Position numbers and translations under genes: made by a program. From Rhizobium redzepovicii (GTDB lineage: Bacteria > Pseudomonadota > Alphaproteobacteria > Rhizobiales > Rhizobiaceae), in assembly GCF_019793435.1 (NCBI RefSeq), contig NZ_JAILYH010000022.1, forward strand, positions 1 to 64,000: a stretch of 64,000 nucleotides of DNA, read 5' to 3'. The stretch's first letter is position 1; the number at the start of each line of letters is the position of its first letter. Below the pieces are notes generated by a model. That model was given only the letters and a program-made list of their open reading frames with translations. It searched no databases and had not been told where the DNA came from. Shown one piece after another: positions 1 to 64,000 of the stretch.

Positions 1-266
1 GCGACAATGGCGGCTCCGGCAAGAGCGACAATGGCGGCTCCGGCAAGAGCGACAATGGCGGCTCCGGCAAGAGCGACAACGGCGGCTCCGGCAAGAGCGA
101 CAATGGCGGCTCCGGCAAGAGCGACAATGGCGGCTCCGGCAAGAGCGACAATGGCGGCTCCGGCAAGAGCGACAACGGCGGCTCCGGCAAGAGCGACAAT
201 GGCGGCTCCGGCAAGAGCGACAACGGCGGCTCCGGCAAGGGCGGCTCTGAATCCAAGCCGGACTAA
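1..266 (+). CDS. Repeat protein, 3' end only (DNGGSGKS repeats)
   Basis: This is the C-terminal end of a gene that begins before the window. In frame 3 it reads about ten copies of the octapeptide DNGGSGKS, then KGGSESKPD and a TAA stop at 264-266. The repeat unit is 24 bp. The only differences I see between units are AAT versus AAC, which are both Asn in this frame but Met versus Thr in frame 1, so selection points to frame 3. A strong terminator follows 20 bp later on the same strand. The low-complexity Gly/Ser/Lys/Asp tail suggests a secreted or surface protein, but the functional part lies outside the window and no function can be assigned. Confidence 0.7.
   Translation, partial: DNGGSGKSDNGGSGKSDNGGSGKSDNGGSGKSDNGGSGKSDNGGSGKSDNGGSGKSDNGGSGKSDNGGSGKSDNGGSGKGGSESKPD
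3..242 (+). repeat. Tandem 24-bp repeat, about 10 copies
   Basis: Head-to-tail 24-bp units with no spacers, nearly identical apart from T/C changes at one position. The array lies inside a coding region. The near-identity suggests recent expansion or ongoing homogenisation, so copy number may vary between strains. Confidence 0.95.
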
Positions 267-286
267 GCTTATCCGCACAGAAATGC

Positions 287-321
287 AAAAGGTGAGGCCG
301 CCCTTGCGGCCTCACCTTTTT
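287..321 (+). terminator. Intrinsic terminator of the repeat-protein gene
   Basis: A perfect 15-bp stem (AAAAGGTGAGGCCGC and its complement) with a CCTT loop ends in a T run. It sits 20 bp after the TAA of the repeat-protein gene. Confidence 0.9.
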
Positions 322-533
322 GAGTCATCGCTTTGTGTATCGATCGGCAGCACACACGGCGAGGAAACCAACGCCTGGATCGTCGCCTTCGGGCACGCCG
401 CCGCTCCGCCCTCGCTCATTCCTGTCCTCCGGCTTGACCAGCGGGATGTCACAGCAATGAGGGTGGAGAAGTGGGCGCCCGTCAAAGTCCCGTTGGTGCG
501 ATAGGATAGGGTGCCGACGGATAGTGTGGCCGC

Positions 534-932
534 TTACGCTGCACAAGCCTCGCACAAACCGCGGATCTCGATCGTCGTCTTCGCTGGTTTGAATTTCTGC
601 CCCCGCACCCAGGCCATCAGTCGGTGGTCGACCTCGTGATCGTGGAACTCCGTCACCTGGCCGCAGCTTTCGCAGATCGCGAAGGCGACGATGCCGTGGC
701 TGTGGCAGTCGTCACCCGGATGGGCGCAGGCGACGAAGGAATTGATGCTTTCGAGCCGGTGCACGACACCGTATTCGAGCAGCTTTTCCAGCGCCCGGTA
801 GACCTGCAGCGGCGCGCGAAACCCGTGGTCCCTCAGCTTGTCGAGGATGGTATAGGCGCTGAGCGGCCCTTCGGCCTTTTCGAGCACGTCGAAGACCAGC
901 GACTGGTTCTTGGTGAGTTGCGGTGTCGTCAT
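534..932 (-). CDS. zur: Zinc uptake regulator Zur (Fur family)
   Basis: A 132-residue Fur-family repressor that senses zinc and shuts off zinc import genes. The N-terminal winged helix covers roughly residues 1-80. The zinc-binding part shows HSH (77-79) and two CxxC pairs, CESC (87-90) and CEAC (127-130), as expected for Zur. The ATG overlaps the znuB stop codon in an ATGA arrangement, so it is the last gene of znuC-znuB-zur and is probably co-regulated by its own product through the palindromes between znuC and znuA. Fur-type iron or manganese sensors are alternatives, but the znu context makes Zur clear. Confidence 0.93.
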   Translation of the reverse strand: MTTPQLTKNQSLVFDVLEKAEGPLSAYTILDKLRDHGFRAPLQVYRALEKLLEYGVVHRLESINSFVACAHPGDDCHSHGIVAFAICESCGQVTEFHDHEVDHRLMAWVRGQKFKPAKTTIEIRGLCEACAA

Positions 933-1744
933 GAACCTTGTCCTTGCATGCCTGCGCGATGCCGCCTGAGGGGAAGCAGGCTGAGAATGAAGAGGATCAG
1001 CGCCGCGACCACGATCGAGGGACCGGAGGGCGTGTCGTAGGTGAGCGAGCCGAACAGCCCGCCGACGACGGCAACCGCCCCGATGACCGAGGCGAGCACC
1101 GCCATCATCTCCGGCGTCGCCGAAAAGCGCCGCGCCGCGGCCGCCGGAATGATCAGCAGCGAGGTGATCAGCATGATGCCGACGATCTTCATGGCAATGG
1201 CGATGACGACGGCCATCAAAAGCATGAAGAACAGCCGCGCCCGCTCCGGCTTCAGACCCTCGGCCTCGGCAAGCTCGGCATTGACGGTTGCCGCCAGCAG
1301 CGGCCGCCAGAGCCAGGCCATCGCCACGAGCACGAAGAGCCCTCCACCCCAGATCAGCGCGATGTCGGTCGTTGAAACAGCAAGGATGTCGCCGAACAGG
1401 AAGGCGATGAGATCGATCCGCACCCAGCTCATGAAGGCGACCATGACGAGGCCGATTGCCAATGTGGCATGCGAGAGGATGCCGAGCAGCGCATCGGCCG
1501 ACAGCGCCTGGCGCTTCTGCAGGAAGAGCAGCAACACCGATACGAGGGCTGCGACGGCAAAGACGGCCAGCGTCAGATTGAGTTCGAAGAGCAGCGACAG
1601 CGCGACGCCGAGCAGCGCCGAATGGGCGATCGTATCGCCGAAATAAGCCATGCGCCGCCAGATGATGAAGCAGCCGAGCGGTCCAGTCGTCAGCGCTAGC
1701 CCAACGCCGGCGAGGATGGCGCGAACAAAGAAATCGTCAAGCAT
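929..1744 (-). CDS. znuB: Zinc ABC transporter permease ZnuB
   Basis: Inner-membrane permease of the high-affinity zinc importer (ABC-3 family), about 271 residues with a series of hydrophobic helices and the family-typical GDTIAHSALLG segment near residue 40. I chose the ATG at 1744, giving MLDDFFVRAILAG. A longer in-frame extension is Met/Thr-rich and merely overlaps the His-rich 3' end of znuC. The start overlaps the znuC stop by 8 bp and the stop overlaps the zur start, so the three genes form one translationally coupled operon. Confidence 0.93.
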   Translation of the reverse strand: MLDDFFVRAILAGVGLALTTGPLGCFIIWRRMAYFGDTIAHSALLGVALSLLFELNLTLAVFAVAALVSVLLLFLQKRQALSADALLGILSHATLAIGLVMVAFMSWVRIDLIAFLFGDILAVSTTDIALIWGGGLFVLVAMAWLWRPLLAATVNAELAEAEGLKPERARLFFMLLMAVVIAIAMKIVGIMLITSLLIIPAAAARRFSATPEMMAVLASVIGAVAVVGGLFGSLTYDTPSGPSIVVAALILFILSLLPLRRHRAGMQGQGS

Positions 1745-2642
1745 GGCGGCCCTCCCCACTGTGGGAATGGGCGTGCGAGTGCTCATGTCCATGATGACCA
1801 TCATGATCATGAGCATGGTCGTGCCCGTGATCATGCGCGTGATGCCCGTCATCGGGGTGGCAATGGTCGGTCACCGAACCGTCGGCATGTTGCACGCGCC
1901 CATCCGGCAGATGCGTATGGTCGTGATGATGGCTGTAGACGGCAAGCGTCTGCGCCGCGCGGCTGCCGAACAGACGCACATATTCCGGGCTGCGGCTGAC
2001 GGCTTCGGGCGTGCCGCGGCAGCAGACATGGCCGTTGAGGCAGATGACCGTGTCGGTCTCGGCCATGACGACGTGGAGATCGTGCGAGATCAGCAGGATG
2101 CCGCAGCCGCTGGCGTTGCGGATCGATTTGATCAGATCGTAGAGCGCGATCTCGCCGGAGAAATCGACACCCTGCACCGGCTCGTCGAGCACGAGCAGGT
2201 CGGGTTTGCGGGCAATGGCGCGCGCCATCAGCGCCCGCTGGAATTCGCCCCCGGAGAGATGCTGCACCTCGGCATCGAGCATATGGTCGATGCCGGCGGC
2301 TTCGAGTGCCGCGCGCATGTCACGTTCCGGCAGGGGTCCGGTCAGCGTCATCAGCCGGCGCACCGAGAGCGGCAGCGTCCAGTCGATCGCAAGCTTCTGC
2401 GGGACATAGCCGACCTTCAGGCCGGCCAGACGCTTCACCCTGCCCTCATTCGGCTTCAGCACACCGATCGCCGCCTTGGCGCTGGTCGACTTGCCCGAGC
2501 CGTTCGGCCCGATCAGCGTCACGATCTCGCCGCGCGAGACGGAAAATTCGACGCCGCGCACAAGCCAGCGGCCGTTGCGCAGAACGCCGACATTCTCAAG
2601 CGAAACTAGCGGTTCGCCCTTCGTATTTGCGGGAGAGAGCAT
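1737..2642 (-). CDS. znuC: Zinc ABC transporter ATP-binding protein ZnuC
   Basis: ATPase of the ZnuABC zinc importer, 301 residues. Walker A GPNGSGKST is at about 45-53, the signature LSGGE at about 129-133 and Walker B LLVLDEP at about 149-155. The last 65 or so residues are packed with His and Asp (HAHDHGHDHAHDHDGHHGHE), a likely zinc-binding tail seen in some rhizobial ZnuC proteins. ATG at 2642 is preferred over an in-frame TTG at 2645. It is the first gene of the leftward znuC-znuB-zur operon and faces znuA across a 101-bp Zur-type control region. Confidence 0.94.
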   Translation of the reverse strand: MLSPANTKGEPLVSLENVGVLRNGRWLVRGVEFSVSRGEIVTLIGPNGSGKSTSAKAAIGVLKPNEGRVKRLAGLKVGYVPQKLAIDWTLPLSVRRLMTLTGPLPERDMRAALEAAGIDHMLDAEVQHLSGGEFQRALMARAIARKPDLLVLDEPVQGVDFSGEIALYDLIKSIRNASGCGILLISHDLHVVMAETDTVICLNGHVCCRGTPEAVSRSPEYVRLFGSRAAQTLAVYSHHHDHTHLPDGRVQHADGSVTDHCHPDDGHHAHDHGHDHAHDHDGHHGHEHSHAHSHSGEGRHA

Positions 2643-2682
2643 CAAATTTTCCGACAGCGCTGTTGCATCCTGCTATTGCACA

Positions 2683-2697
2683 CGTTATAGCATAACG
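2683..2697. promoter_or_regulatory. Zur-like operator 1
   Basis: The inverted repeat CGTTAT-AGC-ATAACG lies in the znuC-znuA divergent promoter region, nearer znuC. Its GTTAT/ATAAC half-sites match the kind of palindrome bound by alphaproteobacterial Zur. Confidence 0.7.
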
Positions 2698-2702
2698 CAA
2701 TT

Positions 2703-2721
2703 GATGTAATAACATAACATC
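2703..2721. promoter_or_regulatory. Zur-like operator 2
   Basis: An imperfect palindrome, GATGT to ACATC with an AT-rich centre that includes ATAAC, sits 22 bp before the znuA start. Together with operator 1 it would let Zur control both divergent units. Confidence 0.6.
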
Positions 2722-2743
2722 TGCAATTCAAGCGGAGCATTCG

Positions 2744-3778
2744 ATGAAACGCACCCTGGGCCCAGCCCTGAAGATCCTGGCCTTCAAAATTCCGCTCGCC
2801 TTCGCCCTACCGGCGCTGGCGGTTCCCGCCTTGCTGTTTGCCGGCAGCATGCGGGCGGCCGATGCGCCCGTCGTCGTCACTTCGATCAAGCCGATCCATT
2901 CGCTGGTTGCAGCGATCATGCAGGGTGTGGGCGAACCGGAGCTGATCGTCGATGGCGCCGCCTCCCCGCATACTTACAGCTTGAAGCCGTCGAATGCGCG
3001 CGCGCTGCAGGAAGCCAAGGTGATCTTCTGGACCGGTCCTGGCCTCGAGGCTTTTCTGGAAAAGCCGCTGCAGGCGCTGGGCTCGAAGGCCAGCATCGCC
3101 GAGCTCGATCATGCCCCCGGCCTCGTCAAGCTGCCCTTCCGCGAAGGCGGCGCCTTCGAGCCGCATGAGGATGGCGATGAGCATCAGGGCGCTTCCGCCG
3201 AGGGTGAGGATCACGATCATGCCGCCGGCACCGGCCATGATGATGACCACGACCATGGCGCCTTCGACACGCATCTCTGGCTCGACCCGATGAATGCCAA
3301 AGCCATGGCCGCCGTGATCACCACAACTCTTGTCGCCGCCGATCCCGCCAATGCGCTGACCTACCAGGCCAATGCCAAGGCGCTGGACGACAAGCTGACG
3401 GCCCTGGACAAGGAAATCGCCGCCACGGTCGCTCCCGTCAAGGACAAGCCCTTCATCGTCTTCCACGACGCTTACCAGTATTTCGAGCATCGCTATGGCA
3501 TCCGCGTCGCCGGCTCGATCACCGTCAGCCCGGAAACCATTCCCGGTGCAGAGCGCGTTTCAGAAATCCACCGCAAGGTCGGCGAACTGGGCGCCACCTG
3601 CGTCTTTGCCGAACCGCAATTCGAGCCGCGCCTCGTCAATGTCGTCATCGAAGGCACGAACGCCAGATCCGGCGTGCTCGACCCCGAAGCCGCAACGTTG
3701 AAGGCCGGCCCCGATCTCTACTTCACCCTCATGCGCGGCATCGCCGACAGCATGAAGGATTGCCTCTCCAGCGCATGA
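2744..3778 (+). CDS. znuA: Zinc ABC transporter periplasmic binding protein ZnuA
   Basis: A 344-residue cluster A-I metal-binding protein that captures periplasmic zinc and delivers it to ZnuBC. It has an N-terminal signal peptide ending around residues 38-40 (GSMRAADAP). Conserved metal-site segments are visible: IKPIHSLV, ASPHTYSLKPS, FDTHLWLDP and IVFHDAYQYF. Between the second and third lies a long acidic, His-rich loop (about 140-180), characteristic of ZnuA rather than of manganese-binding paralogues. It is transcribed divergently from znuC, and a terminator follows. Confidence 0.94.
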   Translation: MKRTLGPALKILAFKIPLAFALPALAVPALLFAGSMRAADAPVVVTSIKPIHSLVAAIMQGVGEPELIVDGAASPHTYSLKPSNARALQEAKVIFWTGPGLEAFLEKPLQALGSKASIAELDHAPGLVKLPFREGGAFEPHEDGDEHQGASAEGEDHDHAAGTGHDDDHDHGAFDTHLWLDPMNAKAMAAVITTTLVAADPANALTYQANAKALDDKLTALDKEIAATVAPVKDKPFIVFHDAYQYFEHRYGIRVAGSITVSPETIPGAERVSEIHRKVGELGATCVFAEPQFEPRLVNVVIEGTNARSGVLDPEAATLKAGPDLYFTLMRGIADSMKDCLSSA

Positions 3779-3806
3779 TAATCATGCGGCGCTGCGGGGA
3801 GAGCTG

Positions 3807-3844
3807 AGGCGGAAAGAGGCGGATGACCCCGTTCCGCCTTTTTT
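3807..3844 (+). terminator. Intrinsic terminator after znuA
   Basis: The stem AGGCGGAA/TTCCGCCT is followed by a run of six T residues, about 30 bp after the znuA stop. A shorter inner stem is also possible. Confidence 0.7.
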
Positions 3845-3858
3845 CGGCCCCGCCGATG

Positions 3859-3874
3859 TAATGATATAACATTA
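3859..3874. promoter_or_regulatory. Zur-like operator 3, before the GTPase
   Basis: TAATGATATAACATTA is a 16-bp palindrome with one mismatched pair. It ends 14 bp before the chosen GTPase start and resembles the two sites at znuA/znuC. Binding here would block transcription, so the GTPase is predicted to be a zinc-starvation gene. Confidence 0.7.
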
Positions 3875-3888
3875 AAATGCGAGGTTTC

Positions 3889-5094
3889 ATGGACAACAGA
3901 CTTCCGGTCACGGTGCTCTCCGGCTTTCTCGGCGCCGGCAAGACGACGCTGCTGAACTACGTGCTTGCCAATCGCGACGGCATGCGCGTCGCCGTCATCG
4001 TCAACGACATGAGCGAGGTGAATATCGACGCCGCCCTGGTGCGCGACGGCGGCGCCAATCTGTCTCGCACCGAGGAGCAGCTGGTCGAGATGACCAATGG
4101 CTGTATCTGCTGCACCCTGCGCGACGACCTCTTGAAAGAGGTGCGCGATCTGGCGACCCAAGGCCGCTTCGACTACCTGCTGATCGAATCCACCGGCATC
4201 GCCGAGCCCCTGCCCGTCGCCACCACCTTCGAATTCCGCGACGAGAACGGAGAAAGCCTTTCCGACGTCGCAAGGCTGGATACGATGGTGACCGTCGTCG
4301 ATGCCGCCAACCTGCTCGCCGATTATGCCTCCGCCGATTTCCTCGCCGACCGCGGCGAAACGGCAGGCGATGGCGATACCAGAACCATCGTCGACCTGCT
4401 GGTCGAGCAGATCGAATTCGCCGATGTCGTGGTGCTGAACAAGATCGGCACGGCAAGCGAGACGGAACGGGATGCCGCGCGGAAAATCATCACCGTCCTC
4501 AACCCGGATGCGCAGCTGATCGAGACGGATTTCGGCAAGGTGGTGCTGAAGCAAGTGCTCGGCACCGGCCGCTTCGATATCGACAGGGCCGAGACCCACC
4601 CGCTCTGGTACAAGGAGCTGCACGGCTTCAAGGACCATGTGCCGGAAACCGAGGAATACGGCATCCGCTCCTTCGTCTACCGCGAAAAGCGGCCCTTCCA
4701 TCCGGCAAAATTGCAAGCCTTTCTCGATCTGACATGGCCGGGCGTGGTGCGCGCCAAGGGCTTTTTCTGGCTGGCGACGCGGCCGCATCATGTCGGCGAG
4801 ATCAGCCAGGCGGGCGCCCTCGTGCGCACCGGCAAGATGGGTCTTTGGTGGGCGGCGGTGCCGCGCGAACAATGGCCTGACGAACCGGGCTTCATGAATG
4901 CCATCGGCCCCTATCTCGACCCCGTCTGGGGCGACCGCCGCCAGGAGATCGTCTTCATCGGCGCCGACCCGATGGATGAGGCTTGGATCAGGAGAGAACT
5001 TGACGCCTGCCTCATCGAGACCGCGGTCTTCGCGCCCGATCGCTGGCGCAACCTGCCCGACCCCTTCGCCAGCTGGAGCCGCCAGGCGGCATGA
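3889..5094 (+). CDS. Zur-regulated COG0523 GTPase (putative zinc metallochaperone)
   Basis: A CobW/COG0523 P-loop GTPase of 401 residues. Walker [10 protein letters not shown] is at 12-20 and the family metal motif CxCC (GCICCTL) at 71-77. A CobW C-terminal domain follows (roughly 280-390). Members under Zur control are thought to hand zinc to essential enzymes during starvation. I chose the ATG at 3889 ([12 protein letters not shown]) because GAGG lies five bases upstream. The earlier in-frame ATG at 3877 is only 2 bp past the operator and lacks a ribosome site. It was named cobW in many older annotations, but the Zur-like site and znu neighbours argue against a cobalamin role. Confidence 0.88.
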
Positions 5095-5270
5095 AGGCGA
5101 CGGCAATCAAACCCTATCGCTGCGTCTGCACGGAGTGTGAACCGCTGCGGCCGATCGAGGGGCTGCATCCGTTGACGCATGAGGGGAGTGTGAAGGTTGA
5201 TGCCGGAAGACCGAAGGGGTTGCTTGGTATTATTGCAAAGAGGATGACGGCGGCACGGCGGCAGAATTAG
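5091..5270 (+). CDS. Small Cys-motif protein coupled to the zinc GTPase
   Basis: A 59-residue ORF whose ATG overlaps the GTPase stop (ATGA), so it would be translated by coupling from the Zur-controlled message. It begins [16 protein letters not shown] and so carries C11, C13 and C16 near the N-terminus, a possible metal-binding cluster, followed by a basic C-terminus. I do not recognise the family. It could instead be a fortuitous ORF, since codon choice is less GC3-rich than in the upstream gene and a repeat element begins about 20 bp after its stop. Confidence 0.5.
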
Positions 5271-5292
5271 GCGGGGCCGAGCCCCATCCACT

Positions 5293-5428
5293 CTCATCCC
5301 TGTGCTCGTCACAGGGATCCAGCGCGCCCAAGTCTGTGGGCGCGGATGACTCTTTTCCAAAATCACATTGAGTCAATCACCGCGCGGACACGCGGTGCTG
5401 GATTCCTGTGACGAGCACAGGAATGAGG
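5293..5428. repeat. Palindromic intergenic repeat (RIME-like), copy 1
   Basis: Two inverted arms based on CCTGTGCTCGTCACAGG and CCTGTGACGAGCACAGG, each preceded or followed by GGATCCAGC/GCTGGATTCC, flank a core with GCGCCCAAGTC and ATTGAGTCA. Related copies lie at 51.8 kb and 61.0 kb. The architecture resembles the Rhizobium intergenic mosaic elements; the exact family name is inference. Confidence 0.75.
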
Positions 5429-5532
5429 GAGCGTGGGGAGAGCGACGACGCTGATCGGGACGGCGTTCTGCACCAGACGGTGCCTTCAGACAAGTCACCA
5501 GCGGAAATCTCCGCACCCCTCCCAGAATCGGA

Positions 5533-5555
5533 AAGGGCGGCCAAAGCCGCCCTCC
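5533..5555 (-). terminator. Hairpin after the RcnB-like gene
   Basis: GGGCGGC-tttg-GCCGCCC on the minus strand is followed by a short TTTCC. It lies 12 bp past the stop of the RcnB-like gene. The T run is weak. Confidence 0.5.
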
Positions 5556-5566
5556 CATACTTCCAA

Positions 5567-5893
5567 TCAATGACCAGCAATAATGCTGGAGATCACACCG
5601 CTGGTGATGCCGATCAGCAAGTAGTCGTTGTCGGCCCGGACCCAGCGATAGCCGCGCGGGGGAGGCGCGAGCCGGTAACGGCGGTAGTCGTTGACGTCGT
5701 GAAACCAGCGGCGCTCGTTGGCGTTGACGCGGTATCCCTTCTTCCAGTGCGGCCGCACGACCGTTTTCTCGACGATCACCTTCTTCTGCACGACGACAGG
5801 CGGACGGCGATAGTCATCAGCGCTGGCCTGGGAGACAACCATCGGGGAGAGAAGGAAGGAAGCGGAAAGGAGAGCTGCAAAAATCTTTTTCAT
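5567..5893 (-). CDS. RcnB family periplasmic protein
   Basis: A 108-residue secreted protein with a clear signal peptide (MKKIFAALLSASFLLSPMVV, cleaved after QASA). The mature part carries the RcnB-type pattern: a Val/Lys-rich strand, WKKGYRV and then RRYRLAPPPRGYRWVRADNDYLLI. The C-terminus is hydrophobic and Ile/Ser-rich. E. coli RcnB modulates nickel/cobalt export, but rhizobial genomes have many RcnB-domain proteins of unknown role. It stands alone between two repeats, with GGAAC seven bases before the ATG acting as ribosome site. Confidence 0.75.
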   Translation of the reverse strand: MKKIFAALLSASFLLSPMVVSQASADDYRRPPVVVQKKVIVEKTVVRPHWKKGYRVNANERRWFHDVNDYRRYRLAPPPRGYRWVRADNDYLLIGITSGVISSIIAGH

Positions 5894-6206
5894 GTCGGGT
5901 TCCTTATGTTCGGCGCAGGAGGAAACTAGGCCCGAAAAGATGAACCGAAACTGAAATGAAAATTAAACTTTCGTAATGGAATCCGATGCCTGGGGCGCAA
6001 AGCTTATATTACAGATTAGACTTATACACCCTTATCAATAACAGGGGCTGCAACTGGCACGGGGCCCCCGGAAGATCCGATTCGATTTTCGGAAGGATTG
6101 GGCGCAGATTCCATTCATGGAGCGTCCTTTGCGCCTCCGATCCAGCGTTCGGCGCTTGTCGGATCATCGTGGGGGATCGCTCGATCCAACAAAGATGGAG
6201 GAAACC
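5894..6206. other. Intergenic region with no gene seen
   Basis: The left part is AT-rich and probably contains the promoter of the RcnB-like gene. The right part holds a short palindromic repeat (6079-6111) and the leader of the glyoxalase gene. I see no convincing ORF. Confidence 0.5.
6079..6111. repeat. Short intergenic repeat, copy 1
   Basis: It shares CGATTTTCGGA, AGGATT and CGCAGATTC in the same order and spacing with the sequence at 16.2 kb. A related palindrome lies at 59.1 kb. Confidence 0.6.
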
Positions 6207-6590
6207 ATGCCCGGCATCAGCATGCGCTATATCGTCGACGACGTCGACGCCGCCTTGGAATTCTACACGAAACATCTTGGCTTCTCGGTCGCTCTTCATC
6301 CCGCGCCCAGCTTTGCCATCCTGACAAGGGATGGTTTTCGTCTGCTCGTCAGCGGCACGACCGGTCCGGGCGGAGCGTCCCAGGCAATGTCCGACGGGCG
6401 AAAACCCGAACCCGGCGGATGGAATCGCATCCAGATTGAAGTCGCCGACTTGGAGGCGGAAGTTGCCACGCTGCGCCAGGCGGGCGCGCGTTTTCGCAAT
6501 GAGATCGTGCAGGGCATAGGCGGTAAGCAGATCCTGCTTGAGGACCCGGCCGGAAACCCGATCGAACTCTTCGAAGCGCCGAAGAGATAA
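6207..6590 (+). CDS. Glyoxalase/bleomycin-resistance fold protein
   Basis: A 127-residue VOC-superfamily protein with two beta-alpha-beta-beta-beta modules. The first has VDDVDAALEFYTKHLGF and the second has ADLEAEVATLRQAGARFRNEI, then LLEDPAGNPIELFEAP near the end, where the Glu of IELFE is a usual metal ligand. The start at 6207 (MPGISMRYIVDD) follows GGAGG six bases upstream; longer readings have no ribosome site. VOC proteins range from lyases to antibiotic-binding proteins, so the substrate is unknown. It stands alone and upstream of the CNNM-type gene. Confidence 0.85.
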   Translation: MPGISMRYIVDDVDAALEFYTKHLGFSVALHPAPSFAILTRDGFRLLVSGTTGPGGASQAMSDGRKPEPGGWNRIQIEVADLEAEVATLRQAGARFRNEIVQGIGGKQILLEDPAGNPIELFEAPKR

Positions 6591-6772
6591 ATGCGAGGCG
6601 CATCAATCATGTGTTCAACTGCGCATTCTTGCGCGCGACACCAAGAAACCGCACATATCATCTGACGACAGCCGGCATCGGCATCGCCGCTGGAAGAATG
6701 GCGACCCGTGCCTTGCTACCTCTGTCCGAGCGTGTAGTTTCGGACTCGGATCAATTCAGAGGTAGGGAAACC

Positions 6773-8104
6773 ATGTCCGAATCCGCAGGCGGCGTCTTCG
6801 ACTATGTCGGGATACTCGCCGTGCTTCTACTGGTGGCTGCTAACGGCTTCTTCGTCGCTGCGGAATTCGCGCTGGTTTCGGTCAGGCGCAGCCGTGTCAC
6901 CGAACTTGCCGCGGCAGGCCGCATGAATGCCTCCGCCCTCCAGCGCGCTGTCGACAATCTCGACGCCAACCTTGCCGCCACCCAGCTTGGTATCACCATC
7001 TCGTCGCTGGCGCTGGGTTGGGTCGGCGAGCCGGCGCTTGCCCATCTGATCGAGCCTCTGGTGTCCTGGCTGCCTGGGCAATGGGCGGCAACAGGCGCGC
7101 ATACGGTCGCCATCGTCATTGCCTTCGTCATCATCACGGCACTGCACATCGTGCTGGGCGAGTTGGCGCCGAAAAGCTTGGCGCTTCAGCGCAGCGAGGC
7201 CACTTCGCTTGCCGTCGTGCGTCCGCTGGGGCTCTTCCTGGTGCTGTTCAAGCCGGCGATCTTCGTTCTGAACGGCATGGGCAATCTTGTGCTGCGGGGC
7301 GTCGGCCTTCGCGCCGGAACCGGGGAATCATCGTTCCATTCGCCGCAGGAACTCAAGCTGCTGGTCGCCGAAAGCCAGGAGGCCGGCCTTCTCAACCAGG
7401 TGCAGCAGCAGCTCGTCGAGCGGGTGTTCAACATCGGCGACAGACCGATCTCCGACATCATGACCCCGCGTCTCGATATCGAATGGTTCGACGCCGACGA
7501 CAGCGAGGCCGAGATCCTGAAGACCATCCGCGAATGCAGCCACGAACAATTGCTGGTCGCCCGGGGCTCGATCGACGAACCGATCGGCATGGTGTTGAAG
7601 AAGGACCTTCTCGACCAGGTTCTCGACGGCGGCAAGGTCCGGCCGATGGAGGTGATCAAGCAGCCGCTGGTGCTGCATGAGGGCACCTCGGTCGTGCGCG
7701 TGCTCGACAGTTTCAAGGCCTCGCCTGTCCGGCTCGCCATCGTCATCGATGAATATGGCAGCCTCGAGGGTATCGTCACCCAGACCGACCTGCTCGAAGC
7801 GATCGCCGGCGACCTGCCGGGATCCAACGAAGAGCCCGACATTATCGTGCGGGAAGACGGATCGCTCTTGATCGATGCGATGATGCCCGCCTTCGACGCC
7901 TTCGAACGGCTGGGCCTGCGCGATCGTCCGGATGCCGATTTCCATACGCTTGCAGGCTTCGCGCTGCACCAGCTCCAGCACATCCCCGAAGCCGGCGAAA
8001 CCTTCGTTTTCGATAGCTGGCGCTTCGAAGTGCTCGATATGGACGGCATGCGCATTGACAAGATGCTGGCGACTCGCATCCCCGCGGACGGGGCGGAAGG
8101 CTAA
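6773..8104 (+). CDS. CNNM/CorC-HlyC family membrane protein
   Basis: A 443-residue inner-membrane protein of the CNNM type. The N-terminal DUF21 domain (about 10-200) has hydrophobic helices and NGFFVAAEFALVSVRRSRV. A tandem CBS pair follows (about 220-340; NIGDRPISDIMTPR begins it), and then a CorC_HlyC domain (about 360-440). The family is linked to magnesium/cobalt efflux and was formerly called hemolysin-like. I chose ATG 6773 because GGTAGGGAAA precedes it and the upstream in-frame sequence is not protein-like. Monocistronic, closed by a hairpin. Confidence 0.9.
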   Translation: MSESAGGVFDYVGILAVLLLVAANGFFVAAEFALVSVRRSRVTELAAAGRMNASALQRAVDNLDANLAATQLGITISSLALGWVGEPALAHLIEPLVSWLPGQWAATGAHTVAIVIAFVIITALHIVLGELAPKSLALQRSEATSLAVVRPLGLFLVLFKPAIFVLNGMGNLVLRGVGLRAGTGESSFHSPQELKLLVAESQEAGLLNQVQQQLVERVFNIGDRPISDIMTPRLDIEWFDADDSEAEILKTIRECSHEQLLVARGSIDEPIGMVLKKDLLDQVLDGGKVRPMEVIKQPLVLHEGTSVVRVLDSFKASPVRLAIVIDEYGSLEGIVTQTDLLEAIAGDLPGSNEEPDIIVREDGSLLIDAMMPAFDAFERLGLRDRPDADFHTLAGFALHQLQHIPEAGETFVFDSWRFEVLDMDGMRIDKMLATRIPADGAEG

Positions 8105-8148
8105 TGCATGTCGCCCGGAAGTGTGCAACGGTTCCGGACGACATGCAT
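8104..8148. repeat. Palindromic hairpin after the CNNM gene
   Basis: ATGCATGTCG and CGACATGCAT form the outer stem, with CCGGAA/TTCCGG inside. There is no clear T run, so it is a repeat-type palindrome that may act as a transcript end between the convergent CNNM and chrA genes. Confidence 0.6.
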
Positions 8149-8163
8149 GATATATAAAGAGCT

Positions 8164-9585
8164 CTAACCTGTCGCCAGCGTCCAGAGCATTCCCGCTATC
8201 GCACAGGCAAGCAACGTCGCGATCACAGACGTCTTGAACCGGAAGATCGCGATGGCGGCGGCGGCAGACAGCGCCATTGTCGCCGGCACGGCCGATTGCA
8301 GCACGGGGATATCGAGCCGCAAGCCGCCAAGGTGGACGGTCGCGACCTCGGCAAACAGCGTATGCAGGCCAAACCAGAGGACGAGGTTGAGAATGACCCC
8401 GACCACCGCCGCCGTGATCGCCGACATCGCGCCGGCGAGCGCCACATTGCCGCGCAGTTTTTCGATGAAGGGCGCACCAAGAAAGATCCAGAGGAAACAG
8501 GGTACGAACGTCACCCAAGTCGTCAGGATTGCCGCTAGCGTGGCGGCCAGCATCGGATCGAGCGAACCGGAATTGCGATAGGCGCCCATGAAGCCGACGA
8601 ACTGAAGCACCATGATCAGCGGCCCCGGCGTCGTCTCGGCCATCCCGAGACCATCGAGCATCTCGCCGGGTTTCAGCCAGCCGAAACGCTGCACGGCCTC
8701 CTGCGCGACATAAGCGAGCGCGGCATAGGCACCGCCGAAGGTGACGACCGCCATCTTGCTGAAGAACAGGCCGATCTCGGTGAAAACGTCGTGTGCCCCG
8801 AAAGCCGCATAGAGGGCGGCGATCGGCGCGAGCCAGAGAGCGAGCAGCGCTGCCGACATACTGAGCGACCAACCGAGATTGGGGCGTGCATGCGGCGGTA
8901 TGCCCTCGCCGAGCGCCGACTCCGCATCCGACACCATTGGCCCGCTTCCGGCCTTGTGGCCGCCGCCCGGTTTGAAGGCGGCAATGCCGAAGCGGCCGCC
9001 GAGAAAGCCCGCGATGGCGGCGGCAAGCACGATCAGCGGGAACGGCACATGGAAGAAGAAGATGGCAACGAAGGCCACAGCCGCGATCGCAAGCATGACG
9101 TTGTTTCTAAGAGCGCGGCTGCCGATGCGGATGACGGCCTGCACGACGACGGCAAGCACCGCCGCCTTCAGCCCGAAAAACAGGCCGGCGACGATGCCCA
9201 CGCTGCCATAAGCGGCGTAGATATAGCTGAGACAGAGGATCGACAGGAATCCCGGCAGCACGAACAACAAACCAGCGACCAGACCACCCAGCGTGCGGTG
9301 CATCAGCCAGCCGATATAGACGGCGAGCTGTTGCGCCTCGGGGCCGGGAAGCAGCATGCAATAATTCAGCGCATGCAGGAACCGGTGCTCGCCGATCCAT
9401 CGCTTCTCGTCGACGATGATCCGGTGCATGACGGCGATCTGGCCGGCCGGGCCGCCGAAACTCAAGGCGGCGACGCGCAGCCATACCTTGAAGGCCTCAC
9501 TGAAGGAGACGCCGTGGTGATGCTCCTCGTCCGCATGTCTCTCCATCGTCTTATCCGCGCGGCCGTTGTCCGTCAACTCGGCCAT
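8164..9585 (-). CDS. chrA: Chromate transporter ChrA
   Basis: A 473-residue membrane protein of the CHR family that exports chromate from the cytoplasm. It is the long form with two homologous CHR halves. The first half shows SFGGPAGQIAVMH and LLPGPEAQQLAVYIG; the second shows VTFGGAYAALAYV and GLGMAETTPGPLIMVLQFVGFMG. A charged His-rich N-terminus precedes the first helix. ATG 9585 was chosen because it lies one base after the stop of the upstream gene; a longer in-frame extension overlaps that gene and reads as non-protein sequence. Confidence 0.93.
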   Translation of the reverse strand: MAELTDNGRADKTMERHADEEHHHGVSFSEAFKVWLRVAALSFGGPAGQIAVMHRIIVDEKRWIGEHRFLHALNYCMLLPGPEAQQLAVYIGWLMHRTLGGLVAGLLFVLPGFLSILCLSYIYAAYGSVGIVAGLFFGLKAAVLAVVVQAVIRIGSRALRNNVMLAIAAVAFVAIFFFHVPFPLIVLAAAIAGFLGGRFGIAAFKPGGGHKAGSGPMVSDAESALGEGIPPHARPNLGWSLSMSAALLALWLAPIAALYAAFGAHDVFTEIGLFFSKMAVVTFGGAYAALAYVAQEAVQRFGWLKPGEMLDGLGMAETTPGPLIMVLQFVGFMGAYRNSGSLDPMLAATLAAILTTWVTFVPCFLWIFLGAPFIEKLRGNVALAGAMSAITAAVVGVILNLVLWFGLHTLFAEVATVHLGGLRLDIPVLQSAVPATMALSAAAAIAIFRFKTSVIATLLACAIAGMLWTLATG

Positions 9586-9586
9586 T

Positions 9587-10402
9587 TCATGCCCTCTTCT
9601 TTGGCGTAGGCCAGTTGTGGGTTTCCTCGGTCGCGTCCCGGCACCAGCGGAAGAAGGCATCGTAGAGAAGCATTCCGGCTTCGAGCTGCTCCAGATCGTC
9701 GGAAAACATCCTGGAGAGACCGAGCGATGCTGCAAGCAGGCCGGGCGCCTCGGGCGCGAGATCGAGCCTTGCGGTATCCGCCGCCCTGACAATCTGCGCC
9801 AGACGAAGAAGCGGTTCGGATGCCAGGCCGAATTCCTCGACCATCACGTCGAAGGTGCAGAGCTCACCGCGATGGCTCCAGAACACGTCTTCGATATCGA
9901 AGGAAACCGCCCCGAAGCGTTCGCCAACGGCTATAACCTCGGGCGCCGGCACGAACAGGAAGACGGCGTTCGGATCGACGAAGCGGCGGATCAGCCAGGG
10001 ACAGGCGATGCGGTCGATCTTCGGCCGCGCCCGTGTCACCCAGGCGGTGCGCCCCTCCGCGTCGCGGCGCGGAAGCTTTTCCGATGGCACGGCCGCCCCG
10101 CCGGCAATCCAGGCTTCGAAGCCGCCCTCGAGGCTCTCGGCGTCGATCCCGGCATGGCGCAGATAGGCGGCCACACCGTGGCTGAGCTTGCTGCCCTTTT
10201 GACAGACCACCACGACGGTGGCGGCATTCATGCTGTCCGCCCAAGACGCAACCTCGGCATGATCGCGCCGGATCGAGCCCGGAATTAGGCGCGGATCGAG
10301 CGCGAAGTCCTCCTCGGTGCGAACGTCGACGATGCAAGGCGCGCCGGGGGTTCCGATGAGGCGGCTGAGTTTGTCGGGAGAAATTTCGAGAAATGACGGC
10401 AT
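9587..10402 (-). CDS. Rhodanese-ChrB fusion, chromate resistance protein
   Basis: A 271-residue two-domain protein. Residues 1-105 form a rhodanese domain with DVRTEEDF and the active-site-like loop CQKGSK (Cys67). Residues 125-265 match the ChrB C-terminal domain (ARPKIDRIACPWLIRRFVD ... FDIEDVFWSHRGELCTFD). ChrB proteins sense or support chromate resistance, and the rhodanese part may supply sulfur transfer or reduction chemistry. The start at 10402 (MPSFLEISP) is preceded by GGAGGA. It is directly upstream of chrA with a one-base gap, so the pair is an operon. Confidence 0.88.
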   Translation of the reverse strand: MPSFLEISPDKLSRLIGTPGAPCIVDVRTEEDFALDPRLIPGSIRRDHAEVASWADSMNAATVVVVCQKGSKLSHGVAAYLRHAGIDAESLEGGFEAWIAGGAAVPSEKLPRRDAEGRTAWVTRARPKIDRIACPWLIRRFVDPNAVFLFVPAPEVIAVGERFGAVSFDIEDVFWSHRGELCTFDVMVEEFGLASEPLLRLAQIVRAADTARLDLAPEAPGLLAASLGLSRMFSDDLEQLEAGMLLYDAFFRWCRDATEETHNWPTPKKRA

Positions 10403-10606
10403 GACGCGTCCTCCGTTGATCGGTGTTACTGGACGCGATTCTTCAGCATGACGCCTCGTGGGATGATCGCAACCCCATGGCAAAACCATGCGCAAACAGA
10501 CCCCGCCGTGTCAAGCGGGCGCTTGCATAGAACAGCGGAACGCAGCCGATTCGGGTCAGCTGCCGCCCGGAATGCCTTGATATCAACTGCTTCGCGGTCC
10601 CGGTAC

Positions 10607-10631
10607 GGAACAAAATCCTCACTTCGGCATT
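10607..10631 (+). promoter_or_regulatory. Possible EcfG-type stress promoter
   Basis: GGAAC, 16 bases, then CATT, against the general-stress sigma consensus GGAAC-N16/17-CGTT (one mismatch). It lies 30 bp before the start of the small membrane protein gene. Confidence 0.45.
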
Positions 10632-10660
10632 ATTGTTTCACCGAAAGAGGAGAAAGTACC

Positions 10661-10975
10661 ATGACGTACGACCCCAATAATGCCAACGACCCGAACCGCC
10701 CGCTGAACCCAAATCTGGATCTGCGCACCACGCCGAGCGCGCGCAGTAATAATACGTGGGTTGTCTGGGTCGCTGCATTGGCCGTGATCGCTGTCGCTGC
10801 ATTCGCCTATTCGCAGTGGAGCACCCCGGGCACATCCCCGGATACGACAGCCTCCACGACCCAATCCGAGCCGGCACCGGCTGCACCCAAGCCGATCGCT
10901 CCGACCGACAACAGCGCAACGCCCGCACCGGCACCTGCACCGGCCACTCCGCCGGCTGCGCCTGCCCAGCAGTAA
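10661..10975 (+). CDS. Small single-pass membrane protein, Pro/Ala-rich
   Basis: A 104-residue protein: a polar Asn/Pro-rich N-terminus (MTYDPNNANDPNRPLNPN), one membrane segment (about 32-48, VVWVAALAVIAVAAFAY) and a Pro/Ala/Thr-rich tail after SQWSTPG. The layout suggests a cytoplasmic N-terminus and a periplasmic flexible tail. ATG 10661 follows AGAGGAGAAAG. No function is recognised. The possible stress-type promoter upstream would make it a general-stress gene. A terminator follows. Confidence 0.8.
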   Translation: MTYDPNNANDPNRPLNPNLDLRTTPSARSNNTWVVWVAALAVIAVAAFAYSQWSTPGTSPDTTASTTQSEPAPAAPKPIAPTDNSATPAPAPAPATPPAAPAQQ

Positions 10976-10989
10976 CCGCTGCTCGGCTA

Positions 10990-11020
10990 AAGGAAGCCGA
11001 CCCAGTGCCGGCTTCCTTTT
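10990..11020 (+). terminator. Intrinsic terminator
   Basis: AAGGAAGCCG pairs with CGGCTTCCTT around a nine-base loop, followed by T residues, 15 bp after the stop of the small membrane protein. Confidence 0.85.
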
Positions 11021-11033
11021 CTGTCGTGTGCTC

Positions 11034-11166
11034 TTGAATACCGGCAGAGAGAGCTTATTTTAGAGATATTGAATTTGTCTCTGATGGCTGACCACGGAGG
11101 TACTGGCAGCCGTTATCGAGACAGATCGAGGAAGGGTCGGTGCGATTTTCGCCCGGCCTTTTTTCT
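11034..11166 (+). ncRNA. Candidate small RNA ending in a strong terminator
   Basis: A second plus-strand terminator (about 11132-11166: AAGGGTCGG, bulged T, GCGA, TTT loop, TCGCCCGGCC, six T) closes a stretch that holds no credible CDS. A TTGAAT to TATTTT promoter-like pair spaced 16 bases begins at 11034. The upstream gene already has its own terminator and the downstream gene is on the other strand. A transcript of about 70-110 nt is therefore inferred. No known sRNA family is recognised. Confidence 0.4.
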
Positions 11167-11196
11167 TCGGTCTCAGACAGCTCTCGCAGCGGGATA

Positions 11197-11499
11197 TTAT
11201 TTGGGGATCCTGTTGTAGAAGGATTGGGGGTCGTACACGCACTGGTAGTCAAGAAGGCAAATCTTGCCGTTGGCATCCCTGACCCTTGCCGTGTCGTACT
11301 TGTCGCCGAGATTGCACCTGGCCGGAGGATAGCGAAAGCTACGGCCGCCAAAACCCATGCGCACGAAAACCGCTTTGTCTTTACGGATGATCTGCGCAAG
11401 CTCGTCGCAAGTATGATCCCTGGCATTGACCTCCACCGCATCGATGGCAAGGGCTGCGGACGGAAACAGCAGCACAAACGCCAGAACAATGCTTTTCAT
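11197..11499 (-). CDS. Secreted four-Cys protein, paralogue A
   Basis: A 100-residue protein with a signal peptide (MKSIVLAFVLLFPSAALA) and a short mature domain with four Cys (HTCDEL, ARCNLGD, KICLLDYQC), likely two disulfides in the periplasm. The central signature is FVRxGFGGRSFRYPPAxC. It is strikingly similar to the next gene at 11557-11853, from which it must have arisen by tandem duplication. The family is not recognised by name and no activity can be assigned. Confidence 0.8.
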   Translation of the reverse strand: MKSIVLAFVLLFPSAALAIDAVEVNARDHTCDELAQIIRKDKAVFVRMGFGGRSFRYPPARCNLGDKYDTARVRDANGKICLLDYQCVYDPQSFYNRIPK

Positions 11500-11556
11500 G
11501 AAAACTCCTGATTGTGGGAGAACGTCTTTGGCCGAACCCGCCCAAGACCATTTGCT

Positions 11557-11853
11557 CTACGGAAAATTATAGGGCGATGCGGGATCGAAGACGCAGGCAT
11601 AGTCGAGAATGCACTGCTTTCCTTGACCATCGCGGAAACTCGTGCTGGTGCGCTTGTCGCCCATGCTGCATTGCGCCGGCGGATAGCGGAAGCTACGGCC
11701 GCCGAAGCCGACACGGACGAAGACCTTCTTGTTCTGGCGGATGATCTGCGCAATCTCACTGCAGCTATACGCGCTCGCCTTGATCTCCATCGCCCCCGCA
11801 GCGAAGGCCGGCAACGGCAGAGACAAGGCAACGACCAGAACGACGCTTCTCAT
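11557..11853 (-). CDS. Secreted four-Cys protein, paralogue B
   Basis: A 98-residue partner of the previous gene, with signal peptide MRSVVLVVALSLPLPAFA and the same layout: YSCSEIAQIIR, FVRVGFGGRSFRYPPAQC, GKQCILDYACVFDP. All four Cys are conserved between the two copies and the spacing is nearly identical. ATG 11853 was chosen because the signal peptide begins there and GAGGGTTCC precedes it. The two genes run in the same direction 57 bp apart and may be co-transcribed. Function unknown. Confidence 0.8.
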   Translation of the reverse strand: MRSVVLVVALSLPLPAFAAGAMEIKASAYSCSEIAQIIRQNKKVFVRVGFGGRSFRYPPAQCSMGDKRTSTSFRDGQGKQCILDYACVFDPASPYNFP

Positions 11854-12064
11854 GGAACCCTCCCGCTTATCAGAGAGCAAATAGGGCGCGGGGATCGACG
11901 CTGCCAGACATGCTGACGACACGAACCATGCAGCCCGGCCCGGAACAGTCTCCGGCAGGCCAGAAGATCCGGCCTGAGTTCAAATAATTGGGGATTTTGT
12001 GAATGTTTGCTACGATTTTGGCCCGTAGCGGCGCTGGTCAACGGCGGAGGCTGAAGAGGAGAGC

Positions 12065-12355
12065 ATGACTTTGGATTATCCCGCTTCTGACGGTACGGTA
12101 TTCGCCATAATACTGTTGTCGGTGATTGTTCTGTTTCTGGTTATTGTCGAAATAAGAGAGCTTCTTTTTTATAAGAGAAATAATTGGGATTTCAATTCCG
12201 ACAGCAACGTCGGATTTAAGATGTATAATGGCGACAGCACCTCTGGAGAAGATCTGACTTCGAATAGAACAAGGGTTTGCTATGGAACTCCGTTCGTGAT
12301 TTTAGGTTTTTCAATACTTTTAGCCTCGATCGCCGCAATCCATTTGTCGATGTAG
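12065..12355 (+). CDS. Small protein with two membrane segments
   Basis: A 96-residue ORF with hydrophobic segments at about 12-34 and 74-95, joined by a polar loop. ATG 12065 follows GAGGAGAGC, a good ribosome site. The DNA is visibly more AT-rich than the flanks, with codons such as TTT, ATA and AGA that neighbouring genes avoid, which suggests acquired DNA. It lies at the left side of the decayed island that ends at tRNA-Lys. Family not recognised. Confidence 0.55.
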   Translation: MTLDYPASDGTVFAIILLSVIVLFLVIVEIRELLFYKRNNWDFNSDSNVGFKMYNGDSTSGEDLTSNRTRVCYGTPFVILGFSILLASIAAIHLSM

Positions 12356-12357
12356 AT

Positions 12358-12486
12358 GTATGCAGCGAACTCGTGCTGACGCGAGAGGACGCCATCAGAT
12401 ATATCGTGCGGGAGTGGATGGAGAAGAACACCTATTTGCCGGTGCACGAGCTGGATGAAGATGGCGATGTGGATAGGTCTGCATGA
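12358..12486 (+). pseudogene. Remnant of a small regulator-like protein
   Basis: The frame reads CSELVLTREDAIRYIVREWMEKN and ends LDEDGDVDRSA. This has the look of the C-terminal part of small rhizobial proteins with a helical DAIRxIVRxWM pattern. No good start or ribosome site is visible and the upstream part of the frame is not convincing, so it is probably a truncated copy. Confidence 0.3.
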
Positions 12487-12550
12487 ATTTCGACCTAGTG
12501 AACTCATAAATTGAGTAGAATCGGTCATGCAAGTCGGCTAGTCGTAGTCC

Positions 12551-13021
12551 ATGCTCGAGTTTGATAAACTACAACTCGGCCAAGGTTGGGTGGCCGAACC
12601 AAATGCGCCAGAGCCCCAGGTTTCAGTTGAGGGCTCCTCCATCAACGTCCGTTTCCGGTCGTATAGACCGGTGCGCGACAAAAAGCCGACGGGTATTCTC
12701 AGGGCGTTGAGCCTGTTTTCGAAGACCAGCCCGAAATTTGATGAGACATGGGGCACTTTGAGATTTGTTGGTTGCAGCCGCTGGCGCTGGGACAGCACCA
12801 ATGATCATGAATGGTATAAGGTAAGCGGCCATGGTCGTTACAGCGGTGTGGCTCCTCGTTGGGGCGAGTTCTATGAGATAATCGGTCTCGACCCTGACCG
12901 CGACGCCGTGTCTTGGGAAAAGATCGGGGCAGACACCGTTAGCTCTCGGCATTTCCTATATTATTTCCGCGATGAAACGCTTGAGTTCATGGCCGAAGAA
13001 TGGTCGTTCATCCCGACCTGA
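12551..13021 (+). CDS. Hypothetical protein, 156 residues
   Basis: A soluble, Trp- and Arg-rich protein without signal peptide or membrane segment. It has the compact pattern of a small beta-rich domain (NVRFRSYRPV, TLRFVGCSRWRWDSTNDHEWYKVSGHGRYSG, SWEKIGADTVSSRHFLYYFRDETLEFMAEEWSF). I do not recognise the family. Size, composition and island setting would fit an immunity protein or other accessory gene, but that is only inference. An IS5 fragment follows within 70 bp. Confidence 0.6.
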   Translation: MLEFDKLQLGQGWVAEPNAPEPQVSVEGSSINVRFRSYRPVRDKKPTGILRALSLFSKTSPKFDETWGTLRFVGCSRWRWDSTNDHEWYKVSGHGRYSGVAPRWGEFYEIIGLDPDRDAVSWEKIGADTVSSRHFLYYFRDETLEFMAEEWSFIPT

Positions 13022-13088
13022 CGGCCTAAATCGGCTCGTTCGGCGCTGGGACTTTCCTGTCGTTGCCCGACCTGATTCAGATTCAGGG

Positions 13089-13313
13089 ATGAGCTGCCAT
13101 GATCTGACCGACTTTGAATGGCGCGTAATTGCGCCTCCCCTACCTAACAAGCCGCGAGGCGTGCCTCGCGTCGATGACCGACGGGTGCTCAACGGCATCT
13201 TTAGGGTTCTACGATCCGGTGTCCCTTGGCGTGATGTCCCCGAAGGAGACCCGATCATGCAGGTAATATTCTGGCACTATCGGTTGCACTGGCTGGATGC
13301 CAGACGCAAATAA
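13089..13313 (+). pseudogene. IS5-family transposase, N-terminal fragment
   Basis: The frame reads LTDFEWRVIAPPLPNKPRGVPRVDDRRVLNGIFRVLRSGVPWRDVPE, the unmistakable start of IS5/IS427-group transposases. After PWRDVPE the sequence departs from the family and stops, so about 45-50 N-terminal residues are authentic and the DDE catalytic core is gone. It is a dead insertion-sequence remnant at the edge of a broken neighbouring gene. Confidence 0.8.
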
Positions 13314-13404
13314 GAACAGGCTTTCGTTCAAAGCCTACGAAGTCGTTCTCGCTGTCCGGCCACGTCTTGCGCCAGCTGTATTTGAGTTTCAGCTGTTCCT
13401 GCAT
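13255..13404 (-). pseudogene. Truncated gene fragment on the opposite strand
   Basis: A 49-residue frame starts MQEQLKLKYSWRKTWPDS and continues ENDFVGFERKPV before running into the IS5 fragment. The first 25 or so residues look like a genuine protein N-terminus. The remainder reads across the end of the IS5 remnant, so this is probably a gene cut by the insertion or a later deletion. Confidence 0.3.
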
Positions 13405-13491
13405 GCGGCTTGATCTCGGCATGTCTAACCGTATCGCTGGACGATTCTAGGTATCAGGGGTAGGACTCCGAGGGAAACCTTCAAGGGGGCG

Positions 13492-14568
13492 GTGGAGACA
13501 GTGCGGAAACTTCAACTGGACAGTCTGCGCGCCATTGCTGTCTTCGCGGTGATCATCACGCATACATGGCTTGCTGGAAGCACTTATGGCCATCTGGCTG
13601 TGCGCTTCTTCTTCGTGTTGAGTGGTTTCCTCATAACCAGGCACTTGCTACGCTCATTTTCCGATGGTCGCCAAACACCCGGCTCTGCATTGCGGGCGTT
13701 CTACGTCAGACGCAGCTTCCGCATCATGCCGGCATATTACGCGCTCCTGTTGATCATGTTCTTCCTTGAGGCGGACGGGTGGCGCGATCAATGGTACTGG
13801 CATGCGTTCTATGGGACCAATGTGCTCTTTACAAAGACTGATAGCTGGAGCCCATGGTTCTTCTCTCACTTGTGGTCACTCAGTGTCGAACAACAATTTT
13901 ACTTGGCCTGGCCGCTTGTCGTGATGCTGCTGGGCCGCAAGTTCCTGGCGCCAGCCTGCTTCCTCGGGATCGCTATCGCTGTCGGTGTCAGGATAGTCAT
14001 CAGCCTGAAGATGCCCGGAACCACTGTGATCTATTGGACCATGCCGACAAGCTCCTGGGACGCTCTTGCCGTAGGTGGCCTTTTAGCTCTCGCTCCTGCA
14101 GTCAAAGAGCTGTCTATCTTCAAATGGCGCGCCATGATCCCTGTCTACGCAGGTGTTATCTTGCTCTATTGGCTGCTAGAATACCCGTCTTCCCCGTTTG
14201 CTGCAGCCCTGTGGTATGAACTCATCGAAGTTTTGCCGCTTCTAATCTTCGCTCATCTGGTGTTTCTGGGATACCACGATGCCTTGCCGCGCTTCTTGAA
14301 CTGGCGCATTCTCACGCAGCTCGGGCTCATCAGCTACGGCATCTACCTTTACCATGAACTGGCCATCGACCTTTTTCAGCGTGTCGCAGGCCCTCAATAC
14401 TATCCAAGTCTGATCCAGTTCGCCGGGGCGTCGGTTATATCAGTGGTGCTCGCGGCTATATCCTGGGTCTTGCTTGAACGGCCTGCTCAGCAAGTAGGCC
14501 GTCAATTGAGCAGCCGCAGCCGACCCGAAACTATTCGTTCCAGTGACTTGCGTTTCAGGCGCAAGTAA
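13492..14568 (+). CDS. Acyltransferase 3 family membrane protein
   Basis: A 358-residue integral membrane acyltransferase (OafA/YrhL class) that transfers acetyl or other acyl groups to extracytoplasmic sugars. It opens LQLDSLRAIAVFAVIITHTW, with the catalytic-type His of ITHTW, and continues RFFFVLSGFLITRHLLRSF. About ten hydrophobic helices follow and the C-terminus is Arg-rich. The start is a GTG: either 13492 or, three codons on, 13501. It probably decorates a surface polysaccharide. It lies in the island between IS and phage-like debris. Confidence 0.85.
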   Translation: METVRKLQLDSLRAIAVFAVIITHTWLAGSTYGHLAVRFFFVLSGFLITRHLLRSFSDGRQTPGSALRAFYVRRSFRIMPAYYALLLIMFFLEADGWRDQWYWHAFYGTNVLFTKTDSWSPWFFSHLWSLSVEQQFYLAWPLVVMLLGRKFLAPACFLGIAIAVGVRIVISLKMPGTTVIYWTMPTSSWDALAVGGLLALAPAVKELSIFKWRAMIPVYAGVILLYWLLEYPSSPFAAALWYELIEVLPLLIFAHLVFLGYHDALPRFLNWRILTQLGLISYGIYLYHELAIDLFQRVAGPQYYPSLIQFAGASVISVVLAAISWVLLERPAQQVGRQLSSRSRPETIRSSDLRFRRK

Positions 14569-14602
14569 CTCTTCTGCCCGCTGCGGTGATAGGACAGAAG
14601 AG

Positions 14603-14868
14603 ATGAGGCTGACCAACCCAAAGATCATCATCCGATTGCAAGAGCTGCGCCGCGTTATAGATCGCCCGCAGGCGCGCGGCCTTGCCAGTGCGGACAGAAG
14701 CCGGAAAATCTCGAAGCATCCTATGGGCCGATCTCAGTCATCACCTGCCCTAAGTGCAAGGAGAAGATGACGGTCAAGACGAAACCGTTCTTCCGGAGCG
14801 CTCTAACGGAGCTAGATCACGAAGCCGTGCGAGTTATTGGGGCGTGGAACGAGAGGATTGGTGGATGA
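14603..14868 (+). pseudogene. Frameshifted small zinc-ribbon protein
   Basis: One frame starts at ATG 14603 (MRLTNPKIIIRLQELRRVID). A second, offset frame from about 14683 reads CQCGQKPENLEASYG, then VITCPKCKEKM and ends WNERIGG with TGA at 14866-14868. Joined, they make a roughly 88-residue protein with a CxC ... CPKC zinc-ribbon-like pattern, so an indel between about 14660 and 14683 is likely. Its stop overlaps the next ATG (ATGA), typical of packed phage genes. Confidence 0.45.
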
Positions 14869-15149
14869 CCGTCCGTCGCCAGCCCACTAACCCGGCCGGC
14901 AGCTGGCCGCTGCGCATGACTGCGGACATGGCGGCTGGCGATTGCGGAGAAAAGCACGTCGAGGATTTCCTCGAGCGCGTCGGTACCGCATATCCACAGC
15001 CGCGCGTAGTTGACACCACCCGGCGGAAGTTTTGGTATCGTGACGACTTGGACCGCGCGATGAACATCGGCGCCGTCGAAACCGCCTCAAGCATTGGAGC
15101 GAAATTCCGTAACAAGATCAGGGAAAAGCGGAACGATCGAACTGCCTAA
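14865..15149 (+). CDS. Small phage-type protein
   Basis: A 94-residue basic protein, MTVRRQPTNPAGSWPLRM..., with ERVGTAYPQPRVVDTTRRKFWYRDDLDRAMN. The segment RRKFWYRDDLDRAM resembles the start-of-wing and recognition region of small excisionase or AlpA-like DNA-binding proteins, but that is a weak impression. The ATG overlaps the upstream stop, and the gene runs into the integrase remnant, the usual place for an excisionase or its partner. Confidence 0.5.
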   Translation: MTVRRQPTNPAGSWPLRMTADMAAGDCGEKHVEDFLERVGTAYPQPRVVDTTRRKFWYRDDLDRAMNIGAVETASSIGAKFRNKIREKRNDRTA

Positions 15150-15425
15150 GCACGTCCACCGCGTCATAAAGCGCCGGAAGAGCGGCGCCGAGACGGTCTA
15201 CACCTTCTACACCAAGTTCCGAAACACCGCCGCAGCCTGGCCGTCCCTGTCCCTGTCGCAGCACTTGGAACGTGACTTCCAGAGCCGGGTCGCCATTTGC
15301 GAAGCGCTGTAGCGCGACGACAAAGGTTTTCTGCTGGATGGCAAGAGGCTCCCCGACCACTCGGAAAAGGGTTTCTGGCCGGCCGCCGAGAAGGCTTTCG
15401 AAGCTCTTGAACCCGTCGGCGGTCT
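15094..15425 (+). pseudogene. Tyrosine integrase remnant, N-terminal part
   Basis: The frame reads IELPKHVHRVIKRRKSGAETVYTFYTK, then TAAAWPSLSLS and RVAICEAL, the arm-binding N-terminus of rhizobial phage-type integrases. An in-frame TAG at 15310-15312 interrupts it, and the same frame goes on with RDDKGFLLDGKRLPDHSEKG and FWPAAEKAFEAL before homology is lost near 15425. A TTG at 15094 could be the original start. Confidence 0.75.
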
Positions 15426-15463
15426 TGTAATATTTCGTGCGCGCGCCCGCATGTAGCATCACG

Positions 15464-15652
15464 CTAGGCGGAGTGGATCGGGATCCAGACCGTCCTTTTC
15501 GTCTTCTGCGCCTTGACGGCTATCGTGGTTCCTCCTGCCTTTGGCTTGACCATGGCGAGAACGTCGCCTTGGCGCTGGCCGGTGAAGAAGGCTGACATGG
15601 CGATAATCTTATCGTTGGCCGGTATGCGATCGATCCATTTCCTGTAAGGACG
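15464..15652 (-). pseudogene. Tyrosine integrase core fragment, inverted
   Basis: On the minus strand 62 codons read WIDRIPANDKIIAMS, AFFTGQRQGDVLAMVKPKAG and VKAQKTKRTVWIPIHSA before a stop. This is the central catalytic segment of tyrosine recombinases, including the first active-site Arg in TGQRQGDVL. It lies between the N- and C-terminal parts of the same type of integrase but in the opposite orientation, so the segment has been flipped. Confidence 0.7.
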
Positions 15653-15928
15653 GAATGGCAGAAGCTAATGGACGAAGAGTCGTTCAAGCGATTCCGAGAG
15701 GAGAGGATCGTCTTCCACGGGCTGCGGAAGAACGCGGTCATCAATCTGCTTGAGGTGGGGTGCACCGAAAACCAGGTCGGATCGATCTGCAACATGTCTG
15801 GGCAGATGGTTCAGCACTACGGGCGGGAGGTCGCTCTGAGGAGTTTGGCGAAAGACGCCATGAAGCCCATGGAGGCACGATGGAGCGAGATCGAGCCGGC
15901 TGCTTTCAGGAACAGGATCGGAACGTGA
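15641..15928 (+). pseudogene. Tyrosine integrase remnant, C-terminal part
   Basis: The frame carries the rest of the catalytic domain: TEWQKLMDEESFKRFREERI, VFHGLRKNAVINLLEVGC (His-x-x-Arg box) and SGQMVQHYGREV with the Tyr nucleophile. It ends with TGA at 15926-15928. Only the C-terminal third of an integrase is present and it could not work alone. It ends 88 bp before the 3' end of tRNA-Lys, the expected site for a tRNA-targeting integrase. Confidence 0.8.
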
Positions 15929-16015
15929 ATTGGAAACCGCTTCCAAAATGTTGGAAACCGGTAGTCCGGAATTGCCAGCACAATCACATAAAACCCAATA
16001 ATATCAAGAGGTTTT

Positions 16016-16091
<76 letters not shown>

Positions 16092-16211
16092 GTTCGCGCT
16101 TGGCTGCGCGGTGTGACGGGGCGTATAAACAGGATCGGCAGGCTTGTCCAGCGCATCGGCGAAAATTCTTTGGTTAATCGCGAAGATTTTTCGGGATGGG
16201 TGAAATGCGGG

Positions 16212-16264
16212 GCATAATCCCGGAAACCGGGATCGATTTTCGGACAGGATTAGACGCAGATTCA
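16212..16264. repeat. Short intergenic repeat, copy 2
   Basis: GCATAATCCCGG-AAA-CCGGGAT forms a hairpin, followed by CGATTTTCGGA, AGGATT and CGCAGATTC as in the copy at 6.08 kb. The hairpin part is shared with the copy at 59.1 kb. Confidence 0.65.
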
Positions 16265-16313
16265 AAGCGATAAGGCAGCGCGCGCGGCTTCGGACGCGCG
16301 GCACGCCATAAAA

Positions 16314-17225
16314 TTAAAGGTCGAGCGTGCCGCTCGCCAGCCGCACTGCCTGGCCGCCGATCCGCGCGTTGGAGATCGCGCCGCCGTCGACATCGATATG
16401 CAAATGGATGAAGGATGGCCGGCCCATCTCGACGCCTTGCTCAATCATGATCGGGTGATGCCCGTCCGTCAGCCGGTCGAAATGGTGGATCGCGCCGGAG
16501 AGTGCCGCCGCCGCCGAACCGGTGGCCGGGTCTTCGACGATGCCCATGCCGCTTGCGAACATTCGCGCATGGAACTTTGCCACGTGGTTGACCCCGCCGC
16601 GGCAATAGACATACGCCGAGGCAAGCGCACCCTCGACGAAGGGCACGATCTTTTCCCAGAGCTGCGGATCGAATTCGACCCGCTGCGCGGCTCCGACATC
16701 GTGCACCGGAATGAGCAGGAAAGGAACGCCGGCGCTCCAGACCGAGGGCACATGATTTTCAAAGCCGATTTCGGTCACCTTCAGCGACAGCGCATCAGCC
16801 ATGCCGAGCTTGTCGAGCGGCATGACGGCCGGTTGCGATTTCCGCGGCAGGTCGAATTCGGCAAAGCTCGCCTCGCCCTCCCTCAGCCGCACCGCGCAGC
16901 GCACTGGCCCGACGTTTTCCTCAAGCACCGTCACGAGATCGAGCGTCGCCGCGCCATGCGCCCGTTCGGCCAGCGCCACCGCCGTGCCGACTGTGGGATG
17001 ACCGGCAAACGGCAGCTCACGCCCCGGCGTGAAGATCCTGAGCTTTGCCGCATAGGCGGGATTGCTCGAAGGCTGCACGAACACTGTCTCGGAGAGATTG
17101 ATCTCCCGGGTGATCGCCTGCATCGCCTCGTCGCTGAGATCGTCTCCGTCGAAGATCACCGCCAGCGGGTTGCCCGCCAGCTTTCGATCGGTGAACACGT
17201 CATAGACGCTGTAGCTTCGCGCCAC
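16314..17225 (-). CDS. PhzF family isomerase/epimerase
   Basis: A 303-residue protein of the PhzF/DapF-like fold. It shows the N-terminal VFTDRKLAGNPLAVIFDG with the conserved NPLAV, then NLSETVFV with the catalytic Glu, FTPGRELPFAGHPTVGTAVAL, and near the C-terminus EDPATGSAAAALSGAI. PhzF enzymes isomerise small cyclic or amino-acid-like substrates, but most genomic members are of unknown specificity. The start is GTG at 17225, preceded by AAGGAGG seven bases upstream; earlier in-frame codons are not protein-like. Confidence 0.9.
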   Translation of the reverse strand: MARSYSVYDVFTDRKLAGNPLAVIFDGDDLSDEAMQAITREINLSETVFVQPSSNPAYAAKLRIFTPGRELPFAGHPTVGTAVALAERAHGAATLDLVTVLEENVGPVRCAVRLREGEASFAEFDLPRKSQPAVMPLDKLGMADALSLKVTEIGFENHVPSVWSAGVPFLLIPVHDVGAAQRVEFDPQLWEKIVPFVEGALASAYVYCRGGVNHVAKFHARMFASGMGIVEDPATGSAAAALSGAIHHFDRLTDGHHPIMIEQGVEMGRPSFIHLHIDVDGGAISNARIGGQAVRLASGTLDL

Positions 17226-17355
17226 ATCGGCCTCCTTGAATCGGTCATCGCGCCGCCAACCTGCCCGACCAAACGGCCGAGTGCAAGGCGCTAAGTCAGA
17301 TGGATGCAAGGAGCCAAGCCGGAGCGTGTCCTTCGAGGCTTCGGCCTTTGGCCTC

Positions 17356-18126
17356 TTATGCGCTCGCCTTGCCGAAATACCAGCTAATCACCGGCAGCAT
17401 GGAGATGTTATAAGGATAGGCCTTGGGATCGGCCGAGCGGATCGCCACTGCACCGGCGATCTCCTTGTCCTCGGCGACCAGCATGTGAGCCTCGATCCGC
17501 TTCACCATCTCATCCGCCGTCATGTCGAAGCGGAAGAGCCGCATAAGCGTGACGGTGCGTCTGGAATAGCTGGCGTAGAGCCCCTGCCCTGCCACGGAAT
17601 CGGAAAGGTCGAGGCCGGTCTCCTCATGGACCTCGCGGCGCATATTGGCCTCGATGTCGCAGCGCCCGTCGACGATATCCTCCTGTTCCAGCGAACCGGC
17701 GGCGAAATAGACCTGGCCGGGATTGGCGGTATGCGCGCCCATGCGGATCGCCACCAGCGCGCCGTCTGAGCTTTCCAGCACCGGATAAGCAAAGATATGC
17801 AGGCCGCCCTGGCGCTGCGGCTGCCGGCGCCACCACATGAAAGCGGAAAAGGGAGTGACGTAGCCCTCGCCCGCAATCCCGTCTTCACTGAACGACAGCC
17901 GCTGCTGGAACACCAGGCGTCCGTCGAACAGCGCCGGGTTGGCGGCGGTTTCCTTGGCCCAGTTCTCGCGGATCGCTGCTTCCTCGGCAAGCACGAAGGG
18001 ATGGCTGCCGGGCAGGACGCGCAGATCGACGCCGGCGATCGGGAAGACCGTGGCCTCCGGAGGCCAGCCGGCGAAATCATCGGAAAAATCGCTGTTTGCA
18101 AAATTCATGTTCAAATTGGTTTTCAT
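17356..18126 (-). CDS. NUDIX hydrolase
   Basis: A 256-residue protein with a NUDIX box in the C-terminal half (AGSLEQEDIVDGRC ... REVHEETGLDLS), which coordinates magnesium for hydrolysis of a nucleoside-diphosphate-linked compound. The N-terminal 100 residues form an extra domain with AGVDLRVLPGSHPFVLAEEAAI. Substrate unknown. It starts 8 bp after the stop of the endonuclease/phosphatase-fold gene and is likely co-transcribed with it. ATG 18108 is a possible alternative start. Confidence 0.85.
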   Translation of the reverse strand: MKTNLNMNFANSDFSDDFAGWPPEATVFPIAGVDLRVLPGSHPFVLAEEAAIRENWAKETAANPALFDGRLVFQQRLSFSEDGIAGEGYVTPFSAFMWWRRQPQRQGGLHIFAYPVLESSDGALVAIRMGAHTANPGQVYFAAGSLEQEDIVDGRCDIEANMRREVHEETGLDLSDSVAGQGLYASYSRRTVTLMRLFRFDMTADEMVKRIEAHMLVAEDKEIAGAVAIRSADPKAYPYNISMLPVISWYFGKASA

Positions 18127-18134
18127 GTTCGCTT

Positions 18135-19244
18135 TCAGGGGAGATCCAGTGTCATGACGACGGGGCAGTGATCGGACGCCTTCGGCCGGTCCCAGCCTGT
18201 GCGCGGATAACGCTCCACCTCCTGCCCCGGTGGGAAGATGGTGCGATAGGGCTGCCCACTGCGGATGATGTCAGGCAGGCGGCCGGCATTGTGGGCGGCA
18301 AGTGCTGGCGAAAGCCAGAGATAGTCGAGCTGGCAGAGCCACTGCTCCTGCGGCCCGCGGGAGTGATAGAGCGTCCAGCGGTCGAGGGCGGCACGGCGGC
18401 GCACGACGTTTTCGGCAAAGCCGTCATGGCTGAAAACGTCGAGCGCGCTTTCGGCCTCGTCCTGATGCTCGAAACGATAGCCGGCCCCGCGGCGGCCGAT
18501 GACATCGACGCGCTCCTGGTAATCGTTCATGTCGCCGCAAATGGCGAAACTCTTCTTGGCCGTGTGCCCGGCGCCGAAACTATCCTCGATGATGCGGCGC
18601 ACGGCGCGCGCCTCGGCGCGACGGATCGGCATCGTCGATTTCCGCCCGTCGAGCTCGTCGCGCGGATTGCCCATCGATTTGAAATGCACGACATAGAGCG
18701 AGAATGGCCGACCGCCGATCAGGAGATCGAGCTCCAGGCAGTCGCGTTTGAAGATCTTGTCATCGATGCGGTTGGTGAGCGCCAGCTCCTCGTCGAAGAG
18801 ATCGAGATCGCGATAGGTCGTCATCGCATGACTGCGGACTTCCTTGAGTTCGATCTTCTGGCCGTCGCGCGTTTCCTCGCGCATCAGCACGGCGACATCG
18901 ATGCCGCGGCTGTCATTGCCCTCGACCAGATACTTCTGCCGGTAACCGTTTCCGACCATGCGGAAGAGATAGCCGTATTCGAAGGCCTGGAGAGCGGCCA
19001 TATTGTCGATTTCCTGCAGGCAGAGGATATCGGCATCCGCATCGGCGATCGCCAGCGCCGTCATCTGTCTCGTGTCGTCGGTCGCGGCGATCACCCGCGC
19101 CTGCTCCAGTTGCTGATAGACGCCCTCGCTCGATACTTGGAAAAGCTTGATGACGCGATCCTGGCGCAACTGGTTACGAAAACCGGTGAAATCGAAACGG
19201 GTCAGGAGATTTTCGACGTTGAAGGTAGCGAGGCGAAGCGACAT
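18135..19244 (-). CDS. Endonuclease/exonuclease/phosphatase family protein
   Basis: A 369-residue EEP-fold metal-dependent hydrolase. The canonical motifs are in order: LATFNVENL at the N-terminus, ILCLQEIDN with the metal Glu, VVHFKSMG, ICGDMNDYQERV with Asp and Asn, and the terminal SDHCPVVM with the catalytic Asp-His. It has no signal peptide, so it is cytoplasmic. Family members cleave DNA, phosphoinositides or other phosphodiesters, and the substrate here cannot be told. It heads a short operon with the NUDIX gene. Confidence 0.88.
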   Translation of the reverse strand: MSLRLATFNVENLLTRFDFTGFRNQLRQDRVIKLFQVSSEGVYQQLEQARVIAATDDTRQMTALAIADADADILCLQEIDNMAALQAFEYGYLFRMVGNGYRQKYLVEGNDSRGIDVAVLMREETRDGQKIELKEVRSHAMTTYRDLDLFDEELALTNRIDDKIFKRDCLELDLLIGGRPFSLYVVHFKSMGNPRDELDGRKSTMPIRRAEARAVRRIIEDSFGAGHTAKKSFAICGDMNDYQERVDVIGRRGAGYRFEHQDEAESALDVFSHDGFAENVVRRRAALDRWTLYHSRGPQEQWLCQLDYLWLSPALAAHNAGRLPDIIRSGQPYRTIFPPGQEVERYPRTGWDRPKASDHCPVVMTLDLP

Positions 19245-19365
19245 GGCAAAGGTCCGGTTGCGGGCAGTACCTTATCCGGCAATCGCACGGGGAAAAGATG
19301 GCGGGGCCAAGAAATATGCGGACAACCACCCCTTTTGAAGCCCCGGATGCAATTGCCTGCCTCGA

Positions 19366-20385
19366 TCAAAGCCGCCAGCCGGCGCGGATGACGACGCGCA
19401 CCCTTTCACCGGGCACGACAGCCACACGGCTAAAGCCACGCAACGTCTGGCCGTTGCCGAGCGTGAGCTTGACCGCATGACGTTCGCCCTCGAAAAGCAC
19501 TGCTTCGACGGTTGCGGGAGCCCCCTCGCCGCCGATCGTCACATCTTCCGGCCGCACCAGAATATCGGCGCCGTCGGTGTTGGCCGCGTGGAGCGTATCC
19601 TGCAGCTCGTCCCACTCCAGATGGCGTTCGCTGCCCATCACCGGCAGCGTCAGGATTGCCCCTCGCCCGATCAGCCCCCCGACGACACGTCCCTCCGGCC
19701 GGGCATAGATCTCGGCCGGCGGCGCCACCTGCAGCAAGCGCCCTTCCGACATGACGGCAACGTCGGTTGCAAGCGCCATCGCCTCGCTCTGATCATGGGT
19801 GACGTAGATCATCGTGGCACCCGAGCGCTGGTGGAACTCGCGGAAGGTTTCCTCCATCTCCTGTTTCAGGTGCCGGTCGAGATTGGCGAGCGGCTCATCC
19901 AGCAGCACGACGTCGGGCGAGGTCACCAGGCAGCGGGCGAGCGCCACGCGCTGGCGCTGGCCGCCTGAAAGGTCGGCAGGACGCCGCCCGGCATAATCAG
20001 CAAGCCGGACGGAAGACAGCGCCTCGCCGACCTTCGCGCGGTAGGCCTCGTCGGAAATGCCGCGCACCTTCAAGGGGTATCCGACATTGTCGGCAACACT
20101 CATATGCGGCCAGAGCGCATAGGACTGAAACACCATCGCCATGTTGCGCTTCTCAGGCGGCAGCGCCTGGGCAGCATCGGCAATGACCCGCTCACCGAGA
20201 TGGATCGAGCCGTCGGAGGGCGTCTCGAAACCGGCGATCATCCTGAGCACCGTCGTCTTGCCGCAGCCGGAAGGCCCGAGCAGCGCCAGGAAGCCGCCCT
20301 CCCGCACATCGAGCGAGAAATCGCTGACGGCCGGCCGCCCGGTGCCGAAATCCTTGGCCAGCCGGTTGAGGATCAGCTTCGCCAT
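19366..20385 (-). CDS. ABC transporter ATP-binding protein, Fbp/CysA type
   Basis: A 339-residue ATPase. Walker A GPSGCGKTT is near residue 37, the Q-loop is in VFQSYALWPHM, the signature is [13 protein letters not shown], and Walker B is VVLLDEPLANLD. A C-terminal TOBE regulatory domain follows (ILVRPEDVTIGG). It is the last gene of a binding protein-permease-ATPase operon and overlaps the permease by 13 bp. The set resembles ferric iron (FbpABC) and 2-aminoethylphosphonate importers; the substrate is not settled by sequence. Confidence 0.9.
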   Translation of the reverse strand: MAKLILNRLAKDFGTGRPAVSDFSLDVREGGFLALLGPSGCGKTTVLRMIAGFETPSDGSIHLGERVIADAAQALPPEKRNMAMVFQSYALWPHMSVADNVGYPLKVRGISDEAYRAKVGEALSSVRLADYAGRRPADLSGGQRQRVALARCLVTSPDVVLLDEPLANLDRHLKQEMEETFREFHQRSGATMIYVTHDQSEAMALATDVAVMSEGRLLQVAPPAEIYARPEGRVVGGLIGRGAILTLPVMGSERHLEWDELQDTLHAANTDGADILVRPEDVTIGGEGAPATVEAVLFEGERHAVKLTLGNGQTLRGFSRVAVVPGERVRVVIRAGWRL

Positions 20386-22067
20386 GGGACTACCCCTTTC
20401 GGCAGGCGTTTTGCCAGGAATTCGAGCAGCAGCATCATGACGACCACCATGAGGACGACGAGCACCGAGAGCGCCGAGGCGAGGTCGGAACTGCCGCTGT
20501 CGTCGAGATTGTAGGTGGCGACGCCGAGCGTCTGGGTGCCGGCCGACCAGAGAAGCGCGGAGATCGTCAGCTCGTTGCAGGCAATCAGGAAGACGAGGAT
20601 GACGGAAGCGCCGGCGGCCGGCGCGATCAGCGGCACGATGATATCGAAAAGCCGGCGGAAGAAGCCGGCGCCGGAAAGCCGTGCCGCTTCCTCCAACGCT
20701 GGGTCAAGCTGGTGGAAAGCGCTGACGACGGGTTTCAGGCTGACGGCGAAGAAGGAGGAGAGGTAAGCGATCAGGATGATCCAGATCGTGCCGTAGAGCG
20801 AAATGTGCAGGAACGGGATGGGTGCCGCGAACACCAGGATGAAGGAGACCGCCATGACGATGCCGGGCAGCGAATAGGGTATCTCGATCAGGCTGGACGC
20901 GATGCGGGAAGCAGCATCTCTTCGCCGCGTCAGCGCATAGGCCGCAAGCACGGTCACCGTGAGGAGACAAATAGCGGTAGCGGCGGCGAGCGACAGCGAA
21001 TTGACAAAGGCGGTGCGCGTCACCGCCTGCCGGAACAGGATTTCCTCGAAGGCATGCAGCGACATGGTCTTGAAGGTGAGCGGCACGCCGTAGGCCGGCA
21101 CCAGCGCGCCGGCGACGAGCGCGGAGAAGGGTGCTGCCAGCATGAAGAACAGGATCGCCCAGAGAAGCGGCGTGAAGGCGAACCGCCAGGCGCCGAGCTC
21201 GAAGGCGGCACTCGCCCCCGACAGGCCGATGATGCGATAATCGCGGCCGCGCAGCGCCCGATCCTGGATCATCAGCCCAGCGACCGAGATCATCGCGATG
21301 ATCCCCGAGAGCACGGCGACATCGCCGAAGGTGCGGCTGGTGAAAGCGGAAAACTTGGTGAAGATGAGTGTGGGCAGCGTGAAGATCGAGGCCGGAATGC
21401 CGAGAATGGCGGGAATGCCGAAATTGCCGGTGCAGGAGACGAAGGAGATCGCCGCCCCGGCGATGATGCCGGGCAGCGACAGCGGCAGGATGATGTCGCG
21501 GAACACCCGCAGGCTGGAGGCGCCGGAAAGCCGTGCCGCCTCGACCCCGTCGCGCGGCAGCGTCATCAACCCGGCCCGGAGCGCGAGATAGACCAGCGGC
21601 GCATGCTGCACGCCATAAAGCAGCGCGATGCCGCCGACCGAATAGAGCGGCTGCGGCGAGCCAAGCGGTGGGGCGATGGAGAGCGCCTTCAACAGCGGGC
21701 TTGATGGCCCCGACATCTGCACCCAGGCCAGCGCCGTCACCTGCGGCGGGATCATCATCGGCAGCACGAAGAAGAAGCTGAGCAGCCCCTTGCCAGTGAT
21801 ATCGGTCAGCGTCAGCAGGAAAGCGAAGAGACAGCCGATGACGAGCGAGATGATCGTGCCGAAAAGCGCCGTGACGATGGTGTAATAGGTCGCCGACCAA
21901 ACCGACGGGTCGCCGAGCACAGTCAGAACGCCGCCGTTGGCGAAGGCCGCGATCCCGACCATCGCAAGGCGGGCGAGCGGCAGCACGCTGAGGATCAGGA
22001 CGGTGATGACGACAAAGGGAAACAGCCAGGCGGGCTGGCTGTTTCCGGTTCTGACATAGCCGTGCAT
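20373..22067 (-). CDS. ABC transporter permease, fused double domain
   Basis: A 564-residue inner-membrane protein made of two binding-protein-dependent permease domains in tandem, as in FbpB. Each half carries its own EAA loop, EAARLSGASSLRVFRDIILP in the first and EEAARLSGAGFFRRLFDIIV in the second, and each has about six helices. It starts 7 bp after the stop of the binding-protein gene. The fused layout supports the iron/phosphonate-type family. Confidence 0.9.
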   Translation of the reverse strand: MHGYVRTGNSQPAWLFPFVVITVLILSVLPLARLAMVGIAAFANGGVLTVLGDPSVWSATYYTIVTALFGTIISLVIGCLFAFLLTLTDITGKGLLSFFFVLPMMIPPQVTALAWVQMSGPSSPLLKALSIAPPLGSPQPLYSVGGIALLYGVQHAPLVYLALRAGLMTLPRDGVEAARLSGASSLRVFRDIILPLSLPGIIAGAAISFVSCTGNFGIPAILGIPASIFTLPTLIFTKFSAFTSRTFGDVAVLSGIIAMISVAGLMIQDRALRGRDYRIIGLSGASAAFELGAWRFAFTPLLWAILFFMLAAPFSALVAGALVPAYGVPLTFKTMSLHAFEEILFRQAVTRTAFVNSLSLAAATAICLLTVTVLAAYALTRRRDAASRIASSLIEIPYSLPGIVMAVSFILVFAAPIPFLHISLYGTIWIILIAYLSSFFAVSLKPVVSAFHQLDPALEEAARLSGAGFFRRLFDIIVPLIAPAAGASVILVFLIACNELTISALLWSAGTQTLGVATYNLDDSGSSDLASALSVLVVLMVVVMMLLLEFLAKRLPKGVVPWRS

Positions 22068-22074
22068 GGAAGGA

Positions 22075-23052
22075 TCAGTTCGAGCCGTAGAGACCCGAGA
22101 AGGTCTTCAGATCCTGATCGGTATTCTTGAGCGCATCTGCGGCCTTGATCGGCAGGACCTTGATGGTGTCGCGCGACGGAAAACCTTCCGGCAGCTTCAT
22201 GCCGTTACGGGCCGGGATGTAGCCGAGCTTGAGAAAACCTTCCTGGCCCTTTTCTGAGAGCACGTAATCGACGAACTTCTTGGCGGCATCGGCATTTTTG
22301 GTGCTGGCGAGGATGCCGACCGGCTCGGTGACGGCCGAAACGCCTTCCCTCGGGAAGACGAACTCGACCGGAGCGCCCTTGGCCTTCTCGCGGATCGGCA
22401 GATAGTCGACGACCATGCCATAGGCCTTTTCGCCCGAAGCGACCGACTTCAAGACGGCGCCGTTGCCGCCGGCGGCAATCGCGCCGTTTTCGGCAAGCGA
22501 CTTGTAGAAATCCCAGCCGAGGCCGGGAACGGCGGTGAGCGTCTGGGCGTGGATGAGGGCCGCACCCGAAGCGAGCGGGCTCGGCATGGTGACGAGGCCC
22601 TTGGCTTCCGGCTTGGTCAGATCCTTCCAACTCGCAGGCTTCATGCCGGCCGAAGTATTGTACATGATGCCGGTCGTGATCAGCTTGGTTGAATAATAAT
22701 AGCCGTCGGCATCATAGAGCGTGGCGTCGTATTGCCCGGCTTCCGGCGACTTGTAGGCGAGGAGCTTGCCGTCTTCCTTGAGGCGCTCCAGGGTCACCAT
22801 GTCGGCGATGAGGAGAACGTCGGCAACCGGGTTGCCGGCCTGGATCTCGGCCTGGAGCTTGGCCATGATCTTCGGCGTGCCGTCGCGCACCCAGTCGACG
22901 TTGATATCGGGATTGGCAGCCATGAAGCCATCGACCGTCGCCTGCGCGTCTTCGTTCGGCTGGCTGGTGTAGAGAACGAGGTTTGCGGCAAGGGCCGGAA
23001 CGGCGAGGAAGCTCGCGGCAAGAAGTGCAGCGGCGGAAACGATCGTTTTCAT
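22075..23052 (-). CDS. ABC transporter periplasmic substrate-binding protein
   Basis: A 325-residue type-2 periplasmic binding protein with signal peptide MKTIVSAAALLAASFLAVPA. It opens NLVLYTSQPNEDAQATVDGF, the pattern of the ferric iron/phosphonate-binding group. Paired Tyr residues in DADGYYYSTKLI could be ligands, as in FbpA. I chose ATG 23052 because GAGGA lies 8-9 bases upstream and the signal peptide starts there; a longer frame is unlikely. First gene of the operon. Confidence 0.88.
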   Translation of the reverse strand: MKTIVSAAALLAASFLAVPALAANLVLYTSQPNEDAQATVDGFMAANPDINVDWVRDGTPKIMAKLQAEIQAGNPVADVLLIADMVTLERLKEDGKLLAYKSPEAGQYDATLYDADGYYYSTKLITTGIMYNTSAGMKPASWKDLTKPEAKGLVTMPSPLASGAALIHAQTLTAVPGLGWDFYKSLAENGAIAAGGNGAVLKSVASGEKAYGMVVDYLPIREKAKGAPVEFVFPREGVSAVTEPVGILASTKNADAAKKFVDYVLSEKGQEGFLKLGYIPARNGMKLPEGFPSRDTIKVLPIKAADALKNTDQDLKTFSGLYGSN

Positions 23053-23236
23053 GGGAGGGATCCTCATTGCGGTCACCCCTCCCTTATTGGGGGTCGTTGA
23101 CAGGGATGTGACAGGCGCCGCCGCTGGACGCCGACAAGCCATCGCTGCAAACCCGGTCGATCGCGGCCTCGCATGCAGGCTCATGCTTGCCAAAAGCCGA
23201 GCCACGGCACTTCAGCGCCGTGGCCCTGATCGAATG

Positions 23237-24004
23237 TTACTTTGCCGCCTCTTCGATGAGGTCTGCCACCTTCTGCGGCTGCGAAACCATCACGACGTGG
23301 GAAGCGCCCTCGACCACGACGGTTCGCTTGGACCCGGCCCGTTCGGCCATGAAGGCAAGGGCTGCGGCCGGAATGTTCTTGTCGCCGGTGCCGTAGACGA
23401 ACCACGACGGCAGCTTCTTCCAGGCAGGCTCGCCCGACTTTTCGTTGAGAGCCGCGTCGGTGACCGGCCGTTGCGCCGCCGCCATCAGGGCAGCCTGTTC
23501 AGCCGGCACGTCGCTGGCGAACTGGTCATGGAACTTCGCTTGGTCGATATAAAGATCGACGCCGCCTCCGCTCAGTTTCACCGGCGCCGCAAGCGCAGTA
23601 CCCAGCGTGCCGCCGGGAAACTTGCCGGCGAGATCGGCAACCGATTCCCCTGCATCAGGTGCGAAGGCCGCGACATAGACCAACGACTTGACATTGTCGT
23701 GGCCGTTTGCGGCAGCCGAGATCACCTGCCCGCCATAGGAATGGCCGACGAGGACGACCGGGCCGGCGATGCTGGCGACCACATCGGAAACATAGGCGGC
23801 GTCATTGGAAACGCTGCGCAGCGGGTTGGCAGCAGCCACGACCGGGAAGCCGTCCTTTCGCAGGATTTCGACGACGCCGTTCCAACTGGAGGAATCGGCA
23901 AAGGCGCCATGGACGAGGACGACGGTCGGCTTGACCGTCTCGGCAACGGTAGTACCGGAAAGAAGTGCGCCCGCCAGGGCGACGACAGCAGCAAACTTGA
24001 ACAT
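23237..24004 (-). CDS. Secreted alpha/beta hydrolase
   Basis: A 255-residue alpha/beta hydrolase with signal peptide MFKFAAVVALAGALLSGTTV. The fold motifs are VVLVHGAFADSSSW (oxyanion region), the nucleophile elbow GHSYGG and the late His in EGASHVVM. An acidic residue probably lies in YGTGDKN. ATG 24004 is preferred over a TTG two codons earlier. It is divergent from an OhrR-like MarR regulator with a large inverted repeat between them and is probably its target. Similar proteins are often annotated as esterases or EstC-like. Confidence 0.87.
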   Translation of the reverse strand: MFKFAAVVALAGALLSGTTVAETVKPTVVLVHGAFADSSSWNGVVEILRKDGFPVVAAANPLRSVSNDAAYVSDVVASIAGPVVLVGHSYGGQVISAAANGHDNVKSLVYVAAFAPDAGESVADLAGKFPGGTLGTALAAPVKLSGGGVDLYIDQAKFHDQFASDVPAEQAALMAAAQRPVTDAALNEKSGEPAWKKLPSWFVYGTGDKNIPAAALAFMAERAGSKRTVVVEGASHVVMVSQPQKVADLIEEAAK

Positions 24005-24110
24005 TGGCAATTTCCTTTCGTCGGTTGGGTTTGACTAAGATTCGTACCTGGAGGGCAATCACTCGTCTCCGCATCTCCTGACGCGGCAGGCCGCCCATAT
24101 TCTCGATGAC

Positions 24111-24205
24111 ATATAATTTGTAAGCGATTTGTTTGTGCACGATCTATGTAGGCCAGAAAGCTCGAGACGTCAATAGCTTGCAAATAGATCGCGCACAAAT
24201 TATAT
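24111..24205. promoter_or_regulatory. Inverted-repeat operator between hydrolase and MarR genes
   Basis: TTGTGCACGATCTAT (24133-24147) and ATAGATCGCGCACAA (24184-24198) are inverted copies with one mismatch, and ATATAATTTGT (24111-24121) pairs with ACAAATTATAT (24195-24205). The symmetric layout suggests a MarR-type repressor binding two sites and controlling both divergent genes. Confidence 0.6.
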
Positions 24206-24225
24206 TGAGGCCTGAGGAGAAGGTG

Positions 24226-24696
24226 ATGAAAAACGCCACACCAGATGATCTCACCGACGTGCCGAAGGTAGATGAAATGCTCTGCTTTTCAATCTATTCG
24301 GCAGGCCATGCCTTTAACCAGCTTTACCGCCCGCTGCTCGATGAGTTGGATCTCACCTATCCTCAGTTCCTGGTGATGACCGCATTATGGGCGCATGACG
24401 ACCGCACGGTGAAGGATCTGGGCGAGACCCTGTTTCTCGACTCGAGCACCCTCACCCCGCTGTTGAAGCGGCTGGAGAAATCAGGCCTCGTCACCCGCAA
24501 CCGAAATCCCGCCGATGAGCGCCAGGTCCTCCTGCGCCTGACGAAGGAGGGGCACGCCTTGAAGAGCCGTGCCGCCCCAGTGTTCGACTGCATCGGAAAA
24601 GCCGTCGGTCTCGACGCCGCGACCGTCAACACGATTCGGGAAACGATCGCTTCCATCCGCGACGACATTCACAAGAAGAACGAGGAAGAGACCTGA
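24226..24696 (+). CDS. MarR family regulator, OhrR-like
   Basis: A 156-residue winged-helix repressor. Cys20 in MLCFSIYSAGHAF matches the position of the peroxide-sensing Cys of OhrR, so it may respond to organic peroxides or another oxidant. The DNA-binding part runs from LTYPQFLVMTALW through LDSSTLTPLLKRLEKSGLV to the wing NRNPADERQVLL. ATG 24226 follows GAGGAGAAGG. OhrR usually controls ohr; here the neighbour is a secreted hydrolase, so the signal may differ. Confidence 0.88.
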   Translation: MKNATPDDLTDVPKVDEMLCFSIYSAGHAFNQLYRPLLDELDLTYPQFLVMTALWAHDDRTVKDLGETLFLDSSTLTPLLKRLEKSGLVTRNRNPADERQVLLRLTKEGHALKSRAAPVFDCIGKAVGLDAATVNTIRETIASIRDDIHKKNEEET

Positions 24697-24926
24697 CGCG
24701 GCGCGTCATCGCTGCGCCCGAACGATTTCCGTCGACAAGCCGATGGCATATTGTACGATCAGTCTGCCGGCGCCCTGCCGCCGGAGACGCGCGTCGACGG
24801 CGCCCGGCCCGAAAGATGTAGGCGCTCGAAATCTGGCCTAGCCTCACGCAGGCGTGAATACCCAGCCATTGCCATTCCGCCGCGCTGAGGTACGTCACTC
24901 GTGTTTTCGATGAAGGAGGAATTTCA

Positions 24927-25985
24927 ATGGAATATCGTCTGCTCGGCCGTTCAGGCCTCAAAATTTCGACTTTGACCATGGGCACGATGACCTTCGGCGG
25001 CATCGGATGGGCCAAGATCGTCGGGGACCTCGGCGTCTCCGAGGCGCGGAAGATGATCGATATCTGCATCGATGCCGGCATCAACCTCATCGACACCGCC
25101 AATGCCTATTCCAACGGCGAATGCGAAAACATCATCGGCGACGTGCTCTCTGGCAAGCGGCCGCAAGGCGTGCTGGTTGCCACCAAGGCCCGTTTCGGCA
25201 TGGGTGACGGCCCGAACGACCAGGGACTGTCGCGCTACCACTTGATCCGGGAATGCGAAGCGAGCCTCAAACGCTTGAAGACCGATGTCATCGACCTGTA
25301 CCAGGTGCATGAATGGGACGGCCAGACGCCGCTCGAAGAGACGATGGAAGCCCTCGACACGCTGATCAAGCAGGGCAAGGTGCGTTACGTCGGCTGCTCG
25401 AACTATTCCGGCTGGCACATCATGAAGGCGCTCGGCATCGCCAACGAGCACCGCTACCAGCGCTTCGTCAGCCAGCAGATCCACTATACGCTGGAAGCCC
25501 GCGACGCCGAATACGAGCTGCTGCCGATTTCGATCGACCAGGGCCTCGGCGTGCTGGTCTGGAGCCCGCTTGCCGGCGGCCTGCTCTCCGGCAAACACCG
25601 CCGCAACCAGGCCGCTCCTGAAGGCACGCGCCAGTTTGCCGGCTGGACCGAACCGCCGATCCGAGATGAGAACCGCCTCTGGAACATCGTCGAGACCCTG
25701 GTCGCGATCGGGCAGGAGCGCGGCGTCTCGGCCGCACAAGTGGCGCTCGCCTGGCTGATCGGCCGCAAGGCGGTCACCTCGGTCATCATCGGCGGCCGCA
25801 CAGAAGCCCAGTTCCGAGACAACATCGCCGCCGCCGAGCTGAAGCTCACGAACGAGGAGCGCAAGCGCCTCGATGCCGTCAGCCTGCCGCCGGTGATCTA
25901 TCCCTACTGGCACCAGCTGAACACGGTGAGCGACAGGCTTGGTGAGGCCGATCTCGAGCTTTTCGGCCCGCATCTCCAGCAATAG
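24927..25985 (+). CDS. Aldo/keto reductase
   Basis: A 352-residue NADPH-dependent oxidoreductase with a TIM barrel. The catalytic residues can be read in IDTANAYSNG (Asp, Tyr), VATKARF (Lys) and YQVHEWDG (His). The cofactor-binding end includes VTSVIIGGRTEAQFRDNIAA. It is closest in pattern to the Tas/YajO-like AKR12-type group. GAAGGAGG lies upstream of the ATG. Monocistronic; physiological carbonyl substrate unknown. Confidence 0.92.
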   Translation: MEYRLLGRSGLKISTLTMGTMTFGGIGWAKIVGDLGVSEARKMIDICIDAGINLIDTANAYSNGECENIIGDVLSGKRPQGVLVATKARFGMGDGPNDQGLSRYHLIRECEASLKRLKTDVIDLYQVHEWDGQTPLEETMEALDTLIKQGKVRYVGCSNYSGWHIMKALGIANEHRYQRFVSQQIHYTLEARDAEYELLPISIDQGLGVLVWSPLAGGLLSGKHRRNQAAPEGTRQFAGWTEPPIRDENRLWNIVETLVAIGQERGVSAAQVALAWLIGRKAVTSVIIGGRTEAQFRDNIAAAELKLTNEERKRLDAVSLPPVIYPYWHQLNTVSDRLGEADLELFGPHLQQ

Positions 25986-26085
25986 GCGATGATGAACCCG
26001 CCATTGCACGGCGAAAGACAGGCGTCATAAAAGATGCACTTTCGCCGTGTTAGCGTAAGAGCCCGCTACTCCTGCGAGGTTCGGC

Positions 26086-27126
26086 ATGCTAAGGAATTAC
26101 AAGGTCCTGAAGGGTACGGCCAGCGCACTCGCCCTTGACGACGACAACGATCCGCACATCGAGATCCGCATCGAGGCGAACGGTATCAGCTACCGCATCG
26201 CGCTCAACGTCCGCTCGAAGGAATCGCCGCACGACCTGCTCTACGCCAACATCGTCGATTTCAAGCACCCGGCGCTGACGGAAGCGCTCGAAGAGCTGCC
26301 GATGGGCCTGACCGACATCCGCAAGGACCGTCCGGGCCCTGCGATCGATTATGTCCGCGGCGGGCTGATCGAACGCGAAGACATGAACGTCGCGCCCTTC
26401 CAGCTATCCGGCCCGAAGAACGACCTGCGTGATTTCATCGAGCCGATCGTCCAGGAAGGCATTGCCGATTCCGACGTGCATTTCTACGCCTTCGGCGAGG
26501 CCTGGGGGCCTGAAAATAACAAGCCAGACCAATATTTCGATTTCGAGCCGGGCAACGGCATCCACGACATCCACATGAACCAGGGCGATGGCGGCAGCTT
26601 CAAGGCCACCAACGGGCCGAACCAGGATGGTGCATTGCTCGTCCATTTCAACGACACCGACGAATGGGCAGCGATCTTTCTCTGCTTCCAGTCGCAGAAC
26701 TGGAACACCGATGCGGCAACGGGCCATCCCGTCTCCGACGGCCGCGGCGGCCAGGGTCGCGGCGAAGGCACCCGCCGGCCGCAACCGATCGTGGCCTCGT
26801 CGCTGCGCATCATCGCCGCGCTGATCAACCCGGTAAACGGCGCAGGCGGCACGGAAGCCGAAACGGTGACGCTGATCAACCGCTCCGACATGGCGGCATC
26901 GCTCGACGGCTGGAAGCTGGAGGACGAAAACGACAGGACCCAGACGCTGTCGGGAACGCTTGAGGCCGGCGAACTCCGCACCATAGCGCTCGATGCCGCA
27001 AGCGGCCCCCAGCTTGCCAACAGAGGCGGCGACATCATCCTGCGCAATGCCGACGGCGCCGTGGCCGACCGCGTCGGCTACGGCAAGAGCGAAACGGCGA
27101 ATGAAGGGTGGACGACGATTTTCTGA
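26086..27126 (+). CDS. DUF2278 (YukJ) protein with lamin-tail-like C-terminus
   Basis: A 346-residue protein. Residues 1-225 match the DUF2278/YukJ family (NYKVLKGTASALALDDD, ISYRIALNVRSKESPHDLLY, GIHDIHMNQGD, NDTDEWAAIFLCFQSQNW). Residues 240-346 look like a lamin-tail domain (LRIIAALINPVNGAGGTEAETVTLINR ... SLDGWKLEDENDR). A Gly/Arg-rich linker joins them. The family has no known function. The lamin-tail domain is often found on secreted nucleases, but there is no signal peptide here. Confidence 0.8.
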   Translation: MLRNYKVLKGTASALALDDDNDPHIEIRIEANGISYRIALNVRSKESPHDLLYANIVDFKHPALTEALEELPMGLTDIRKDRPGPAIDYVRGGLIEREDMNVAPFQLSGPKNDLRDFIEPIVQEGIADSDVHFYAFGEAWGPENNKPDQYFDFEPGNGIHDIHMNQGDGGSFKATNGPNQDGALLVHFNDTDEWAAIFLCFQSQNWNTDAATGHPVSDGRGGQGRGEGTRRPQPIVASSLRIIAALINPVNGAGGTEAETVTLINRSDMAASLDGWKLEDENDRTQTLSGTLEAGELRTIALDAASGPQLANRGGDIILRNADGAVADRVGYGKSETANEGWTTIF

Positions 27127-27165
27127 TTGGTGAACGTCCATTGCGAATACGAGAGCAAGCGGTTC

Positions 27166-27325
27166 TCTCCCTCTTCTCCCCTCGGGGAGAAGGTGGCCCG
27201 AAGCGTCGGATGAGGGGGCCGCACCGCACGCCTTTGCTTGCCTTCGCTTGCGCTCAGCGCATTCGCTCCTGACGTCGCGCCCCCTCATCTGCCTGCCGGC
27301 ATCTTCTCCCCGCTGGGAAGAAGGG
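27166..27325. repeat. Large palindromic intergenic repeat
   Basis: Two arms face each other: CTTCTCCCCTCGGGGAGAAG ... GATGAGGGGG on the left and CCCCCTCATC ... CTTCTCCCCGCTGGGAAGAAG on the right, around a GC-rich centre. This is a common type of rhizobial intergenic element. It lies between convergent genes. Confidence 0.75.
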
Positions 27326-27368
27326 ACTCGTGGCATCGTCGCACCCACACTCTCTCAATCGACAACAA

Positions 27369-28589
27369 TCAGCCGCCGATCTCGGCCGAGATCAGCGCGC
27401 CCAGGCGGCCGATGCCGTCCTCGATCACCTGCTCGTTGGCGCAGGAGAAGCTGACGCGGAAAGTGTTGGCGCCGGAACCGTCGGCGAAGAAGGCCTTGCC
27501 GGGTACGAAGGCCACCTTGGCGGTTTCGAGCGATTTCGCCAAGAGCTTGGCGCCGTCCATCCCCTCAGGCAGCGTGATCCAGATGAACATGCCGCCTTCC
27601 GGCTTCGTCCAGCTCGAGCCTTCGGGCATGTATTTTTCGAGCGCTGCCAGCATGCAGTCGCGGCGTTGGCTGTAGGCGGTTTTGATCTTGGCGACCTGCG
27701 CATCGAAGCCGCGCTCGGCGACATCTGATATCGCCATCTGGTTGATCGTCGAAGAATGCAGGTCGGCCGCCTGCTTCATCAGCACCAGCTTGCGGATAAC
27801 GGGCGCATTGGCGACGATGAAGCCGACGCGAAGGCCGGGCGCCAGCGTCTTCGAGAAGCTGCCGCAATAGATCGTGCGCGTATCGTTGATATGGCCCTTC
27901 TCGGCGATTTCGAGCGCCAGGATCGGCAGGATCGGATCGCCGTCGTAACGCAGCGACTGATAGGCCGCATCCTCGATGACGGCGATGTCGAGATCTTCCG
28001 CCAGCGCCAGGACCTTCTTGCGGCCATCAAGATCGACGGTTTCGCCGGTCGGATTGGAGAAGTCGGCGGAGAGATAGGCGAACTTCACTTTGCCGCCGGC
28101 AGCGGAAGCGGCCGCGCGGTAGGACTCGGGCGTCCGGTTGCCGTTCGGCGTCAGTTGGTCGTAGGCCGGTTCATAGGCGTTAAAGGCCTGCAGCGCGCCG
28201 AGATAGGTCGGCCATGTCACGAGCGCGGTGTCGTTCGGTGACAGGAAGAGCTTGCCGAGATAATCCAGGCCCTGCTGCGAACCGGAGACGATGAAGACAT
28301 TGTCGAGTTCGCAAGGAATGCCGAGAGCAGCCATCTGCCCGACCAGCCATTCGCGCAGCGGCTTGTAGCCTTCGCTGACCGAATATTGCAGCGCCGAATT
28401 GACGGCGGCGCCGTCGAAGATATCGGCATAGGCCTGCTTGAACTCCCGATCCGGAAAGAGCGCCGGATCCGGAATGCCGCCGGCAAAGGAGATGATGTCG
28501 GGCCGGTCGAGAAGCTTCAGGAGTTCACGGATTTCGGATGCGCGCATGCGCGACGAGCGCGACGCAAACATGGTGTCCCAGTTCAGCAT
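27369..28589 (-). CDS. PLP-dependent aminotransferase (MocR/LysN-like class I/II)
   Basis: A 406-residue fold-type I aminotransferase. It opens with RMRASEIRELLKLLDRPDIISFAGGIPDP, a pattern of the 2-aminoadipate/branched-chain aminotransferase subgroup. The PLP Lys lies in GSFSKTLAPGLRVGF; NPTG occurs in ADFSNPTGETV; the substrate-binding Arg is in NTFRVSFS. There is no HTH domain, so it is an enzyme rather than a MocR regulator. It is divergent from a branched-chain aminotransferase, and the two may act on related amino acids. Confidence 0.9.
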   Translation of the reverse strand: MLNWDTMFASRSSRMRASEIRELLKLLDRPDIISFAGGIPDPALFPDREFKQAYADIFDGAAVNSALQYSVSEGYKPLREWLVGQMAALGIPCELDNVFIVSGSQQGLDYLGKLFLSPNDTALVTWPTYLGALQAFNAYEPAYDQLTPNGNRTPESYRAAASAAGGKVKFAYLSADFSNPTGETVDLDGRKKVLALAEDLDIAVIEDAAYQSLRYDGDPILPILALEIAEKGHINDTRTIYCGSFSKTLAPGLRVGFIVANAPVIRKLVLMKQAADLHSSTINQMAISDVAERGFDAQVAKIKTAYSQRRDCMLAALEKYMPEGSSWTKPEGGMFIWITLPEGMDGAKLLAKSLETAKVAFVPGKAFFADGSGANTFRVSFSCANEQVIEDGIGRLGALISAEIGG

Positions 28590-28889
28590 GGGGTTTCCTC
28601 GTATTTTCTATACCGTCGACAAACCATGCGGTGGAAATTATGTCAATAATGCTGACCTATTTTCTTGTTATGGTGACAAGTTGGAAATCTTATATTCCAA
28701 AGCTTTGGTGCGAGATTGGCGAACGTCTTTGCGACGGCGCTCGATCCCGAATTTGCTGCTCGACGTCAGCCGCATCAAGTGATTATTCCTCTGGTCAAAG
28801 CCGAAACCGGCTGATTCAGACCTTTCCAAGACCAGCTCGGCGGCAGTAGTGTCGCCGCCACTATTCAATTTACTATCAAGGTGCCAGCA
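28590..28889. other. Divergent promoter region between two aminotransferases
   Basis: About 300 bp, AT-richer near 28600-28700. It must hold both promoters. I see no gene, clear palindrome or riboswitch in it. Confidence 0.5.
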
Positions 28890-29990
28890 ATGACCGTGAC
28901 GTCGGCCTCTCCTGAAATCAAAATCGAACTCCACAAGTCTCCCGTCCCGGAAGCCGATCGCATCCAGGCACTGGAGACGCCCGGCTTCGGCAAGCTCTTC
29001 ACGGATCACATGGTCCTGGCACGATGGACTGCCGACAAGGGCTGGCACGATGCAAAGGTTACGCCGAGGCGGCCCCTGGAACTCGATCCTGCGAGCGCCG
29101 TGCTGCACTACGCTCAGGAGATCTTCGAGGGCATGAAAGCCTACAAGGCGGATGATGGCCGGATTCTGCTCTTTCGGCCTGAGGAGAACGCACGCCGCTT
29201 CGCGCAATCGGCAACGCGCATGGCGATGCCTCCCGTGCCCGAAGAACTCTTCCTGAAGGCGGTCGAAGAACTGGTCCGCGTCGACAAGGCCTGGATACCC
29301 TCCGGCGACGCCAGCCTCTATCTTCGCCCCTTCATGTTCGCCAACGAGGCGTTTCTCGGCGTTCGTCCGGCGCAGGAATACGTCTTCTGCATCATCGCCT
29401 CTCCGGTCGGCGCCTACTTCAAGGGTGGCGCGAAGGCCGTCTCCCTCTGGGTCGAGACCGAATACACCCGTGCGGCCGCCGGCGGCACGGGTGCCGCAAA
29501 ATGCGGCGGAAACTACGCAGCCAGCCTCGTGGCGCAAGCCGAGGCGACGAAGAAGGGTTGCGATCAGGTCGTCTTCCTTGATGCCGCAGAGCATCGCTGG
29601 GTCGAAGAACTCGGCGGCATGAACGTCTTCTTCGTGATGAACGATGGATCGGTGGTGACCCCGCCCCTTGGCGGCACGATCCTGCCGGGCATCACCCGGG
29701 GGTCGGTGATCGTGCTCGCCGAAGAAAGGGGCTTGCGCGTCGAGCAGCGCCCCTACTCGTTCGCGGAATGGCAAGACGACGCTGCCAGCGGCAAGCTCGT
29801 CGAAGCGTTCGCTTGCGGCACTGCCGCAGTCCTGGCGGGCATCGGCCTGGTTCGACATGCCGGCGGCGAGTTTCTGGTCGGAGACGGACAGACCGGCAAG
29901 TTGACCAGCGAACTGCGCCAGCAGCTCGTCAGTCTGCAGAAGGGCGTAACGAACGATGAGCACGGCTGGACGCGCCTCATCCCGACCTGA
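28890..29990 (+). CDS. ilvE: Branched-chain amino acid aminotransferase
   Basis: A 366-residue fold-type IV PLP enzyme that interconverts Val, Leu and Ile with their 2-oxo acids. The eukaryotic/BCAT2-like form is recognised by LHYAQEIFEGMKAYKADDGRILLFRPEENARR, YLRPFMFA, AAAGGTGAAKCGGNYAASL (PLP Lys in AAKCGGNYA), EELGGMNVFF and GTILPGITRGSV. ATG 28890 follows AGGTG. Convergence of function with the divergent class I aminotransferase suggests a shared amino acid pathway, though a true biosynthetic ilvE may exist elsewhere. Confidence 0.92.
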   Translation: MTVTSASPEIKIELHKSPVPEADRIQALETPGFGKLFTDHMVLARWTADKGWHDAKVTPRRPLELDPASAVLHYAQEIFEGMKAYKADDGRILLFRPEENARRFAQSATRMAMPPVPEELFLKAVEELVRVDKAWIPSGDASLYLRPFMFANEAFLGVRPAQEYVFCIIASPVGAYFKGGAKAVSLWVETEYTRAAAGGTGAAKCGGNYAASLVAQAEATKKGCDQVVFLDAAEHRWVEELGGMNVFFVMNDGSVVTPPLGGTILPGITRGSVIVLAEERGLRVEQRPYSFAEWQDDAASGKLVEAFACGTAAVLAGIGLVRHAGGEFLVGDGQTGKLTSELRQQLVSLQKGVTNDEHGWTRLIPT

Positions 29991-30070
29991 ACGTCGGACA
30001 TTCCACGCGAACGGCGGCGTCAACACCGACAGGGTGCCGCTCACCGTCGCCCGCAAAGCCGTCGGGTTAG

Positions 30071-30298
30071 AGATATATTCCGCCCTCGCCGGAGCGAGCA
30101 TATACCGCGAAATGCATGGTGGCGCCCCTCGACACGAGGCTTGCCCACCATGCCGCGGAGATATCGGCAGCGCTCAACCTTACCACCGCTGATGCCATCA
30201 CCAGCGCGACGGCCGAGCACCAAGATGCGGATATTCTGACCTGCGACGCCGATTTCAAGGATTTCGAGCGGGTCGTGCATATCGATAAAAAAGACTGA
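30071..30298 (+). pseudogene. VapC-type PIN toxin, C-terminal remnant
   Basis: The frame reads VAPLDTRLAHHAAEISAALNL, TTADAITSATAEHQDADILT and CDADFKDFERV, the last third of a PIN-domain RNase toxin with the acidic residues of TADAI and CDADF. The N-terminal half with the first catalytic Asp is missing and a stop lies just upstream in frame, so it is a dead fragment next to an intact ParDE pair. Confidence 0.65.
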
Positions 30299-30414
30299 CC
30301 TTGATGTGACCCAAGTGTTCGACGGCGGCGCATAACGCTTCTATCATAAAGTGGGAAATGGTAATCTGGCATCGGAGACGCCGAAACCGGCATGGACGGA
30401 CGGCACTGAATTCA

Positions 30415-30663
30415 ATGGCGAAAATGACGATCTCTCTTCCGGATGATCTGGCGGGCTATGTCGCACGCCGTGTTGCAAGCGGTGGATATAGCAGTGCCGG
30501 CGCCTATCTGGCGGAACTCGTCCTGAAGGATCAGAACCACCGCAAGCTCGATGACGAAGAAGTGCGCGAGATCCTGAGGCTGGCTGAGGAGAGCGGCATC
30601 AGCGACCGACGTATTGCCGACATTCTGATGGAAACCAAGGCGAAGCTGCGTGACCACCTATAG
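30415..30663 (+). CDS. ParD-like antitoxin
   Basis: An 82-residue ribbon-helix-helix antitoxin. The N-terminal strand and helices are MTISLPDDLAGYVARRVASGGYSSAGAYLAELV, followed by an acidic helical toxin-binding tail (KLDDEEVREILRLAEESGIS). It neutralises the toxin encoded by the overlapping next gene and probably represses the operon. The start could be ATG 30415 or ATG 30424, which gives MTISLP directly; neither has a strong ribosome site. Confidence 0.85.
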   Translation: MAKMTISLPDDLAGYVARRVASGGYSSAGAYLAELVLKDQNHRKLDDEEVREILRLAEESGISDRRIADILMETKAKLRDHL

Positions 30664-30982
30664 GCTGACACGAACCGCAGACGCCGTTTTGTCGGGCATC
30701 GACGAATATGCCAGCCTGCATTTCGGCGAGGCGCAGGCGGATGCCTATCTTCTCGATTGGGATAGGATTTTCGTACTGCTTTCGCGCGTGCCCTCCATGG
30801 GAGACGAGTGCGACGAACTCGGCTCCGGCCTCCGCCGCCTCCTCCACATGCGCCACGTCGCCTTCTACCGCGAAATACCGGACGGCATCCTCGTCATCGA
30901 CATTATCGGCGCCGACCGGCTTCCCGAAAGACATCTTCAATCAAGACGACGCTCCCCAACGGCCGACCCGCATGTCTCGTGA
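30650..30982 (+). CDS. ParE/RelE-family toxin
   Basis: A 110-residue toxin of the ParE/RelE fold: YRLTRTADAVLSGIDEYASLHFGEAQADAYL, then LRRLLHMRHVAFYREIPDGILVIDIIGADRLPERHL. GTG start at 30650, overlapping the antitoxin by 14 bp, the usual coupling of such pairs. ParE types poison DNA gyrase, RelE types cleave mRNA; sequence favours ParE. The reading frame goes on about a dozen residues past the family end (PERHL) and overlaps the next gene by 11 bp. Confidence 0.82.
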   Translation: MTTYRLTRTADAVLSGIDEYASLHFGEAQADAYLLDWDRIFVLLSRVPSMGDECDELGSGLRRLLHMRHVAFYREIPDGILVIDIIGADRLPERHLQSRRRSPTADPHVS

Positions 30983-31559
30983 CAGCACCTCCGCCTTTTA
31001 TGAAGAAAACGCCAAGACATACGCCAACCGGGCGCGCAGCTTGCCGAAGCGGCAGCTCGACGTCTTTCTCGCCGGTATCGCACCGGGTGGCGCAATCCTC
31101 GAACTCGGCTGCGGCGGCGGCCAGGACAGCGCCTACATGCTGTCGCAGGGTTTCCAAGTGACGGCGACCGATGGCTCGGCCGAGCTTGCCAGACAGGCGG
31201 AAGCGCTGATCGGCAGGCCGGTCAAGGTCATGCTGTTTCAGGAACTCGACGCCGACAGCGCCTTCGACGGCGTCTGGGCGCATGCGAGCCTTCTTCATGT
31301 CCCCAGGGCTGAACTGCCAGATGTCTTCACCCGCATCCGCCGCGCGCTCAGAACCGGCGGCCTTCTTCACGCCAGCTTCAAGGCGGGAGAAGCGGAAGGC
31401 CATGACGGCTTCGGGCGCTACTACAACTACCCCTCACGCGAATGGCTGTCGGCGCTTTTGACCAAAGGCGGCTGGCGCAACCTCGCCATCAAGGAAAGCG
31501 ACGGCGGCGGCTATGACGGCAAACCGACCCGCTGGCTCGCCGTGAGCGCAGAACGATAG
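30972..31559 (+). CDS. SAM-dependent class I methyltransferase
   Basis: A 195-residue methyltransferase. Motif I is ILELGCGGGQDSAYML, followed by VTATDGSAEL (motif II acidic residue) and FDGVWAHASLLHVPRAELPDVFTRI (motif IV-like), as in Tam/UbiE-like small-molecule methyltransferases. Substrate unknown; similar genes are often annotated as tellurite-resistance type. The start ATG 30972 lies inside the end of the toxin frame, but there is no strong ribosome site, so it may be read through from the toxin-antitoxin operon. Confidence 0.85.
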   Translation: MSRDSTSAFYEENAKTYANRARSLPKRQLDVFLAGIAPGGAILELGCGGGQDSAYMLSQGFQVTATDGSAELARQAEALIGRPVKVMLFQELDADSAFDGVWAHASLLHVPRAELPDVFTRIRRALRTGGLLHASFKAGEAEGHDGFGRYYNYPSREWLSALLTKGGWRNLAIKESDGGGYDGKPTRWLAVSAER

Positions 31560-31632
31560 AGGCCAAAGTTTCGCCTCGGCCTTAAGCTGCAGCGGAATTA
31601 CCTTTCGAAACAATGTCAGCGTGTCCTGGCCG

Positions 31633-32157
31633 TCAGTTGGCAACAGGCTCCCCGCGATGGGTTTGAGCGGTCATGGGCTGCCGCGCCGCGAGCAAATAGA
31701 ACGCAACCATATGGGTGATCATCAGCAATGGAACATAGACGATCACGACCACATAGGCTGCGCCTAGTTGCCCAGCCAAGGCAGGCAGGCCGGACTGGGC
31801 GCCGTGATAATAGTTGATGACCAGATCACCGGCGCCTACGAGATTGAAGGCTACGACGAATAGCCAGAACAGTGGGCGGATGCGGAACGAAATCAGCGCC
31901 AGCATGGCCAGCAGCCCGGCAGCAAGATCGCCATAGGCGGCCGTGACGGCAAAGCCGGACGGCAGATCGGGACCGACGACGCCGGGAAGGATGAAGACGA
32001 GGCCGAAAAAGCGGAAGCTATGGAGCGTTGCGACGGCCCGCTGCGCCCCGGCGCGGTCCATCGACTTGAGCCGGGGCAGGCCATAGACGCCGATGCAAAG
32101 CAGCCAGGCGACGTAGCCGAGCAGCAGGTGAAGCTGGAAGATGGCGGCGGGGGACAT
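31633..32157 (-). CDS. Hypothetical membrane protein, about 5 helices
   Basis: A 174-residue integral membrane protein with helices around residues 5-25, 42-62, 68-90, 96-115 and 135-160. It opens MSPAAIFQLHLLLGYVAWLLC, with conserved-looking GLPRL and INYYHGAQSG loops. Family not recognised. GGAGGC upstream of ATG 32157 supports the start. It is divergent from a LysR regulator 84 bp away, so it is the likely target of that regulator. Confidence 0.75.
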   Translation of the reverse strand: MSPAAIFQLHLLLGYVAWLLCIGVYGLPRLKSMDRAGAQRAVATLHSFRFFGLVFILPGVVGPDLPSGFAVTAAYGDLAAGLLAMLALISFRIRPLFWLFVVAFNLVGAGDLVINYYHGAQSGLPALAGQLGAAYVVVIVYVPLLMITHMVAFYLLAARQPMTAQTHRGEPVAN

Positions 32158-32241
32158 TTTGCCTCCTGTTGGGCTGCGGGTTTCCAGCGCAATATACGGC
32201 CGCTTATACCGAGCGACTATTCGGGATAATATGGACAGGGC

Positions 32242-33189
32242 ATGAAGCAGAACTTCACAGTCAGGCAGGGCGCGCTCGACGGGGTGGAGGCGTTCCTCAG
32301 CGTTGCGCAGCACCGCAGCTTTCGCCGGGCAGCGGCGGAACTCGGCGTCACTCCCTCCGCGATCAGCCAGGCCGTGCGCACGCTGGAGGCGCGGATCGGC
32401 GCAGCCCTGTTCATCCGAACGACGCGTAGCGTAGGGCTGACGGAAGCCGGCGAGCGTTTCTTTTCGCGTGCAAAAACAGCCTTCGAAGAGCTCGTCGCCG
32501 CAAGCGCTGACGCGCATGAGCTTGGACAGCGACCGGCCGGACGGCTGCGCCTCTCGGTGCCGCGCGCCGTTGTCCCGGTCTTGATCGAGCCGCTGATTGC
32601 GTCCTTTTCCCAAGCTTATCCCGAGATCGAGGTGGAAATCGCCGTCAGCGAGAAGCTGATCGACCTCGCGATCGAAGGCTTTGATGCAGGGATGAGGATG
32701 GGCCAGTTCATCGATGCCGACATGATCGCGGTTCGGCTGACGCCGCCATTTCGGTTCATCATCGTCGGGAGCCCGATCTATTTCTACAACCGGGATCTGC
32801 CAGCGTGCCCGGACGACCTGCGTCACCATGCATGCCTCAGAATACGCCGCTCCAATGGTGCGCTCGCGCGGTGGTCGCTCGACGACAATGGCCGAGTCAT
32901 CGAGATCGCCGTCGCGGGGCCGCTTATCACTCACGACTTCCCGACAATGCTCGGCGCAGCCATCGAGGGGATGGGCCTGGCCCAGGTGCCGGAGCCGATC
33001 GCCGTCGAAGAGATCAGAACGGGAAAGCTCATCGAGGTGCTTGCATCATTCGCGCCGAAGACGCCCGGCGTATTTCTCTATTATCCCGGCCATCGGCAAA
33101 TGACACCGAAACTACGCGCCTTCGTCGATCACATGAAGAACCATCCGGATGCGGCTGCCAAGACTCGCATTCGGAACAACGGCGAGTAG
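32242..33189 (+). CDS. LysR family transcriptional regulator
   Basis: A 315-residue LTTR. The N-terminal winged helix reads GVEAFLSVAQHRSFRRAAAELGVTPSAISQAVRTLEARIGAALFIRTTRSVGLTEAG (about 14-70), followed by a two-lobed effector domain (about 90-295). Such regulators normally control a divergent neighbour, here the five-helix membrane protein. Effector not predictable. Confidence 0.92.
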   Translation: MKQNFTVRQGALDGVEAFLSVAQHRSFRRAAAELGVTPSAISQAVRTLEARIGAALFIRTTRSVGLTEAGERFFSRAKTAFEELVAASADAHELGQRPAGRLRLSVPRAVVPVLIEPLIASFSQAYPEIEVEIAVSEKLIDLAIEGFDAGMRMGQFIDADMIAVRLTPPFRFIIVGSPIYFYNRDLPACPDDLRHHACLRIRRSNGALARWSLDDNGRVIEIAVAGPLITHDFPTMLGAAIEGMGLAQVPEPIAVEEIRTGKLIEVLASFAPKTPGVFLYYPGHRQMTPKLRAFVDHMKNHPDAAAKTRIRNNGE

Positions 33190-33239
33190 ATCCTACCTAG
33201 GCACCATGTAGCCTTTTGGGAGATGACATGCCTAAAACC

Positions 33240-33288
33240 AAAAAACCGAGCGCGCCGCACGAACCAATGCTCGTGCGGCGCGCTCGGT
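33240..33288 (-). terminator. Intrinsic terminator of ilvC
   Basis: A perfect 18-bp stem (ACCGAGCGCGCCGCACGA and complement) with an eight-base loop ends in a T run on the minus strand, 8 bp after the ilvC stop. Confidence 0.9.
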
Positions 33289-33295
33289 AAAACGC

Positions 33296-34351
<1,056 letters not shown>

Positions 34352-34365
34352 TCATTAAAGCGAAA

Positions 34366-35031
34366 TCAGCCGAGAACCGGCATCTCCGCCAGAACCTTGT
34401 CCGTGCCATAAAGCCGGAGGAAGGCGGTCACCGCCCTCTCCGCCTGGCGCGCGGTATCCTTGAGGCCCGGTTCGCCGAGCAGCATGCGCACATGCAGGTC
34501 GGAAACAACAAGGCCGTAAAGCGTGTGATAAGCCTCATCGGCATCGGAAAAACGCAAGAGCCCTGCCCTCTTTCCCGCATCGATCAGCGCCATGGCGCGG
34601 CGGTCGATCTGCCGGCGGCCGCGCTCAAGCAGCAGCTTGCCGAGCTTCGAGCCGTCGCGGTTCGACTGGCCGATGGCGAGCCGGTTCAGCGCCAGCGAGA
34701 CATCACCGGCCAGCACCTCCAGCAGGTCACGCGCGAAAATGACGACATGGTCATGAAGGCTCGCCGCCGTCAACCGCTCACCATTGCGCTCGAAGGTGCG
34801 CACCTTGCTCGCTTGATAGGCAATCATCGCCGACAGCAGACCATCGCGGTCGCCGAACCACTTGTAGAGGCTTTCCTTGGAGCAATTGGCGGCGCGCGCA
34901 ACCCCCGAGGTCGTCAGCGCCTTCTCGCCGCCATCGACGAGCAACCGCAGCGCCTGCTCCAGAACGGCGTTCTGGCGCGGCGAAAACTCGCTCGGCTCTG
35001 CAGTATCGACGGACACGGTCACGGCTCCCAT
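34366..35031 (-). CDS. TetR family transcriptional regulator
   Basis: A 221-residue TetR-type repressor. The HTH region reads NAVLEQALRLLVDGGEKALTTSGVARAANCSKESLYKWFGDRDGLLSAMI (about 20-70), followed by an all-helical ligand domain. A 14-bp perfect palindrome begins 5 bp upstream of its ATG, so autoregulation is likely, and ilvC 50 bp downstream may be read from the same promoter. Ligand unknown. Confidence 0.9.
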   Translation of the reverse strand: MGAVTVSVDTAEPSEFSPRQNAVLEQALRLLVDGGEKALTTSGVARAANCSKESLYKWFGDRDGLLSAMIAYQASKVRTFERNGERLTAASLHDHVVIFARDLLEVLAGDVSLALNRLAIGQSNRDGSKLGKLLLERGRRQIDRRAMALIDAGKRAGLLRFSDADEAYHTLYGLVVSDLHVRMLLGEPGLKDTARQAERAVTAFLRLYGTDKVLAEMPVLG

Positions 35032-35035
35032 ATAC

Positions 35036-35049
35036 GTACCGTACGGTAC
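35036..35049. promoter_or_regulatory. TetR operator candidate
   Basis: GTACCGTACGGTAC is a perfect palindrome 5 bp before the TetR start codon, overlapped by a further ACGGT half-site. Its position fits autorepression. Confidence 0.65.
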
Positions 35050-35201
35050 GGTTCGTGAGCTTTATGCGGCAAACCCATCGGGCCGTCAAGCAGCTCCGGC
35101 AGATTTTTATACGGGAAAGACCGGCACGGCACCAGAATTGGATAGGCGGAGACGCCGTGGTGACTGCATAATGCTGCGGAACCCTATTTGCCGGAGCCTC
35201 C

Positions 35202-35660
35202 ATGTCGCGCCTTTCTGCTGCCCTTCTCCTGGCCGGAGCGATGCTCCTCGCCGCGACGCCCTTCACCGGTCGCGCCGCCGCGCAGTCGGACAACGAGGTC
35301 TATAATCGCATCGAAGAGCTGCATGGCAATGCCCGGGCCTTCGATCAGCCGCTGCGCCAGCTCGTTCTGGCGATGCGCTCCGGCGATGCCGAGACCGTCG
35401 CCGGCCTTGCCGAATATCCGCTGACCGTCAAGGCCAATGGTGAGACCTATGATGTCGAGAACGCCGAAGATTTCGTCGAGAATTTCGACGATCTGGTGAC
35501 GCCGGAGACCCGCCGCGCCGTCGGCCATCAGCAATATCAAGACCTCTTCGTCAACAGCGACGGCGTCATGCTCGCCAACGGCGCCGTCTGGATAGGCGCG
35601 GTCTGCGACGACAACGCCTGCGAGGAGAGCCATTGGGCGATCATCGCCATCAATAATTAG
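35202..35660 (+). CDS. Hypothetical periplasmic protein
   Basis: A 152-residue secreted protein with signal peptide MSRLSAALLLAGAMLLAATP, cleaved after GRAAA. The mature part is acidic (NRIEELHGNARAFDQPLRQLVLAMRSGDAETVAGLAEYPLTV, then QDLFVNSDGVMLANGAVWIGAVC and WAIIAINN). The pattern resembles a small NTF2-like domain as found in many secreted rhizobial proteins, but this is an impression. Two Cys near the end (VCDDNACEES) could form a disulfide. Stands alone. Confidence 0.78.
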   Translation: MSRLSAALLLAGAMLLAATPFTGRAAAQSDNEVYNRIEELHGNARAFDQPLRQLVLAMRSGDAETVAGLAEYPLTVKANGETYDVENAEDFVENFDDLVTPETRRAVGHQQYQDLFVNSDGVMLANGAVWIGAVCDDNACEESHWAIIAINN

Positions 35661-35687
35661 CCCCGAAGCGTTTGTCGTGCAGCGATG

Positions 35688-37319
35688 TCAGGCATCGCTG
35701 CGAAGCTTGCGCGCGAGCGTCTGAAGCTCCTTGAAGGCTTCGTAACGCTTGCCGTGGAGATCCGAAATCTCACCCTCAGACGGCTGAAAGCGTGTTTCCA
35801 CCTTCGTAAGCCTGCTCATCGCTTCGCCGACATCGACAAATAACCGGCCGGCGACGGCGCCGAGGATGGCCGCCCCGAGCAATACCGGCTCCTCGGCCTT
35901 CGTGGCGACCACCGGCTTGCCGCTCGCATCGGCAAGCACCTGGCGGACGAAATCGTGCTGGCCGGCGCCGCCGCTGATGACGATGTTTTCGACGGTGACC
36001 CCCGCCTCGGCCTGCGTTTCGATGATCTGTCTCAGGCCGTAGCCGATGCCGCAGAGCCCTGCGATGTAGAGAGAGACCAGGCTGTCGACATCCCGCTCCA
36101 TGCCGAGACCGGCAATGATCGCTCGGGCATGCGGATCGGCAAAGGGCGCACGGTTGCCGAGGAATTCGGGAACGACGTGCAGGCCGGCCGCCAGCGTGAC
36201 GGCATCGGAAGAACGGCCCGCCTTGCCGGCAGCCATGTCTGCAAGGAGCACCGGCAGCGGAACGCCCGCGCTCTTCGCAAGCTCCCTCGCCTCGCCGGCC
36301 GCCGGATGGAAGGAAAGAAGCTGATCAATGGCAGCGCCGGCAGCGCTCTGGCCGCCCTCGTTCAGCCATAAGCCTGGCACCATCGCTGAATAATAGGGTC
36401 CCCAGACGCCGGGAACGAAAGACGGTTCTGCCGTCGAGGTCATCGTGCAGGAAGAGGTCCCGAAGACATAGGCAAGATTGGCCTGCGGATCGGCGCCGAC
36501 AGTCCCGACACCGCCGGCATGAGCGTCGATCAACCCGGCTGCAACGGCCGTTCCGGGCGTCAGGCCAAGCTCCTCTGCCGCAGCAGCAGTCAGTCCCTCG
36601 CCGAGCGCTGAACCGGGCTCGACGATAGTTTTGCCGATGCGGACAAAACCTTCGTCTGCCAGCACTCCGAGGCCGATCTGGTGGAAATAACTGTCGTCCC
36701 AACGCTTTTCATGGGCGACATAGGTCCACTTGCAGGTGACCGTGCAGGTCGAGCGTGACAGATCGCCGGTCGCCCGCCAGGTCAGAAAATCCGCAAGATC
36801 GAAGAATTGCCAGGCGGCATCGAACACCTGACGCCGGTTTTCCCAGAGCCAGAGAAGCTTGGGCGTTTCCATCTCTGGCGAGATGCGGCCGCCGACGTAA
36901 CGGAGCACGTCATGACCCAACGCATTGATGCGCTCCGCCTGCGGGACGGCGCGGTGGTCCATCCACACGATGATATCCCGGTCCGGATCTTCTGAGGGTC
37001 CGACGGCGAGCGGCTTGCCGCCTTCGCCGAGGACGACGAGCGAGCAGGTTGCGTCGAATCCCAGACCGACCACGGAAGCCGGATCGACGCCGGCGGTGGA
37101 AACCGCCTCTCGCACGGCCGCGCACACGGCGCGCCAGATTTCGCTGCTCGATTGCTCGACGATGGAACCGGCTTCATGAAACAGGCTGATATTCCGCTTG
37201 GCGGAGGCAAGCATGGTGCCGGCCATATCGAACAGGCCGGCCCGGGCGCTGCCGGTGCCGACATCGACGCCGATGACATATTTGGCGCCGGCTTCCGGGG
37301 TATGAGATGTGTCGCTCAT
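35688..37319 (-). CDS. FGGY-family pentulose kinase
   Basis: A 543-residue sugar kinase of the FGGY ribulokinase-like group. Evidence: VIGVDVGTGSARAGLFDMAG at the N-terminus (ATP phosphate loop), WMDHRAVPQAERIN, TCKWTYVAHEKRWDD, AAGLIDAHAGGVGTVG and the second ATP site NIVISGGAGQHDFVRQVLAD. It would phosphorylate a ketopentose or polyol. It is the last gene of the leftward uptake operon after a phosphodiesterase and a HAD phosphatase. The start at 37319 (MSDTSHTP) is preferred over a longer Leu/Ser-rich extension. 150 bp separate it from the HAD gene. Confidence 0.88.
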   Translation of the reverse strand: MSDTSHTPEAGAKYVIGVDVGTGSARAGLFDMAGTMLASAKRNISLFHEAGSIVEQSSSEIWRAVCAAVREAVSTAGVDPASVVGLGFDATCSLVVLGEGGKPLAVGPSEDPDRDIIVWMDHRAVPQAERINALGHDVLRYVGGRISPEMETPKLLWLWENRRQVFDAAWQFFDLADFLTWRATGDLSRSTCTVTCKWTYVAHEKRWDDSYFHQIGLGVLADEGFVRIGKTIVEPGSALGEGLTAAAAEELGLTPGTAVAAGLIDAHAGGVGTVGADPQANLAYVFGTSSCTMTSTAEPSFVPGVWGPYYSAMVPGLWLNEGGQSAAGAAIDQLLSFHPAAGEARELAKSAGVPLPVLLADMAAGKAGRSSDAVTLAAGLHVVPEFLGNRAPFADPHARAIIAGLGMERDVDSLVSLYIAGLCGIGYGLRQIIETQAEAGVTVENIVISGGAGQHDFVRQVLADASGKPVVATKAEEPVLLGAAILGAVAGRLFVDVGEAMSRLTKVETRFQPSEGEISDLHGKRYEAFKELQTLARKLRSDA

Positions 37320-37469
37320 GGTCTCTCGTTTCAGATCGCCAGGGATCGGGTTGATGGGCAGTTTCAGCCGGATTTCAAACTCTGTGCCTGGAAAGATCGC
37401 CTCCAGAGAGGCTGACATTACCCGGTCGCGACGCCATGACAAGGATGCCAACACGCTGGGCAGATGCAG

Positions 37470-38186
37470 TCACAGCCTTCCTCCGACATTTTCCAGAATG
37501 GCAGTGAGCTCCCCTGCCCCTGTCGCGACGGCGGCCGCTCCGGCGGCGTCGAGCACCGCGCGGCGGCCGGGCCTCGGATCGGCCGGATCGACAAATCCGA
37601 TGGCCGTCATGCCTGCGGCTACGGCTGCCGCCACGCCATGGGCGCTGTCGTCGATCATGACGCATTTGGTCGGACGGGCCCGGAAACGCTCGGCGCAGTG
37701 CAGCAGAAGATCCGGCGCCGGCTTCGGCCGGGGGACCAGTTCGGCGCTGAAGACGTCCTCACCGAAGGCGCTCCACAGATCGAGTTTGCCCAGGCTGTTG
37801 CGCAGCCGCTGCATCGTGCTGTTCGATGCGACGCATTTCGGCCGGTTGAGGCTGTTGACAACCTCGGCAATGCCGGCAATCGGCGTCAGCGAACGGGCAA
37901 ATTCGTCGAACAGATGACGATGCCACCTCTCGAACAGCCCGGTGACATCGCTGATCCCGTATTCGCGCCGGCACATCTCGGCAATGATGCTTTCCGAATT
38001 GCCGGTGAATTTGACATGAGCCTCCGCCGCGCTGATCGCTATGCCGGCGCCCTGCAGCGTTTCCGCCAAAGTGCGGCTGGCAATCGGCTCGCTGTCGATC
38101 AGCACCCCGTCGCAATCGAAGATCACGAGGTCGACGTTATCCATGCGCCCCGGCATACCGGGATAATCGATGCGGCTATCGAGCAT
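37470..38186 (-). CDS. HAD-family phosphatase
   Basis: A 238-residue beta-phosphoglucomutase/GPH-type HAD hydrolase. Motif I DCDGVLIDSEP carries the nucleophile Asp, motif II is VASNST, and motifs III/IV are PRPKPAPDLLL and CVMIDDSAHGV. It removes phosphate from a sugar or polyol phosphate. The start could be ATG 38186, four bases after the diesterase stop, or ATG 38144, which gives MDNVDLVIFDCDG. In the operon it follows a glycerophosphodiesterase, so a phosphate product of that enzyme is a natural substrate. Confidence 0.87.
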   Translation of the reverse strand: MLDSRIDYPGMPGRMDNVDLVIFDCDGVLIDSEPIASRTLAETLQGAGIAISAAEAHVKFTGNSESIIAEMCRREYGISDVTGLFERWHRHLFDEFARSLTPIAGIAEVVNSLNRPKCVASNSTMQRLRNSLGKLDLWSAFGEDVFSAELVPRPKPAPDLLLHCAERFRARPTKCVMIDDSAHGVAAAVAAGMTAIGFVDPADPRPGRRAVLDAAGAAAVATGAGELTAILENVGGRL

Positions 38187-38189
38187 GCC

Positions 38190-38918
38190 TCACCCCCGCG
38201 TCTGCAAGGCGAGATCCGGCCGGTCGGTAGTGATCTGCCGGATCGGTTTGGCAAGCCAGTATTCGAGATCGCTCGTTTCGTTCGGAACCCAGACCCCGAG
38301 TTGGTCGAGCGGCACAAGTTGGGTAATCTCGTCCCACTTTGCCCGCAGGAGCGATTTCTCGACGGCAATGACATCCGAGTATTGCCTCATCAGGCTGAGG
38401 CCGCTTGTCAGACCGAGACGCTCCGCCGATTTGGCGTCGAAGGACGACAGGGTGCGAATCCCGGGAGCGGCCTTGCGAATATCGGCAAGCACATCGGGTT
38501 GAAAGCTCGTCAGGATCGAGCGCTCCGCAAGACCAAGCCGCTCGACGGCGGAAAATGCCTTGGCCGCCAGATCCTCGTAAGGCGTCCCATCGGCATGGTT
38601 CTTCAGTTCGATATGAAGCTCGAGCGGCGTGTCCTTGAAGACCGCAAGGACCTCTTCCAGCGTCGGGATCGTCTCCCCGTCGCTGTCCTTGAGGCAGATT
38701 TCACGATGTTTTCCGGGGCCGAGGTCGGCAACCGGCCCGCGCCCATCCGTGGTGCGCTCCAGCGTCGGGTCATGAATGACGAGCATTTCGCCAGACTGCG
38801 TCAGGTGGATGTCGAACTCCACGCCATCGACCGCCATTTGCGCAAGTTTTCGGAAGCCCGAAAGACTGTTTTCAGGCCAGAGATTGCGGCCACCGCGGTG
38901 GCCGATGATATGCACCAT
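38190..38918 (-). CDS. Glycerophosphodiester phosphodiesterase
   Basis: A 242-residue GDPD-family TIM barrel, cytoplasmic (no signal peptide), similar to UgpQ. Catalytic motifs: IIGHRGGRNLWPENSLSGF (His, Arg, Glu, Asn), VDGVEFDIHLTQSGEMLVIHDPTLERTTDG (metal Glu/Asp and second His), and LHIELKNH. It would cleave an imported glycerophosphodiester or analogous sugar phosphodiester. It lies 28 bp after the permease gene and directly before a HAD phosphatase. Confidence 0.92.
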   Translation of the reverse strand: MVHIIGHRGGRNLWPENSLSGFRKLAQMAVDGVEFDIHLTQSGEMLVIHDPTLERTTDGRGPVADLGPGKHREICLKDSDGETIPTLEEVLAVFKDTPLELHIELKNHADGTPYEDLAAKAFSAVERLGLAERSILTSFQPDVLADIRKAAPGIRTLSSFDAKSAERLGLTSGLSLMRQYSDVIAVEKSLLRAKWDEITQLVPLDQLGVWVPNETSDLEYWLAKPIRQITTDRPDLALQTRG

Positions 38919-38946
38919 CGTCTGAATATCCTTGAGATTCGGCGTG

Positions 38947-39867
38947 TTACTTTCCAGAGTCCACCAGCCCCTTGGTGAACCAGCGTTGCATGAAGAGAAT
39001 GACGGCGGCAGGCGGAAGCATGACGAGCAGCGCAGCGCTCATCGCGATGTTCCAGGCAGGTGCCGAGTCCGAGACCGGAACGAGTTGCTTCAGCCCGAGG
39101 ACCGCCGTTCCCATCTCCTTGTCGGTGGTGAACAGCAGCGGCCACAAATACTGGTTCCAGCCATAGAGAAACAGGATGATCGATAACGCCGCTATATTGG
39201 CGCTCGACAGCGGCAGCAGGATATCCTTGAAGAATTTCAGCGGACCGGCGCCATCGAGCTTGGCCGCCTCGCAAAGCTCGTCGGGAACGGAGAGGAAGAA
39301 CTGCCGGAACAGGAAGGTTGCCGAGGCCGAGGCGATCAGCGGCAGGATCAGGCCGCTATAGCTGTTGACCATGTTCCACTTCAGCGACGCTTCGATGCTG
39401 TATCCCGTCAGCCGCTCGACGATACCGGAAAGGCCGATCGTCCCGGCCAGCCAGCGAAGCGGCCCGGCGGCATCGGCGACCGCTTCGTAGGTCGGGATGA
39501 TGCGGACCTCGACAGGAAGCATCAGCGACACGAAGATCAGCCAGAACGCCGTCATGCGAAATGGGAAGCGGAAATAGGTGACGCCGAATGCGGCGATTAG
39601 CGAGATCGCCAGCTTGCCGACGACGATGCCGGCGGTGACGATGATCGAATTCAGGAATAGTCGGGAGAACTCGCCCTGCTGCCAGGCGGCGGCGAGGTTT
39701 TCGAGAAATTGCGAGCCCGGCAAGACCGGGAATGGCGCCTGCTGTACCTCCTGCAAGGTGAGCGAGCCGGCGACGAAGGCGAAGTAGAGCGGCAGGCAGA
39801 CGAAAATCGCGCCGATGAGCAGCACCGCGTGGCAGAAGATCGATAGACCGAGATGGCGTTCGGGCAT
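38947..39867 (-). CDS. ABC transporter permease, UgpE/MalG type
   Basis: A 306-residue inner-membrane permease with about six helices and an EAA loop CEAAKLDGAGPLKFFKDILL near residue 205. The start and spacing (2 bp after the other permease) show an operon. It belongs to the CUT1 carbohydrate group, with the closest general resemblance to glycerol-3-phosphate UgpE. Confidence 0.9.
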   Translation of the reverse strand: MPERHLGLSIFCHAVLLIGAIFVCLPLYFAFVAGSLTLQEVQQAPFPVLPGSQFLENLAAAWQQGEFSRLFLNSIIVTAGIVVGKLAISLIAAFGVTYFRFPFRMTAFWLIFVSLMLPVEVRIIPTYEAVADAAGPLRWLAGTIGLSGIVERLTGYSIEASLKWNMVNSYSGLILPLIASASATFLFRQFFLSVPDELCEAAKLDGAGPLKFFKDILLPLSSANIAALSIILFLYGWNQYLWPLLFTTDKEMGTAVLGLKQLVPVSDSAPAWNIAMSAALLVMLPPAAVILFMQRWFTKGLVDSGK

Positions 39868-39869
39868 GG

Positions 39870-40835
39870 CTACACCTGGTAATTGACCTTGAGCTCGAGG
39901 GCGCGGAATTGAACGATGGTGAACAGGATGGCGATCAGCATCAAAAGCACCGACTGGGCGGCCGACGAGCCGAGATCGAGCTGCACGAAACCATCTTGAT
40001 AGACCTTGTAAACCAGGCTGTTCGTCGCCCCCGCCGGACCGCCGCGGGTGACCGCGTCGATGATGCCGAAGGTTTCAAACAGTCCGTAGACGAAATTCAT
40101 CACCACGAGGAAGAAGATCGTCGGTGAGATTAGGGGAAGCGAAATGGTGAAGAAGCGCCGCACGGGTCTTGCGCCGTCGAGCTTTGCCGCCTCCAGAAGC
40201 GAGACGGGCACAGCCAGCAATGCGGCGACGAGGAAGATGTAGTCGTAGCAGACATTCTTCCAGACCGAGGCGATGGTGACCAGCAACTGCGCATCGAACG
40301 GACGCCGGTTCGGATCCCATTCGAGACCGAGCCCATGCAGGAATTGCGCAATAGGCCCAACCGCAGGATTGAACAGGAAGGCCCAGATCACCCCTGAGAT
40401 CACGGGGGCGATCGCATAAGGCAGCAGGATGATGCTTTTATAGATCCCCCTTCCCTTGATCACGAAATCGGTCGCGAAGGCAAACAGGCCGGCAAGCAGA
40501 AGCGTTGCGGCATTCTGCGCGACGGTGAACCACAGCGTGAACAGCGCGCTTCCGCGATATTCCGGACTGGCGAACAGATTGTAGAAATTCTCCAACCCGA
40601 CGAAAATCTGCGTGCCGCCGAAGGGATCGACCTGAACGAAGGCCAGCGACAGCGCCTTGTAGGATGGGATGAAAAAGAAGAACAGGAGGATCAGCAGTTG
40701 CGGCGCGACCAAGCCGAAGGCGAGCCAGGGCTTGTTGAAATGAGCCGACTTCAACCCGGGCTCCGAGGGCTGCGCGCTCCTCCGGCCTGTCGACAGAATA
40801 TCCGGGATGCGAAGGCGCCCGGCGGCGCCCCCCAT
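39870..40835 (-). CDS. ABC transporter permease, UgpA/MalF type
   Basis: A CUT1 permease of about 321 residues with six helices and the EAA loop LEAAKLDGARPVRRFFTISLP near the middle. The membrane part begins at WLAFGLVAPQLLILLFFFFIPSY. I chose ATG 40835 because it lies 13 bp after the binding-protein stop; ATGs at 40862 and 40874 inside that gene are also possible. Confidence 0.88.
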   Translation of the reverse strand: MGGAAGRLRIPDILSTGRRSAQPSEPGLKSAHFNKPWLAFGLVAPQLLILLFFFFIPSYKALSLAFVQVDPFGGTQIFVGLENFYNLFASPEYRGSALFTLWFTVAQNAATLLLAGLFAFATDFVIKGRGIYKSIILLPYAIAPVISGVIWAFLFNPAVGPIAQFLHGLGLEWDPNRRPFDAQLLVTIASVWKNVCYDYIFLVAALLAVPVSLLEAAKLDGARPVRRFFTISLPLISPTIFFLVVMNFVYGLFETFGIIDAVTRGGPAGATNSLVYKVYQDGFVQLDLGSSAAQSVLLMLIAILFTIVQFRALELKVNYQV

Positions 40836-40848
40836 CTTTCCGAAGGTT

Positions 40849-42207
40849 CTACTTTGCTGCATGAAGCTGCTCATACTGGCGAAGGATCAGGTTTCCGCGG
40901 GCCGCCGCTGCATCCAGCGCCTGCTGCGGTGTCTTCTGGCCGGTCCACACACCCTGGATCTCTTCCACCAGAAGCGCCATCGACTGGTTATGATTGCCGA
41001 AGCGGAAGCCGCGCGAATTGTCGGTCGGCGTGCCCCGGGTGAGCTGGAGAATGGCGATTTCGCGAGTCGGGTGATCCTTGAAATAGCCTTCGGACTTGGC
41101 CTGCTCATAGGCGGCGTTGGTGACCGGCACATAGCCGGTCTGCTTGCTCCACCAGACCTGCGTCTTCGGCGAAGCGAGGAAGTTCAAGAAGGCGGCAGCA
41201 CCCGCATATTCTTCCTCGGACTTGCCTTTCAGGACCCAGAGCGCGCCGCCGCCGATGGTGCTGTTCTTCGGCTCGATGCCTTCTTCATGTGGCAGGAACG
41301 TTGCGCTCCAATTGAATTTTGCACCGCTCTCGACGGCGGCATGCGCCGCTGTGGAGGCCACATAGGTCGAGCAGGTTCCAGACGTGAACAACTGGTCGGG
41401 CGAGAGGCCCTGGCCGGCGATCTGCAGGATGCCGGCGTCGAGCCACGTCTTCAGGCGCGTCACCTGACCGACGACCAGCGGGCTCTTGTTGAAGATGAAC
41501 TCGGTATCGAGACCGCCGAAACCATTCGCCTTGGTGCCGTAAGGCTGGTCCTGGATCGCCGCGTAGTTTTCGATCAGGCTCCAGTAGAAATCGTTTGCGA
41601 GCGCCATCTGGCATTTTGAGACGCCCTTCTCCTTGATGGCGCCAAGCTGCTTGTCGAGTTCCTGCCAGGTCTCGCCCGGCTTGTCGAAGCCGGCCGCCTT
41701 GAAGTGATCGGCATTGTACCAGAAAATCGGCGTCGAGCTGTTGAAGGGCATCGCCGCCGGTTTGCCGTCGACGAGATAGAAGCCGGCCACGGGAGCGAGG
41801 AAGTCGTTCCAGTCGATCTTGTAACCTTCCTTCTCCATGAGTTCCGGCACCGGAATGACGGCGCCGGAATTGTACATGGTGAGGAAACCTCGCTCGGCAG
41901 CCTGGATCAGAACCGGCTGCTGGTGGACGCGGTAGGCGGCCACCATCGCCGCCATGGTCTCCTCGTAATTGCCTTTGCCGATGCCGACGACCTCGTATTT
42001 GTCCTGCGAGGCGTTGAAGTCGGCAATCAGCTTGTTGGTGATCTCGGCGAGCCGACCGCCGGCCGCATTCCACCATTCGATCTTGATGCGATCGGCCGCG
42101 CCGGCGTCGCCAGCATTGGCCAATCCGAGCGTCACCAGTGCAGCACCCGCCGCGAACGACCGGATCGTCCGCCCCATGCGGGCGCCTATCGAAGACTTTG
42201 CCGTCAT
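40849..42207 (-). CDS. ABC transporter sugar/glycerol-phosphate binding protein, UgpB-like
   Basis: A 452-residue periplasmic family 1 solute-binding protein. The signal peptide covers about residues 1-38 (ends [14 protein letters not shown]). The segments [25 protein letters not shown] and [18 protein letters not shown] resemble UgpB, the glycerol-3-phosphate/glycerophosphocholine receptor. It is the first gene of the leftward operon and shares its promoter region with the divergent ATPase. Confidence 0.88.
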
Positions 42208-42301
42208 TTCGTTTTCCTCTCCATTGCCGTTATTCGCCGACCGGCGCGCTCAGCGCCGATCAACCCCTCCCAGAGTGGCGATAAACAAGGTTGGGGTTAC
42301 T

Positions 42302-42333
42302 TGTTACAAATGTCAATAGCGTGTTACAAATGT
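42302..42333. promoter_or_regulatory. Twin direct-repeat operator TGTTACAAATGT
   Basis: Two exact 12-bp copies (42302-42313 and 42322-42333) spaced 20 bp start to start, two helical turns. They lie between the divergent binding-protein and ATPase genes, the place expected for the SorC-type regulator encoded downstream. Confidence 0.7.
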
Positions 42334-42357
42334 ATGACGACACCTGAGGAGGATGCC

Positions 42358-43392
42358 ATGGCAGCTATCGAACTGATCGATTTGAAGAAGAATTACGGCG
42401 CGGTTCCCGCGGTAAAAGGGATCAATCTCAGCGTCGCCGACGGCGAAATGATCGTGCTGGTCGGGCCTTCGGGATGCGGGAAATCGACCCTGCTGCGGAT
42501 GATTGCCGGCCTTGAGGCCATCAGCTCCGGCCATCTCAGGATCGCAGGCAGCGATGTCGGCCATGTCGATCCGGCCGACCGCAACATCGCCATGGTATTC
42601 CAGAACTACGCGCTCTATCCGCACATGACTGTCCGTCAGAATCTCGAATACGGGCTCAAGAACCGCCGCGTGCCGCGTGACGAGATCGACCGGCGGATCG
42701 CCAGCGCCGCCGGCATCCTGGAAATCGGCGACTTCCTCGAGCGGCGCCCCCGCCAGCTGTCGGGCGGGCAGCGCCAGCGCGTTGCCATGGGCCGCGCCAT
42801 CGTCCGCGATCCCGCCGCCTTTCTGTTCGACGAACCTTTGTCCAATCTCGATGCGAAGCTGCGCGTACAAATGCGCGTCGAAATCCGCAGGCTGCAGCGG
42901 CAGCTCAAGACCACGAGCCTCTATGTGACGCACGACCAGCTCGAGGCCATGACGCTCGCCGACAGGCTGGTCGTCATGAATGGCGGCCGGATCGAGCAGA
43001 TCGGGACACCGATCGAGGTCTATCGCCGTCCCGAGACCGTCTTCGTTGCCGGCTTCATCGGTTCTCCGCCGATGAACCTTGTCGATCTCGACGAGCTGGG
43101 ACCCTGTAACCTGGCACTTCCCAGAGACACGGATCTTTTAGGTATCAGGCCGAGTGCGATCAACCTCGGTGATGGGGCAGCACATGACCTCCGGTTCGAC
43201 GCCAATGTCGAATTGATCGAAACCGTCGGTGACGAGAACAATGTCCACCTGCGCATCGATGGCAGCGACAAGCGCATCGTGGCGAGCGTTTCCACCGATC
43301 GACGCCTGCAGGAAGGCGATCGTACTTCGTGCCATGTAAGAAGGGACGGTTTGCATCCGTTCAACAGGACGACTGGGCGGCGAACCGATTGA
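42358..43392 (+). CDS. ABC transporter ATP-binding protein, UgpC/MalK type
   Basis: A 344-residue ATPase. Walker [10 protein letters not shown] is near residue 38, the signature is [19 protein letters not shown], Walker B is [15 protein letters not shown], and a C-terminal MOBE/TOBE domain has [19 protein letters not shown] lies seven bases before ATG 42358. It must serve the two permeases and binding protein encoded divergently. It precedes the SorC regulator by about 90 bp, so ATPase and regulator form one unit. Confidence 0.92.
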
Positions 43393-43485
43393 GGGGAGTG
43401 AAGCAGATGACGATTGCCCCTTGCGATTGACAAGCGTCAGGGATTTGAGATCCATGGCCATCGAATTGGAGGCGCAGATTATTGC

Positions 43486-44490
43486 ATGTCACAGAACAGA
43501 GGTGCTTCTTTCCAACCGATGGCGCTCCCCGACGAGCAGATGCAGGTGCGCGTGGTCTGGCTCTATTACATGGAGGGACGCACCCAGGGTGAGATTGCAG
43601 AAGCGCTTTCGACCAACCGGCTTCGCGTCAACAAGATCATCGCCGAGGCGCGCCGGTCGGGCCTGGTGACGATCACCCTCAATTCCCGGCTGACCTCCTG
43701 TGTCGCCCTGGAACAGCAGCTGGCCATGGAATTCTCTCTCAATCGCGCGATCATTGTACCGACACCTGAAGATGCGGATCTTATCCCTGTTCTGCTCGGC
43801 CAGGCGGCAGCCGATTATCTCGTGCAATTGCTGAACGGCGGCAACATCCGCGGCGTCGGCGTCGGTTGGGGAGCGACGCTCCGCGAAATGGTGCGTCATA
43901 TGCCATCGCTGAGACGCCCTGATATTTGTGTCAATTCGGTCATGGGCGGGCTGACCCACGGCATCGAAATCAATACTTTCGACATTGCGAGCGATCTTGC
44001 TCGGCAGCTTAACGCGGAATGTTCCTATCTTGCTGCGCCGATCTATGCCGGCACGCCGGAGTCGCGCACGGCGATTATCAGGCAGGATGTCTTCGAGACG
44101 GCCTTTCGGCAGATCGAGGCCAATGACGTCATCGTGCTCAGCATCGGCGACATGACCGAACGCTCGCTGCTAATGCGCTACGGCCTGCCGAGCAGCATCA
44201 ATATCGAGGAGCTCGTCGCAGCCGGCGCCTGTGGAGATGTGCTCGGCCAGTTCGTCGACAAAACCGGGCGCCCGATCGAACATGCGATAAACAGATGCGC
44301 GATCGCTCCCGAGCTCGAAGCCCTGCGCGCCATTCCGAACGTCATCTTCGCGTCTGGCGGCCTGAACAAGGCGCAGGCTATTGCTGCTGTGCTGCTGTCG
44401 GGTCTGGGCAACGTGCTGATCTGCGATGAAGAGACGGCCCGGCAAGCACGACAGCTTGCGCTCGATCTCCGGGCGCGCAGCGGTTCATAG
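43486..44490 (+). CDS. SorC/DeoR-type sugar-binding transcriptional regulator
   Basis: A 334-residue regulator. An N-terminal sigma70-region-4-like HTH (VRVVWLYYMEGRTQGEIAEALSTNRLRVNKIIAEARRSGLV) precedes a SorC sugar-binding domain (RGVGVGWGATLREMV, NSVMGGLTHGIE, AAPIYAGTPESR, IGDMTERSLL, ASGGLNKAQAI). Effector is probably a phosphorylated sugar or polyol. It most likely binds the 12-bp direct repeats before the ATPase gene and controls both transcription units. The start at 43486 has GGAGG 13 bases upstream, further than usual. Its end overlaps the convergent gene by 6 bp. Confidence 0.9.
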   Translation: MSQNRGASFQPMALPDEQMQVRVVWLYYMEGRTQGEIAEALSTNRLRVNKIIAEARRSGLVTITLNSRLTSCVALEQQLAMEFSLNRAIIVPTPEDADLIPVLLGQAAADYLVQLLNGGNIRGVGVGWGATLREMVRHMPSLRRPDICVNSVMGGLTHGIEINTFDIASDLARQLNAECSYLAAPIYAGTPESRTAIIRQDVFETAFRQIEANDVIVLSIGDMTERSLLMRYGLPSSINIEELVAAGACGDVLGQFVDKTGRPIEHAINRCAIAPELEALRAIPNVIFASGGLNKAQAIAAVLLSGLGNVLICDEETARQARQLALDLRARSGS

Positions 44491-46170
44491 AGCCGTGGGG
44501 CAACCGGCGGGAACAGAGAGAGGCTCTGCCGGTGCCGCCTTGTCGATTGCGTAGAGCTTGGCGAAGCCGGCATCCTCGATCAGCGTCAGGCCGGCCGGCA
44601 TCGCGGTGCCGACATACCGGTCGGGCATATCCGCATTGGCGACGAGGATGAAATCGAAACGCCTGCGCCAGTCCGAGAGATAAGGCGCATAGTCTCTATA
44701 TTCCTGCATCATGTCAGGGCATGAAAGCACGCCGATCGACACGAGATCGCCCTCGGGAACCGCGATCTCCGACCAAGGCGGCAGAACAGTGAGCGGCTGC
44801 TTGCCTTTGGCGGTGAACAACGTCGGCACGAAGGCATGCGAGAAGGGTACGGCAAGCGTCGGCAAATGCCGGAAGGTGTCCAGTCCCCAGGCAAAATGCC
44901 GGTTGGAATGGGCGATGTCGCCGACCATCTCGGGTTCGTGCCCTAGAGGCAGAACAGCCGCGCCGGCCGGCACCTTTTTCAACACGGTCTCGACGGCATT
45001 GACGTCCCTCTGCGCCAGCCACCAGTTCCAACCGATCCAGCCGGTCCGGCCGAAAACCGCGAGATTGACGACAAGCGCCAGCAACAGCGCCTGCCGGCGC
45101 GTGAGATTGGCGAAGGGGCACACCATCGCCATGGCGACAAGCGCCGTCATGATCGGAAAGCGCCAGCTGATCCATCCGGTGTTGAGCATGTGGAGCGGTG
45201 CGACACAGGAAAGAAGCAGCAACCCGCAGGCCGCGACGGCAAGGCCCGCATGCATACGGATGTCGCCTGCGCGAACGGCGCGCGTGCAGATGAGGATCAG
45301 CGGCAGAATCAGCAGGACATCCACCGCCGGGACATAGGTGGTGATGGCGGAAAACAGGTTCATGACGATCAGGATGACGCCATCGTTCCAGACAAGGCCA
45401 AGGCCATCGCCGCCGGCGTTCGGCAAAGCGGTCGTGCGAAGATAGAGCGCGAGCGGCGGGAGGACGCAGGCGCCGATCGCCAGCGCCAAACGGCCGGCGA
45501 GCCTCATCAGCCCCGCCTTCGATCGCACGATGTCGAAACGCCAGGAAAATTCGAGACCGCAGACGATCGCCATATAGAAGCCGAGTGAGAAGATGTGCAT
45601 CACAGTCAGCAGCAGCGCGGCGGCAAGTCGCCAGGCAAAAAGCAGAACCGGATTTCGGCGCTGCAGCCGCAGGTCGGCGCAGGCGAAGAACAAGGCCATG
45701 CCGAGGCCGATCTGGAAGTTGATGAAGCCGCCGATCATCGTGGCGCACCAGCCAAGCGACAGCATGGCGATCTGCCAGTAGTGCCGGCCGCCGAAAAGCG
45801 CCCGGTGCAGGCTGATCGCGCCAAGCGGCGGCAGCACGATCGCCAGGAAAAGCAAAGTCCGCGCCAACCTATCGGCGCCGACCAGCGGTCCTACCGAGAT
45901 CGCCAGAAGATCGATCCCGACATTGGTGAAGGTGCGGTTCCAATCGATCGCATAGATCTCAGGAAACGGCCGTTCGCCGATCCCACCCGAAAGAAGCCAG
46001 ATACGGGCGTAGTGATTTGCGTAGTCGAGAACCGGCGGAAAGCGGAACAGTGTCACCAGGACCGCGGTGAGGACCACGAAAGCAATGATCGCGACCGTGG
46101 AATCCTGCCGGGCGGTCAAATCCTCAGGCCCGGCAGCCGCATGAACAGGTGCAGCAATCCGGTCCATCAT
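44485..46170 (-). CDS. Polytopic membrane glycosyltransferase-like protein
   Basis: A 561-residue membrane protein with about ten to twelve helices and a soluble C-terminal part (about 400-555). The layout, and an Asp in VLDYANHYAR after the first helix, fits GT-C fold glycosyltransferases that use polyprenyl-linked sugars. Its ATG overlaps the stop of the GT2 gene (ATGA), so it is coupled to it. The pair resembles GtrB plus a Gtr-type transferase that decorates lipopolysaccharide or another glycan. Acceptor unknown. Confidence 0.75.
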   Translation of the reverse strand: MMDRIAAPVHAAAGPEDLTARQDSTVAIIAFVVLTAVLVTLFRFPPVLDYANHYARIWLLSGGIGERPFPEIYAIDWNRTFTNVGIDLLAISVGPLVGADRLARTLLFLAIVLPPLGAISLHRALFGGRHYWQIAMLSLGWCATMIGGFINFQIGLGMALFFACADLRLQRRNPVLLFAWRLAAALLLTVMHIFSLGFYMAIVCGLEFSWRFDIVRSKAGLMRLAGRLALAIGACVLPPLALYLRTTALPNAGGDGLGLVWNDGVILIVMNLFSAITTYVPAVDVLLILPLILICTRAVRAGDIRMHAGLAVAACGLLLLSCVAPLHMLNTGWISWRFPIMTALVAMAMVCPFANLTRRQALLLALVVNLAVFGRTGWIGWNWWLAQRDVNAVETVLKKVPAGAAVLPLGHEPEMVGDIAHSNRHFAWGLDTFRHLPTLAVPFSHAFVPTLFTAKGKQPLTVLPPWSEIAVPEGDLVSIGVLSCPDMMQEYRDYAPYLSDWRRRFDFILVANADMPDRYVGTAMPAGLTLIEDAGFAKLYAIDKAAPAEPLSVPAGCPTAL

Positions 46171-47222
46171 CCGGTCCGGCTGTTCTTTTTCGAGCGCGCT
46201 TCGCCTGGTGCAAAGGCCGCATCCAATGCTGCGCGTTTGTCGCCGGCGCCCATCTCGGAAAAAGCGGTCGGCAGCTCGGCATGTTCGTTGCCGCGAAGGA
46301 TCGTCTCGATCATGAACATCGGCCGCCGCTTGCTCTCCTGCACGAGACGGCCGAGATATTCACCGATGATGCCGATGCAGATCAGCTGGATGGCGCTGAA
46401 GGCGCTGACGGCGGCCATGATGGACGACCAGCCGGTGACCGTCTCGCCCTGCAGCCAGCGAATAAAGGTATAGACGAGCAGCGCCATCGCGACGCTGGCG
46501 CTGATCATGCCGAGCCATGTGGCGATGCGCAGCGGCGTCGTCGAAAAGCTGGTGATCGCATCGAGCGCGAAATTGATCATCTTGCGCAGCGGATACTTCG
46601 TCGTGCCGGCAAAACGGGCGTCGCGCTCATAGGGCAGCGCCACCTGCCTGCCGCCGATCCAGCTGACCATGCCGCGGATGAAACGGTCGCGCTCCGGCAT
46701 CGCCAGCAGTATATCGACGACGCGCCGGCGCATCAGCCGGAAATCTCCGGTATCGCGCGGGATGGTCACGGAAGCGAGCCTGGAGAGCGTGCGATAGAAC
46801 AGCGAAGCGGTGGCGAGTTTGAACCAGCTTTCGCCCTCGCGGCGCGTGCGCTGGCCGTAAACGACATCGGCGCCGCGCTCCATGATCGGCATCATCATCA
46901 AAAGCAGCTCGGGCGGGTCCTGCAGGTCGGCGTCGATCAAAAGTACGCGCTCGCCCCGCGACGCGGAAAGGCCGGCCGTCGAGGCCAGTTGGTGGCCGTG
47001 ATTGCGCAGGAGACGAACGCCGAGCACCTGCGGCAGCTTCGCCGCCAGATCCGAGATGATCTCCCAGGTGCCGTCGGACGAGCCGTCATCGACGAGGATG
47101 AGCTCAAAGCTGTCGCCGGCAACGCTCTGCGCCGCGGCGGCAGCGCGGCGGCAGAACTCGCGCAGCCCCTCCTCCTCGTTGTGACAAGGCGCGACGATGG
47201 AAAGAGACGGTGCTTGCGTCAT
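46167..47222 (-). CDS. Family 2 glycosyltransferase, GtrB/DPM-like
   Basis: A 351-residue membrane-anchored GT2 enzyme. The catalytic domain shows LSIVAPCHNEEEGLREF, ELILVDDGSSDGTWEII and VLLIDADLQDPPELL (DxD-type Asp), and MVSWIGGRQVALPYERDARFAGTTKYPL. Two C-terminal helices follow (about 240-300). It makes a polyprenyl-phosphate sugar at the cytoplasmic face, for use by the coupled membrane protein. No GtrA flippase gene is adjacent. Confidence 0.9.
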   Translation of the reverse strand: MTQAPSLSIVAPCHNEEEGLREFCRRAAAAAQSVAGDSFELILVDDGSSDGTWEIISDLAAKLPQVLGVRLLRNHGHQLASTAGLSASRGERVLLIDADLQDPPELLLMMMPIMERGADVVYGQRTRREGESWFKLATASLFYRTLSRLASVTIPRDTGDFRLMRRRVVDILLAMPERDRFIRGMVSWIGGRQVALPYERDARFAGTTKYPLRKMINFALDAITSFSTTPLRIATWLGMISASVAMALLVYTFIRWLQGETVTGWSSIMAAVSAFSAIQLICIGIIGEYLGRLVQESKRRPMFMIETILRGNEHAELPTAFSEMGAGDKRAALDAAFAPGEARSKKNSRTG

Positions 47223-47321
47223 GCGGACGGCGGTGCCTGCTTGATTGATCGCGCCAGCCTAGCCCGGAAACGTCAAACATCCTTTAATGACCGGATGGCG
47301 GCCGCCGAAGGTCCTTGAATA

Positions 47322-48230
47322 CTATTCCGCCGCCATGATCTCGCGCCCGCCATCGACATCGCGGGCGGGCGAGGCTCCATAAAGGCGGCTGTATTCGCGG
47401 CTGAACTGCGACGGGCTCTGATAGCCGACGCGGTGGCCGGCGGTGCCGGCGTCGAGCCGCTCGACGAACATCAGCCGGCGTGCTTCATGCAGGCGAAGCT
47501 GCTTTTGATACTGCACCGGCGTCATCGCCGTGACCGATTTGAAGTGATGATGGAAGGACGAGACGCTCATGTTGACGCGGTCGGCAAGGTCTTCGATGCG
47601 CAGCGGCCGCGCGAAATTCTCCTTCAGCCAGGCGACGGCGCGCGCGATCCTGTTGCTGTGGCTGTCTGACGTGGCGATGTTGATCAGCCGGGCGCCATGC
47701 GGCCCGGTCAGCACCCGGTAGAGGATTTCCTGCTCGATCAGTGGCGCCATGGCGGGAATGTCGCCTGGACGATCGAGCAAGCGCAGCAGGCGGACGGCGG
47801 CATCCATCAGTTCCGGCGGCGCCACGTTCACCACCATGCCGCGCTGCCCGTCGGTATGGGCGGCCGGACGCGGAATATCGATGCGGCTGAGCAGCTCCAA
47901 AAGCTTTTCGGAATCGATTGCCAGCCCCAGGCAGAGATGCGGAACCTCGGGGCTTGCCTCCGTGACCCGCCAGGCGACGGGCAGGTCGAGCGAGGTCAGC
48001 AGATAATCCCCCGTCCCGTAGCTGATCTGTTCCGTGCCGAGCTGAAGGCTCTTGGCTCCCTGTAGCACGAAGGCAAAACAGGGCCGGTAGCTGCTGTGCA
48101 AGGGATCGCTGGGCTTGGACCGGCGGCTGACATGAAGATTGCCGATTGAAGTGGAGAACTCACCGTCGTGAGGCGCAAAGCGCATCGCGATATCGACGAT
48201 CTCCTGATAGGGGCTGAAGGGCAAAGTCAT
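47322..48230 (-). CDS. AraC family regulator, YqhC-like
   Basis: A 302-residue regulator with an N-terminal AraC-type cupin (PCFAFVLQGAKSLQLGTEQISYGTGDYLLTSLDLPV) and two C-terminal HTHs (RIARAVAWLKENFARPLRIEDLADRVNMSVSSFHHHFKSVTAMTPVQYQK, then GYQSPSQFSREYSRLYGASP). E. coli YqhC, an aldehyde-responsive activator, controls the divergent alcohol dehydrogenase yqhD. The same gene layout here suggests that this protein controls the divergent zinc alcohol dehydrogenase. Confidence 0.9.
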   Translation of the reverse strand: MTLPFSPYQEIVDIAMRFAPHDGEFSTSIGNLHVSRRSKPSDPLHSSYRPCFAFVLQGAKSLQLGTEQISYGTGDYLLTSLDLPVAWRVTEASPEVPHLCLGLAIDSEKLLELLSRIDIPRPAAHTDGQRGMVVNVAPPELMDAAVRLLRLLDRPGDIPAMAPLIEQEILYRVLTGPHGARLINIATSDSHSNRIARAVAWLKENFARPLRIEDLADRVNMSVSSFHHHFKSVTAMTPVQYQKQLRLHEARRLMFVERLDAGTAGHRVGYQSPSQFSREYSRLYGASPARDVDGGREIMAAE

Positions 48231-48448
48231 GCTGCAACTCTCTCTGTCAGCTGTCTGACTGTCAGCTGTCTGGCGCGGGCGATACCGCCCTTATCTAGAG
48301 TGTCTTTGCCATTTCGCAAACAGGCGGGTGCCCGACTTTTGCAGGATCGTGCAAGAAGCTGAGAGGATCGCTCTAACGCCCTCGCTAACATCCGGGCAAT
48401 AGTCTGCCATCCCGCTCAACCCCTCCCAACCCCAAAAGGAAGCTTCAG

Positions 48449-49495
48449 ATGGCTATCGCAAAAGGCTATGCCGCAACCGACGCGTCGCAACCGCTGACCC
48501 CCTTCACCTTCGAGCGCCGCGAACCCAATGATGGCGACGTCGTTATCGCAGTTCAATATTGCGGCGTCTGCCACTCCGACATTCACCAGGCCCGCAACGA
48601 GTGGGGCAATTCCATCTTCCCGATGGTACCGGGCCACGAGGTCGCCGGCGTCGTTTCCGCCGTCGGCTCCAAGGTCACGAAATTCAAGGTCGGCGACCGC
48701 GTCGGCGTCGGCTGCTTCGTCGATTCCTGCGTGGGCTGCGCCACGCGTGACCTGGATTACGAGCACTACATGCCGGGCCTCGTCCCGACCTATAACGGCT
48801 ATGAAGCCGACGGCGCGACCCCGACCTTCGGCGGCTACTCCGACACGATCGTCGTCAAGGAAGGTTATGTGCTGCGCTTCCCCGACAATATTCCGCTCGA
48901 TACCGGCGCCCCGCTGCTTTGCGCCGGTATCACGCTTTATTCGCCGCTCGCGCATTGGAAAGCCGGTCCCGGCAAGAAGATCGCGATCGTCGGCATGGGC
49001 GGTCTCGGCCATATGGGTGTGAAGATCGGTGCTGCCATGGGCGCCGACATCACCGTGCTCTCCCAATCTCTGTCGAAGAAGGAAGACGGCCTCAAGCTCG
49101 GCGCCAAGGACTATTATGCAACGAGCGACGCAGAGACTTTCACCAAGCTCGCCGGCACCTTCGACCTGATCATCAACACGGTCGGCACCACAATCGACTG
49201 GAACGCCTATCTCAACCTGCTGAAGTCTGACGGCACGATGGTTCTGGTCGGCGTTCCCGAACACCCGGTACCGGTGCACGCCTTCTCGGTCATCGGCGGG
49301 CGCAAGAGCCTGGCGGGCTCGATGATCGGCTCGATCAAAGAAACCCAGGAAATGCTCGACTTCTGCGGCAAGCACAACATCGTCTCCGAGATCGAGAAGA
49401 TCGACATCCAGAATATCAACGAAGCCTATGAGCGGGTCGTCAAGAGCGACGTCCGCTACCGCTTCGTCATCGATATTGCCTCGCTGTCGGCTTGA
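48449..49495 (+). CDS. Zinc-type NAD(P)-dependent alcohol dehydrogenase (YahK/CAD group)
   Basis: A 348-residue medium-chain dehydrogenase that reduces aldehydes, probably with NADPH. The catalytic zinc site is visible in [10 protein letters not shown] and [12 protein letters not shown]. The cofactor site is [13 protein letters not shown]. The lobe that usually holds a structural zinc with four Cys keeps only the first two ([17 protein letters not shown]), so structural zinc is probably absent, as in a known subgroup. It is divergent from a YqhC-like regulator and ends at a terminator. AGGAAG lies before the ATG. Confidence 0.93.
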
Positions 49496-49501
49496 GGAAT
49501 G

Positions 49502-49531
49502 AAAGGCGGCTCCTTCGGGGGCCGCCTTTTT
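49502..49531 (+). terminator. Intrinsic terminator after the alcohol dehydrogenase
   Basis: AAGGCGGC pairs with GCCGCCTT, with a T run, about 7 bp past the stop. Confidence 0.88.
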
Positions 49532-49613
49532 ATTGATGGGCCGGCATCCTCCTAGCCGCCATATCGGAGTGACCGCCCCGTGCTTCCAGGCTCCGGCCTT
49601 CGGCCTGCGCATC

Positions 49614-50675
49614 TCAGCAGGAGGCTCTCGCGGACTGCAGCTGCAGCAGATATTCGACCGGGTTGAACGGATCGGGCCCCGAACGCCGGCGCAGGCGCGG
49701 TGGCCCGGCCATCGGGGCGTAGTGATCGAAAGCGGTTTCCATCGTCCCTGCCCCGCTCGTCAGGCCCGGCAATTGCTGCTGGACGCTTTGAACCATCTGA
49801 GACGCGAGAATGCCTTCGAGCCGCGCCACGCCATCGGCGATCACGGAATGCGACGTCGCCGCAGCGGACTTCGCCAGCAGAGTCAGCACGCTGCTCAAGC
49901 TCTCGACAGGCGCTTCCAGGTGAAAGCGGTCGAAAGGCTCGCAGACGGCCGTTTGCGCAGCCGAGAGCGCCGTTGCCAGCACCCAGGGCGTCAATTGCCG
50001 GAAATCGGCGGCAGTGCTTGCGGGCGAACTGTGCCGGGCCGCCGTCATCGCCACATGGCAATCGATGACCTGCCAGCCGAAAATGCCCTGCTTCAGCGTC
50101 TCGAACACGGTTTCCTCGACCGCCCGGTAAAAGGCGACGGGCATCTGGCCGACCTCCACCTCGAGCGCGAAGCTGTTGCCTGCGCCGGCAGGACGCGGCT
50201 CGACGCGCAGGCCGATGGTGGCGAGAAACGGATTTGGCTCCTTGAAGAGTATCTGCAGGCCGGCCCCGCTGCCGACGGGTCTTTCGACCAGGATGACCGT
50301 GCTTTCCTCGAAACCCGCCTCGAGGCCGAAATCCGTCAGCAGCGTCGATTGGATCACTTCCTTCTGCACCTCGCCATAAAGCGACACGAAGACTTCATTC
50401 GTCTCCTCGGCCCTGCGCAAATTGATCAGCGGATCCTGCTCGGCCATCTGGTTCAGCGCCAGCCAAATCGCCGCGCTGTCCGAGGGCCGCCGGGCAAGCA
50501 CGCGCGTTTCGAGCGTCGGCGGGGCAAAGTAAGCCCGCCCGCCCGAGGCCGGATTGCGGCCCACCGCATCACCGATCTGGGCACCGGCAAGGCCGCTGAC
50601 GCGGGCGATCTGGCCGGCGCAGAAGCTCGCGGCGCCATGGCTGCGGCCGGCCTCGAACACATGGATTGCAGTCAC
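49614..50675 (-). CDS. Ribosomal-protection GTPase, C-terminal part (frameshifted)
   Basis: 353 residues from a GTG at 50675. It begins VTAIHVFEAG, the second half of an EF-G-type domain II, and continues through domains III-V (ETRVLARRPSD, SLYGEVQKEVIQSTL, VEVGQMPVAFYRAVEETVFETLKQG, CHVAMTA). No GTP-binding motifs occur here; they lie in the preceding ORF. Together the two halves make about 650 residues, the normal length of TetM/OtrA-like proteins that release tetracycline from ribosomes. The split falls inside domain II, so this is a frameshift product rather than a free-standing protein. Confidence 0.8.
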   Translation of the reverse strand: MTAIHVFEAGRSHGAASFCAGQIARVSGLAGAQIGDAVGRNPASGGRAYFAPPTLETRVLARRPSDSAAIWLALNQMAEQDPLINLRRAEETNEVFVSLYGEVQKEVIQSTLLTDFGLEAGFEESTVILVERPVGSGAGLQILFKEPNPFLATIGLRVEPRPAGAGNSFALEVEVGQMPVAFYRAVEETVFETLKQGIFGWQVIDCHVAMTAARHSSPASTAADFRQLTPWVLATALSAAQTAVCEPFDRFHLEAPVESLSSVLTLLAKSAAATSHSVIADGVARLEGILASQMVQSVQQQLPGLTSGAGTMETAFDHYAPMAGPPRLRRRSGPDPFNPVEYLLQLQSARASC

Positions 50676-51568
50676 CCGTTCCTCTCCCCCGGCAGATCCA
50701 GATATTGCCGCAGCCGCAGGGTCCCCGAAGTCAGGTAGAGATAGGCGAGCTTTTCGCCGCCCCAGCCGCGCTCGATCTTGAAGATCTTGCCAGCGACCGG
50801 CCCGTCCGGATCAAGCCGCCGCTCGGGCAACAGCGTCGCGATGGCCGAGCTTAGCGCCGGCACGCCGGCGCCGGTCATGGCCGCTCCTGCGAAAACGGGA
50901 TGCACCAAGCCCATTGCCACCTGATCGGCCAGACTGCGCCCGAGCCTTTCCGTGGTCAGTCGTTCTGGGACGAGCACATAGTCGTCGAGCAGCGCCTGGT
51001 CGTTCTCACCGAGCGCCTCGCAGAGCGCTGAAAAAAGCGGCTCGTCTCCCGGCGCCAGAGCCTCCACCCGGGCAAGCTTGCTGCCGGCATCGATGACGGA
51101 GGACATGGCGATGGGACGCACCGCCAGTTGCGCGGCAAGGGCCTCCGTCACATCCCCGTACCGCGCGCCGAGACGATCGACCTTGTTGATGAAGAAGACG
51201 AAGGGAACGCCGAGCCGCCGCAGCGCCCGCACCAGCACACGCGTCTGCGCCTGTACGCCTTCGACCGCCGAAACGACGACGACCGCCGCATCCAGCAATC
51301 CAAGCACCCGCTCGACCTCGGCGATGAAATCGGGGTGGCCGGGCGTGTCGATCAGATTGACGACCCTGTCGCCGATCGCAAACGACACCACCGCGGCCCT
51401 GATCGTGATGCCGCGCTGTCGCTCGAGTTCGAGGGTATCAGTCTGTGTATTACCGGTATCGACGCTGCCAAGCTTGTCGATGACGCCGGCGTCAAAAAGC
51501 AGTCTTTCGGTAAGACTAGTCTTGCCTGCATCCACATGGGCGAGGATGCCCAGATTCAAAGTGCGCAT
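50672..51568 (-). CDS. Ribosomal-protection GTPase, N-terminal part (frameshifted)
   Basis: 298 residues with the G domain of a TetM/OtrA-like elongation-factor paralogue: G1 AHVDAGKTSLTERLL, switch RGITIRAAVVSF, G3 DTPGHPDF and G4 FINKVDR. It enters domain II (LTSGTLRLRQYLDLPGERNG) and stops at TGA, exactly where the next frame resumes as VTAIHVFEAG. The two ORFs overlap by 4 bp. Loss of a few bases at the junction would explain the split; a sequencing error or programmed shift cannot be excluded. Confidence 0.82.
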   Translation of the reverse strand: MRTLNLGILAHVDAGKTSLTERLLFDAGVIDKLGSVDTGNTQTDTLELERQRGITIRAAVVSFAIGDRVVNLIDTPGHPDFIAEVERVLGLLDAAVVVVSAVEGVQAQTRVLVRALRRLGVPFVFFINKVDRLGARYGDVTEALAAQLAVRPIAMSSVIDAGSKLARVEALAPGDEPLFSALCEALGENDQALLDDYVLVPERLTTERLGRSLADQVAMGLVHPVFAGAAMTGAGVPALSSAIATLLPERRLDPDGPVAGKIFKIERGWGGEKLAYLYLTSGTLRLRQYLDLPGERNG

Positions 51569-51876
51569 GAACCACCAACTTCTCAGAAATTCGGACGTGA
51601 TTTTCGTGAGAAGTGACTCGGCGCATTGGAACCTCTATCCGTTGATACGGCTGGATGCGACACCCCAGGTGGTGGTTGGGGGACGCGGGCGGGATGCTAA
51701 GGCGGTGTGGGGAGATGAGTCAAGCGTGGGAGTATTGCCTCAGCCACCGTTCGGTAGAAATCCGGTGCGGGCCTTCGCCACCCACCCTTTCCTGTGACGA
51801 GCACAGGAATGACGGAGGAGAGGGTTTACCGTGTGGCACCCCCTTGCTGTCCACCGGCTCGACTCGAAGCTAGAGG
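51569..51876. other. Intergenic region with repeat, no gene seen
   Basis: It holds the upstream region of the split GTPase and a short repeat (51789-51816). I see no credible ORF or RNA. Confidence 0.5.
51789..51816. repeat. RIME-like repeat, partial copy 2
   Basis: TTCCTGTGACGAGCACAGGA with flanking AATGA matches one arm of the element at 5.3 kb, but the other arm and core are absent. Confidence 0.65.
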
Positions 51877-53142
51877 CTACCCCTCCTCCCGCATCGTCTC
51901 CCGCTGGGTGATCAGCCGGGCGCTGTGCTGGCCGCTGAGATAGATCCACAGCCAACTCCAGGCGACGGAGAAGCGCGAGCGGGTGCCGATCAGGAAGTAG
52001 ATGTGGGCAAGGCCCCAGATCCACCAGGCGATCCATCCCTTCAGCTTGATACGGCCGAAATCGATAATCGCCGCACTCTGGCCGATCGTCGCAAGGCTGC
52101 CCTGATGCCGGTAGCGAAAAGGCGCTGGCGCCGATTTTCCCGACAGGCGGGCGCGGATGACCTTGGCGACATAGCCGCCCTGCTGCTTGGCCGCCGGCGC
52201 GATGCCCGGCACCGGTTTGCCGTCCCCGCGCATGACGGAAGCGGTGTCGCCGATGACGAAGACATCGGGCAGGCCAGGCGCGCTCAGATCCTTCTCGACG
52301 ACGACGCGCCCCGCCCGGTCGGCCGGCACACCGAGCCAGCGGGCCGCCGGCGAGGCGGTGACGCCAGCCGCCCAGACGATCGTCCGGCTGGCGACGAAGG
52401 TCTCGCCGATCTTCACGCCGTCGGCGTTGCAGTCGGTCACCGGCCTACCGAGATGAATCTCGACGCCGAGTTTTTCCAGCGCCGTCTGAGCATAAGCCGA
52501 AAGCTCCTCGGCGAAGGTCGGCAGCACCCGCGGGCCCGCCTCGACCAGCACGACGCGGGTCTTGCGCGTATCGATGTTGCGGAATTCCTTCGGCAGCGTG
52601 AAATGCGCGAGCTCGGCGATAATGCCGGCAAGCTCGACGCCGGTCGGCCCGGCACCGACGATGGTGAAGGTAAGAAGCGCGTCGCGCGCGGCGGGATCGC
52701 GCTCCATCTCCGCCTTCTCAAAGGCAAGCAGCACGCGCCGGCGGATCGTCGTCGCATCCTCCAGCGTCTTCAGGCCGGGCGCCACCGGTTCCCATTCGTC
52801 ACGACCGAAATAGGCATGCGTCGCCCCGGTCGCCAGCACCAGCGTATCGTAACCCAGAGTTATGCCGTTGCGCAGCGACACCGTCCTGGCGCCGCTGTCG
52901 ACGCCGGTGACCTCGCCGAGGAGCACAGTCACATCGGGCCGGTCGGCATAGAGGCGGCGGATCGGCCAGGCGATCTCCGAGGTGGAAAGGATGGTGGTCG
53001 CCACCTGATAGAGCAGCGGCTGGAAAAGATGATGATTGCGCCGGTCAACGAGCGTGACCTTCACACCCGCCCCCTTCAACCCGTTGACGAGTTGCAGCCC
53101 GCCGAAACCGCCGCCGACAACGACGACATGATGATCGCTCAT
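51877..53142 (-). CDS. ndh: Type II NADH dehydrogenase
   Basis: A 421-residue FAD-dependent, non-proton-pumping NADH:quinone oxidoreductase. The FAD site is VVVVGGGFGGLQLVNGL at the N-terminus. The NADH site is FTIVGAGPTGVELAGIIAELA, and the second FAD motif is PDVFVIGDTASV. The C-terminal region is hydrophobic and Trp-rich (GWIAWWIWGLAHIYFLIG), which anchors it at the inner membrane face. ATG 53142 (MSDHHVVVVGG) follows GGGGCAGGTC; a longer extension adds no domain. Confidence 0.92.
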   Translation of the reverse strand: MSDHHVVVVGGGFGGLQLVNGLKGAGVKVTLVDRRNHHLFQPLLYQVATTILSTSEIAWPIRRLYADRPDVTVLLGEVTGVDSGARTVSLRNGITLGYDTLVLATGATHAYFGRDEWEPVAPGLKTLEDATTIRRRVLLAFEKAEMERDPAARDALLTFTIVGAGPTGVELAGIIAELAHFTLPKEFRNIDTRKTRVVLVEAGPRVLPTFAEELSAYAQTALEKLGVEIHLGRPVTDCNADGVKIGETFVASRTIVWAAGVTASPAARWLGVPADRAGRVVVEKDLSAPGLPDVFVIGDTASVMRGDGKPVPGIAPAAKQQGGYVAKVIRARLSGKSAPAPFRYRHQGSLATIGQSAAIIDFGRIKLKGWIAWWIWGLAHIYFLIGTRSRFSVAWSWLWIYLSGQHSARLITQRETMREEG

Positions 53143-53424
53143 GACCTGCCCCTTTTGCGCCATTTCGCTCGAAACCAATGTGGCTTTTGCCGCGAATGTT
53201 GCAACTGCCGTTTCGGCATGCCTGCCCTGCGCCGCCGGCAGTGGAGAGGGTTCGATGATTATCGGCTTTTCCTGTGGGAAAGCTCATGGGAGCCGAACTC
53301 GGGCCGAGTCGTAACCACCCAGCCCGAGCGTCAGCCGCGGTTCAACACAGGCATGCCGTGTCGCCGGGTCGCAATACGGGGGTCGCCTCGAAGCAGTTCA
53401 CGGCGCAGATGCGTAACGCGCCGA

Positions 53425-53940
53425 TCAATAGGGACCGACGCACTGGCGACGGGGTCCGTGATAGGGCTGGAACGTATTGTCGAACGCCCTGTACGAACGA
53501 TAGCGCGAATAGCACCAAGCCTCGTGGCTTCCGCCTCCTCCATAATAGGCAGAAGATGCATAGGCGCGGTACGGCCGGCCATAATAGCGGTAAGGCGAGC
53601 CATAGTAGCGATAGGGCGAACCATAATAGCGGTAAGGCGGACCGTAATAGCCGCCGTAGGGTGAGCCATAATACGAGCCGTAATAGGGCTGGGACAATGC
53701 GCCGCCTATGATCGTACCGACGGCCAGACCGCCCAAGGCCCAGCCCCAACCCGATCCATGACTGTGATGGTAACCACCGTGATGGCCGCCACCCCCGTGG
53801 CCATGGCCGCCATGCCATTGCACATACTCTGTCGGCTGCTGAGGTTCGATCCTGGGTGCGGTGATAGCCGGAAACGCCTGCGCCGGTACGCCGGGCATAC
53901 CTATGATCAAGCATAACGCTGAAATGGTTAGCTTTCTCAT
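53425..53940 (-). CDS. BA14K family secreted protein with Tyr/Gly repeats
   Basis: A 171-residue secreted protein. Signal peptide MRKLTISALCLIIGMPGVPA; a His/Gly-rich stretch (HGGHGHGGGGHHGGYHHSH); a hydrophobic glycine helix (WGWALGGLAVGTIIGGAL); several YYGSPYR repeats; and a C-terminal BA14K domain HEAWCYSRYRSY ... FQPYHGPRRQC. The Brucella member is an immunoreactive, lectin-like envelope protein. The YYGSPYR repeats correspond to near-identical 21-bp DNA units at about 53578-53640. A perfect stress-type promoter lies 62 bp upstream. Confidence 0.9.
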   Translation of the reverse strand: MRKLTISALCLIIGMPGVPAQAFPAITAPRIEPQQPTEYVQWHGGHGHGGGGHHGGYHHSHGSGWGWALGGLAVGTIIGGALSQPYYGSYYGSPYGGYYGPPYRYYGSPYRYYGSPYRYYGRPYRAYASSAYYGGGGSHEAWCYSRYRSYRAFDNTFQPYHGPRRQCVGPY

Positions 53941-54002
53941 GACTGTTCTCCTCTACTCCTCCAAGAGGAGGCATAGCTTCCCCTCCTCCTGAACCAAAGG
54001 TG

Positions 54003-54027
54003 AACGCAATATGTCGAAAAACGTTCC
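54003..54027 (-). promoter_or_regulatory. EcfG-type general-stress promoter
   Basis: On the minus strand GGAAC, exactly 16 bases, then CGTT: a perfect match to the consensus of the EcfG/RpoE2-type stress sigma factor. It ends 62 bp before the BA14K start and points toward it. Confidence 0.75.
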
Positions 54028-54066
54028 GTATCGAGGCAGATTAATCGCCATCGATGGCGCGGAGAA

Positions 54067-54624
54067 CTATCGGCTTTTCATGCAATCGAGCCGTGCTTTT
54101 TCCAGAAGATTAAAAACTTGCCGCACGCTGTCGATTCCCAGAAGCTGAGGGTCTCTTGACAGGCTGGGCGTCCAGACGCCTGCCGTTTTGTATCGCTGAA
54201 AAGAAGACGTGCCGAATGTGATCGTCCCCCTACCGAAACTGCCCTCTTCGAGATTGATCGACGGCAGCAGGTCGAGTTGGGTGGCAGAGAAATTCGGAAG
54301 GAGACCGCTTCTGCGAATGATGACGCGCCGGTCGGTCAGGGCGTATTCGGTACGCGCCCGCACGGCCGCATCGACGACAAAGCGTGCCGCGATCAGGTAA
54401 AGGCCTATCAGAACGAACGGGATACCCCATAGGCGCATGAAAACCGGCGTTCCCGGCGTGGTCAATACGCTGGTCTCCCAAAAGAGAGCGAAGCCGCCCC
54501 AAAAAAGAGAGAAGGGAACGAGGGCGAAATCCCACATTGTCAGACGAAATCCCTGTGCTGGACGCCCCGACCAAAGAAGTTTTTCGCCTGGCAGAAAATA
54601 GCTATGAATATCGCTGTTGCTCAT
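54067..54624 (-). CDS. Membrane protein with PH-like domain
   Basis: A 185-residue protein with two hydrophobic helices (about 28-48 and 62-84), followed by a bacterial PH-like domain (YALTDRRVIIRRSGLLPNFSATQLDLLPSINLEEGSFGRGTITFG). The pattern EKLLWSGRPAQGF at the N-terminus is common in such membrane-associated PH proteins. The start is ATG 54624; a TTG six codons earlier is closer to a GAGAGG site. Function unknown. Confidence 0.75.
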   Translation of the reverse strand: MSNSDIHSYFLPGEKLLWSGRPAQGFRLTMWDFALVPFSLFWGGFALFWETSVLTTPGTPVFMRLWGIPFVLIGLYLIAARFVVDAAVRARTEYALTDRRVIIRRSGLLPNFSATQLDLLPSINLEEGSFGRGTITFGTSSFQRYKTAGVWTPSLSRDPQLLGIDSVRQVFNLLEKARLDCMKSR

Positions 54625-54651
54625 ATTATCGCAGCCTCTCAAAATGCCGTT

Positions 54652-55116
54652 TTATCGGGCATAGCCCACGGGTATCGCCATTCCCTGTTTCAACTCCTCC
54701 ATCGAGATCGACGCCGAGACGTCGAAGAGTTCCAGCTTGCGCACGATCTGCTTATAAATGACATCGTAATGCTCGACGCGCGGCAGCACGATCTTCAGGA
54801 TGTAATCGTGGTTGCCGGTCAGCCGGTGCGCTTCGACGATCTCGGGGATGTCGCTGATGATCCTGCGGAAGGTTTCCGTCCATTCGTCGGAATGGTGTGC
54901 CGTCTTGACGAGCGCGAAGACCGTCGTCGGCACGCCCATCCTTTCCCGGTCGAGCACGATGATGCGCCGAAGGATATGGCCGCTTTCCTCCAGCCGCTGA
55001 ATGCGGCGCGAGCAGGCCGAGACCGATAGCGCCACGTATTCGGCCAGATCGGTCACGGATATGCCTGCATCTTTCTGCAGCGTGTCGAGAATGCGTCTGT
55101 CACGATCATCAAGCAT
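54652..55116 (-). CDS. Lrp/AsnC family regulator
   Basis: A 154-residue Lrp-type regulator. The N-terminal HTH reads LDDRDRRILDTLQKDAGISVTDLAEYVALSVSACSRRIQRLEESGHI, and the C-terminal RAM ligand domain has AHRLTGNHDYILKIVLPRVEHYD. ATG 55116 follows AAGG; the in-frame upstream extension is not protein-like. It is divergent from an aspartate/glutamate racemase gene 155 bp away, which is its probable target, with an amino acid as effector. Confidence 0.92.
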   Translation of the reverse strand: MLDDRDRRILDTLQKDAGISVTDLAEYVALSVSACSRRIQRLEESGHILRRIIVLDRERMGVPTTVFALVKTAHHSDEWTETFRRIISDIPEIVEAHRLTGNHDYILKIVLPRVEHYDVIYKQIVRKLELFDVSASISMEELKQGMAIPVGYAR

Positions 55117-55271
55117 GTGCCTTAAGGAAATCCTCCGCCCGATTTTTGCACGGTTTTTAAAAACTGCGCAAAACCATAGCAGATATTTGATATGGAAGAC
55201 AAACAACGCAAACACACCGCGCGAGCATTGCGGCATCATTTTCAAAACTCGCAGCATGGGAGCATGAAGAG

Positions 55272-55991
55272 ATGAAAACGATCGGCCTGATCGGCGGCAT
55301 GAGTTTCGAAAGTTCGGCGGTCTATTATCGGCTCGTCAACGAGATGGTGCGCGCCCGCAAAGGCGGCCTTGCCTCGGCCGAGCTCATTCTGCATTCGGTC
55401 AATTTCGAGGAGATCGTCGCACTCCAGAAGGCAGGCGACTGGGCTGGCGCAGCTCGCCGCCTCGGCGAGGTGGCAGCGCGTCTTGAGGCCGCGGGCGCCG
55501 GCTGTATCCTCATCTGCACCAACACCATGCACCTGATTGCCGATGAGGTCGCCGGCAAGATCTCCGCGCCGCTGATCCACATCATCGACGAGACGGCGAA
55601 ATCGCTGCATGCGGCCGGCCGTAAGCGTCCGCTGCTGCTTGCCACCCGCTACACGATGGAGCACGGATTCTATACCGACCGGATGAAGAGCCTCGGTCTC
55701 GATATCATGGTGCCCGACGCCGCCGACCGCACCACTGTGCACGACATCATTTTCAACGAGCTTTGCGCCGGCAGGGTGCACGACAGTTCGCGCGAAAAAC
55801 TGATCGATATCATCGACCGCGCCGCAGAGCACGGCGCCGACAGCATCATCCTCGGCTGCACCGAGATCTGCCTGATCCTTGATCCCACCCGCCTGCCGCT
55901 CCCGGGCTTCGACACCACGTCGATCCATGCCCATGCGGCGGTGGATTTCGCTCTCGGCGACGACGAAGCGGAAACGGAAGAAGCTGCGTGA
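55272..55991 (+). CDS. Aspartate/glutamate racemase family protein
   Basis: A 239-residue cofactor-independent racemase. Two catalytic Cys are in place: ILICTNTMH and ILGCTEICL. The opening IGLIGGMSFESSAVYYRLVNE is typical of YgeA-like broad-range amino acid racemases. The C-terminal 15 residues are acidic and outside the domain. AGAGATG-type purine-rich sequence precedes the ATG. Control by the divergent Lrp protein is likely. Confidence 0.9.
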   Translation: MKTIGLIGGMSFESSAVYYRLVNEMVRARKGGLASAELILHSVNFEEIVALQKAGDWAGAARRLGEVAARLEAAGAGCILICTNTMHLIADEVAGKISAPLIHIIDETAKSLHAAGRKRPLLLATRYTMEHGFYTDRMKSLGLDIMVPDAADRTTVHDIIFNELCAGRVHDSSREKLIDIIDRAAEHGADSIILGCTEICLILDPTRLPLPGFDTTSIHAHAAVDFALGDDEAETEEAA

Positions 55992-56002
55992 GTACGCTAC
56001 AG

Positions 56003-56025
56003 TTTAGTTGACTCAGTCCACTAAA
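56003..56025. promoter_or_regulatory. MarR-type operator candidate
   Basis: A 23-bp palindrome, TTTAGT-x-GACT-x-AGTC-x-ACTAAA, with one mismatched pair outside the centre. It lies 200 bp before the MarR-GNAT gene, and an AT-rich promoter-like ATATATAACG follows. Autoregulation is inferred. Confidence 0.55.
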
Positions 56026-56225
56026 TATATAACGAATGTCTTCGTTTGAAGGCCTCGGTCTCATCGACGAGCCTAGCTTACTTACGCGCCGTCATCCTCG
56101 ACCTTGTGCAGAGGATCTGCTACCCATCGACCGGAAGCAGATGCTTGGAACAAGCCCGAGCATGACGAATGGTGAGTGGCCGGCCTTGTCGGCAAGTCCG
56201 AGGTCTCCATTGGGAGGCCTTTGCC

Positions 56226-57143
56226 ATGTCCGATACCGCTCTCATCGAAACCGCCCGCGATTTCAACCGCTTCTACACGAACTTCCTCGGCCTCTTGAAC
56301 AAGGCCTATCTCGACTCCCCCTTCACGCTGACGGATGCCCGCATTCTCTTCGAGATCGGATCGCATGACGGCATCAGCGCCGCAGCCCTTGTCCGCGACC
56401 TGCATCTCGACCCTGCCTATCTCAGCCGCATTCTCAAGCGCTTTCGCGCCGAAGGGCTAATCGAGACCAGTCCAGATCCGGCCGACCTGCGCAGCCAGAT
56501 CATCGATGTCACCGATCGGGGACGCGCGCAGTTCGAGGAACTCGGCCGGCGCGCCAATGCCCAGATCGCCGCCCGATTCGACAATCTGGCGATCGGCGAA
56601 CCGCAAGCCATCGTCTCGGCCATGGACACGATCCGCGCCCTGCTCGACCCGGCAGCCAAGCCCGCCCCCGCTGTCATCCGCGCCCACCGCGCCGGCGATA
56701 TCGGTTGGATCGTTCAGAGCCAGAGCCGCTTCTACGCCGAGGAATATGGCTGGGACCTACGCTTCGAGGCGCTGGTCGCCGAGGTCGCCGGCAAATTCCT
56801 CGCCAATTTCGATCCCGCCAACGAATATTGCTGGATTGCCGAACGCGGCGGCGTCAATGTCGGCTCGGTCCTCGTCACCAATGGCGGCGATGGCATCGCC
56901 AAGCTGCGGCTGCTCTATGTCGACAAGTCGGCCCGCGGCCTCGGGCTCGGCAAGCTGCTGGTCGACGAATGCATCCGCTTTTGCAGGCAGAAAGGCTACC
57001 GCGAACTTCAGCTCTGGACCAATGACATGCTGGAGACCGCCCGCGCCATCTACGTCAAATCAGGCTTCCGCCTTGTCTCCGAAGAGAGACATCGCATGTT
57101 CGGCCCCGAAGCGAATGGCCAAAACTGGGTTCTCACCCTCTGA
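56226..57143 (+). CDS. MarR-GNAT fusion: regulator with acetyltransferase domain
   Basis: A 305-residue two-domain protein. Residues 1-140 form a MarR winged helix (LTDARILFEIGSHDGISAAALVRDLHLDPAYLSRILKRFRAEGLIETSPDPADLRSQIIDVT). Residues 150-305 form a GNAT acetyltransferase with the acetyl-CoA loop ARGLGLGKLLVDECIRFC and the late ARAIYVKSGFRLV. Such fusions may acetylate a small ligand or protein while controlling DNA. GGGAGG precedes ATG 56226. Confidence 0.92.
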   Translation: MSDTALIETARDFNRFYTNFLGLLNKAYLDSPFTLTDARILFEIGSHDGISAAALVRDLHLDPAYLSRILKRFRAEGLIETSPDPADLRSQIIDVTDRGRAQFEELGRRANAQIAARFDNLAIGEPQAIVSAMDTIRALLDPAAKPAPAVIRAHRAGDIGWIVQSQSRFYAEEYGWDLRFEALVAEVAGKFLANFDPANEYCWIAERGGVNVGSVLVTNGGDGIAKLRLLYVDKSARGLGLGKLLVDECIRFCRQKGYRELQLWTNDMLETARAIYVKSGFRLVSEERHRMFGPEANGQNWVLTL

Positions 57144-57173
57144 ATCACTGCGTCGCAAAATTTCGCTTGATTT

Positions 57174-57189
57174 GGAAACGTTCATTTCC
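57174..57189. promoter_or_regulatory. TetR operator candidate
   Basis: GGAAACGTTCATTTCC is an imperfect palindrome (GGAAA/TTTCC arms) 14 bp before the TetR start, positioned for autorepression. Confidence 0.5.
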
Positions 57190-57202
57190 TAATTAGGCGT
57201 AC

Positions 57203-57820
57203 ATGAATGCAACGACACTCCAACTGAAAACCCGCAGTCGCGGCCGTCCGCGGGAATTCGACGCCGAGGCGGCACTCGACGCGGCGCTGCGTGTCTTTTC
57301 CGAGCGCGGCTACCATGCCGCCTCGATCAGCGAACTGACCGAAGCCATGGGGCTTGCCGCCGGCAGTGTCTACAAGGCCTTCGGCGATAAGCGCGGCATC
57401 TTCCTCGCCGCCTTCGACCGCTACCGTGCCGTGCGTCGCGGCCTGCTCGATGCCAAGCTGGCACGTGCAGAGACCGGCCGCGACAAGCTCCATGCGCTCA
57501 TCACCTTCTTTGCCGGCTCTTCCCACGGTGAAATCGGCAGGCAGGGCTGCCTCGTCGTCGGCAGCGCCGGCGATCTCGCCCTCTTCGACGAAGAGGCGGC
57601 TGAGCGCGTCGCCACCGCCTTCATCACCGACGAAACGCTTCTCGCCGACCTCATTCGCCTCGGCCAGTCCGACGGCTCGATTTCGGCGGATATCGATGTA
57701 TCGGCTGTGGCACTTGCGCTTCTCTGCCTCACCAAGGGCATGCGCGTCATCGGCAAGACGGAACGCAGTGGCGAAGAAATGGCCGCGGCTGCCGAAGCCG
57801 CGATGAAGCTGGTGACCTGA
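57203..57820 (+). CDS. TetR family transcriptional regulator
   Basis: A 205-residue repressor. The HTH region is RPREFDAEAALDAALRVFSERGYHAASISELTEAMGLAAGSVYKAFGDKRGIFLAAF. The C-terminal ligand domain has GRQGCLVVGSAGDL, a pattern of the YcdC/AcrR-like subgroup that often carries a Cys. It is followed 104 bp later by an MFS exporter in the same direction, the likely target. A palindrome before its start suggests autoregulation. Confidence 0.9.
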   Translation: MNATTLQLKTRSRGRPREFDAEAALDAALRVFSERGYHAASISELTEAMGLAAGSVYKAFGDKRGIFLAAFDRYRAVRRGLLDAKLARAETGRDKLHALITFFAGSSHGEIGRQGCLVVGSAGDLALFDEEAAERVATAFITDETLLADLIRLGQSDGSISADIDVSAVALALLCLTKGMRVIGKTERSGEEMAAAAEAAMKLVT

Positions 57821-57923
57821 CTTCCGCCCAGGGGAATGCCTGCATTCCCCTGCGCGCCCGGAAACGGGTGGCCGCCGGCAGACCGATTTGCGATTAATCC
57901 ATTCAATCATACCGGAGTTTCTG

Positions 57924-59132
57924 ATGAGCATTTCAGCCACCGCGCCGGATAAGGCCATTCCACGGGCGCTATCCCCCTGGCTCACCTTTCTTTTTGCCGC
58001 CGCCTGCGGTCTGGTGGCCGCCAATCTCTACTACGGCCAGCCGCTTGCCGGTCCGATCAGCGCCGAGCTCGGTTTCACGCCTGCCGCAACCGGCCTGATC
58101 GTCACGCTGACGCAGATCGGCTACGGCCTCGGCCTGCTGCTGATCGTGCCACTCGGTGACCTCACGGAGAACCGCCGGCTTGTGCTGCTGCTGGTTGCCG
58201 TCTCCGCTGTTGCGCTGATCGGTGCGGCCCTGGCTTCGACACCCACAGCCTTCCTCGTCGCCTCGCTCTGCATCGGCCTTTCATCGGTCGCCGTTCAGGT
58301 CCTGGTTCCCTTTGCCGCCAACATGGCGCCCGACGCGACACGCGGACAGGTCGTCGGCAACGTCATGAGTGGCCTGCTCTGCGGCATCATGCTGGCCCGC
58401 CCCTTCGCAAGCTTCGTCGCCGAGGCCTCGTCCTGGCATGTGGTCTATTATGTCACCGCAGCGCTGATGATCGTGCTCGCAGTCATCCTGCGCGCCAACC
58501 TGCCGGTGCGCGTGCCGAAGACGAAGCTGCGCTACGGCGAGTTGCTGGCTTCCATGGGCCACTTGGCGCTGACCTCACGCGTGCTGCAGCGCCGGGCGCT
58601 TTATCAGGCCGGCATGTTCGGCGCCTTCAGCCTGTTCTGGACGACGACACCGCTGCTGCTCGCAAGCCCGGCCTTCGGCCTGACGCAAAACGGCATCGCC
58701 CTCTTTGCGCTTGCCGGCGCTGCCGGCGCCGTTGCCTCGCCGATTGCCGGCCGGCTTGCCGATCGCGGCATGACGAAAATTGCCTCGACGCTTGCCATGC
58801 TGCTCGGCATGGCTTCCTTCCTGATCAGCCATTTCGCCGCGGACGGCTCGCTGACCGCCCTGATCCTACTGACTGTGGCGGCGATCATGCTCGATTTCGG
58901 GGTGACGACCAATCTCGTCTGCGGCCAGCGTGCCATCTATGGCTTGAACCCGGAACATCGCAGCCGGCTGAACGGCCTGTTCATGGCCACCTTCTTCGCC
59001 GGCGGCGCGCTCGGCTCGGCGCTCGGCGGCTGGGCCTATGCGACCGGCGGCTGGACGATGACCGCCTGGATCGGCTTCGCCTTCCCGGCGCTTGCTTTCC
59101 TGCTGTTCCTCACGGAACGGCGCGACAGGTAA
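57924..59132 (+). CDS. MFS transporter
   Basis: A 402-residue major facilitator with twelve predicted helices, of the YgaY/sugar-efflux DHA1-like group. The loop 2-3 motif reads IVPLGDLTENRRLVLL, and NLYYGQPLAGPI lies after helix 1. The second half has GRLADRGMTK. ATG 57924 follows CCGGAG. It most likely exports a drug or metabolite and is controlled by the TetR protein just upstream. Confidence 0.9.
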   Translation: MSISATAPDKAIPRALSPWLTFLFAAACGLVAANLYYGQPLAGPISAELGFTPAATGLIVTLTQIGYGLGLLLIVPLGDLTENRRLVLLLVAVSAVALIGAALASTPTAFLVASLCIGLSSVAVQVLVPFAANMAPDATRGQVVGNVMSGLLCGIMLARPFASFVAEASSWHVVYYVTAALMIVLAVILRANLPVRVPKTKLRYGELLASMGHLALTSRVLQRRALYQAGMFGAFSLFWTTTPLLLASPAFGLTQNGIALFALAGAAGAVASPIAGRLADRGMTKIASTLAMLLGMASFLISHFAADGSLTALILLTVAAIMLDFGVTTNLVCGQRAIYGLNPEHRSRLNGLFMATFFAGGALGSALGGWAYATGGWTMTAWIGFAFPALAFLLFLTERRDR

Positions 59133-59141
59133 GCTGACCTG

Positions 59142-59183
59142 ACGCATAATCCCGAAAATCGGAGTCGATCTCAGGATGATACG
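59142..59183. repeat. Short intergenic repeat, copy 3
   Basis: ACGCATAATCCCGAAAATCGG followed by AGTCGATC and AGGATGAT resembles the repeat at 16.2 kb. It sits between the MFS gene and the DUF6429 gene. Confidence 0.55.
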
Positions 59184-59239
59184 TGAGTTAAAGTACGAGG
59201 ACGACAGGGTTTTCTCGTTCTTACAGGGATGCTTCCGGC

Positions 59240-59470
59240 ATGCAAATGGATGAAGAAAAGATCGACGATGCCGTTCTCGCTTTGCTCTGGCTGACGCTGC
59301 ATGACGGCGATCGGGCCTGGAAAGGGTTCGACTGGGACGCGATGGATCGTTTGTACAAGAAGGGTCTGATTGCCAATCCCGCGGGCAAGGCCAAATCAGT
59401 TGTTCTGAGCGACGAAGGGTTGCAGCGGTCGGAGGAATTGTTCCGCGCTCTGTTTACGCGATCGACGTAA
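59240..59470 (+). CDS. DUF6429 family small protein
   Basis: A 76-residue protein matching DUF6429: IDDAVLALLWLTLHDGDRAWKGFDWDAMDRLYKKGLIANPAGKAKSVVLSDEGL. It is helical and looks like a small winged-helix-type module. The family is widespread, with members near phage and transposon genes as well as in plain chromosomal sites. Function unknown. Confidence 0.82.
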   Translation: MQMDEEKIDDAVLALLWLTLHDGDRAWKGFDWDAMDRLYKKGLIANPAGKAKSVVLSDEGLQRSEELFRALFTRST

Positions 59471-59486
59471 AAGAGGCCCTCACCCC

Positions 59487-59903
59487 TTAACCATCGGCGG
59501 AATCGAAATGTGAGCGGGCGGCTCGCACCGCATCATGGTTGGCTTCCGCCCAGTTCAACAGCTGCGACAGCGGCTGGTAGAGCGAGCGGCCCAGTTCGGT
59601 CATCGAATATTCGACGCTCGGCGGTTTGGTCGGGAAGACCTCACGAGCGATATAACCGTCCCTTTGCAGATCACGCAGCGTCTGTGTCAGCATGCGCTGC
59701 GAAATATCGGGCAGCATCCGCCGCAACTCACCGAACCGACGGGGCTCCGCCGCCAGCACTTCGAGCAGCAGCGTCGACCATTTTCCGCCGATCTGCTGCA
59801 TCATGTCCCTGACCGGGCAGTTGGAAAAATCAAGGCTGGCAAGATCGATCTTGCGCCGCGCCCCCGGCATCCTGTTTTTCAGACTGACGACCGCGCCGCT
59901 CAT
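59487..59903 (-). CDS. HxlR family regulator, YtfH/QorR-like
   Basis: A 138-residue winged-helix protein with the HxlR signature: CPVRDMMQQIGGKWSTLLLEVLAAEPRRFGELRRMLPDISQRMLTQTLRDLQRDGYI. The Cys of NCPVRD is at the redox-sensing position of this group. It is divergent from a quinone oxidoreductase-type gene, matching the E. coli ytfH/ytfG layout and similar quinone-responsive pairs, so it probably represses that gene. Confidence 0.9.
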   Translation of the reverse strand: MSGAVVSLKNRMPGARRKIDLASLDFSNCPVRDMMQQIGGKWSTLLLEVLAAEPRRFGELRRMLPDISQRMLTQTLRDLQRDGYIAREVFPTKPPSVEYSMTELGRSLYQPLSQLLNWAEANHDAVRAARSHFDSADG

Positions 59904-60026
59904 GAGCTGGTTCCCTTTTGGTAACGTAGAGCCGAAAAACTGCCTCCTTTACACCGCCAAGTCAATTCCTATTCTAGTGCTGCTCTCTTTTTGAGACTAC
60001 CTATCGAGCATAGAAGGAACCGACTT

Positions 60027-60914
60027 ATGAGCGAAACCATCCTGGTCACCGGCGCCGCCGGACAGCTCGGCCAGCGCATCATCCATCACCTCATCGAGAC
60101 CTATAAGGTCGCCCCCGGCCAGATCATCGCGGCGACGCGCAACCCGGAAAAGCTCGCCGAACTCGCAAACAGGGGCGTTATCACCCGCAAGGCCGATTTC
60201 GATGACGCGGCAGGCCTCGAGAAGGCGTTCGCCGGCGTCGACCGCCTGCTGATCATCAGCACCGATGCGCTGGATACCCCCGGCAAACGCCTCGCCCAGC
60301 ACAAGGCGGCCGTTGCCGCTGCCGCCAAGGCTGGCGTCAAGCACATCGCCTATACCTCGATGCCGGCGCCGGACGATTCGCTCGTCACCTTCGCGCCTGA
60401 TCATCTCGGCAGCGAAAACGCCATCAAGGCGAGCGGCCTCGCCTACACGATCATCCGCGACGCCTGGTATCACGACAATTACCTGCACAGCATGCCGCAC
60501 AACCTGCAGGGCGGCAAATGGTACAGCGCCACGGGCGACGGCAAGGTCTCGACGATCTCGCGTGACGACTGCGCCCTGGCGATCGCCGCCGTCCTTGCCT
60601 CCGGCACATCGGACAGCGCCACCTACACGCTGACCGGTGCGGTGTCTCTCGACAACCGCCAGATCGCCGGCATCGCCGCCGAAGCCGCCGGCAAGCCACT
60701 CGAAGTGGTCGACGTCAATGACGAACAGCTCGGTCAGGGCATGCGCGGTGCCGGCCTCCCCGGCTTCGTCGCCGACATGCTGGTGTCGGCCGACGCCAAC
60801 ATCCGCGCCGGTAAGTTCGACATCGTCACCGAGGATTTCACCAAGCTGACGGGCAAACGGCCGCAATCGCTGAAGGATTTCTTCGTGGCGCATAAGGCTG
60901 CTTTGACGGCTTGA
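60027..60914 (+). CDS. qorB: NmrA/QorB-like NAD(P)H quinone oxidoreductase
   Basis: A 295-residue atypical short-chain dehydrogenase of the QorB (YtfG) type. NADPH site: ILVTGAAGQLGQRIIHHL at the N-terminus; then AATRNPEKL, VDRLLIISTDAL and AYTSMPAPDDSLVTFAPDHLGSENAI, typical of QorB. It reduces quinones. The start at 60027 (MSETILVTG) follows AGAAGGAACC. Regulation by the divergent HxlR protein is inferred. Confidence 0.88.
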   Translation: MSETILVTGAAGQLGQRIIHHLIETYKVAPGQIIAATRNPEKLAELANRGVITRKADFDDAAGLEKAFAGVDRLLIISTDALDTPGKRLAQHKAAVAAAAKAGVKHIAYTSMPAPDDSLVTFAPDHLGSENAIKASGLAYTIIRDAWYHDNYLHSMPHNLQGGKWYSATGDGKVSTISRDDCALAIAAVLASGTSDSATYTLTGAVSLDNRQIAGIAAEAAGKPLEVVDVNDEQLGQGMRGAGLPGFVADMLVSADANIRAGKFDIVTEDFTKLTGKRPQSLKDFFVAHKAALTA

Positions 60915-61020
60915 GACCGAGGCTTGCCCCCTTCCTCGGATTTCACCTGAGGACGGGGGCACGGCATGCTTGATCCTTGAGTGGAAGAAGCTCCTCATTG
61001 CAGAGGAGTCATTCACGGCG

Positions 61021-61120
61021 GGACGTGCCGTGGCTGGATTCCTGTGACAAGCACAGGAATCCAGCGCGCCCAAGTCCTTGGGCGCAGGGCACTCTTCCCT
61101 CGCGGCAAATTGAGTGAGTC
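61021..61120. repeat. RIME-like repeat, copy 3
   Basis: A 33-bp palindrome, GCTGGATTCCTGTG-n5-CACAGGAATCCAGC (61033-61065), is followed by GCGCCCAAGTC, TGGGCGC and ATTGAGT, the same core as the copy at 5.3 kb. It fills the gap between convergent qorB and pdxJ. Confidence 0.75.
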
Positions 61121-61124
61121 GCGA

Positions 61125-61886
61125 TCAAACCTTCTGCCCACACGCCCTGCAGAACCGCCTGACCGTCTCGGCCATGCCATATTCCAGCGCATCGGCGGTC
61201 AGCCCATGGCCGATCGACACCTCGGCAAGCGCCGGAATGCGCTTCACCAGATCGGGCAGGTTTGCGACCGTCAGGTCGTGGCCGGCATTAACGGCAAGGC
61301 CGATCGCCAGCGCCGCATCCGCCGTCCGTCCGAGCGCTTCGAGAATCGGGGCCGCCCGTTCCGGCGCATCGTAACAGCCGCCATAGGGACCGGTATAAAG
61401 TTCGATCCGGTCGGCGGCGACGGCCTTGGCGATCTCGACGGCTTCAGCATCCCCGTCTCCGTCGGCAAACAGCGACACCCGGCATCCCATCGTCTTCAGC
61501 CGTGCGACGGCATCGGTCAGAAATGCCCGGTGCTTGCGGAAATCCCAGCCGTGATCCGAGGTCGCCTGCGCGGGATCGTCAGGCACCAGCGTCACCTGCT
61601 CGGGCGCGGCTCCGGCGCAGAGGTCAAAAAATTCCTCCGTGGGATAACCTTCGATGTTGAACTCGGCGTTCGGGAATTCGTCATCGATCAGATTGCGGAT
61701 CACGGGCAGGTCGGAAAAGCGAATGTGGCGCTGGTCGGGGCGCGGATGCACCGTCAGGCCGCTCGCTCCTGACGCAAGGGCGATTCGCCCCAGCGCTTCG
61801 ACGCTCGGCCAGGGCAGGTCGCGCCGGTTGCGCAGCATGGCGACGGCGTTGAGGTTCACGGAGAGCTTGGCGGGCATGGCTGGCAT
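61125..61886 (-). CDS. pdxJ: Pyridoxine 5'-phosphate synthase
   Basis: A 253-residue TIM-barrel enzyme that joins 3-amino-1-hydroxyacetone phosphate and deoxyxylulose 5-phosphate in vitamin B6 synthesis. Motifs: [76 protein letters not shown] and [11 protein letters not shown]. Many PdxJ proteins end near residue 240-250. Starts at ATG 61886 or ATG 61877 are both possible. Monocistronic. Confidence 0.95.
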
Positions 61887-62332
61887 CCATCGGTCACGGA
61901 AACGGGATGCCCTGCTTTAAGCCAAGTGCTCTGCAATGGCCAACGAGATTCGCAGATGGATGCGATGCCGGACGTTGATGAAACCCAAGCATTTCAATCG
62001 AACATCGACGGCAAGCGTAGCGCAAACAGTAATTCCCGCTACCTTCCGAAGATGGCCGGATCATGCGGCAGCGCAGCACATGTTTTGCTGCAGCACAGAA
62101 GGCGTGCCGGCAAAATATGCCCTTACGTTGCTATCCCATTTAAAAGAGATTATTTTTAGCACTTATAAAAGAGATCGTTCACGCATAACGTGGACATTGT
62201 ATCGCGTAAACGTAGGCCGCGTACTGCTTCTTTCCCAATGACAAGAACGCCCAGAGGAAAACCCCACTCGCCGCGCCTGGGAAGCAACTGGCAAATCCGC
62301 ATGAGGTGCAACACGATGCCCTAGGAGGGTTC
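61887..62332. other. Intergenic region before the MerR-LuxR-type gene
   Basis: About 445 bp with no convincing ORF. The part at 62130-62200 is AT-rich, and a small palindrome CACG-CATAA-CGTG lies at 62180-62192, about 140 bp before the regulator start; it could be a promoter-linked operator. Confidence 0.4.
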
Positions 62333-63025
62333 ATGCCAGACGGTTCCAAACGCCTGTTTGCTGCCGCCGGTATCGCTTCGGAGGTCCGGTCGAAATACCG
62401 GTTTCTGCCTTCGGCCGCGCTGCCGCCGGATCTACCGGACGGTCCGGTGCCAATCGCCGATATGGCCAACGCATTCGGCGTTACGCACAGGACACTGCAT
62501 TTCTACGAAGAAAAGGGGTTGATTTCTGCCAATCGAATCGGGCTGATGCGGGTCTACGGCCAGGACGACGTGATGCGCATGGCTGTGATCACCGTCTGCC
62601 GCGAGACCGGCATGCCGATCGCCGTCATCCAGGAATTGATGGACGAGCTTCGCAAGGCCGATTCGCAGGAAAGGGCCGAAGCGATGTTCCGCGAGGCGCT
62701 GCAGGTGCGCAAGCGCGAGCTGACTGCAGAGATGTCGACGCTGCACCGCCAGCTCCAGCAGGTGGGCGACCTTCTGGATTACGACAACAGTGTCGAAGAG
62801 CCGCCGCTCAACGACAACCAGGACAGCGCAAGCCTGACCCCGCAGGAGCGGCGTTGCCTGGAACTGATGGCGGAGGGCTATTCCACCCAGCGAATCGCCC
62901 GGGCGCTCGATCTGAAGCATGATGAGACGAGGGATCTCGAAGCCGCAATCATCCTGAAATTCCGCGCCAACAACCGCTTCCAGGCGATCGCCAAGGCCGT
63001 TCTGCTCGGCATCGTGCAGGCATAA
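62333..63025 (+). CDS. MerR-type HTH fused to LuxR-type HTH
   Basis: A 230-residue regulator with DNA-binding motifs at both ends. Residues 35-105 are MerR-like (VPIADMANAFGVTHRTLHFYEEKGLISANRIGLMRVYGQDDVMRMAVI). A coiled coil runs about 115-150 (RKADSQERAEAMFREALQVRKRELTAEMSTLHRQLQQVGDLLD). Residues 165-225 resemble a GerE/LuxR HTH (LTPQERRCLELMAEGYSTQRIARALDLKHDETRDLEAAII). ATG 62333 follows AGGAGGG. No sensor Cys is evident, so the signal is unknown. Confidence 0.82.
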   Translation: MPDGSKRLFAAAGIASEVRSKYRFLPSAALPPDLPDGPVPIADMANAFGVTHRTLHFYEEKGLISANRIGLMRVYGQDDVMRMAVITVCRETGMPIAVIQELMDELRKADSQERAEAMFREALQVRKRELTAEMSTLHRQLQQVGDLLDYDNSVEEPPLNDNQDSASLTPQERRCLELMAEGYSTQRIARALDLKHDETRDLEAAIILKFRANNRFQAIAKAVLLGIVQA

Positions 63026-63104
63026 CCTTGAACGCCTGACTGCACCGCGGGCAAGCCTGGCCCACGCTCTCGACGGCCGCCACCGTCGCCTCCCGCCAAT
63101 CCTA

Positions 63105-64000
63105 TCAGCGCACGATCGTCAGCGTCTCCGCCGCGCGTGTGATGGCCGTATAAAGCCAGCGTTCCCGCGTATCGCGAAACGCCCAGCTCTCGTCGAAGAG
63201 CACGACGTCGTTCCATTGCGAACCCTGCGCCTTGTGAACGGTCAGTGCATAGCCGTAGTCGAACTCGTCGTAGCGCTTGCGGGTGTTCCAGGGGATTTCG
63301 CCTTCGACATCCTCGAAGGCCTGTTTCAGGAGCTTGATCTTGGCGGCGCCCCGATCCATGTCGTCGTCTTCGGGCCGGACCAGCAGATTGATGCCGGGCT
63401 TCGTCGTTTCCTTGGACGAGGTCATCACCTGCCAGAGCGAGCCGTTGAGCAGGCCTTTGGCCGGATCGTTGCGGAGGCAGACGAGTTTGTCGCCGGTCTG
63501 CGGATACTCGGCATTAAAGCCTTTCAACTCGCGCAGGCGCTGATTATAGCGCCGCCGCGTCCTGTTGGTGCCGACGAGCACCTGGTCGGCTTTCATCACG
63601 AGATCCTGCGTAACCTCGTTCTTCGAGATCACCTTGGCCGTGCCGTAATCGCCATACATCACCTCATTGCCCTCACGCACCTGCATGGCGAGCTTGATGA
63701 TCGGATTGTCGCGCGCCTGCCGGTGGATATCGGTCAGCAGGTAATCCGGATCTTGATTGGTGAAGTATCCGCCGCCGCTGACCGGCGGCAACTGGCCGGG
63801 ATCGCCGAGCACCAGGATCGGCGTGCCGAAGCTCATCAGATCCTTGCCGAGCGCCTCGTCCACCATCGAGCATTCGTCGACGATGATCAGCGCCGCCTTG
63901 GCGACCGGGCTTTGCCGGTTGATCGAAAACATCGGCGCGATCGAGGTCTTGCCGGTCTCTTCGTCCTCCACTGCCTCCTCGCCGCGTGGCCGGTAGATCA
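63105..64000 (-). CDS. RecD-like ATP-dependent DNA helicase, 3' part
   Basis: The C-terminal 298 residues of a superfamily 1 helicase that begins beyond the right edge. Walker B/motif II appears as AALIIVDECSMVDEALGKDLM, motif III as ILVLGDPGQLPPVSGGGYF, motif IV-like QVLVGTNRTRRRYNQ, and the final UvrD-C motif V/VI as YALTVHKAQGSQWNDVVLF and RWLYTAITRAAETL. The closest match is the RecD2/Dda group or a phage-related AAA helicase. The Walker A loop is outside the window. Confidence 0.9.
   Translation of the reverse strand, partial: IYRPRGEEAVEDEETGKTSIAPMFSINRQSPVAKAALIIVDECSMVDEALGKDLMSFGTPILVLGDPGQLPPVSGGGYFTNQDPDYLLTDIHRQARDNPIIKLAMQVREGNEVMYGDYGTAKVISKNEVTQDLVMKADQVLVGTNRTRRRYNQRLRELKGFNAEYPQTGDKLVCLRNDPAKGLLNGSLWQVMTSSKETTKPGINLLVRPEDDDMDRGAAKIKLLKQAFEDVEGEIPWNTRKRYDEFDYGYALTVHKAQGSQWNDVVLFDESWAFRDTRERWLYTAITRAAETLTIVR

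Follow-up and report, generated by a model that had tools for sequence, protein, structure and literature searches.

A decayed prophage integrase with a scrambled middle beside tRNA-Lys(CTT) in Rhizobium redzepovicii, probably a scar of end joining after several breaks

Described prophages, repair scars and invertible genes

For the phiLM21-like prophages of Sinorhizobium (S. meliloti), the available part of the report on them gives tRNA-Lys(CUU) as the commonest target, with about half of cases (PMC12429752). The integrase considered here, from a 64-kb stretch of Rhizobium redzepovicii DNA (the window), resembles the phiLM21-like one in being of the rhizobial-prophage tyrosine type with a presumed tRNA-Lys(CUU) target, and the gene is intact beside that tRNA in two viral contigs (L069 and L071); the window copy, however, is a broken and scrambled relic. 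We infer that the intact relatives are the same prophages as the phiLM21-like ones.

Scars of DNA end joining (NHEJ) have been sequenced in rhizobia. In the accessible text on R. etli, 32 of 34 sequenced events are deletions of 1-6 bp and the other two are of 19 and 136 bp, microhomology is reported in none of eleven small-plasmid events, and deletions of 214-343 bp are cited for S. meliloti (PMC10932983). As far as that text goes, such scars share with the window near-blunt joints without long homology and a larger deletion, but they are deletions (one with a 1-bp insertion), whereas in the window three kept fragments are flipped and reordered (PMC10932983). It counts against an end-joining reading of the window that, in the same accessible text, homologous recombination makes up 74% of the R. 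etli repairs and NHEJ 23%, and that the word "inversion" occurs 0 times in the main text (PMC10932983).

Intragenic invertons share with the window a segment within a gene that lies on the opposite strand; the window's segment, however, is without end repeats and is found in one orientation only. Invertons are flanked by inverted repeats and occur in two orientations. In eukaryotes, chromothripsis rejoins the products of many breaks in changed order and orientation, with part of the DNA lost. The window likewise has fragments of one small region reordered and reoriented with part lost, but it differs in its scale of 240 bp, in being a bacterial relic, and in being a single case accompanied by one simpler flip (L095, below). 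A limited literature search, without preprints and most subscription journals, had no title on small scrambled bacterial pseudogenes among the matches listed.

Layout of the relic and its intact relatives

The relic of a tyrosine integrase lies at 15064-15928 of the window, close to a tRNA-Lys(CTT) gene (16016-16091, minus strand; ARAGORN), in a 7.0-Mb draft genome of 134 contigs. The tRNA is the presumed integration target, judging by its position and by the gene of intact relatives, which adjoins the same tRNA. Upstream, the plus-strand stretch 14892-15063 is colinear with prophage relatives and falls within an ORF at 14754-15149 that matched no Pfam or PHROG model and is given no family name; by blastn, about 14892-15404 is 71-76% identical to 13 relatives. 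The 5' part of the integrase (N, 15064-15408, plus strand) covers residues 1-114 of the L070 frame at 68% by tblastn, has a G463 blastn match extending to 15407, and in translation contains an in-frame TAG at 15310-15312. The 3' part (D, 15648-15928, plus strand) covers residues 326-418 with the HGLRKNA and HYGREVA motifs, at 88% by tblastn and 78-85% by blastn against 13 relatives.

Between N and D, everything reads on the minus strand, in three pieces that were each placed ungapped on five relatives (piece ends were preset from an earlier alignment and positions found freely). The first, C3 (15409-15466), encodes SVMLHAGARTKYYKTADGF (about residues 307-325) and agrees with the relatives at 42-45 of 58 positions, at relative coordinates 4922-4979. 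The second, C1 (15467-15611), is the catalytic core with TGQRQGDVL (about residues 247-294); it agrees at 112-118 of 142 positions, at 4745-4886, and is 86% identical to G463 by blastn. The third, C2 (15612-15647), encodes YRKWIDRIPAND (about residues 295-306), is not only flipped but moved to the other side of C1, and agrees at 26-28 of 36 positions, at 4886-4921, with 84% over 31 nt against G463 by blastn. The small size of C2 does not make its placement a chance one: the best of three relatives agreed at 28 of 36 positions, 300 random 36-mers of the window reached 24 at most, and over 14 relatives agreement was 20-28 of 36, with one position shared by 12 of them and a shift of 3 nt in the other two.

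The plus-strand order in the window is N, C3', C1', C2', D, against C1-C2-C3 and then D in the relatives, and along the minus strand the block runs C2 (15647-15612), C1 (15611-15467), C3 (15466-15409). The end of the N part falls at relative coordinates 4281-4345 on the five relatives; in L016, where N stops at 4345, C1, C2 and C3 take the coordinates given above and D begins at 4981. Hence C1, C2, C3 and D adjoin within 1-2 positions, each piece is present once and none is duplicated, with almost nothing lost or doubled at the C1/C2, C2/C3 and C3/D breakpoints. The missing stretch (M) runs from relative position 4346 to about 4742, some 395 bp or about 130 residues (~115-246). A colinear copy with frame changes from the same genus, G463, agrees (N to 2754, C1 3149-3295, C2 3295-3325, C3 3332-3381, D from 3385; limits are trimmed blastn ends). 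That copy, L152 2445-3661, stands beside tRNA-Lys and reflects a different route of decay at the same site.

When the window was compared by blastn with 17 chosen loci, 13 gave one pattern, namely N colinear at 71-76%, C1 on the minus strand at 72-83% and D colinear at 78-85%; the remaining four comprise L081, which shares the structure of the window, and the truncated copies L018, L022 and L095. An earlier note on this DNA had described the N- and C-terminal integrase parts on the plus strand with the TGQRQGDVL core on the minus strand between them, and translation and tblastn bear this out. It had also taken the core to be simply flipped in place by an inversion of ~190 bp, whereas the minus-strand block measures 239 bp (15409-15647), its three pieces are reordered, and ~395 bp are absent between the N part and the core. 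A plain single inversion is ruled out by the changed order of the pieces.

With the 86-residue D part as query, 36 loci were found in genome_contigs and 47 in viral_contigs. Of the 13 loci inspected, 12 keep the frame open over 407-420 codons, counted from stop to stop, the exception being L013, which is split by a frame change; L016 and L075 hold the same protein. ARAGORN found tRNA-Lys(CTT) in 16 of 22 loci, and the intact gene adjoins it in L014-L016 as well as in the two viral contigs named above. L070 matches the PHROG 1 integrase (1.1e-21), and against PF00589 (cut-off 27.1 bits) it scores 22.1 bits (1.4e-4), below the cut-off, as does L016 at 26.4, while L049 at 27.7 is just above it. 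The window pieces are 60-88% identical to L070, and on their own they matched no Pfam or PHROG model. The catalytic motifs are kept but on different strands, TGQRQGD in C1 and HGLRKNA and HYGREVA in D; we take the catalytic residues to be the Arg of TGQRQGD, the HxxR and the Tyr. By homology and by these motifs, the relic is, at the level of sequence, derived from a phage tyrosine integrase. Among plasmid and phage records, the D part had just three plasmid and two phage matches, all below 60% identity, and the best 20 of 48 records from a plasmid DNA search align solely to the upstream part (window about 14874-15133). Within the window, the tRNA-Lys end recurs over no more than 14 nt, which leaves the left boundary of the old prophage unplaced.

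The scrambled order, the absence of residues ~115-246 and the TAG at 15310-15312 leave no single ORF with all domains, and the relic presumably has no function now. That it is a non-functional relic carrying a real rearrangement is, in our judgement, practically certain. The draft state of the genome, in 134 contigs, could suggest that the scramble was produced by an assembly error. However, the whole structure, including the block/D joint recovered by exact pattern, is carried by L081 (IMG/VR contig 3300025273_000111), with nine differences over 3998 bp (window 12065-16062), one of which is a base absent from D. Since another contig has the structure with so few differences, misassembly is unlikely, and we give it hardly any credence. 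Going by the IMG/VR scheme, we assume that the 3300025273 numbering denotes a metagenome. The match to L081 breaks off within the tRNA, close to its anticodon, where L081 continues with other sequence. Beyond this break, at L081 3998-4450, window 12377-12464 (88 bp) has a counterpart of 83% identity, perhaps the sign of another prophage at this site that carries a related small gene.

The difference in strand might also mean that the core fragment was inserted from a second, unrelated integrase. Alignment to intact relatives, which the earlier note had proposed as a check, instead places the core in the same integrase clade, filling the gap before D: N, C1 and D all match the same 13 relatives (71-76%, 72-83% and 78-85%, respectively), and the block supplies the part missing immediately before D. 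Nor did the genome hold a further integrase copy at E 1e-5 or better (four of eight candidates scored), and a foreign core is accordingly next to inconceivable to us.

Joints, breakpoints and the probable mode of repair

A decayed prophage integrase with a scrambled middle is most simply seen as the scar of end joining after several breaks, which we consider probable. Several double-strand breaks in a short stretch would have freed small fragments, of which M (~395 bp) would have been lost, while Ku/LigD-type end joining would have put C1, C2 and C3 back together misordered and inverted, all within a single episode of repair. At the four joints, comparison by eye with G463, L016 and L049 leaves room for 0 to about 3 nt of microhomology, in keeping with the little or none expected of an NHEJ scar; joints could be placed no better than to 1-3 nt, and longer microhomology could be hidden by later substitutions. 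What limits this precision is the divergence of the relatives, at about 71-85% identity, together with continued mutation of the relic. Candidates are encoded in the genome itself: Ku is matched four times above cut-off, each at 6.4e-39 or better, and LigD_N once, at 4.4e-46. The Ku matches form two neighbouring pairs, at G000:C53:6737-8138 and G000:C2:14843-16470. The suggestion in the earlier note of an error-prone repair product thus agrees with the near-blunt joints, the loss of one stretch, the single presence of the rest, and the Ku and LigD matches.

The short microhomology would also be compatible with replication template switching, in which a stalled fork's serial, microhomology-guided strand jumps would have written the flipped pieces. 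Several jumps within 240 bp fit models of this process. Template-switch patterns, loop inversions included, are known from bacterial rRNA, according to the available part of the study (PMC8794818). One would, however, expect such switching to leave duplications or gaps, whereas C1, C2, C3 and D follow one another to within 1-2 positions with none doubled, and we regard it as unlikely.

A further possibility is gradual decay, in which small inversions, one deletion and the 36-bp move happened as separate events over time. The gene is otherwise decaying, with the TAG in its 5' part and the one-base deletion in L081, and truncated copies are common at the site. By computation, however, reversals alone need at least three inversions, whose six cut ends would have to fall on only four breakpoints, and some breakpoints must therefore have been reused exactly, with no repeat at the block ends to guide the reuse; the alternative of an inversion plus a transposition meets the same difficulty. 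Stepwise decay of this kind seems quite improbable. The same species yielded neither an intermediate nor a pre-scramble copy, and the number of steps can thus be judged only indirectly. A search of 148 genomes of the genus, in which three candidates per genome were scored among those listed, gave 14 with a match at E 1e-6, and the regions of the other 13, compared with the reference protein, contained no partly scrambled intermediate. Given the near-lossless breakpoints, the need for three inversions with reuse, and the expectation that template switching would duplicate or drop bases, rejoining in one episode is by inference the simplest account. We therefore lean, with some reserve, towards one multi-break end-joining episode rather than stepwise events or template switching.

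As a central block on the opposite strand between two plus-strand parts, the arrangement could also be taken for an intragenic inversion switching the integrase on and off, as the earlier note had more speculatively proposed. Either orientation, however, lacks about 130 residues, has C1 and C2 misordered and keeps the TAG in N, so that flipping the block back would not restore the gene. A single orientation is seen in the window and in L081, and junctions of the opposite orientation had no match in viral_contigs for either junction, with 0-3 free bases allowed, which is a weak test. No inverted match longer than 6 nt lies within 30 nt of both block ends, and 61% of 2000 random 239-bp segments of the window have one of at least 6 nt. 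We reject the switch reading, which has almost no probability left.

Candidate repeats were also considered in their own right. The GGATCG/CGATCC pair that the earlier note placed near the inversion ends is sited at 15475-15480 and 15631-15636, within C1 and C2 and at no breakpoint, and the window contains GGATCG 100 times, with 92.5 expected (sd 10.6); the pair was discarded as a mediator for its chance frequency and its position. Repeat-mediated inversion in general was set aside, no match at the block ends being above random. An inverted repeat of 18 nt and 83% identity (15631-15648 / 15903-15920) has one arm touching the right block end, but the other arm falls within D, and 147 such pairs turned up in the scan; it was deemed due to chance.

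On its own, the locus is merely a repair scar in a dead gene, if from an event more complex than first noted. It nevertheless records, at sequence level and on a second contig too, a multi-fragment local rearrangement in a bacterium with three near-lossless breakpoints, and so offers a small but unusually clean record of how bacterial DNA breaks are mended. If such scars are common in Ku-bearing bacteria, pseudogenes could reveal the natural repertoire of end joining.

Other relics at the site and neighbouring features

Inverted pieces were also looked for in other copies. A survey of 165 loci, blind to flips shorter than about 15 residues, comprised 43 full-length and 35 partial loci, 73 that were dropped because their best match was <60% identical, and 14 for which no match reached 29 bits. 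Grouping by hand those partial loci that share a contig or region reduced the 35 to 15 lineages, of which L019/L101/L129, cut by a contig end, was set aside; the copies L044/L157 and L150/L158, both from a single genome, were counted as two. Inverted pieces were found in two of the 14 truncated lineages (the window with L081, and L095) and in none of the 43 full-length loci (near-duplicates included). In the other 12 truncated lineages the survey found no inverted piece, which counts against the end-joining reading. Two of the dropped relics, L127 and L128, have simple internal deletions.

In L095, residues 344-368 lie on the minus strand directly ahead of residues 372-418 on the plus strand. 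The flip is of about 106 bp (L095 4918-5021; relative coordinates about 5012-5117), the plus-strand part resuming at about 5116-5118 (ends by eye), and its breakpoints differ from those of the window, making it a separate flip. One might suppose that integrase relics at tRNA-Lys are recurrently cut several times and healed by flip-and-delete end joining into chromothripsis-like scars, of which the window and L095 would be independent cases. The simultaneous cuts could then come, for example, from failed excision or a defence nuclease. We consider such recurrence very unlikely.

Upstream of the relic, a short plus-strand ORF at 12972-13313 resembles what we take to be the N-terminal part of an IS5-type transposase, truncated. 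Between it and the relic, at 13492-14568, lies a full-looking acyltransferase gene (PF01757, 1.3e-29), which is possibly left-over cargo. Further along the window, two abutting minus-strand ORFs at 49614-51568 look, by eye, like parts of one translation GTPase (EF-G/ribosomal-protection type) that a frame change seems to have split. At the left edge of the window, an ORF at 7-504 opens with many AAPARAT(M/T) repeats, forming a tandem-repeat tract.
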